Source of the DNA: a virus
Direction: 5' to 3' (one strand)
Length of the DNA stretch: 30,513 nt
Virus record (IMG/VR): IMGVR_UViG_3300006894_000004
Location: 1-30,513 of that record
This document shows positions 1 through 30,513 of this stretch, in pieces. Every line of letters starts with the position of its first letter. Positions within the stretch are counted from its first letter, which is position 1. The translations under genes and the position numbers were made by a program. The notes under the pieces were generated by a model. It ran no database searches and was not told the DNA's origin. It saw only the letters and a list, made by a program, of their open reading frames with translations.

Positions 1-70
1 CAACTTTTCGTGGATCATGGCGAGGAAAATGCACGTCGGACACTAACGACCATCGAAGATCATTTGTCAT
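1..70 (-). CDS. Metallophosphoesterase, N-terminal fragment (runs off the window)
   Basis: The reading frame opens with ATG at 70 and stays open to the window edge, giving 23 residues. The sequence shows AGGAG seven bases before the ATG. The stretch SDVHFPRHDP at residues 11-20 matches the first metal-binding D-x-H motif that opens calcineurin-like phosphoesterases (established family knowledge), which hydrolyse phosphodiester or phosphomonoester bonds with two metal ions. The start overlaps the end of the HNH gene by 11 bases, so the two are probably co-translated. Codons here (GAC, GTG, CGC, TCG) look more GC-rich than in the tail genes. The remaining metal-binding motifs lie outside the window, so the family call rests on one motif. 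Confidence 0.6.
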   Translation of the reverse strand, partial: MTNDLRWSLVSDVHFPRHDPRKV

Positions 71-539
71 TGTCGTACTCCTGTAATATCCATTTTGCCC
101 ACTCTATTAAGTCTTCTACTCTTTGTCCTGCGGGTTGTCTCTTTACCCATAACTCTAGATTTTCCAATCTATTATCTGATTTAACACCATTTTTATGGTG
201 AATATTTTCATAACTTTCTAATTTTCTTCCCAGAAAATCCGAATAAACCCTTCTATGTTGAAGAATTTTTCCTTTGTGACCCTGAATATGATTTCGATCA
301 TATTCAACAACATAGCCATCTGGCGACAAATATGTTTTTCCAAATGGGTTTTCATTTGGATCTTTGCCCATTATAAGCCTTTGATAATGTTTTGAGCAAT
401 ATCCTCTACCCTTTCTCCCTGGCGAAGCACATTCATTCGCGATACATTCTTCAGCTGGGATAGAGGCTCTATAATGGGACTCACACATGCCATTTCTTCT
501 TCTTTTTATACGAACACATGCTTCTATAATACATTCCAT
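60..539 (-). CDS. HNH endonuclease with tandem zinc-binding motifs
   Basis: A 159-residue protein, probably a free-standing DNA nicking or cutting enzyme of the homing-endonuclease type. Residues 110-131 hold the HNH core (H114-H115, N123, N127 in a context like IHHKNG..SDNRLENLELW). A preceding HRRVYSDFLGR segment at 95-105 is usual in this family. The N-terminus has two copies of C-x4-C-x10-C-x2-H, at residues 3-22 and 32-51, which I read as two small zinc-binding modules for DNA recognition or folding. The gene lies after the tail genes and before the metallophosphoesterase, as expected for a mobile intron-less HNH gene. There is no Shine-Dalgarno site. The ATG is six bases after a promoter-like -10, so it may be translated from a leaderless mRNA. 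Confidence 0.9.
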   Translation of the reverse strand: MECIIEACVRIKRRRNGMCESHYRASIPAEECIANECASPGRKGRGYCSKHYQRLIMGKDPNENPFGKTYLSPDGYVVEYDRNHIQGHKGKILQHRRVYSDFLGRKLESYENIHHKNGVKSDNRLENLELWVKRQPAGQRVEDLIEWAKWILQEYDNDK

Positions 540-545
540 AAGTAG

Positions 546-574
546 ATCATATCATAGGAAAGCAAAAGCGGCAA
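546..574 (-). promoter_or_regulatory. Promoter for the HNH gene (leaderless type)
   Basis: TTGCCG at 569-574, a 17-base spacer ending in TGA, and TATGAT at 546-551. The ATG of the HNH gene follows six bases after the -10, so the mRNA would start at or next to the start codon. The layout matches the other TTGC/TGn sites of this window. Confidence 0.55.
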
Positions 575-625
575 CTTCATTTCGAAGTCACCACTTTCAT
601 GTCTCTACCTTTCTAGTAGAACGTC

Positions 626-654
626 ATCTTAACAGAGATGTGATCATGTGTCAA
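626..654 (-). promoter_or_regulatory. Second, upstream promoter before the HNH gene
   Basis: A perfect TTGACA at 649-654, a 17-base spacer ending in TGT, and TAAGAT at 626-631. It begins directly after the stop of the tail-tip gene. A transcript from here would carry a leader of about 80 bases with a 7-codon reading frame (577-600, preceded by AAAGG) before the HNH gene. No terminator is visible between the tail genes and this site. Confidence 0.5.
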
Positions 655-1092
655 CTACCCATTTGGAGCGAGTGCTATATATGTATAGTACATGTCTCCT
701 TGGAATTCTGTTGGTCCACCTGCTAATCTATCTTGATTAAAAATTGAATAAAATCCACGATGATCGGGAACAGCTCTTCCATCCAAACCTCTAATTGCAT
801 GAAAGAATCTCACATAATAATCAGTATTCACGCTAGTTACTACTGCCGGTCTTGATCCTGGCAAAAATGGTCTAGGAAAATAATGAACTACTCCGTTACC
901 CTGTGCTTCAGTAAAAGGAAGTTTAGCATGTCCAGCACGAATAGTCAAGCCTGTTTCTCTGGCAACACCATATAAATTATAATAGCCAGTAATCATTTTT
1001 TCATATAAATAATCCATATTTCTGACCATATCATTTAATTTTGCTGAAGAAATAGCTTCTTTACCCCAGCTTATTCTTTTGTAAATAGACAC
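655..1092 (-). CDS. Tail tip / minor tail protein, putative receptor-contact domain
   Basis: A 145-residue protein, last gene of the tail module. Residues 1-45 look helical. Residues 46-145 look like a beta-sandwich with a RFFHAIRGLDG..VPDHRGF stretch, which resembles short C-terminal domains of actinophage minor tail proteins (recalled pattern, not searched). It probably sits at the distal tail end and may touch the host surface, but no catalytic motif is visible. The start is GTG at 1092, with GGAG twelve bases upstream, a long spacing. The gene overlaps the 3' end of the previous gene by 32 bases. Confidence 0.6.
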   Translation of the reverse strand: MSIYKRISWGKEAISSAKLNDMVRNMDYLYEKMITGYYNLYGVARETGLTIRAGHAKLPFTEAQGNGVVHYFPRPFLPGSRPAVVTSVNTDYYVRFFHAIRGLDGRAVPDHRGFYSIFNQDRLAGGPTEFQGDMYYTYIALAPNG

Positions 1093-1507
1093 TTTTAATT
1101 TGCTCTCCTTCCTTATGAAATTCTATTTCTTCTGCTGAAACATCAATAATTCTATTATATTGAAATCCTAGCTCTGAATAAAAATCGGGTGTGGTAATCA
1201 ATCTTTTACTATCACCATCTATATAGAATACTGCACTTGTTGTTATTGATCTTATCATACTACCCGGACGAAAGCCAGTCTGACCATATAACGGATAACC
1301 TGAAAGAGTCTCGGTTGTTCCCATGATTGGTTGTACCGACCATGACCAGAAAGCCCTTTGTGAAATAAATTTACTTTTAGTTTTGCTTAAAACTAAATAA
1401 TATTCTTCTGTATCTGAGTTATAAACATATGACCACTTTGGATAAATTAATTTTTTATTTGGTGGTCTCCAAATATTTTCATTTTTTTTCTTTTTGAACA
1501 AGGCCAT
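1061..1507 (-). CDS. Tail-associated protein with a surface-protein-like repeat
   Basis: A 148-residue protein in the tail-tip cluster. The N-terminus is lysine-rich (MALFKKKK), followed by a segment with YPKWSYVYN and FISQRAFWSW. Residues from about 94 to 137 (FYIDGDSKRLITTPDFYSELGF, then IIDVSAEEI..HKEGEQI) resemble a short repeat I know from secreted and wall-associated bacterial proteins, of the form 'Y-i--G-KR-I-sPd-f--LGf-----i--vs--Ei---p-G--i'. Its function in those proteins is not established. GAGGG lies four bases before the ATG. It overlaps the coiled-coil gene by 29 bases, so the two are probably translationally coupled. Likely a minor virion or tail-tip component, by position only. 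Confidence 0.6.
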   Translation of the reverse strand: MALFKKKKNENIWRPPNKKLIYPKWSYVYNSDTEEYYLVLSKTKSKFISQRAFWSWSVQPIMGTTETLSGYPLYGQTGFRPGSMIRSITTSAVFYIDGDSKRLITTPDFYSELGFQYNRIIDVSAEEIEFHKEGEQIKSVYLQKNKLG

Positions 1508-1685
1508 TATTGCCCTCGGTTAATCTTTTGTTTTCTATTGTTAAATTTGTAAGTTGCTCTTCCAAATCTGAATTTTTTTGTTTTTCAGTCTTTAATTGAG
1601 CACTAACAACTGCATGCTCTAAGCTTATATTAGAAATTCTAGCTGTTAAATTATTAATAACTTGTTGCAAATCTATATCCGACAT
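1479..1685 (-). CDS. Short coiled-coil protein of the tail module
   Basis: A 68-residue protein that is almost entirely predicted coiled coil: leucine, isoleucine and valine recur at heptad-like spacing from residue 5 to 60, among charged and Asn/Gln residues, with a lysine-rich tail. AGGAG lies shortly before the ATG at 1685. It sits seven bases after the FN3 fibre gene and overlaps the next gene. A role as an oligomerising spacer or fibre chaperone is a guess from shape and position. No family is recognised. Confidence 0.6.
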   Translation of the reverse strand: MSDIDLQQVINNLTARISNISLEHAVVSAQLKTEKQKNSDLEEQLTNLTIENKRLTEGNNGLVQKEKK

Positions 1686-1692
1686 TTTTCTC

Positions 1693-4600
1693 CTAAATTA
1701 ATTGTGCAAATCCTATTCTTACATCATGAATATTTTGTGTTGTACCAGCAAGATTCCATGGGGTAATTCCTACATAATAAGCTGTTCCAGCGCTTGCTGG
1801 AAATACCATACTAATGCTGTTTTCCCAAAGTCCTGCAACCCATGGTGATCTAGCTATATATACGTTATTTGTTTCGTCCCAAATTTCTAATGTTGCAGTA
1901 TATCCTGTTCCAAAGTTAGATATTCTTGCAGCCGCAGTAATAATATACATTCCACTACGTCTAGCCCACAATCTTGTATAATTAGTTCCAGAAACAGCTG
2001 TTTCCCAAACTAATCCATTTTCATTCCATAATGATGTATAAGTTTTTCTATTTGTATGCTTCACTGTTACTAAATTAGGAACATCAAGTCTTTTTAGTGA
2101 AGAACTTTGAGTTACAGAAACATTTGAGTTATTAACCAGATAAACACCATGTTGTTTTCTTGATTCAGGAATAGTTCCCCAACCAAGACCCATTGTATTA
2201 ATGTCGACCTTGAAGGTCTCATTAGTTAATACATTATTTCTCTCAGCATATAATGTTATACCAGTTAGGGTGCTTTTGTCAATCTGCCAATCAGATTCGT
2301 TGATTGGCGCATTAAAAGATCCTGCTGCAAAAACATTTTGATACGAATCAGGGTCAGCAGTTGTATCGATTTCAATACCGGCTTTTGAAATAATGTTTTC
2401 TGTAGCTCCAACTGCCGCAAAAGCACCACCAGATTTATTATTATCGTTATATGATGAAAAGTGTACTGCTGTCATCCATACGGTACTTGTTGATACTACT
2501 GGTGTAAATTCAAATCCAACCAAACATGTAGTTACACCGGCGGGAACGGGACCAATCGCCGTTGTATCAAAATTAGCAGCATAACAATACCCATAAGGAA
2601 ATCCAACTGGTTGAGTGCCTACAGCACCACCAAAATTGTTATTTAAGTATTCCCAAGGCCCCCATGCGATTGTCCCATTACTAAATTTAATTCTTGCTCG
2701 CACTTGAATAGTATTATTTGCTGTTGCAAACCAAGCACTCAGATGTAAATAATGTCCTGGAGTAACAGTATGATTATAAGTTGTATCTGTTGGACCTAAA
2801 TAAATAATAGGGTTTCCGGTACCAGCAGTCACAAAAGACATATTTAGTGACTTAAGATTTGTATATCCTGCTGCCCACATATTATTATCAATAGAAATAA
2901 GAGAAATTCTATTTCTTGTTGTATTTGTATTGTAATACGAAATACCACCAGCGTTATCGAAAATATCCCAAGTGTCATTAATCTTGTTATTCGACTTGAA
3001 GTAATTTCTTGTAATTACCTCTTTTTTAATACTAGACACTGGATTATATCCATACGCCCACGGAACAGATGTTTTTGAAATTTCATTTGTTTTTGCTACA
3101 ACTCTTGGCTCTGTTGCACCAACAGAATCATTATATAAAGCTCCTCTTGTTTTATTTTCCAAAAAGTGTTTATTATCATATGCATTATTTGTTGCATTCT
3201 CAATACCTCTATCCGCATTGGCACCCAAATACACTGTAGAAAATCCATAGGTATCATTAATTTCTTTATCTGGATCTGCGCTAGATGTATAGTTTCCATC
3301 TAAATCAAAGATTTCAGTTCCATGTGAAGAATCGTGTAAAAGCTGTAAATGCCCTTGGGGAGTAATTCTTGTCACTGCCTGTACTGGAGTTGACGCAATA
3401 AATAATCCATCATCATATGAGAATGACCAACCCTTCATATGAATAACCGGGCTGTTACCATCAATAACGTTTGTTAATGCAATGCCATCATCAAATACAT
3501 CATCATAGGTTGGTGATCCACTGAACCGGAATGAAGAAATAGCATTATCAATGTTAATTGAATAATCTTCTCCCTCAATAGTCTCTTGAAGAAACAATCC
3601 TCCTCGGAAAATTCCATCATTAAATTCTACGGTTCCATCACCTTTAATAATCCATCCTGATGTATTGGCAACATAATTTGCTGAACTAACAGTTGAATTT
3701 GCAAGGTCTCCTCCAGCTCCGACGACCATCTCACCACGAACTAGAACATCACCAAATTGAGCATTTCCCTCAGCATCTAATGACCATGCTGGTTGATCTG
3801 GTGCAGATACAGCTGGTGCGGATGATTTAATTACGCCAGTGACAATTGATCCACCATCAATAATAGTAGATGATGGTGGTGTCCATGGTGAAGGCTCTTC
3901 AATACCGGCAATTTGTCTTTCCACCATTAATCCGTCAATATAGAAATCAAATTCTGTTCCCAACGGAATTTCTATATAGATTTTACCTTTTGTTGCACCA
4001 GATGGAACTGTGACAATAACATAATATCTATTCCAATCTGTTCCAGCATCAATATCAATAGAATCTTCAATTTCCCCAGGAACGTCATGGTCAAAGCCGA
4101 CATTAATAGATGTTAGAATCCCAAGATTATTTTTGATGTACATTGAGATGATATAAGTTTGATTACCTTCAATATCAATATTGAATCCTGAACCAAACCC
4201 GCCAACAGCGAAATCTAAGTAATTTTCCACAGCTGTTCCAACATCATACAATCTTAGTGCCTTATCGCCAAATCGACTACCACCAATCATAGTAGTTTGA
4301 TTAACTCTCATCTGCAAAGATGCTTCCATAAAATCAGTATTAACTAGATCATTTTCATCATGATAATAATCTTGACTCCATTCAAAGTCAGCAAACATTA
4401 GAGGAATAAGATTATTTGAGTCTTGAACAAGCAATGCTTTTGCAGCAACTACACCATCATAAATAAATAATCCATTTTCATCCAACTTCCATCCCGTTTG
4501 CAGTGGGACACTGTAGTCTGACGATTGAATAACTCCATCTGAATCATCGATTGTTAATGTTGATCTTATATATAAATCATTAATAAAGGCTGTTCCCGCT

Positions 4601-6039
4601 ATAAGCTTTGCAGCACTTAGTGTTTGTATCTTAGCGTCAGTAATAGTAGCATTTTGTATGTAGGCATTTTCAATCAGACCCGGCAAAGCTGAAACTTGAT
4701 TGGATGCTGTTGATTTGTTTCCTGCTGTGTCAACTGCAATAATCTTCCAATAGGCATTTGCAACAGAGTCTGGCATGGGAATAACTATTTTTTCAACAAT
4801 AGGAAGGCCTGGGCCTGCAAATGGAGCTGTAGAAATTAGTGTTGATGAACTTGGTGTAAATCCATTTGTAGTGCTAGCATGAATTTCAAAGTATTCAACA
4901 TCAGATTCTAGATTTCCTCCACCATCCTTAGTACCATCATGACTGAATTGAATACTTAACGGTCCAGTTGCAATAGTTGGTACCGCCGGTTTTGAAGGTG
5001 GTGTTGTATCTTTCGCTGTAGTAATTGGATATGTGCTAGCGTTTGTCCAACCGCTAGCATTACCAGAAAAATCTACAGCTTTAACCGAAACAAAGTAGTC
5101 TTCATCTGGTAGAAGTCTTGAAATTCTTACCTCTGTTTGATCAGCGGGCACATTAATATATTGCCATGAAAGCTCATCTGTACTATATCTAATAATATAA
5201 TCTTGTAAATCTGTATCAGCTACAGGTGACCAAACAACATCAATATATGAGTCAACTGGTGTTGCGCCTGTTGTCACAGTAACAGTTGAAATAGTTCCTG
5301 GTGGATCAGTATCTACTGTAGAAGTTAATTTAGGAGTTGCTGATCCAGAAGCATAGCTTGAGCCCTGGCCAAATACATCAACGGAACGGACCTTAACATA
5401 ATGTATAGTAGAATTTGTACTACTATAAATAAAATTAGTGGCCAATCCAGAATAAACTATATTTGTTGAATCTGGAGTAAATGGATCAGTTAATGATAAG
5501 TAAACTTCATAAGTTTTTAAATCATCATCTGTTGCCGCGTCCCAATTAACAGCAATAGAATCTGGTGCATCACTAACAGTCAAATTGACAATATTATTTG
5601 GCACCGGATTCGTTGCTGATGCAGTTGCTGCTGTTGACAGATTACCAACAAGATCTCTTACTTTAACTGAAATATCAACAGCTGGTTCTGGTAAGCCAAA
5701 GACACCAACATTTGCATCAAAAGAGAAATCGAAGCGTTCTTGAGCAACGTAATAAACCTTGCTTGTTCCACCGACTGTTACAGTTACTTGATAATCCTTA
5801 AAGTCTTTTAATGTATTGCCATTAGAATCTGTAGTCGGTTTTGTCCAAGTGGCAACAAAGGATGATCCAACTACTGTCCAAGACAATCCTGTTACTGGGC
5901 TAGGTGCAATTGTATCACTAACTGTATTTACTTTAAATACAGTTGACCATGATGAAAAATCTCCATCTCTATCTTTTGCTCTAACCTGAAAGACGTAATT
6001 TTGTCCAGGACTCAAATCCCTCATTAATATTTCTGGCAT
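1693..6039 (-). CDS. Large FN3-containing tail fibre / minor tail protein
   Basis: A 1448-residue protein, probably the main tail-tip fibre that contacts the host. It opens with the second half of an FN3 domain (about 1-40: LSPGQNYVFQVRAKDRDG), then four full FN3 domains (about 46-145, 147-240, 246-345, 348-455). Next is a J-protein-like linker (about 457-485, ATITDAKI followed by AAKLIAG), a jelly-roll carbohydrate-binding-like region (about 545-710), beta-rich repeats, and a C-terminal C1q/TNF-like beta domain (about 1300-1448, WARRSGMYIITA). The ATG shares one base with the upstream stop (TAATG), and there is no clear Shine-Dalgarno site, so translation is probably coupled. An in-frame TGA lies just before the ATG, so the missing FN3 half cannot come from an upstream start. 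Confidence 0.85.
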   Translation of the reverse strand: MPEILMRDLSPGQNYVFQVRAKDRDGDFSSWSTVFKVNTVSDTIAPSPVTGLSWTVVGSSFVATWTKPTTDSNGNTLKDFKDYQVTVTVGGTSKVYYVAQERFDFSFDANVGVFGLPEPAVDISVKVRDLVGNLSTAATASATNPVPNNIVNLTVSDAPDSIAVNWDAATDDDLKTYEVYLSLTDPFTPDSTNIVYSGLATNFIYSSTNSTIHYVKVRSVDVFGQGSSYASGSATPKLTSTVDTDPPGTISTVTVTTGATPVDSYIDVVWSPVADTDLQDYIIRYSTDELSWQYINVPADQTEVRISRLLPDEDYFVSVKAVDFSGNASGWTNASTYPITTAKDTTPPSKPAVPTIATGPLSIQFSHDGTKDGGGNLESDVEYFEIHASTTNGFTPSSSTLISTAPFAGPGLPIVEKIVIPMPDSVANAYWKIIAVDTAGNKSTASNQVSALPGLIENAYIQNATITDAKIQTLSAAKLIAGTAFINDLYIRSTLTIDDSDGVIQSSDYSVPLQTGWKLDENGLFIYDGVVAAKALLVQDSNNLIPLMFADFEWSQDYYHDENDLVNTDFMEASLQMRVNQTTMIGGSRFGDKALRLYDVGTAVENYLDFAVGGFGSGFNIDIEGNQTYIISMYIKNNLGILTSINVGFDHDVPGEIEDSIDIDAGTDWNRYYVIVTVPSGATKGKIYIEIPLGTEFDFYIDGLMVERQIAGIEEPSPWTPPSSTIIDGGSIVTGVIKSSAPAVSAPDQPAWSLDAEGNAQFGDVLVRGEMVVGAGGDLANSTVSSANYVANTSGWIIKGDGTVEFNDGIFRGGLFLQETIEGEDYSINIDNAISSFRFSGSPTYDDVFDDGIALTNVIDGNSPVIHMKGWSFSYDDGLFIASTPVQAVTRITPQGHLQLLHDSSHGTEIFDLDGNYTSSADPDKEINDTYGFSTVYLGANADRGIENATNNAYDNKHFLENKTRGALYNDSVGATEPRVVAKTNEISKTSVPWAYGYNPVSSIKKEVITRNYFKSNNKINDTWDIFDNAGGISYYNTNTTRNRISLISIDNNMWAAGYTNLKSLNMSFVTAGTGNPIIYLGPTDTTYNHTVTPGHYLHLSAWFATANNTIQVRARIKFSNGTIAWGPWEYLNNNFGGAVGTQPVGFPYGYCYAANFDTTAIGPVPAGVTTCLVGFEFTPVVSTSTVWMTAVHFSSYNDNNKSGGAFAAVGATENIISKAGIEIDTTADPDSYQNVFAAGSFNAPINESDWQIDKSTLTGITLYAERNNVLTNETFKVDINTMGLGWGTIPESRKQHGVYLVNNSNVSVTQSSSLKRLDVPNLVTVKHTNRKTYTSLWNENGLVWETAVSGTNYTRLWARRSGMYIITAAARISNFGTGYTATLEIWDETNNVYIARSPWVAGLWENSISMVFPASAGTAYYVGITPWNLAGTTQNIHDVRIGFAQLI

Positions 6040-6923
6040 TAAATGTCAAGCTCCAATACATATTCTATATCCATAGTAATTCCACTAAGCTTTTCCATAG
6101 GAGAACTCAATACTGCTCTAGAAACTAACCCTGATCCAGCTGCCTGAACAATATCATATCTTAATCCGTCTAATGATATTGTTCCTGGGCTACCTGTGGC
6201 AGTAGCTTCAATTTCTATAGCTACAATGCTGGCCCAATTTGGAGATCCGGTAGCAGAAAAGTCTGACTTTAAAAATTTATCTATTTTATATCCATTAGAA
6301 ACAACTAATCCATTATATGAGTAATAATTTGTATCGTCAGTTTTAAATCTAATAATTAAATCTGCTAAATTATTAACATAATATGCCAATGAAAATTCTG
6401 TGCTATCGGGTAAAGATGATAGATCAATAGCTGATGTTGCATAACCTTTGACAGTTCCCGAAGCAGTAATTGCATACTCGATGGAGTCCGAATCTAATCG
6501 TGAGTTTACAGCAGATAATGTGTGTGTGCCAGAAACATCTGTCCAAGTTGTTGCCCCGTTAAAGTTATTTAACAATACGCCTGTAGAGACCCCTGTTTGA
6601 AGGGCAGCATTAATTCCAGATGAATAACATCCTAATTCATAAATTTTATATTGGTCACCGGCTGGTAGGACAGACTTAAAGTATATTCTTTCATTAACTG
6701 GATCAGTAATTATTGTTGATATTGAAGAGCCAGCAACAAGAAATTCTAAGGTTTTATCATCAGCTGTTGCAGCAGTTGATCCAATGCCAACGACAATAGA
6801 TTCTGCAAATCCAGTTCTTTTACCTGCAATAGCATTAATCGCAGCCAATCTACCTTCAGCGGTTATTATATTTTTTATATATAATAACTCTCCATCTACA
6901 AATATTTTATACTGACCCTGCAT
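6039..6923 (-). CDS. Tail / baseplate-associated beta-rich protein
   Basis: A 294-residue protein between the FN3 leader protein and the FN3 fibre. Residues 1-105 (ITAEGRLAAINAIAG, then ESIVVGIGSTAATADDKTLE) resemble N-terminal domains of phage tail proteins that start with 'ITa-G---i-----G----f--I-iG-Gttaa--dDt-L' (recalled pattern). Residues about 106-275 look like a LamG or carbohydrate-binding beta-sandwich. The ATG at 6923 lies inside the previous gene (17-base overlap). The 3' end shares one base with the fibre start. Most likely a structural protein of the tail tip. No enzyme motif is seen. Confidence 0.7.
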   Translation of the reverse strand: MQGQYKIFVDGELLYIKNIITAEGRLAAINAIAGKRTGFAESIVVGIGSTAATADDKTLEFLVAGSSISTIITDPVNERIYFKSVLPAGDQYKIYELGCYSSGINAALQTGVSTGVLLNNFNGATTWTDVSGTHTLSAVNSRLDSDSIEYAITASGTVKGYATSAIDLSSLPDSTEFSLAYYVNNLADLIIRFKTDDTNYYSYNGLVVSNGYKIDKFLKSDFSATGSPNWASIVAIEIEATATGSPGTISLDGLRYDIVQAAGSGLVSRAVLSSPMEKLSGITMDIEYVLELDI

Positions 6924-7245
6924 CTTTAGTCACCCTCACATCATATTCTACTGCATCCGCGACGTCTTGAACAACTAAAACCAAATCAATTACTGAAGTT
7001 CCATCGGAGGTAAACCTGACAGTTTGGCTTTTGACTGACAATACCGCTGGTGCTTCTGGAATACGAGCAGGATCTATCTGGTTTGGAGCTGCACTTTCCT
7101 CTATTTTAGCTTCTGTTTTTATAGTGGGTGCTGGACTATTGCCATCGGTAATACCCGACTGTGCCAAATCGCGGGGAAGTGGATTAATCGGGTTTACTCT
7201 TTTACTTTCTTCTTGAATAATATCATTTGATTTGATTTGTGTCAT
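6907..7245 (-). CDS. Small tail protein: disordered N-terminus plus FN3-like half domain
   Basis: A 112-residue protein. Residues 1-65 are rich in Pro, Ser, Glu and Ala and look disordered. Residues 66-112 (IPEAPAVLSV, then YDVRVTKDAGSV) look like the first strands of an FN3 domain that stops before its second half. The next gene but one begins with exactly such a second half (see findings). A well-formed promoter precedes the gene, and the ATG is only seven bases after its -10, with no Shine-Dalgarno site, so a leaderless mRNA is likely. It overlaps the following gene by 17 bases. Confidence 0.7.
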   Translation of the reverse strand: MTQIKSNDIIQEESKRVNPINPLPRDLAQSGITDGNSPAPTIKTEAKIEESAAPNQIDPARIPEAPAVLSVKSQTVRFTSDGTSVIDLVLVVQDVADAVEYDVRVTKDAGSV

Positions 7246-7252
7246 TAAACTT

Positions 7253-7280
7253 ATTATACCATCTAGATTTTTTTGGTCAA
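7253..7280 (-). promoter_or_regulatory. Promoter for the distal tail genes (leaderless type)
   Basis: TTGACC at 7275-7280, a 16-base spacer ending in TGG, and a perfect TATAAT at 7253-7258. The ATG at 7245 follows after seven bases. It occupies the whole 36-base gap after the hub gene and probably drives the genes from 7245 down to 655. Confidence 0.65.
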
Positions 7281-7281
7281 G

Positions 7282-10200
7282 TTAGCGTACTCTACGAAGC
7301 GACATTTTACAAGAAAATCCATCGTTATCAAAGTCCCTTTGAAGTCTTGTAACAATAAATAGCCAAGCCTCTTCTACACCCGCCTGAGAAAATTTAATAT
7401 TAACTTTATCGCCAATTTGGGTAAAGGTGTTAGAAAACACTTCAATTTCTACAGCGTCCATTGGATCTGCCCAATGTTCAACTATCCATTTTGATAATTC
7501 TTCCGCTTCTTCTTCTGTATGAATCCATTCTGCCTCTAAAGTCATTTTAATTGGACCATATCGTCTGACAGAAATTTCATCCTTGACATTCTTTTGTCCT
7601 TCGCCCTTTTCTTCTAAAACATATCCATAAAGCATTAGCGAATGATCAATGCTTTGGGATTCAGTAATTTCCTCTGTCCCATTAACTATTTCAGTTTTTC
7701 TAGAAGCATTTGCTAAAGTAAAAACACCTTTGGTTGGATGATACTTCTGATCAACCAATCTAATCTTATCATTACTAAGAAAAATATTAATTGATTTTGC
7801 TGGCTGTTTATCTAGATCTACTTCAAATGTTCTAATTTCATGTGCAATTGCACCGAATTCTTCATAAAAATAGTTTCTTTGCTTAGCGTTTCCAAACTCA
7901 TCAAATCCCCAGTTATTGGCTGGCAATCCGTCTGGGGACATTAATATAGTTGCCCCCAATTTGTTTGAAATGTATCCGCCCTTGCTGATGTCATAGATAG
8001 AAAAATCATTTGGTGCGTTATATGAACCCTCTCCATATGCCATATTTGGCACCTGAGTAAATTCATAACATAAAGATAAATTATTTGTAGAGGTGTAATT
8101 TATCTCTATCATAGAGGCATAATCCATTGTTTCTGACAATTCCCAAACACGTCTGGATTTTGGAGTCAGTGTAAACGTTCCAAGATTTTTAACACTCTTT
8201 GGTATATTAATGCCAGGATCATGAATTAGCTTTAATGAATGAATGGTTGCATTTGTAGTATGTGTTACTAGGCTAAGTGCACCAGTTCCTAGCCAACCAT
8301 CTTGCATAGGAAAATTAATTATCTTTTTAAGATTCGTTCCCGGCTCTAATTGAACAACATTCATATCAAATTTCTCATCGTCATAGTGGTATCTACTATC
8401 AATGTTATTGGTTGCATAAAAATAATCAAAATCTACCTTGCTGGCACCACGGACAAAAAGTCCACCCCAATTAGTAGCTCTAATTCTATCTGTTGTATAA
8501 AAAGTGTCTACTAGTTGACCATCAATAAATACTTCAATAGCCGAACAGTGCTCTCCATTAATCCATGTATCTTCGCTATAAGTAATATCTAAATCATACC
8601 ACTTATTGTTGTCTAGTTGCCATTTGATACCACGTAAGCCACCGTTAAAAGATTTCATGGGCTTGTATGTATTTCCATTTTTTACTTCACAAAATATTTC
8701 GTCTTGCCATCCACGGCCAAGCTTATCTGTCGCTTCAGTAGATAGTAAACTAACTTGATAGAATCTATGTGCATCCATTGGGTGATCTGGACCCTGATCA
8801 TCATAAACAAACCCATCTGCATCAGATATATTTAAAACGATACCGGCGTGGCCCCATCCTGGAGTAAATCTGATCCTTGTTCCGAACTCTCTCATTTCTG
8901 TTGTATCAAATTCTCTCAGAATAACAGCACATACATCTGGATTTGAGCCACCTGTTTTTACATGATCACAGGTTAAAATTGAGTCTTTCCAACTCCATTT
9001 GTATTGAGCTTCAACCCAATTTGTTTTTGTTCTCCAATCGCCCGGGACGAATTGACCACCCCATTCGAAATATTTACCTGGCCAATATGCTGAACCTGCA
9101 CCTGCCATCCACATATGCATTAAATACCATCCATCAGCAATGCGAGGTGAATGGAATAGTTCTCCGCGACCGTCTACATTTCTTTTTGTTGTAACTAATC
9201 TACCAGTAAAATGATTTTGTCTTGTTGGATCAATTCCACCACCAGTAAAGCTATTCCAAGTTTCTAGATCCTTTTTGCGCTTTTCATCATCATTGTAAAT
9301 GATAACCTCGGTTTTAGTCCCGGCAGTAAAGTCCCATTGAAAGTATCCTTTTCCGTTATACTCAAAGACCTCTCCATCAATATTTGCTGATCCCTTATAT
9401 TGCCAGGTTGCAGCCTCAGCTGGATCAATCCAAATGCTGTTATTAACAGGTGTACCAAGAGTTGGATGTGGATATGAAACTCCTGAAGAAGTTATTTCCC
9501 TTTGTAGTGCTGATGCACGAAGAGTTACGGTGTCATCCGGTTCCCACACAACTGATGTCAATGGCTGATTGGTTAAATCTAATTCATCGACTTTTGCTTG
9601 CATCTTTTTGTATTTAATAGTTACATCATTGGCAATCAATTCATATTTTCTATCAAAGGTAGCAATGTCGGGGATATCTAACCCATCTTCTTCTGCCAAA
9701 AATGTCCATACTGGAGTATCCGTCTCATTTGCTATTTCAGAGCGGGTAACTAGTTGAATAACTCCAAATTCATCACAAAAAATTGCACACTGATGAGATT
9801 CACATAATTTTTGAAAAGCCTCATATACAGTCTCTTCTCCATTTGTCCAGAAGTATTTTACTGTTGCTGTTGTATCGAAATCCTCGGATTGAAAACTATA
9901 AGAATCTACAGCAACCTGATCCAATATGGTTGACATTGTTCTGGCAATAGATTCATTTTCTACAAGCATTGCTGGACAATATAAATCTTGAAGTATCTTT
10001 AATACATCAAATACTTCAAGCGTGTATTCATATTCGTTTGTTTGTTGCCATTCAGATGTATACATGGTTGCAACTCTAGCCTTGTAGCTAGCTGCGCCGG
10101 AATAATCCGAAAGGTCATAATCTACATAAAGTCTAAATTGACACCAAACATTTAATAATCCAAAGAAATCTGATGCTGGATCTTTATTGCTTATTTTTAG

Positions 10201-11043
10201 ATCATAGTCATTGATAACAATGGATGCACTATTTGAACTAATTTGTCCAACTGGATAAATAAAATCTTCCTCATCCATGCTCATGTCAATACTATATTCT
10301 GAAACTCTGTAAGTAAGATCTAGTTCACGCATAGCCGCGATTTCTAGCAACTGAATTCTAGAATCGGCGTCGGCAACAGTTCGAATATGTATTCTTACAC
10401 CCTTAATTTCTTGATAAATAGATTCATCAAGCTGTTGAATATCTACCCAAGCCGAACCATTCCACCAAATTTCACATAAGCCTGTAGCAGCGTCGACATC
10501 TGGTCGGTCCGCTATTTCTACCCAAGCATTAGCGTTCTTTTCGAACACTTCGATAGACCAATCTTTAGGTATAGTTCCCAAATTAAATCCAATTCTAATT
10601 TTATTGGATTTGACAAAAGATTCATAATCAACCTTAACTTTAAATTTGTCTAATTTAAATTCACCAATTGGTCCTGCTGGATCAGAGATATTGATGTCAT
10701 AAGTTTCTGATTGTAATGGGGACATATAGTATTTAAATTTGCTGTCTGTCTCGATAGTATAAAATCTTTCTGAGGAGAGCCCCGCGCCTGTATTCGTCAT
10801 AGTGTATGATTCGTTATCTGCGAATGCATAAAATATTCCAGATTTTGGCCTAATTCTATCTGTTATAGCACCAATTGGAAAATATTGTTTGTTATATGGC
10901 CATGCGGTATTATCAGAGTCCAATTCATTGACTTCTGTTGTTTTTAAATGATTAAAGTTCCACTCAGCAATAACTAAAGGTTTACCCTTTATATCATGTC
11001 CTCGACGGATTGCAGTTAAATATTCTGTAGGTATAGACTGCAT
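7282..11043 (-). CDS. Tail hub / baseplate protein with LamG-like and shared beta-domain inserts
   Basis: A 1253-residue protein downstream of the tape measure and Dit-like genes, the usual place of the tail hub (gpD / gp27-like). Residues about 320-440 (CQFRLYVDYDLSDYSG, then DVLKILQD and a DEFGVIQLVTRSE segment) fit hub domains. The C-terminus (about 1110-1253, ending GFSCKMSLRRVR) resembles the closing hub domain with a TQIGDKVNI strand. Between these, about 690-895 is a LamG / concanavalin-like sandwich (RFTPGWGHAGIVLNISDADG). Residues 899-995 are a domain also present in the 28324-28728 protein and in the endolysin C-terminus (INFPM at 909-913, FTLTPKSRRVWEL at 957-969). So the hub carries host-contact-like modules in its middle. 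It ends 36 bases before the next gene. Confidence 0.8.
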   Translation of the reverse strand: MQSIPTEYLTAIRRGHDIKGKPLVIAEWNFNHLKTTEVNELDSDNTAWPYNKQYFPIGAITDRIRPKSGIFYAFADNESYTMTNTGAGLSSERFYTIETDSKFKYYMSPLQSETYDINISDPAGPIGEFKLDKFKVKVDYESFVKSNKIRIGFNLGTIPKDWSIEVFEKNANAWVEIADRPDVDAATGLCEIWWNGSAWVDIQQLDESIYQEIKGVRIHIRTVADADSRIQLLEIAAMRELDLTYRVSEYSIDMSMDEEDFIYPVGQISSNSASIVINDYDLKISNKDPASDFFGLLNVWCQFRLYVDYDLSDYSGAASYKARVATMYTSEWQQTNEYEYTLEVFDVLKILQDLYCPAMLVENESIARTMSTILDQVAVDSYSFQSEDFDTTATVKYFWTNGEETVYEAFQKLCESHQCAIFCDEFGVIQLVTRSEIANETDTPVWTFLAEEDGLDIPDIATFDRKYELIANDVTIKYKKMQAKVDELDLTNQPLTSVVWEPDDTVTLRASALQREITSSGVSYPHPTLGTPVNNSIWIDPAEAATWQYKGSANIDGEVFEYNGKGYFQWDFTAGTKTEVIIYNDDEKRKKDLETWNSFTGGGIDPTRQNHFTGRLVTTKRNVDGRGELFHSPRIADGWYLMHMWMAGAGSAYWPGKYFEWGGQFVPGDWRTKTNWVEAQYKWSWKDSILTCDHVKTGGSNPDVCAVILREFDTTEMREFGTRIRFTPGWGHAGIVLNISDADGFVYDDQGPDHPMDAHRFYQVSLLSTEATDKLGRGWQDEIFCEVKNGNTYKPMKSFNGGLRGIKWQLDNNKWYDLDITYSEDTWINGEHCSAIEVFIDGQLVDTFYTTDRIRATNWGGLFVRGASKVDFDYFYATNNIDSRYHYDDEKFDMNVVQLEPGTNLKKIINFPMQDGWLGTGALSLVTHTTNATIHSLKLIHDPGINIPKSVKNLGTFTLTPKSRRVWELSETMDYASMIEINYTSTNNLSLCYEFTQVPNMAYGEGSYNAPNDFSIYDISKGGYISNKLGATILMSPDGLPANNWGFDEFGNAKQRNYFYEEFGAIAHEIRTFEVDLDKQPAKSINIFLSNDKIRLVDQKYHPTKGVFTLANASRKTEIVNGTEEITESQSIDHSLMLYGYVLEEKGEGQKNVKDEISVRRYGPIKMTLEAEWIHTEEEAEELSKWIVEHWADPMDAVEIEVFSNTFTQIGDKVNIKFSQAGVEEAWLFIVTRLQRDFDNDGFSCKMSLRRVR

Positions 11044-11450
11044 TATACCTCATCCAATGAAATGTCTAGATCATATAAGTCTGTATATGATCCCCTTTTC
11101 TTTAACTTATAGTTAAAGTCTTCAAACATTACAAGTACATCTTCTGTTGATTTATCACCATAAGTGATAGTCATTATAAAGCTCCCTTGATTATCTTTAT
11201 AGAATTCATATATAGAAATTACCCCGGCATATCCGTCAACTGTTTTCGAATCTTCATTTGGAAGATCTTCCCAAGAAACTCTAAATTTTCTTTTTTCTGC
11301 AACAACAAATCTTCTTAGGGTTCCATCCGCCATACGTTTTTTATTTTCAATTTTGGATGTACTCATAGATAATGGAGATCTTTTATGGTCTGTAACTCTC
11401 ATTCCGCCAAAACTGACAATGCAGTCTATAGGCAATCTAATTATTCCCAT
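11043..11450 (-). CDS. Distal tail (Dit-like) / minor tail protein
   Basis: A 135-residue protein between the tape measure and the hub, the position of the distal tail protein in siphoviruses. The sequence alternates short beta strands (DGTLRRFVV, RKFRVSWEDLP, FIMTITYGDK, LYDLDISLDEV), consistent with the tail-tube fold shared by Dit and tube proteins. This is a fold guess from sequence and position. The ATG shares one base with the tape measure stop (TAATG) and has no clear Shine-Dalgarno site, so translation is probably coupled. Its own end shares one base with the hub start. Confidence 0.65.
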   Translation of the reverse strand: MGIIRLPIDCIVSFGGMRVTDHKRSPLSMSTSKIENKKRMADGTLRRFVVAEKRKFRVSWEDLPNEDSKTVDGYAGVISIYEFYKDNQGSFIMTITYGDKSTEDVLVMFEDFNYKLKKRGSYTDLYDLDISLDEV

Positions 11451-14400
11451 TATCTAATCTTCCCCAATCTCTTGTCCTTATTCTTATTTGCTTGTTCAAT
11501 CGCAGACATAACAGATTCTGTTATTTCTTCTTTGGAAACGCTGGTTCCTTCTATATTGATATCTATATAATACTGATTTGGCATTCCTTTGTCAAGATTA
11601 TCAATGCCGCGCTCAAGCTTAGCAGACAATGGAGCTGTTAAAACAGTCTCATCCTTGTGTAAATTAGCCAAGGTATTATCATACTTGATCATTCCACCAA
11701 TTTCTAGTCCCGGAATAAATGTTCTTGGGTTTTGCCAATTTCTTGGACCTCCACCCATCTGGAAATGCAAGTGAGGACCAGTTGAATAACCAGTTGAACC
11801 CACATAACCAATTAGTTGACCCTTATTTACTCGTTGCCCTGGTGAAACTACAATTCTAGATTGGTGAGCATAACCAGATTTAATACCGCCGTGATCTAGA
11901 ATAGTCCAGTTACCAAATCCACCAGAATTCATTCCGGCAGATACAACTGTACCCGAGTCTGTTGCATAAATCGGTGTTCCTGAAGGTGCGCCAATGTCAA
12001 TACCATCGTGCAATTCATTTCTGCCCGAAATTGGATTTCTTCTGTTACCATATTCTGATGTTACTCTACCAGATGTAGGTTTAGCATATTTACCTGTTCC
12101 TGATCCAATTATAGATCCAGAAGAGTTGCCGCTCATTAATCTGGCAAACATTCCAAATCCAGGCAATCCTGACATTGCTCTTGAGAAATTGGCTGATCCA
12201 ATTCCAGCGCCCGCAAGAGCTTCAGCCATTGGTTGCCATTTTGCATAGGCGTAAGGAAAGGCTGATCTTTGAACAGCTTGAGCTGCAAGAGTTGGTGACA
12301 TAGAATCTCTATTTTTAATTCTAAGCAATCCCTGGAAAAACTTCATTGCAGCATATTCTGGATTCATAATTTGTGCAATACTTCCCCAACCCTGCGATGT
12401 TCTTTGCTGGAATAGACCAACAGAATCTCGGTCACCATAGTTAAGATTTCTCAAAGTCGACTCTTGCATAGCAGTCATCAAAGAGATAATGATATCTCTT
12501 GTGGATGCGCCCATGCTTTTACCAACATTGGCAATGATGTTAGCATTTCTTAATTGTTCATCTGAGAGCTTAACCCCACCATAAACACCTGCCTTTTGAG
12601 CCATATTGAGAACTGAAAGTCCACCATTAGTAGCTGATTGCTCTTGAGCACCCAAGAATGTAGCCCCAATAAGCCCTCTCATCATAGTTCCAATAACGCC
12701 ACCGAACATACCAGCCATAGCTACGCCGGGGTCTCCTCCACCAATTCCAACTTTACCGGAATTAATTTGATCTACCCAATCTGTTCCATACTTGCTAACA
12801 GCATCTTTATTTAGAACATATTCTCCTTTTTGTAGAATAGCTGGAACTTCATCATCATAAAGTCCTCCAGTTCTGCCTAATCTACCACCAGTATCACGAC
12901 CAATATAACCACCTGTATGGAATGCATATTGCATATCGCCGCGCTGCCCTTGATATGGCTTACTTGCGCCAGGCGGTTTCCATCCTGAAGGAGGATTACC
13001 AGTTACAAGCATGTTAAAGAAGTCTCCCAGGCTAAGCCCAAACGCACCATTAGAAATAGCACCTGCTACAGCAGCACCGAACGATGCCCATGCCGCATCA
13101 TTTGACATATTTATTCTGGCTCTATCAACATTGGATTGAAGTGCATTACCAATAATTTGGCCCCATTCTCCACCTTTAATAGTAAGTTGGATTCCATGAC
13201 GACCATAAGCATCTTGCACTCTTCCAATATGTGACCACAATTCAGCTTCGTTTTGAGGAACAAATTCTCTCAATGTTGCAAGTTCAATTTCCAAAGATTT
13301 CTTTTGGATTTCTTGCTTACGACGCTCTGTATCCTCTTTTGCCTTTTGCTCTTTTTGAAGATTGTCCATTCTTTCCTGAAGAGCCTCTTTTTCCATCTCT
13401 CTTTGTCTTTGCAAAGATTCTGTCACTGCCTCTTCTTCAGCAGCTAGAGCTTCTAGTTTGGCTGCCTTAGCCTCATTAATGATTTGCTTTCTTTCATTAA
13501 GTTCAGTAATTTGTTGATCAATTTCTTTTGATCTCTGATTAGCAGCAAATTGAGACTTTCTGGCATCATCTTCTGAACCCCATCCAGATTGAACACCGGC
13601 CATATTATTCTGAATTCGAGCAGCTTCATCCAAATTGCCTTCAGCCATTGCTCTATTGAAGTCAATATTTCTATTGGCAATTTCATTAAGTCTTTCGATT
13701 CTTCGTTGTTCAGCTTCAAATTGTGCCTGACGTTGCTCTTCAATTTCTTGCTCTTTTTCTTTCTTATCTTGAAGAGCCTTGATTTGTCCATCAATTGCCT
13801 TTATTTCTGCTTCGGAATTCTTTTCAATTTGCTTCTTAGTTTCATCGAATCCACGCTTAGAATCTTTCATTCTAGCATCCCAAGATTTATCCAAAGCCTT
13901 AGATTCTCTATCCAATGCGCTCTTCTTTCTGTCATATGCCGCACTAATAGAGTCTAGTCTTGCTTGGAATTGTCGTTCAGATTGTGATGCCAATGCATCC
14001 ATAATAGTACTTGAAGCACCAGAATAAATTTGTTTGGTTGAATTAGCTAATGTTTGAGCTTGCTTTTGAACATCTTCACCCAAATTAACAAATCCTTGAT
14101 TTCCAGAGGTCTTTGCATCAAAGAATTTACCCTGTTCAGAATTAACGTTTTTTAACGTAGTAAGAAATGCTTGAAGTTTAGTTGCATTAGCCTGAGTTTC
14201 TGCACCAAGGTCTGTTTGCTTTCTTGTATATTCTCCAGTTGCTAATTTAGCAGCATCTAATCCACCAGCCAAAGCATAAATTGTTGCCAATTGTAATTTT
14301 TGCTCATCTGTAAGCTTTTTACCATCTTTTTCTGCTGCACTCAAAGCCTCACCATATTGCTTAATAGCTTGTTCACCAGACATAGTTCCTTGGTTCAGGT

Positions 14401-17400
14401 GTGGAAGCAAGTCACTAAATGTCTTAAATTTCTTACTTACATCCGGAGAAACACCAGCCAAATTAGCAACCTCTGTTGTAAACGATCTCATAGAATTAGC
14501 AGCAAGAGCAATTTCTTTTGAAAAGGCATCATCTGTTTTTGCACTAAATACACCATATTTATCACTAAATGTTGTATACTTTTGCATTAATTGTTCCCAG
14601 TTATATGCTGGACCAGAATTAAACCCTACAGTACCCTTGAATTTTTGATTAATCCTATCTGCTGTTTGTTTTTGAATGTCTGACATTTGTGTGGTTATAT
14701 TATTCAAAAGATACGCTCTTTGAGAAGGATCAAGATTTACCATTCTGTCCCATAAAGTTTTGGCTGTCTCTTTAATGCCTGCGGCACCCTGGTCAGTAAC
14801 TTGAGAAAGTTTTCCAAAAAATCCTGGATCGCCTTGGAACGCTCCACCAGCAATAGTAGAATCAAATGTTCTTCTCCTTACATCTGAAAGGAATTTATCT
14901 AAATCTTTTTTAGAGCCAGTAAAATCGAAATCGAATTTAATTTGACCCATAATTTTATCAATTTCTTCCTTCTTTTTACCTGCGGCACGAAGTAAAGCAT
15001 CTAGTCCCTGAGTAATCTGATCTTGTGGAAGTCCTTGACCCTGAAGCTTATAAAGTTCAGTTCTAATTCTGTCATATAGCTTTCCATCGCTAAGCTTTCT
15101 CACTTCTTGAACTAATGGAGAATTTTCTTCTCTCATCTTTTGAGCAATACTATCAACAGTATCCTTAACTTCTCCAGAAGCAGTTTTAATTTGACCCATT
15201 TCTTGCTTAACAAAACCAAGGGACTTGGACCAAAGATCTGTAGAATTCTTTACGGCCTCCATGTTTGCAAGTTGCTCTCTTGATTCAGCAGTAACTAATG
15301 AGTATATACCATAAGCCGTAGCAACACCAGCACCTACTAATAATGTAGCTGGATTCATTAAAAATGATCCAATTCCTGACAGCATTCCGGCACCTTTAGC
15401 AGCTAATCCACCTCCGCCAATTCCCATAAGAGATTGTGCGGCGGCATTAGCTTTAATTGCTGTTCCAATTTTACCTAAGATAGGCATAAGCGCATAAAGC
15501 GCTACAGAAGCCAATGAAATATAATTTAACCATTCTGCAAAACTGCTATTTGCACCCATAGCCATAGACGCAATACCTGACACAGCAGATACAGCAAGCA
15601 AAGATTCTCCAGTAAAGGCGCGTTGAGCAGTAGCAGACTTTTTGGTTTCATCTGTAACCTTTGCTTGTTCCCTGGCTGTTGCAGCAATTGCAACCTGTTC
15701 ATTGTATGCCGATTTTTCAGAAGCATTCAATGCTCTAGGACCAATTTTTGGATCGTTAATGTACATTGATCCATCTTTGGTTCTACCTATAGCCATTCCG
15801 TTAATTTGATTTAAATTATTACCCGGGGCAGTTGCTGCCATACTTGTTGCTTTATATGCGGCCTGAAGTTTTTCTAATTGGAAAATAAGTATTTGAACAC
15901 TGTCAGCCTCAGTTAAAAGCATCTTGTTGTAAGTTCCAGAAGCCATTTGGGCAGCCTTTTGCTCAATAGTCATAGACTTATATCCACCAGCAAGACGCAT
16001 AAATGAACCAACTAACTTAGCACCAGTTCCAATAAGGTTACCAATTAAACCAGCAATCATGACTAATGGACCAGCAATAGCTGTAAAAGCTCCAAGAATA
16101 ACTATTCCGCTTTTAACCCAATCTGGCATGTTATTAACAAATGATAGAACTGCTTCACCACTCTTAAGGATTAATGTTGCCACCTTAAGCGCTATTTCAC
16201 CGAATTCTTGAAACTCTGATTTAAATCCTTCAAGTGCTATGTTAAATTGACCAGAAAGGCTTCCAACTTGCTTTTGGAGTTCGTTACCAGCCACATTTGC
16301 CAAATCTCCAGCACCTTGTTTGGCAACTTCCATTGCTCTTCCTACCTGACCACCTGTGTCGGCTAGACCTTGCAAAATAGAAGTCATTCTGGTCATCTGA
16401 TATGAACCAGCTAATTGACCAATTAATTGCTGTTGTTCAGCTACAGAAAGATTAGATTCTTGAATAATCTTTGAAAGCCCCATCATTGTAGGCATTAGTT
16501 GACCTTTAGTGGTCGTAATAAAATCTTTAAGAGATTTCCCCGTTAATTGCTGGAATAATTGCTCTGTTTCTTTTGCGGGATTAAGCAATCTATTCATAAC
16601 GGTTTTAATAGCATTTGAACCTTCAGCAGCATCCACACCACGTTCTTTCATGGCTACTAAAATAGTACCAAGTTCTTTAATGCTACCGCCCAATTCTGCT
16701 ACTGGAGCAGCTGCGCGCGGAATAGCTTCAGCAAAATCTTGCATGCTCAATGAGGTAGCATTTTCAACGGCGTTCATATAGTTGATGGCCTCAGTAGTTT
16801 CCTGAGTACTCATTTTAAATGTAGATTGCAATGAAATGACAGCTTTAAGTGAATCCATTCTATCCATTTCACCCAAGGTTGTTAGTCTCTGAACTTCAGC
16901 AGTTGATCTTTGCAAATCTACACCTTGTTTACCTACAGCAGCTAATTGACCCATAACGTCTAATGTTTCTTTAACTGGCTGACCCATTGTTTGAGTAACC
17001 ATTTTGGCTGTTTCCATTGACATTTTTCTAAGGCCCTCGGTTGTTCCATCATAGACCTTTTCAATTCGGGTTAATTCTTTGTCCACGGTGTAAGCATAAA
17101 CACCAGCAGCAGCGGCTGCTGCTGCAAAAGGAATTGTAAAACCAACCATAAGCTGTCTACCAGCCCACTGAGTATTTTTACCCCAATTTTGAATTTGGGT
17201 ACCAGTAGATTTTAAAAGTTCACCATGCAAAGACATTTCTCTGTTAGCAAGTTCCATGCTCGATGTAAATTCTTTTACAGAGCTAGCTGTTGGAACCGTT
17301 ATTTGCATAGCACCATTACCTAGATTTTTAGATAATGAGTTTTGTAATCTGGCTTGCTGAACAGCCATATCACCCATTTTGCGCCATTGTCCAAAGAATT

Positions 17401-17560
17401 CGCTAATTCCGACTTTATTCTTTTGGATAAGCTTCGCCATCTGATCAGCTTGACGAAGCCCCATATCCCAATCAAATTTAGGTTGAGCAATGGCTTGAAT
17501 ATCTCTAGCCATTTTAGAAGAAAGAGTTTTAGAATTTAAAGTTTCAATACCCCTACCCAA
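11450..17560 (-). CDS. Tail tape measure protein with transglycosylase-like and M23 peptidase domains
   Basis: At least 2036 residues. It sets tail length and is threaded through the tail tube. Visible parts: a TP901-type tape measure core (about 150-450), hydrophobic segments near 135-158, 478-515 and 735-755, and a long charged coiled coil (about 1190-1420, Lys/Glu/Arg/Gln-rich). There follows a lysozyme-like domain (about 1660-1770) with candidate catalytic Glu1700 in AMQEST and a GDRDSVGLFQQR motif. An M23 zinc endopeptidase domain follows, with H1851-x3-D1855 and H1930-x-H1932. These domains probably open the wall during DNA entry. The nearest conventional start is TTG at 17560. The frame is open and protein-like up to an ATA at 17656 overlapping the previous stop, so about 32 more residues are likely. 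Confidence 0.95.
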   Translation of the reverse strand: MGRGIETLNSKTLSSKMARDIQAIAQPKFDWDMGLRQADQMAKLIQKNKVGISEFFGQWRKMGDMAVQQARLQNSLSKNLGNGAMQITVPTASSVKEFTSSMELANREMSLHGELLKSTGTQIQNWGKNTQWAGRQLMVGFTIPFAAAAAAAGVYAYTVDKELTRIEKVYDGTTEGLRKMSMETAKMVTQTMGQPVKETLDVMGQLAAVGKQGVDLQRSTAEVQRLTTLGEMDRMDSLKAVISLQSTFKMSTQETTEAINYMNAVENATSLSMQDFAEAIPRAAAPVAELGGSIKELGTILVAMKERGVDAAEGSNAIKTVMNRLLNPAKETEQLFQQLTGKSLKDFITTTKGQLMPTMMGLSKIIQESNLSVAEQQQLIGQLAGSYQMTRMTSILQGLADTGGQVGRAMEVAKQGAGDLANVAGNELQKQVGSLSGQFNIALEGFKSEFQEFGEIALKVATLILKSGEAVLSFVNNMPDWVKSGIVILGAFTAIAGPLVMIAGLIGNLIGTGAKLVGSFMRLAGGYKSMTIEQKAAQMASGTYNKMLLTEADSVQILIFQLEKLQAAYKATSMAATAPGNNLNQINGMAIGRTKDGSMYINDPKIGPRALNASEKSAYNEQVAIAATAREQAKVTDETKKSATAQRAFTGESLLAVSAVSGIASMAMGANSSFAEWLNYISLASVALYALMPILGKIGTAIKANAAAQSLMGIGGGGLAAKGAGMLSGIGSFLMNPATLLVGAGVATAYGIYSLVTAESREQLANMEAVKNSTDLWSKSLGFVKQEMGQIKTASGEVKDTVDSIAQKMREENSPLVQEVRKLSDGKLYDRIRTELYKLQGQGLPQDQITQGLDALLRAAGKKKEEIDKIMGQIKFDFDFTGSKKDLDKFLSDVRRRTFDSTIAGGAFQGDPGFFGKLSQVTDQGAAGIKETAKTLWDRMVNLDPSQRAYLLNNITTQMSDIQKQTADRINQKFKGTVGFNSGPAYNWEQLMQKYTTFSDKYGVFSAKTDDAFSKEIALAANSMRSFTTEVANLAGVSPDVSKKFKTFSDLLPHLNQGTMSGEQAIKQYGEALSAAEKDGKKLTDEQKLQLATIYALAGGLDAAKLATGEYTRKQTDLGAETQANATKLQAFLTTLKNVNSEQGKFFDAKTSGNQGFVNLGEDVQKQAQTLANSTKQIYSGASSTIMDALASQSERQFQARLDSISAAYDRKKSALDRESKALDKSWDARMKDSKRGFDETKKQIEKNSEAEIKAIDGQIKALQDKKEKEQEIEEQRQAQFEAEQRRIERLNEIANRNIDFNRAMAEGNLDEAARIQNNMAGVQSGWGSEDDARKSQFAANQRSKEIDQQITELNERKQIINEAKAAKLEALAAEEEAVTESLQRQREMEKEALQERMDNLQKEQKAKEDTERRKQEIQKKSLEIELATLREFVPQNEAELWSHIGRVQDAYGRHGIQLTIKGGEWGQIIGNALQSNVDRARINMSNDAAWASFGAAVAGAISNGAFGLSLGDFFNMLVTGNPPSGWKPPGASKPYQGQRGDMQYAFHTGGYIGRDTGGRLGRTGGLYDDEVPAILQKGEYVLNKDAVSKYGTDWVDQINSGKVGIGGGDPGVAMAGMFGGVIGTMMRGLIGATFLGAQEQSATNGGLSVLNMAQKAGVYGGVKLSDEQLRNANIIANVGKSMGASTRDIIISLMTAMQESTLRNLNYGDRDSVGLFQQRTSQGWGSIAQIMNPEYAAMKFFQGLLRIKNRDSMSPTLAAQAVQRSAFPYAYAKWQPMAEALAGAGIGSANFSRAMSGLPGFGMFARLMSGNSSGSIIGSGTGKYAKPTSGRVTSEYGNRRNPISGRNELHDGIDIGAPSGTPIYATDSGTVVSAGMNSGGFGNWTILDHGGIKSGYAHQSRIVVSPGQRVNKGQLIGYVGSTGYSTGPHLHFQMGGGPRNWQNPRTFIPGLEIGGMIKYDNTLANLHKDETVLTAPLSAKLERGIDNLDKGMPNQYYIDINIEGTSVSKEEITESVMSAIEQANKNKDKRLGKIR

Positions 17561-17652
17561 ATCTCCAATAGATCTGTTTAGGGCTGTTAGTTCGGCCTGA
17601 ACCTTTTTAAAGTCAGCTTCACCTTGAAAGCTTATTGTAATTTGTTCTATTT

Positions 17653-18281
17653 TTATTCATCCTCTTCTATAACTTGAATCATACCATCAAGCTCAATTTG
17701 CTCTTCAGACATTCCGGCAACTCTTGCGGCTGCACGACGTTTTACATCATCAAAAGATGACTGCTGTTCTTTATCTAGATCTATACCCTTTAGTGCTGCC
17801 ATGAACTTATATTGTTCTCGCTTCAAGTCTCTACCTTTTTCTAACATGACTGCTAATTCTTGTCTAGTTAGATTTTCCTCTAAATCATCAAAACTTTTCC
17901 AAGTTCCCGGGTATAAATACATAAGTTCAGCTTCTAGATCTACTAATTGATCCCATCCTGATTGTTCGCCATCGCCGCTGCTAGATTTGGGTCATTTAAC
18001 TTCACCCCTGCTGCTACATCTAAAATATGTTCTAGGGTTGGTTGATCGATATGTTCTGATAAAACATCTGGATCACTCAATCTTGGTTCAAATGTTTCCA
18101 TTGCAACAGCAACAGCATCTAAAAATACATCTAGTAATGATTTCTTTTTTACATCTTCATTTTCAAAATCTATTTTCTCAAATAGTTTCTTTAGCTTTTT
18201 AATAGTAAGAGGATGTATTCTGATTGGCTTGTCCCAATCCTGTAGTTCAATATCCTCGACAGAATAAACTCTATTTGCCAT
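17653..18281 (-). CDS. Tail assembly chaperone GT-type fusion (made by -1 frameshift)
   Basis: The second chaperone frame (stop at 17653) has no good start of its own: its first ATG at 17922 lacks a Shine-Dalgarno site. It is open upstream to a TGA at 17992-17994. Right after that TGA lies C CCA AAT (17985-17991), in the correct phase for a -1 slip from the upstream frame. A slip there gives 99 residues of the first protein followed by 110 of the second, 209 in all. This arrangement, just before the tape measure gene, is the established G/GT pattern of siphoviruses. The T part (TWKSFDDLEENLT.., then KRRAAARVAGMSEEQIE) is helical and acidic at the end. The fusion coats the tape measure during tail assembly and is not expected in virions. 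Confidence 0.85.
17943..18281 (-). CDS. Tail assembly chaperone G-type protein (unshifted product)
   Basis: A 112-residue protein between the major tail protein and the tape measure, the standard place for the first tail assembly chaperone. It has a lysine-rich helix (RIHPLTIKKLKKLFEKI), then an acidic helical body, similar to actinophage chaperones. I chose ATG at 18281 because AAAGGA lies six bases before it. A GTG at 18296 would overlap that ribosome binding site. The gene has its own promoter after the major-tail terminator. A 13-bp inverted repeat abuts the ribosome binding site. The last residues after position 99 are replaced when ribosomes slip into the GT frame. Confidence 0.85.
   Translation of the reverse strand: MANRVYSVEDIELQDWDKPIRIHPLTIKKLKKLFEKIDFENEDVKKKSLLDVFLDAVAVAMETFEPRLSDPDVLSEHIDQPTLEHILDVAAGVKLNDPNLAAAMANNQDGIN
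17985..17991 (-). other. -1 ribosomal frameshift slippery heptamer
   Basis: C CCA AAT read in the G frame is a canonical X XXY YYZ heptamer: both tRNAs can re-pair as CCC AAA after a slip. It comes one codon after the last stop of the -1 frame and 42 bases before the G stop. Downstream sequence has only weak pairing by eye. I do not claim a pseudoknot. Confidence 0.85.
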
Positions 18282-18311
18282 TATAGTTCCTTTCACGTTA
18301 TCTTAAAATAA

Positions 18312-18340
18312 ATAGTATCATAGCAATAATTATTTTGCAA
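18312..18340 (-). promoter_or_regulatory. Promoter for chaperones and tape measure
   Basis: TTGCAA at 18335-18340, a 17-base spacer ending in TGA, and TACTAT at 18312-18317. It lies between the major-tail terminator and the chaperone start, with a leader of about 24 bases. Confidence 0.6.
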
Positions 18341-18350
18341 CTAAACTAAA

Positions 18351-18376
18351 GATAGCCCTGGCGAACCAGGGCTATC
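18351..18376 (-). terminator. Terminator after the major tail protein gene
   Basis: A perfect 11-bp stem (GATAGCCCTGG / CCAGGGCTATC) with a TTCG loop on the transcribed strand, followed by TTTAGTTTAG. The T tract is broken, so termination may be partial. It lies 20 bases after the major tail stop. Confidence 0.8.
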
Positions 18377-18396
18377 AGATAACGTGAAACTAGAGA

Positions 18397-19140
18397 TTAC
18401 GCAGTTGTAATAACTCTGTCACGAATAGAACCATATTCCGCACCAGAAACGCTTGCAGGTAGCAAACGGAATGATACTGGGAATACAGTAGCTTCAGCAC
18501 GCTTTAAACCATGAGTTGATGATTCAACCTGAAGTGATCTACGCGCGTGGTAAATTCTTTCTCTCTTCTTTCCATCAACCTTTGATCTAGGTGATAGTCC
18601 AACGAAAGCAAGTGAACGTTCTACCGGCTCAATACCAAGAGCACCAGCAGCCATACCAAGATGTTCATCACCCTCATTTAGAGTTACTGCTGAACCACCT
18701 TGATCGAAACCTGTAGTGTCATTTAGTCCACCAACACCATTCGCTTTATATGAAGGTGCTTGTCCTTCAGAAACGTTTGGAGACTGTGCCCATGCAACCA
18801 TTAGATTTTCTAGAGTTGCTTCAACAAGAGTTGTTCGAACACTCATAGTCATTTTTTGCTTATACATCTTAGCAGCGTCAAGCAATTGGTCAACTTCTAC
18901 TTCACCATAATCAGGTTCGTAAGCTACCTCAACACCTTCTTGAGTATAACCGGTAAATCTCCAAGCGGAGCTACCATCTAAAGCTGATACCGCTGAAACA
19001 CCTGAGCTTAAAGTTGGAATAGCTGGTGATGGAATATCAGAATCAGAGCTGGTATAGAATGTTGGATCTAGCGAGTCTTTTGCAGAAATATACATAGCTG
19101 CTGCTCCAACAATAATATTACGTGAATTACCTTGTGCCAT
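18397..19140 (-). CDS. Major tail (tube) protein
   Basis: A 247-residue protein that forms the tail tube by stacked rings. The N-terminus NIIVGAAAMYIS, the segment WRFTGYTQEGVEVAYEPDYGEVEVDQ and the strand pair MTMSVRTTLVEATLENLMVAW fit the tube fold of actinophage major tail proteins. Gene order supports it: tail terminator before, chaperones and tape measure after. The gene is a transcription unit of its own, with a promoter at 19198-19226 and a strong hairpin terminator at its end, as expected for a very abundant protein. AAAGGAGGG precedes the ATG, with a rather long A-rich spacing of about 13 bases. Confidence 0.9.
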   Translation of the reverse strand: MAQGNSRNIIVGAAAMYISAKDSLDPTFYTSSDSDIPSPAIPTLSSGVSAVSALDGSSAWRFTGYTQEGVEVAYEPDYGEVEVDQLLDAAKMYKQKMTMSVRTTLVEATLENLMVAWAQSPNVSEGQAPSYKANGVGGLNDTTGFDQGGSAVTLNEGDEHLGMAAGALGIEPVERSLAFVGLSPRSKVDGKKRERIYHARRSLQVESSTHGLKRAEATVFPVSFRLLPASVSGAEYGSIRDRVITTA

Positions 19141-19197
19141 TTTTAGGTTTTACCCTCCTTTTCAAAAATTTCAAACCGCCGTCTTCTTCCAATTAAT

Positions 19198-19226
19198 ATT
19201 ATCCCATAATGACAATTATGTTGCAA
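19198..19226 (-). promoter_or_regulatory. Promoter for the major tail protein gene
   Basis: TTGCAA at 19221-19226, a 17-base spacer ending in TGG, and GATAAT at 19198-19203. The -35 directly follows the stop of the tail terminator gene. The leader would be about 50 bases and carries AAAGGAGGG. Confidence 0.6.
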
Positions 19227-19227
19227 A

Positions 19228-19824
19228 TTAATGCCACATACCCAAATTGCCAGAAAATACTGTTGGACCATCTGAATCTCTAGAAAGACCCTCATATGTA
19301 GATTCATAATAAACTACTACCATATAAGCATATCTTCCACCTTCATCTTCTGTTTCCATTGGACCGGCCGAATTTTCAGAAATTATTGTCTTAAATTCGA
19401 ATGGATTATTGGCATCAGACTTTAAAAAGTCATTTATATCTGCTGCTGTCCAATCTTCACGTTGACATAAATTAACTACATAATTTACTATTTCTAACAA
19501 CTTATCTACATCATGTGAATAAAAAGTGTAGGCGATTCGTCCACAACTAAAAAATGGCGAATCGGATCTCGATAGAATTGCTACAGTATATATACCGAAA
19601 GGCAAATCTACGAAACCCTCTTCGCCTGGCTCTATAATTGCTTCATTATAGGCTGAAGTCATTTCAGCTGTTTGTTGCGCTGGTATAAAAAATGGAAGTG
19701 AGACATCTTGTGAATCTAATTCTGTCATATAACTAGATTCTGCGGGAATAATATCTTCATTTCTTAGACTAGCCTCAATAAACTTATTGATAAAATAGTA
19801 TGGGGCTATGGACCACTTGCTCAT
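19228..19824 (-). CDS. Tail terminator protein
   Basis: A 198-residue protein directly before the major tail gene, the usual place of the tail terminator (gpU-like), which caps the tube at its head-proximal end. The sequence has an N-terminal helix, a long central strand region (GFVDLPFGIYTVAILSRSD, then RIAYTFYSHDVDKLLEIVNYVV) and C-terminal strands (RYAYMVVVYYEST), consistent with that alpha/beta fold. The ATG overlaps the previous stop by four bases (ATGA), so it is translationally coupled. The assignment rests on fold pattern and position. Confidence 0.7.
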   Translation of the reverse strand: MSKWSIAPYYFINKFIEASLRNEDIIPAESSYMTELDSQDVSLPFFIPAQQTAEMTSAYNEAIIEPGEEGFVDLPFGIYTVAILSRSDSPFFSCGRIAYTFYSHDVDKLLEIVNYVVNLCQREDWTAADINDFLKSDANNPFEFKTIISENSAGPMETEDEGGRYAYMVVVYYESTYEGLSRDSDGPTVFSGNLGMWH

Positions 19825-20636
19825 TCTTCAACCATCCTATTTTTTGATGCCAATGCATAATTGTTATTAAGTGCTTGTTGCAACTTTGCGCCTATAGTAG
19901 GATCATATGCAATTGCTTCAATTGATAAAGTTTTTTGTCTAAACTTCTTTTTATTTACCTGCTTTAATTCTGAATCTAGAACCTGCTTTATAGTTTTACC
20001 TGCCGGTTTCAAGACCGCATTTTGTACAAGTTTTTTAGGTTCATCTCCCGAAAACCATGCTATATACTCTTTAGTAAATGATCCCCAAGTCATTTTATTT
20101 CCCTGCTTATCGATATTGACAGGTGATTCTCTATAAATAATTCCGCCAGACTCCCACCCAACAAATCTTGAATTTGGATTTGACTGACTAGCTTTTTTCA
20201 AGTAAACAAGTGCTTTTGCTGTTTTAGGAGAAATTCTAACTGGAAGACCATATTCAATTATTGGAGCTTTCCAATAAAAAATGTGTCTTCTCTTGACGCC
20301 TACGGCCTGAAGTTCTTTGGGTACAGGAACAGTTTTTTTAGACGCTTTGAATTCAAAAAATGCCTTTCTGCTCTTTCCACCACCACGTAAAACATGTCTC
20401 CATAATCTAGCGTTTGGATCACCAATTTGACTCCACTCATACATATGATGAAATTTTTGTGGATTCTTCATAGATTCTATTGTCATGTGAGAAACAAATC
20501 CAGATGCCATAACTGAATGGGAAGCTTTGAGCATAGAGGAAATATGACTTTCTGTCTTTAGGGTTACACCAATAGAATTAATTTTTGAAACAACAGTTTC
20601 TATTTTTGCTAATTCTGCTTGTATATTAATTGCCAT
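19821..20636 (-). CDS. HK97 gp10-like neck / tail-completion protein
   Basis: A 271-residue basic protein between the head closure and tail terminator genes, the place of HK97 gp10-like proteins that act in head-tail joining. The N-terminal helix (IQAELAKIETVVSKINSI) and the motif-like RHVLRGGGKSRKAFFEFKASK fit long members of this group. Many Lys and Arg residues and little acidic charge are seen. AGAGG and AGGG lie before the ATG at 20636. It overlaps the head closure gene by 11 bases. No catalytic residues are recognised. Confidence 0.65.
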   Translation of the reverse strand: MAINIQAELAKIETVVSKINSIGVTLKTESHISSMLKASHSVMASGFVSHMTIESMKNPQKFHHMYEWSQIGDPNARLWRHVLRGGGKSRKAFFEFKASKKTVPVPKELQAVGVKRRHIFYWKAPIIEYGLPVRISPKTAKALVYLKKASQSNPNSRFVGWESGGIIYRESPVNIDKQGNKMTWGSFTKEYIAWFSGDEPKKLVQNAVLKPAGKTIKQVLDSELKQVNKKKFRQKTLSIEAIAYDPTIGAKLQQALNNNYALASKNRMVEE

Positions 20637-21051
20637 TACCCTGAACCTCTGCTCTCTTGATTAAAGTTTTATACTCAACTGTTCTTCCAAATGGATCATT
20701 TATTGGTGCAGACCCGTTTGAATTAAACCAAGTTGCTGGATTATTTTTTATTTCTTCCTCTTTCCAGACAAGTTCTTGAGTTGCTTTATTACGAATATTG
20801 GTAACTCTATCTGAACGTCTTAAGGCTTGACCACTAGTTATTTTAACCCAATCGACATTTTCATAGCGTATATCAAACGTCTCTGTTGTAGCTGCTGACT
20901 TTACTCCGCCATCAACAATAGTTTCCGCATAACAGACTATTGTTCTATCGAACACCCAATTGCTTATAAGTTGTCCACTAGAGTTTTTAGTTATAGTTTT
21001 TTTATAAATATCAGCTTCATACACATATCTTGAAGATAAAATACATGCCAC
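20626..21051 (-). CDS. Head closure (stopper) protein
   Basis: A 141-residue protein after the head-tail adaptor. The pattern YEADIYKKTITKNSSGQ, then IVCYAETIVDGG and a following beta barrel with RRSDRVTNIRNKATQE resembles HK97 gp9 / SPP1 gp16-like head closure proteins, which plug the portal after packaging. The start is GTG at 21051, directly after the TAA of the adaptor gene, so it is probably coupled. Supported by order portal-capsid-adaptor-closure-gp10-terminator. Confidence 0.7.
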   Translation of the reverse strand: MACILSSRYVYEADIYKKTITKNSSGQLISNWVFDRTIVCYAETIVDGGVKSAATTETFDIRYENVDWVKITSGQALRRSDRVTNIRNKATQELVWKEEEIKNNPATWFNSNGSAPINDPFGRTVEYKTLIKRAEVQGNGN

Positions 21052-21915
21052 TTATATCACACCAAACTCAGGGAATCTTCTATATGAATTAAGCAATTGA
21101 TCTGCTACAGCATTGCCTGTTCCTATGAAGGCAAAACTATTGTATTCAAGCCTCCATTCACCAGATCTAATATTATCTAGATATTTATTTCTATAGTTCT
21201 GATCTGGACAAATATAATCTTCTATTAAGACTCCAGCTGCCTCATGGATTTCTTCAGGTACACATTCATAGCCCCATAATCCTGAGACGAAATATATTCT
21301 ATTTCTTCTGAACTTATCTCTACCTGGCCAAGTCGGATCAAACTTGTCATAATAGGACTGCTTTCTTAATATCCATCCATCAGCAGCCAGTTCCCATGGA
21401 GTGTCTTGATCTACATAAATAACATTTTGATCGTCATACCACTGAACATCATCTAATGTTATTAATCTATTTGGCAAAATAAGGCCATCAGTGCCTGTTC
21501 CCTCAGCCTCTAATTGTGCTTCGAACTTCATAAACTTTTGACCACAGTAAACATCAATAATGTTTCTTACTAAGCTCTCTGCCTCTAAATAATCTTGATA
21601 TGTTTTACCATAGGTAGTAAATTTATCATAAACTTCATCCCATGTTACATAAGGTGTAATAACTTGATAACATTCATCTATTAGATATGGGTTATCAGAG
21701 AGGGAGAACGACCATTGAACATCAAGTTCCCCGTTTTCTGCGTTATAGGTTGATGGTAAAGGTTTTGAATACTTGCCGGTTGAAGTTGTAGCAGCTGTTC
21801 CAAGAGGAACGCCATTTACCGATACAGAAACATTAGAATCTGCATTTGTTAATACACCATCTACATAAATATTATATGTTAACGATGATAAAGTATTGGA
21901 ATAGATATATTTCAA
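21052..21915 (-). CDS. Head-tail adaptor (connector) protein with an N-terminal Ig-like domain
   Basis: The frame is open from ATG at 21972 (306 residues), but that ATG lies in the loop of a terminator hairpin and a promoter covers codons 4-13. I therefore prefer TTG at 21915, which has GGTGA seven bases upstream (287 residues). The N-terminal part (about 1-85: SLTYNIYVDG.., then NVSVSVNGVPLGT) looks like a small beta-sandwich. The middle (YVTWDEVYDKF, then LEAESLVRNIIDVYCGQKF) is the helical core of HK97 gp6-like adaptors, which form the ring below the portal. A beta extension and a C-terminal helix follow. The stop is adjacent to the head closure start. Start choice is uncertain, function moderately sure. 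Confidence 0.75.
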   Translation of the reverse strand: MKYIYSNTLSSLTYNIYVDGVLTNADSNVSVSVNGVPLGTAATTSTGKYSKPLPSTYNAENGELDVQWSFSLSDNPYLIDECYQVITPYVTWDEVYDKFTTYGKTYQDYLEAESLVRNIIDVYCGQKFMKFEAQLEAEGTGTDGLILPNRLITLDDVQWYDDQNVIYVDQDTPWELAADGWILRKQSYYDKFDPTWPGRDKFRRNRIYFVSGLWGYECVPEEIHEAAGVLIEDYICPDQNYRNKYLDNIRSGEWRLEYNSFAFIGTGNAVADQLLNSYRRFPEFGVI

Positions 21916-21933
21916 AATTTCTTCACCAGGCCA

Positions 21934-21962
21934 ATTGTAGCATAATTGATTTTTTATAGCAA
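21934..21962 (-). promoter_or_regulatory. Promoter for the head-tail adaptor operon
   Basis: TTGCTA at 21957-21962, a 17-base spacer ending in TGC, and TACAAT at 21934-21939. It starts right at the foot of the preceding terminator, giving a short leader of about 12 bases before the TTG start. Confidence 0.55.
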
Positions 21963-21984
21963 AAAGGGGCATTTAGCCCCTTTT
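21962..21984 (-). terminator. Terminator after the SAP-like head gene
   Basis: A perfect 9-bp stem (AAAAGGGGC / GCCCCTTTT) with a 5-base loop, followed by one more T and GC. It lies five bases after the stop of the 21990-22412 gene. Both arms hold A/T runs, so it could act in both directions, but no plus-strand gene uses it. Confidence 0.7.
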
Positions 21985-21989
21985 ATTTA

Positions 21990-22412
21990 TTAACTATAGA
22001 ATTCTTGAACTTCTCTGGGTGTTGCTACACAAAAAACTCCAGGATGCCAATCCATTATTTTCTGAGCCTTATCTGCTGGCATTGCATTATAAGGATTTCT
22101 TTGAGTAAATTTAAATCCCATTACTTCAAACGAAGCATTTTTGCCTTGCAACTTCACAAGAACTGTACTATTTGTGTATTTATTGTCTGCTGCTTGAAGC
22201 TCTTCCGTTACAACCTTTTTCGGTTCAACACGAGTGCTCTCTACCGGAACATCTGGTTCACCCAAAACAAATTTTTGATATGATTGCCAATCTACACCAT
22301 TATTTTGTAACTCTAAAATTAATTCTTCTTTTTTGGCTTTTGGTTCAACATCCACCGCAAAAAAATCACATGCTTTTCTTAATTCATCTACTTTTAATCC
22401 GCTAAAAGACAT
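21990..22412 (-). CDS. Head-associated protein with an N-terminal SAP/Rho-N-like domain
   Basis: A 140-residue protein directly after the major capsid gene. Residues 1-40 (LKVDELRKACDFFAVDV, then KKEELILELQNNGV) look like a helix-extended loop-helix SAP/LEM/Rho-N domain, a small nucleic-acid-binding fold. The C-terminal part (FKFTQRNPYNAMPADKAQKI, ending VATPREVQEFYS) recalls small proteins found after capsid genes in actinophages (recalled, not searched). It may bind packaged DNA or the capsid interior. I chose ATG at 22412 for its AAGGAGGT site four bases away. The gene has its own promoter and terminator. Confidence 0.65.
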   Translation of the reverse strand: MSFSGLKVDELRKACDFFAVDVEPKAKKEELILELQNNGVDWQSYQKFVLGEPDVPVESTRVEPKKVVTEELQAADNKYTNSTVLVKLQGKNASFEVMGFKFTQRNPYNAMPADKAQKIMDWHPGVFCVATPREVQEFYS

Positions 22413-22429
22413 TTTACCTCCTTGAATCG

Positions 22430-22459
22430 ATTCTATCATATATCTTTTATGAAAAGCAA
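22430..22459 (-). promoter_or_regulatory. Promoter for the SAP-like head gene
   Basis: TTGCTT at 22454-22459, an 18-base spacer ending in TGA, and TAGAAT at 22430-22435. A 10-bp palindrome GAATCGATTC (22424-22433) overlaps the end of the -10 and the likely start site. It directly follows the capsid terminator. Confidence 0.55.
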
Positions 22460-22486
22460 TATAGGGCGGGAAACCCGCCCTATATT
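22458..22486 (-). terminator. Terminator after the major capsid gene
   Basis: A perfect 13-bp stem (AATATAGGGCGGG and its complement) with a 3-base loop, followed on the minus strand by GCTTTTC. It is the longest stem of the window and ends the protease-capsid transcript. Confidence 0.8.
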
Positions 22487-22509
22487 CGATATTAAATTAG
22501 ACAACCATA

Positions 22510-23496
22510 TTAACTTGTAATACCAACATTAGAAACAACTACATACGCGTCTGTGTTTTCGATTTGAACACCAAAACGAACATATACAGTGTATTCAATT
22601 GTGTCTTTCTTCTGGTCGAACTGGCTGTAGATCTTAACATCTCTCTTAATACCCCAAAGTCTATTCTTAGGGAATGTAAGTTCAAGATGTCCGTGATCGC
22701 CAGAAGCACCAGAATAAGTACCATCGGCAGTTTCATCAAATAGTGGAACTTCCTTTACAGGAATACCAAAAGCATAAGATGAAACAAATCCGGCACCGCC
22801 TTCTGTACGAACTGGTCCAGTACGGATCATTGATTCCGCAATATTTTCAGGAGTTGTGCTTAGATCAGTTAAGCTGTATAGGTAATCCTGAATTGCGTTG
22901 GAACCACTATAGAATGACAATTGGTTACGACGCTGCATGTAGTTACGTGGCATAGCCTTAAGAGCCTTGTTAAATTGCAAACGGTTAAGTGTATCTCCTT
23001 GACCATCAACAATATGTGCACCAGCTAATGCAAGTTTGTACCAACCATCGAATGATTTAATAAGTGGATCTGATGAAGCTGTATCACCATTAATAGCAAG
23101 ATCTTCTAGATCATTACCGAATTGAGTAGCCATTAATCTAGCGATTGTGTCTTCTAGATCAGCCCCCTCAATGTTATCTTCTAGTGATTCACTTGAAAGT
23201 TCCCAGTCTAAACGAAGTTTCTTTGTTGAGATTGTAACTTTAGTGAATTGAACAGCAGCGTTGACACCAGTGTCAACAGCTTCTGTTGCTAAACGAGCGA
23301 TACGTTGACCTACGCCAATCTTATCAATATCAGCTTCAGATGCGCTCATACGGATCTGACGACATTCTTTACCAAGTACAGTTGCATCGAACATATAGTC
23401 GATAAACTTGTTGCTTTGGTCGGCGTTAAGTAAACCACCACCACCAGAACCTACTTCAGTAGTACGAATTACTTTTTCAAGTAGTTCATTGCTCAC
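22510..23496 (-). CDS. Major capsid protein, HK97 fold
   Basis: A 328-residue protein that forms the capsid shell. The segment WELSSESLEDNIEGADLEDT followed by QFGNDLEDLAINGD is the spine helix and P-domain pattern of HK97-type capsid proteins. The C-terminal region (PKNRLWGIKRDVKIYSQFD, then TVYVRFGVQIENTDAYVVV) is the usual A/P-domain end. It follows the protease-scaffold gene by 30 bases with no promoter of its own. The start is GTG with AAAGGAG ten bases upstream. A strong terminator closes the unit. The N-terminus has no long cleavable helical delta domain, in keeping with a scaffold supplied by the upstream gene. Confidence 0.92.
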   Translation of the reverse strand: MSNELLEKVIRTTEVGSGGGGLLNADQSNKFIDYMFDATVLGKECRQIRMSASEADIDKIGVGQRIARLATEAVDTGVNAAVQFTKVTISTKKLRLDWELSSESLEDNIEGADLEDTIARLMATQFGNDLEDLAINGDTASSDPLIKSFDGWYKLALAGAHIVDGQGDTLNRLQFNKALKAMPRNYMQRRNQLSFYSGSNAIQDYLYSLTDLSTTPENIAESMIRTGPVRTEGGAGFVSSYAFGIPVKEVPLFDETADGTYSGASGDHGHLELTFPKNRLWGIKRDVKIYSQFDQKKDTIEYTVYVRFGVQIENTDAYVVVSNVGITS

Positions 23497-23526
23497 AGTA
23501 TTTTTACTCCTTTCTTTATTTTATTT

Positions 23527-24762
23527 TTAGTCGTTACTTGGAAGAAGTACGCCTGTCCATAGTCCTTTTTTCTCTTTTTTCAATTCATCATCAAGATTTG
23601 AAGTTGATGATTGTGATTTCTTTACAGCAGTATCTAGTTCAGCATCTAGTCTTTTTTCGACATTATCTAGACCCGCCTTAAATCCTTGGAACTGCTCAGC
23701 TAAAGCATCGTGCTTCTTTAAAAGATCTGCCAATTGTTCTTGAACTCCGTCTTGAACCTCTTTAACCTTGTCTGAAACAGCCTTAATTAATTCTTCTTTT
23801 TCCGCTCCTCTAGCTTCTGTATATGTAGAAACTGACTTTTTAATTTCGTCAAGAGCTTTAGCCATAGATTCGAAATCCGGCTCATCAGTAGCGACTTCAG
23901 AAGCTTCTTCAGATTTTTGCATTACTTCTGTGCCTTCGTTTGTCTCTGTTGCTTCCTCTGTGACTTCTGACTTTGTTAATTCAGCTTCTTCAGTGTTTTT
24001 TTCAGCCACTTGGGAACCTCCTTTCATTTCCTCTGACTCTTCAGTCTTTAAAGACTTTGATATAATTTCTCTCATTTTCTCCGTTTTGTTTTCAGTTGAT
24101 TCAAACCAACCTTGGTTTGACATCTCTTTTTGACAAATGGAGCATGAAGACTTTTCTTCTTTTGTAGCTATTGCAATGGAATCAGTTGCACACCAAAATA
24201 CATTTTCGACAACAGTTTCTGTAGCAATACCTTGTGCAGATAGGCCATCATTACTTTTAGCTATTGAAAATACATTACATAGGTGATTTGCTGGTGAATC
24301 AACTAAACTTAGTTCTATTAAATCATAGTCATTAATAAATTTTATCCATCTATCTGATTTAGCATCATAATATTCATCTGATGATTTAATTGTTCCACCA
24401 ATAGAAAAGCCAGTAAGAGTTCCGTCTAATACCTTTTCCCAGGTATCTTGAGCACCCTTACTGACATACACATCAACAAATATTCCATTATATATTCTGT
24501 CTGTTGCAGAATCAAAATATGATTCCTGATGAAAATTGACAACTTTACCGGCCGCTATAGGCAGATGTTGTTCTCTAACATTTCCACGGAAATTTTCAAA
24601 AGCTTTTCTCGAAGCATCGGCAGTGACAACTTCCCCACTTAAATCTACATTATCTAATGTAGCAAATCCGGAAACGGTCCGCTTCTCTTCATTATGCTTA
24701 ACAAATGGAATTCCAATTTGAATTCTATCATTGTCTGTTGAAAATTGTGCTTTCTCTATCAT
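23527..24762 (-). CDS. Prohead protease fused to a scaffold-like coiled coil
   Basis: A 411-residue protein. Residues 1-165 fit the XkdF/prohead serine protease group: DNVDLSGEVVT near 37-47, candidate catalytic His66 in REQHLP, candidate Ser120 in LTGFSIGG, and IELSLVDSPAN at 149-159. Residues 185-214 hold C191 and a C207-x2-C210 pair, possibly part of a small zinc site. Residues about 215-315 are acidic and low in complexity. Residues about 325-395 form a coiled coil typical of a scaffold. So one chain probably acts as scaffold and maturation protease inside the prohead and cuts itself away. The ATG is nine bases after a perfect TATAAT with no Shine-Dalgarno site, so it may be leaderless. 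Confidence 0.85.
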   Translation of the reverse strand: MIEKAQFSTDNDRIQIGIPFVKHNEEKRTVSGFATLDNVDLSGEVVTADASRKAFENFRGNVREQHLPIAAGKVVNFHQESYFDSATDRIYNGIFVDVYVSKGAQDTWEKVLDGTLTGFSIGGTIKSSDEYYDAKSDRWIKFINDYDLIELSLVDSPANHLCNVFSIAKSNDGLSAQGIATETVVENVFWCATDSIAIATKEEKSSCSICQKEMSNQGWFESTENKTEKMREIISKSLKTEESEEMKGGSQVAEKNTEEAELTKSEVTEEATETNEGTEVMQKSEEASEVATDEPDFESMAKALDEIKKSVSTYTEARGAEKEELIKAVSDKVKEVQDGVQEQLADLLKKHDALAEQFQGFKAGLDNVEKRLDAELDTAVKKSQSSTSNLDDELKKEKKGLWTGVLLPSND

Positions 24763-24771
24763 TTGATTCTC

Positions 24772-24800
24772 ATTATAAACTATTTTTTTATATCATGCAA
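24772..24800 (-). promoter_or_regulatory. Promoter for protease-scaffold and capsid genes (leaderless type)
   Basis: TTGCAT at 24795-24800, a 17-base spacer and a perfect TATAAT at 24772-24777. The ATG at 24762 follows after nine bases. It fills the 39-base gap after the portal gene and is the only promoter candidate for the major capsid protein. Confidence 0.65.
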
Positions 24801-24801
24801 A

Positions 24802-26334
24802 TTATGATGTTTTTCGGCCTGCGCCTTGCTCGTTTCTGCCCTCACCATCTGAATCGGATGCACCTGCTGACCTTTCAGAATCTCTTGTACGGCTTGCAGC
24901 TGATTGAGCATTTTGTTCTGCTGCCTGTTGAGGATTAGCAGCCCAAGGTTCATTACCTTTACCATCTGGTCTAGGCGGCTTTCCATCTCTTGCACGAACT
25001 TCATCAGGTACATCAATGCCCATGCGAACGTTTCTTTCATCAATCTTTGATTGAGTGTCTTCGTCTGTCAAACTCAATTCACTTAATTTGAATAAGAACA
25101 TATCGGTTATTTCTTTAAAGATTTTATTAAGCTTCTTTTCAATAATTCTTTGCTCTGGTCTACAGACTGATTCTTTAAAGATTTTGTCTGCATCTCGGGC
25201 TGCTGATAGTCCGCCAGAACTATCTAAAACACCAGCTCTAGATTTGTGAACTCTATGGGCCATAAAGATTTCTTCATTATTTGATTCTCGATATGAGCCA
25301 AATGAAGAATCTTGTGTTGATGATTCAATGGCTTCAAACTTAATGTCGTTATCACCAGCTGGAATAGGAATATAAACACTTCGATGATGTTTTCCTCTCA
25401 ATCCAGTTTCAAAAAACTCTACCAACTTATTGATAGCACCCTGCGAAAGACGACTTCCTTTAGCAATAATTGCATATCTTGGAATAGCTTTATTTTCAAA
25501 GTAGTCTAAGTTATATCTAGCAGCAAATTCATTTCCGGCCAATGCCGTCTTAGCTGAAATAATATCTGGAACTCCATAGAAAGCGTTTGTTGGGCTATAT
25601 TTCTTAAAATGAATAATTTCATTTGGCATTGTATCAGTAGTAACTGGATTTGGATTTTGTTCACCAAAATTTCTAAAATAGGTTGCAATATTACCAACAA
25701 TTTGAACGTATCCATCTCTTTCTACTCTAACCCTGAGATTATTTGGTGGAATATGACCTATGTAACCTATCTGTCCGTTTTTCATACGTCCAATTTCCAT
25801 ATAACCGTTTCCAGTAGCTTCATAATCGATCCAAATCTTTCTCAAGGTCTCTTCGAATGGATCTTCTTTGCTTACAGTATCAATCCACTCATTCAGAGCA
25901 TTCTTTGTTTCAGTAAGCGTTTGATCAATAATCTCAAGTTTGCGCTTAGTTTTAGCTTTAGACTTTTTCTCTTTGACTAAATGAGACTCTATCCATTCCC
26001 AACCTAATCCAACAATATTATCAACTTTAGCATTACTGGCTGAATGATGTGCGGGAGAAAGATCATAAAGTTTTGACAAATAGTCAAAGTTGTACGGTGG
26101 CGTTACACAGTCCAAATAGTTATAGCCAAAATGTCTATCTCTATCTACACGCTTAGATTGAGCCTCTTTATTGGCAGCACGGTCTGCTTTGCGTATAAAA
26201 TTTCTGTGCAATCCACGAAGAGATCTAATCTCATCTAGAGATTTTTCAAAGGAATCTACTGATGTATCTTCTATACTTACTCGATTAGTTATTGTTACTT
26301 CCAATAACTTTTCTTCTTGATCCTCTTTACTCAT
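24802..26334 (-). CDS. Portal protein, PBSX-type family
   Basis: A 510-residue protein that forms the dodecameric DNA gate at one capsid vertex. NEIIHFKKYSPTNAFYGVPD, then ISAKTALAGNE, is the signature of PBSX-type phage portals. The segment WIDYEATGNGYMEIGR and the C-terminal HRVHKSRAGVLDSSGGLSAA also fit. Its length is near the family norm. The last 50 residues are rich in Gln, Ala, Ser, Arg and Gly and look disordered. The ATG lies inside the upstream gene (8-base overlap), so translation is probably coupled. The 24780-25043 frame over its 3' end is a shadow. Confidence 0.92.
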   Translation of the reverse strand: MSKEDQEEKLLEVTITNRVSIEDTSVDSFEKSLDEIRSLRGLHRNFIRKADRAANKEAQSKRVDRDRHFGYNYLDCVTPPYNFDYLSKLYDLSPAHHSASNAKVDNIVGLGWEWIESHLVKEKKSKAKTKRKLEIIDQTLTETKNALNEWIDTVSKEDPFEETLRKIWIDYEATGNGYMEIGRMKNGQIGYIGHIPPNNLRVRVERDGYVQIVGNIATYFRNFGEQNPNPVTTDTMPNEIIHFKKYSPTNAFYGVPDIISAKTALAGNEFAARYNLDYFENKAIPRYAIIAKGSRLSQGAINKLVEFFETGLRGKHHRSVYIPIPAGDNDIKFEAIESSTQDSSFGSYRESNNEEIFMAHRVHKSRAGVLDSSGGLSAARDADKIFKESVCRPEQRIIEKKLNKIFKEITDMFLFKLSELSLTDEDTQSKIDERNVRMGIDVPDEVRARDGKPPRPDGKGNEPWAANPQQAAEQNAQSAASRTRDSERSAGASDSDGEGRNEQGAGRKTS

Positions 26335-26662
26335 TATTTCTTAATGACTCCTTATACACACCAATGTCATACGGGTCTGGAACAAGTCCCGCCTTCATTC
26401 TTTCCACTTGCTCTTTTAATTCTTCATCATCTGTTCGTCTTGCACCCTCAATAAAATAGGGGCGGCCTTCATGAATGTCATGTTTTCTCGCCACTCTTGT
26501 TAAAGTAGCCATTGCCTGTAAATCATTTCTTCTAGAAACAATATTCATGACGTTAAGATCTTTATCTGTAACAAATCTACCATCCGGCATTTGCCAGACA
26601 TAGATTCCCAAATCAGTTTCACTGATTACTGTTATTTTATTGCTATTTTTTGGGCTATTCAT
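26327..26662 (-). CDS. Small conserved protein upstream of the portal
   Basis: A 111-residue protein. The centre (MPDGRFVTDKDLNVMNIVSR, then LQAMATLTRVARKHDI) and the end (ERMKAGLVPDPYDIGVYKE) match my memory of a small protein placed near the portal in actinophages, whose function is unknown to me. No enzyme motif is visible. It overlaps the portal start by 8 bases. The ATG follows a promoter-like -10 by six bases and has no Shine-Dalgarno site, which suggests a leaderless mRNA that also carries the portal. Confidence 0.65.
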   Translation of the reverse strand: MNSPKNSNKITVISETDLGIYVWQMPDGRFVTDKDLNVMNIVSRRNDLQAMATLTRVARKHDIHEGRPYFIEGARRTDDEELKEQVERMKAGLVPDPYDIGVYKESLRNNE

Positions 26663-26668
26663 AAAAAT

Positions 26669-26698
26669 ATTTTAACATGATTGCCCATTATTTAGCAA
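26669..26698 (-). promoter_or_regulatory. Promoter for the pre-portal and portal genes (leaderless type)
   Basis: TTGCTA at 26693-26698, an 18-base spacer ending in TGT, and TAAAAT at 26669-26674. The ATG at 26662 follows after six bases. Two copies of TTGCCCATT (plus-strand reading, 26681-26689 and 26712-26720) flank the -35. Confidence 0.55.
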
Positions 26699-26719
26699 AT
26701 TGGACCAAATGTTGCCCAT

Positions 26720-28321
26720 TTAATTGCCGCCTGCACCAATAATTGACCAAGCATATGAATAAGGGGTATATGCTGTTCCAGTTTCTCCTACATATTCTGA
26801 AACTATTCCTAAATTTTCAGTCTCTGAAATATTGTCTGTTCCAACTAATGTTTTATACAAGACCAAGGCATCGGATTCTGCCAATTCATTTTGATATCCA
26901 GTCAAAATCATATAAGATATATTACTTGGATCTGGAAAATTTAAAGAAAAAGTTGTGTCTGCTGGTGTTGAGTCTACAAGGACTAAATGATACCACTGAT
27001 TTTTCTGAACGTTATCTAAATCTGTAACTAATTGACCATTTAGATAAGCAGTGTATCCCACTATAGATCCAGAGGGACCAAACGAGGCTGATCCATCGGC
27101 AGAGTTAAATACATAGGTTTTTACATCAATACTTTCTGGTCTGAAAACTACTTCTATAGTTTTAGGCACATCTTCAAAAAATTGACCAGAAATCCATTCT
27201 CCATTGTAATAAGAGTCTTGAAGAATAACTCCATCCGGACAATTAACTATCGATGCCTCATATACTTCTGGATAAATGGCTCCACCCACAGATGTTAAAT
27301 TCGCAGGCGTTTGATAAGTAACGCCACCATCGAAAAATACATTTATTTTCAATTCAAATTGAACGCTGTCTCTTTGTCCACCATGATACTGTTTGAATGT
27401 GATAAGAGGCATTTCTTCATCAATGTCAATAATTGCACTATTAATAATTTGTGTCCATGTGGATTCTTGATTTATTCTATAATAAAGATTAACATTTTCA
27501 TTAGAGTTTTTTACAGTGACAAAATCAAATAGCTTATCGTCTTCTGTTGCAGGTACTTGATAGTATGCAAAACTTTCTTGTCCAACGTCATCAAAAAAAG
27601 TAAAGTCATCAGATGATACTACTGATGTCATAGCTACAGTATTTCCAGAAAATACTGTATTGATTCCGCCGTATTTTCTGGAAGAAAGATACTGATACCC
27701 CAAATTATCGTCATCAATATACTTTGTTTTTTGCTCAAATCCTCTGAAATAGACTCCTAGCCCATCTAGAAAAAATGACTCACTAGCATCTAAAGTTCCA
27801 GACCCTATTTTACAATCAGCAACCGCTACAGGATCTCCAACATATTCTAAAATGACTGACTGAGAATTTACATTAAGTTCAGCTTGATTATTCATAAAAT
27901 TAACTACAATGTGTAGTTTCTGATTCCAGTCAGTAACGTCTAGTGAAACTATTATAGGAGAAATCATTCTCCAATAATCGAAATAAAGCACTAGTGATAC
28001 TCCAGTATTTGTCAGAAATATTCCACTGCCGGTGGTAGGATCTGCCAGCAATGGAATTTCATCCTGTGGTCTTAAGCAGTAAACAACAAGCTCAATACTA
28101 GAATCCTGTCTAAAGATCCCCATATTTCCAGTGATTTCTATTGCTTGATCACCATTTATTCTGAATGAGGATTCATGACCAAAAATAATGGGTTGTCCAT
28201 CTAAAGTTGATGTATTCGAATCAATTGTAAATGTTGTTGTCCCCGATTGATCAGTTGTCAATGGGGATGCTAAATAGAATGCTGGACTTGTTGATAATGC
28301 TAACTGATCATAGGTGCTCAT
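26720..28321 (-). CDS. LamG / concanavalin-like virion-associated protein
   Basis: A 533-residue beta-rich protein with two LamG-like sandwiches, about 1-205 (GHESSFRINGDQAIEITG, then SIELVVYCLRP and KLHIVVNFMNNQAELNVN) and about 340-510 (IEVVFRPESIDVKTYVF, then VGYTAYLNGQ and QWYHLVLVDS). Such modules often bind glycans or decorate capsids and fibres. It is the third gene of the PAS operon, two bases after the small beta-domain gene, and has only a weak ribosome binding site, so it is probably coupled. No signal peptide or enzyme motif is seen. Fibre, decoration protein or secreted adhesin are all possible. Confidence 0.65.
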   Translation of the reverse strand: MSTYDQLALSTSPAFYLASPLTTDQSGTTTFTIDSNTSTLDGQPIIFGHESSFRINGDQAIEITGNMGIFRQDSSIELVVYCLRPQDEIPLLADPTTGSGIFLTNTGVSLVLYFDYWRMISPIIVSLDVTDWNQKLHIVVNFMNNQAELNVNSQSVILEYVGDPVAVADCKIGSGTLDASESFFLDGLGVYFRGFEQKTKYIDDDNLGYQYLSSRKYGGINTVFSGNTVAMTSVVSSDDFTFFDDVGQESFAYYQVPATEDDKLFDFVTVKNSNENVNLYYRINQESTWTQIINSAIIDIDEEMPLITFKQYHGGQRDSVQFELKINVFFDGGVTYQTPANLTSVGGAIYPEVYEASIVNCPDGVILQDSYYNGEWISGQFFEDVPKTIEVVFRPESIDVKTYVFNSADGSASFGPSGSIVGYTAYLNGQLVTDLDNVQKNQWYHLVLVDSTPADTTFSLNFPDPSNISYMILTGYQNELAESDALVLYKTLVGTDNISETENLGIVSEYVGETGTAYTPYSYAWSIIGAGGN

Positions 28322-28323
28322 GT

Positions 28324-28728
28324 TTACTCATAATAAATCGTACCTTCCCAGTCACTTACATCACCGGGATAATCTGGATATGGTCTTGGTTGCACATTTC
28401 TATTTGTTTCTATACATACAGAAATATTTGCAGTAGATGTGTAATTAATCCACATCATGGACTCATGATTATATAAAAACCAGGGCGGACGTGAATATTT
28501 ACCTAATGTCCATTCAAACCAGTTATTAACACTGGTGCCGCCAACACGCCTGATGCGCTTTTGTACTGATGGACCATAGTCTGCTATAAAAAGCATTTCA
28601 TGTACCGTTGCGTTAACACTTGAACATAGTGTAACAACAACTCCGCCCAACCATCCGGCGGCCATTGGAAAGTTAATCATATGACTAACGTCAGTTCCTG
28701 CTGGTAATTGTATTGTTGTACTTGCCAC
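28324..28728 (-). CDS. Stand-alone copy of the beta-domain shared with hub and endolysin
   Basis: A 134-residue protein. Residues 8-108 align by eye along their length with hub residues 899-995: GT....INFPM..GWLG, NAT(I/V)H, a W-(E/T)-L strand and INYTST.N.S.C.E. They align more weakly with the endolysin C-terminus (about 245-334). The rest is a short proline-rich tail. The start is GTG at 28728, sharing one base with the stop of the PAS gene (TAGTG), with GAGGAG six bases before. It sits before a LamG-like gene, the same module order found inside the hub. A binding role in the virion is inferred. No function is known to me. Confidence 0.7.
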   Translation of the reverse strand: MASTTIQLPAGTDVSHMINFPMAAGWLGGVVVTLCSSVNATVHEMLFIADYGPSVQKRIRRVGGTSVNNWFEWTLGKYSRPPWFLYNHESMMWINYTSTANISVCIETNRNVQPRPYPDYPGDVSDWEGTIYYE

Positions 28729-29135
28729 TATATTCTCCTCATAAATGCTATATAATATATTTTACTATCATAATTAATAAAAGATAAATCTATTTGTATT
28801 GGTATTTCTTGACCAGATTTATCTAAAATGTTTGGAGACAATCCATGCCTGTCAAGTTTTTTAATAGGATTTTTTATAAATTCTTTTTCATATTTAGAAT
28901 GAGATTTCCTTTGATCCATTGGAAGAACTAATTTTATTTTCTCCCCAATTATCTCTTGCCTAGAAAATCCAGTAAGTAGTGTAAAGGCATTATTAACTAA
29001 AAAGAAAGTCATGGAATGATCAAACGCAGCTACAGCCATTGGACATTCGTCAAACAGCAGTTGCCAAAGTTCTGCCTTTTCTATAAGCAGGTTTAATTGA
29101 TCTGATAAGTCTTCTACTCTTCCCAATAGGTTCAT
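28728..29135 (-). CDS. Stand-alone PAS-domain protein
   Basis: A 135-residue protein. After an N-terminal helix (about 1-26), residues 27-135 make one PAS fold: ELWQLLFDECPMAVAAFD, then FFLVNNAFTLLTGFSRQEII and a long helix-loop with DQRKSHSKYEKEF, then the strand LDKSGQEIPIQIDLSFI. PAS domains sense small ligands, redox state or light, or mediate dimer contacts, usually inside kinases or regulators. No output domain is present and no cofactor-binding residue can be named safely. It is the first gene of an operon with two beta-rich proteins. The ATG is eight bases after a perfect TATAAT with no Shine-Dalgarno site (leaderless type). Confidence 0.8.
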   Translation of the reverse strand: MNLLGRVEDLSDQLNLLIEKAELWQLLFDECPMAVAAFDHSMTFFLVNNAFTLLTGFSRQEIIGEKIKLVLPMDQRKSHSKYEKEFIKNPIKKLDRHGLSPNILDKSGQEIPIQIDLSFINYDSKIYYIAFMRRI

Positions 29136-29143
29136 TTATTTTG

Positions 29144-29172
29144 ATTATACTATAGGTATATAAAAAAAACAA
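29144..29172 (-). promoter_or_regulatory. Promoter for the PAS operon (leaderless type)
   Basis: TTGTTT at 29167-29172, a 17-base spacer and a perfect TATAAT at 29144-29149. The -35 overlaps the T tract and stem foot of the endolysin terminator. The ATG at 29135 follows after eight bases. Confidence 0.55.
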
Positions 29173-29193
29173 ACGGGCACTACGGCCCGTTTG
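29162..29193 (-). terminator. Terminator after the endolysin gene
   Basis: A 9-bp stem CAAACGGGC / GCCCGTTTG with a 6-base loop (29170-29193), followed by eight T's on the minus strand (29162-29169). This is the best rho-independent terminator of the window. Upstream of it, 29207-29234 could form a 6-bp GATCTG/CAGATC stem of unclear role in the 115-base gap. Confidence 0.9.
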
Positions 29194-29250
29194 CATCCTA
29201 AGTAGCGATCTGCACTAATTCAACTTCACAGATCCCATAATTAAATTATA

Positions 29251-30255
29251 TCACCATTCTGATCTATGTTCAAGCAACCATCCAATTGGATTACTTGCCT
29301 TATATTTTACAGAAACTTGTGTTACTCCATCTGGTAATTCCCACATTGGTCGATCATCTTTTGTCAAAGTAAACTTACCAGTGACTAGTGGATATTCTCC
29401 TGCTTTAGGACCTGGACCTTTATCTGCTACTGCCCAAATTCCAATAATTTCAGCATCTTTGTCTGGTGTTACCATAGAGAACCATGATCTTCCTTTCGGT
29501 CCAGTTACCAAATTTGCCTTTACAGGTGGTACAGCAAGTACGCCCCACTTTTCTACAAGTTCGGTAGTAACATTTCCTTCTTCATCTTGAACCTCTACCT
29601 TTGAGTCGTCCCATTGTCCATTTGTTGAGTGATTTCCTGCAATAAATTTCATTACTTGATTTTTAATATCGAAAAGCGCTTGTCTTTCGTCGTCTTTCAA
29701 GTCTTCTTCCTCCTCTCCATTTCTAATTGATTGAACTTCTAGCCTAAAACCCTTCATGTCTCCCGGCCAACCATGAGGATCAATTTTTCTTCCTGGTGCC
29801 CATTCTTTGTGACCTATTGCTCTCTCTGTACCAAGTCCCAAATAATCTAGTAATGCTGCCACTCCTTTAGGATAAGCATCCAATTGCTCTTGTGTCCAAT
29901 CACCTCGTCCAGTAGATTCAGCCTCAATTCCAATTAGATGTGCATTTCCATTATTAGTTCCACACCAAGAATACGATCCGTTTCCTGCATGCCACGCCTG
30001 GCCAGCAGCAATAACCCACCAATAACCATCACGTGCCAATCCTAGGTGAGCAAGAGGACCATCTAATCCTGGACGACCATTAACAACGGTATTTGCTGAA
30101 GGATAGTCCCCATTTACAGGACCAGCAGTATGATGTAATAGTACTCCTCTAATATCACTCATAGGTCCATGTCCATGAGCTTTCCAATTGCCGTGTTCAT
30201 AAACTTTACAGCCAGCATCTCTTAGTACTTGTGCCAGCCATGTTAAATATGCCAT
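29251..30255 (-). CDS. Endolysin: N-acetylmuramoyl-L-alanine amidase (Amidase_2)
   Basis: A 334-residue enzyme that cuts the bond between MurNAc and the stem peptide to lyse the host. Residues about 35-165 are an Amidase_2 / T7-lysozyme-like domain: zinc ligand candidates in LLHHTAGP (H41/H42), GHKEWAPGRKIDP with H149 and D159, and GNAHLIGIEAES at 103-114. The style GPLAHLGLARDG is typical of actinobacterial phage lysins. Residues about 185-240 are a linker. Residues 245-334 are a beta-rich C-terminal domain related by eye to the hub and the 28324-28728 protein (GKFTLTKDDRPMWELP at 293-308), probably for wall binding. GAGGAGGTG precedes the ATG. It has its own promoter and terminator. No holin is seen beside it. 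Confidence 0.93.
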   Translation of the reverse strand: MAYLTWLAQVLRDAGCKVYEHGNWKAHGHGPMSDIRGVLLHHTAGPVNGDYPSANTVVNGRPGLDGPLAHLGLARDGYWWVIAAGQAWHAGNGSYSWCGTNNGNAHLIGIEAESTGRGDWTQEQLDAYPKGVAALLDYLGLGTERAIGHKEWAPGRKIDPHGWPGDMKGFRLEVQSIRNGEEEEDLKDDERQALFDIKNQVMKFIAGNHSTNGQWDDSKVEVQDEEGNVTTELVEKWGVLAVPPVKANLVTGPKGRSWFSMVTPDKDAEIIGIWAVADKGPGPKAGEYPLVTGKFTLTKDDRPMWELPDGVTQVSVKYKASNPIGWLLEHRSEW

Positions 30256-30277
30256 TTATTCACCTCCTCAATATTCT

Positions 30278-30306
30278 ATAATATCAGTTACAGATATGAA
30301 AGGCAA
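30278..30306 (-). promoter_or_regulatory. Promoter for the endolysin gene
   Basis: TTGCCT at 30301-30306, a 17-base spacer ending in TGA, and TATTAT at 30278-30283. It directly follows a terminator and gives a leader of about 15 bases that carries GAGGAGGTG. Confidence 0.6.
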
Positions 30307-30310
30307 ATAA

Positions 30311-30332
30311 AAAAGGGCCTTTCGGCCCTTTT
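30311..30332 (-). terminator. Terminator after the unrecognised upstream gene
   Basis: A 9-bp stem AAAAGGGCC / GGCCCTTTT with a GAAA tetraloop, followed by TTATTTG on the minus strand. It lies 18 bases after the stop at 30351. Confidence 0.85.
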
Positions 30333-30350
30333 CAAATCAATTGAAAATAT

Positions 30351-30513
30351 TTATGATGTTCCAATATCAACTATATCACAAGCACCGGCTGAACAAGCTA
30401 ATTCTCTTCCACCAACTACAGCAGAATCATCTTCTTCGTAATGTCCCAATAAAGACCATTCTAATTCTGATGGAATAGCTTTAATTGCTTCGTTATATTC
30501 TGAAGCAGTAATA
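30351..30513 (-). CDS. Unrecognised protein, C-terminal 53 residues only
   Basis: An open frame enters the window at its right edge and ends at TAA (30351-30353). The visible end starts with a helical segment (TASEYNEAIKAIPSELEWSL), then an acidic stretch, then a C-terminal part with two cysteines in C-x4-C spacing (ELACSAGACDIVDIG). Codon use looks like that of the neighbours. It is followed by a good terminator, which supports a real gene end. I do not recognise the family. It was too short for an automatic call because the start lies outside the window. Confidence 0.7.
   Translation of the reverse strand, partial: ITASEYNEAIKAIPSELEWSLLGHYEEDDSAVVGGRELACSAGACDIVDIGTS

Follow-up and report, generated by a model that had tools for sequence, protein, structure and literature searches.

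A predicted β-sandwich domain shared by the tail hub, a stand-alone late protein and, probably, the endolysin of an uncultivated phage related to Stanwilliamsviridae

The DNA analysed here in its entirety (hereinafter the window) is a 30,513-nt viral fragment, positions 1 to 30,513 of the IMG/VR record IMGVR_UViG_3300006894_000004; part of a second, 59-kb IMG/VR contig (3300027639_000001) is 99.993% identical to it over 30,454 bases. The window encodes the following features bearing on the domain:

7282..11043, minus strand: tail hub/minor tail protein, 1253 aa (PHROG 10359 minor tail protein, E 1.7e-193)
8044..8367, minus strand: domain copy within the tail hub, residues ~893-1000 (40% identity to the stand-alone protein, profile E ~1e-19)
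26720..28321, minus strand: LamG-like late protein directly downstream of the stand-alone protein, positional homologue of Evy gp46
28324..28728, minus strand: stand-alone domain protein (SA), 134 aa (homologues in 10 other contigs; AlphaFold model)
28728..29135, minus strand: stand-alone PAS-domain protein directly upstream of SA (PAS_9, E 3e-07)
29251..30255, minus strand: endolysin with Amidase_2 (residues 33-161), a linker and the C-terminal domain (PF01510, E 7.8e-20; PHROG 880, E 2.2e-47)
29254..29523, minus strand: endolysin C-terminal domain (CTD), residues 245-334, probable distant copy lacking the N-terminal motif (alignment and profile scores)

The SA gene has a GTG start preceded upstream by AGGAG, and its product comprises a predicted β-sandwich (residues 2-109) followed by a C-terminal tail that is conserved across SA proteins. 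The catalytic Amidase_2 domain of the endolysin scores 72 bits against a curated cut-off of 26. Elsewhere in the window, the tape measure protein (11450-17560, minus strand) has apparent C-terminal lysozyme-like and M23-like peptidase segments, as read by eye, and two small ORFs (17653-18296, minus strand), flanked by the tail tube gene and the tape measure gene, resemble the customary pair of tail assembly chaperones and may be connected through a frameshift.

Hub residues 899-995 align with SA residues 8-108 at 40% identity, with colinear motifs and a Smith-Waterman score of 174 (shuffles: 27.7±4.8). Profile comparisons are significant in both directions: a profile built from the hub copies only recovers SA at E 6e-19, and one built from SA proteins only recovers the hub at E 3e-19. 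At the sequence level, the hub region ~893-1000 and SA are unmistakably homologous domains, and the original prediction of one domain in both proteins is borne out across the whole phage group. The motif order that it had read in the two proteins also stands, but some details do not: the hub has LSLVT, not FSLVT, and five residues rather than four separate GT from INFPM. Its statement that the domain belongs to no named family agrees with the libraries searched (Pfam, PHROG, NCBIfam and PDB sequences), none of which returned a match. The domain was likewise absent from the named phages searched and from scans of 84,980 species genomes, and single-segment searches of named phages and IMG/VR matched only the same phage. 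Isolated weak database matches, each to one family member only, were taken as chance.

A hub-based scan recovered relatives at 38-40% whose hubs contain the domain, and a family scan of IMG/VR added 10 contigs that encode SA, of which two measure 137-139 kb. All 11 contigs share a late cassette in which SA lies between the lysis and portal genes (endolysin - PAS - SA - LamG-like protein - ~112 aa protein - portal), with an RNR gene before it wherever that region is covered. The domain is present in every hub covered in the group (G001, G002, G003, G008 and G009), SA and the hub copy occur together in every contig covering both, and in each of the 137-139 kb contigs two copies and no more are detectable, one being SA and the other in the hub. 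In the Rhodococcus phage Trina, tailspike and tail-fibre genes occupy the slot of PAS and SA. The stand-alone PAS protein (~135 aa) directly precedes SA in 11/11 contigs and had no match among 50,697 named phage records; it puts a sensor-like domain into a late phage operon.

By sequence, position (two genes after the tape measure gene) and gene order, the hub is a member of PHROG 10359, which comprises minor tail proteins of Stanwilliamsviridae. Its nearest named relatives, at 26-30% identity, come from Streptomyces and Rhodococcus phages that share their gene order with the window, and the hub region is syntenic with those of Evy, Trina, Dorin and Muntaha. The domain-bearing phages are an uncultivated group related to Stanwilliamsviridae (Streptomyces phages) and to Rhodococcus phages; given these hub relatives and their gene order, the host of the window's phage is likely an actinobacterium. 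Unlike the window's hub, the known PHROG 10359 members lack the inserted domain, a trait of these members rather than a criterion of the library. In the hub alignment, the insertion site spans 136-142 residues in the window (139), the duplicate contig, G002 and G003, versus 14-19 residues in all other full-length hubs. The site lies between a lectin-like region (ConA/LamG-like, read by eye, directly before the inserted domain) and a GGY segment, with conserved regions on both sides. As judged from this alignment, the hub copy is a clean insertion of ~120 aa.

An AlphaFold model of SA as a monomer, made from 12 homologues with the endolysin left out, is a β-sandwich (pLDDT 84.3, pTM 0.79) with strands at residues 2-8, 11-19, 28-36, 40-49, 58-62, 73-75, 82-84, 89-98 and 102-109. 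On this model, the domain is confidently predicted to be a β-sandwich of ~105 aa, and its weak fold neighbors suggest that it is probably of the jelly-roll type. The best PDB neighbors are varied jelly rolls (Ena pilin, CBM6, the Tk-SP jelly roll and YomS), all at E 1e-3 or higher and with TM not clearly beyond 0.5, and those in BFVD are small uncharacterised phage proteins with TM about 0.5. Since there is no strong PDB match, the fold alone does not indicate glycan binding. A first model, made from two sequences, was poor (pLDDT 55), and its fold matches were set aside.

The original prediction had also placed a copy at the C-terminus of the endolysin, a link that holds at lower confidence. 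The hub aligns with endolysin residues 255-330 with a Smith-Waterman score of 67 (shuffles: 25.6±4.1; 0/2000 reach it). The comparison with SA of the same phage is non-significant (score 40, p 0.02-0.08), and that with SA of contig G011 gives 70, a score reached by none of 3000 shuffles. Both the best and the mean family score of the CTD lie above those of all 2894 windows from real proteins (background maximum 60), a background that took in many tail-protein windows; the mean score was reached by 1/3000 shuffles, and no window from six further endolysins exceeds 44. A family profile built without the CTD places it as the top non-member among ~8500 ORFs, yet only at E 0.017; across the profile comparisons, the E-values of the CTD span 1e-4 to 0.02. 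As a query against the 11 contigs, the CTD matches only SA (G011 and G012) and its own hub. It aligns to the SA model from strand 28-36 through strand 102-109; the first hairpin is unrecognisable by sequence, and the first-half motif GT...INFPM..GWLG, near-invariant in the group (GT, N.P, W.G), is missing. A tree of 13 domains, with few supported branches, contains an SA group, a hub group and a very long endolysin branch (3.7). Taken at the strength of these scores, the CTD is probably a distant third member of the family that lacks the N-terminal motif. A PHROG 833 match across the endolysin was not borne out with the CTD alone, which gave no PHROG match.

Among the 11 contigs of the group, only this phage has an endolysin with the new domain. 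In its positional orthologues from named phages (gene order RNR - lysin - ... - LamG - ~112 aa - portal), the enzyme terminates in LysM for Evy and Muntaha and in LGFP repeats for Trina and Dorin. The domain-bearing group itself varies at this locus, where the gene codes for Amidase_2 with two PG_binding_1 domains in G002 and G004 (G005 is alike by sequence), Amidase_2 with LysM in G006 and G007 (G010 alike), GH25 in G008 (G009 alike), and Amidase_2 with no named binding domain in G011 (G012 alike). As orthologous endolysins end in LysM, LGFP or PG_binding_1, the new domain occupies the wall-binding slot: it shares their position after Amidase_2 but has no sequence or family match to them, no Pfam match (LysM, LGFP and PG_binding included) being found in the CTD. 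A binding role for the CTD would lead one to expect such turnover of wall-binding parts at the locus.

A host-surface-binding module is favored by four features taken together: the hub copy follows a lectin-like region, the domain also exists as a late protein of its own, its fold is a predicted β-sandwich, and it occupies the endolysin slot; it is from these that we infer a binding function. Our preferred reading, held with moderate confidence, is that the domain is an accessory module of an undescribed family, used by the hub and SA at adsorption and reused as an endolysin wall-binding domain. The copy inserted in the hub would bind a host-envelope polymer during adsorption; SA, presumably located in the virion, would likewise bind an envelope polymer (wall glycan or peptidoglycan); and the diverged third copy would, in this phage's amidase endolysin, take the place of the customary wall-binding domain and keep the enzyme attached to the wall as the cell is lysed. 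The ligand would be common to the hub, SA and endolysin copies: a shared wall or glycan target is plausible from the predicted β-sandwich fold and the wall-binding slot. The endolysin copy lacks the near-invariant N-terminal motif, so its ligand may differ. More tentatively, and with some doubt on our part, the same fold and ligand may serve at entry (hub, SA) and exit (endolysin), such that a shared module reads the host wall type at both.

The domain might instead be a structural or oligomerisation module, with SA packing against the hub copy or forming rings, either as a building block of the tail tip or as particle decoration, and no host binding. The co-occurrence of SA and hub copy, the retention by SA of its own C-terminal tail, and the frequent oligomerisation of jelly rolls, including the pentamers of YomS (PMC6834076), agree with this; however, it leaves the copy at the endolysin's wall-binding position unexplained and sits less well with a clean hub insertion between conserved regions, and we regard it as rather unlikely. 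The endolysin similarity could also be chance, or convergence of β-rich domains, with the hub/SA family real and either function compatible. The modest profile E-values, the long branch, the missing motif and the lack of the domain in the other endolysins examined all point that way; against it, neither shuffles nor real-protein windows match the CTD score, the similarity is colinear across ~80 residues, and the CTD query retrieves only SA and hub. We consider this account improbable. A role for SA as an XepA/YomS-type protein of the lytic cassette, aiding lysis via the membrane while the hub copy is a separate use, is very improbable. The SA gene does lie one gene from the endolysin gene, and YomS is among the fold matches of SA (TM 0.40/0.45, E 0.016), but that match is one of many equally weak jelly-roll matches, YomS itself was not cytotoxic (PMC6834076), and the hub copy is left unexplained.

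The domain represents a phage domain family not described before, and its role can be put to the test because it is cleanly present in some and absent from other natural hubs that are otherwise well conserved. Should the endolysin copy recognise the same wall component as the hub and SA copies, the lysis enzyme could serve as a readout of adsorption specificity, and the domain would offer a new probe of actinobacterial walls.

XepA and YomS, small jelly-roll proteins of Bacillus prophages (PMC6834076), resemble SA in size, in the proximity of their genes to lysis or tail genes and in a weak fold similarity; sequence similarity of SA to them was looked for and not found. In the literature we found no clear precedent for one domain common to an endolysin and tail proteins; choline-binding repeats, known from pneumococcal phages, were weighed as a candidate, but the publications consulted do not place them in a tail protein. 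The closest functional parallel for SA and the hub copy is the BppA carbohydrate-binding module of lactococcal phages. In Tuc2009 this module is a protein of its own, and it also occurs as an insert in evolved Dit, in MTP extensions and in neck proteins; fused to GFP, a tail module and a neck module each bound to host cells (PMC6669499). The domain described here had no sequence match to BppA in the PDB, and BppA was not among the best 50 PDB fold matches listed for the SA model. BppA and the present domain are both small β domains found as a separate accessory protein and as a tail-protein insertion; BppA is inserted in Dit, MTP or neck proteins, whereas here the recipient is the hub, there is the probable endolysin copy in addition, and binding is predicted. 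Module reuse of the BppA type is of an already known kind, whereas the domain family described here and its reuse in an endolysin appear to be new.
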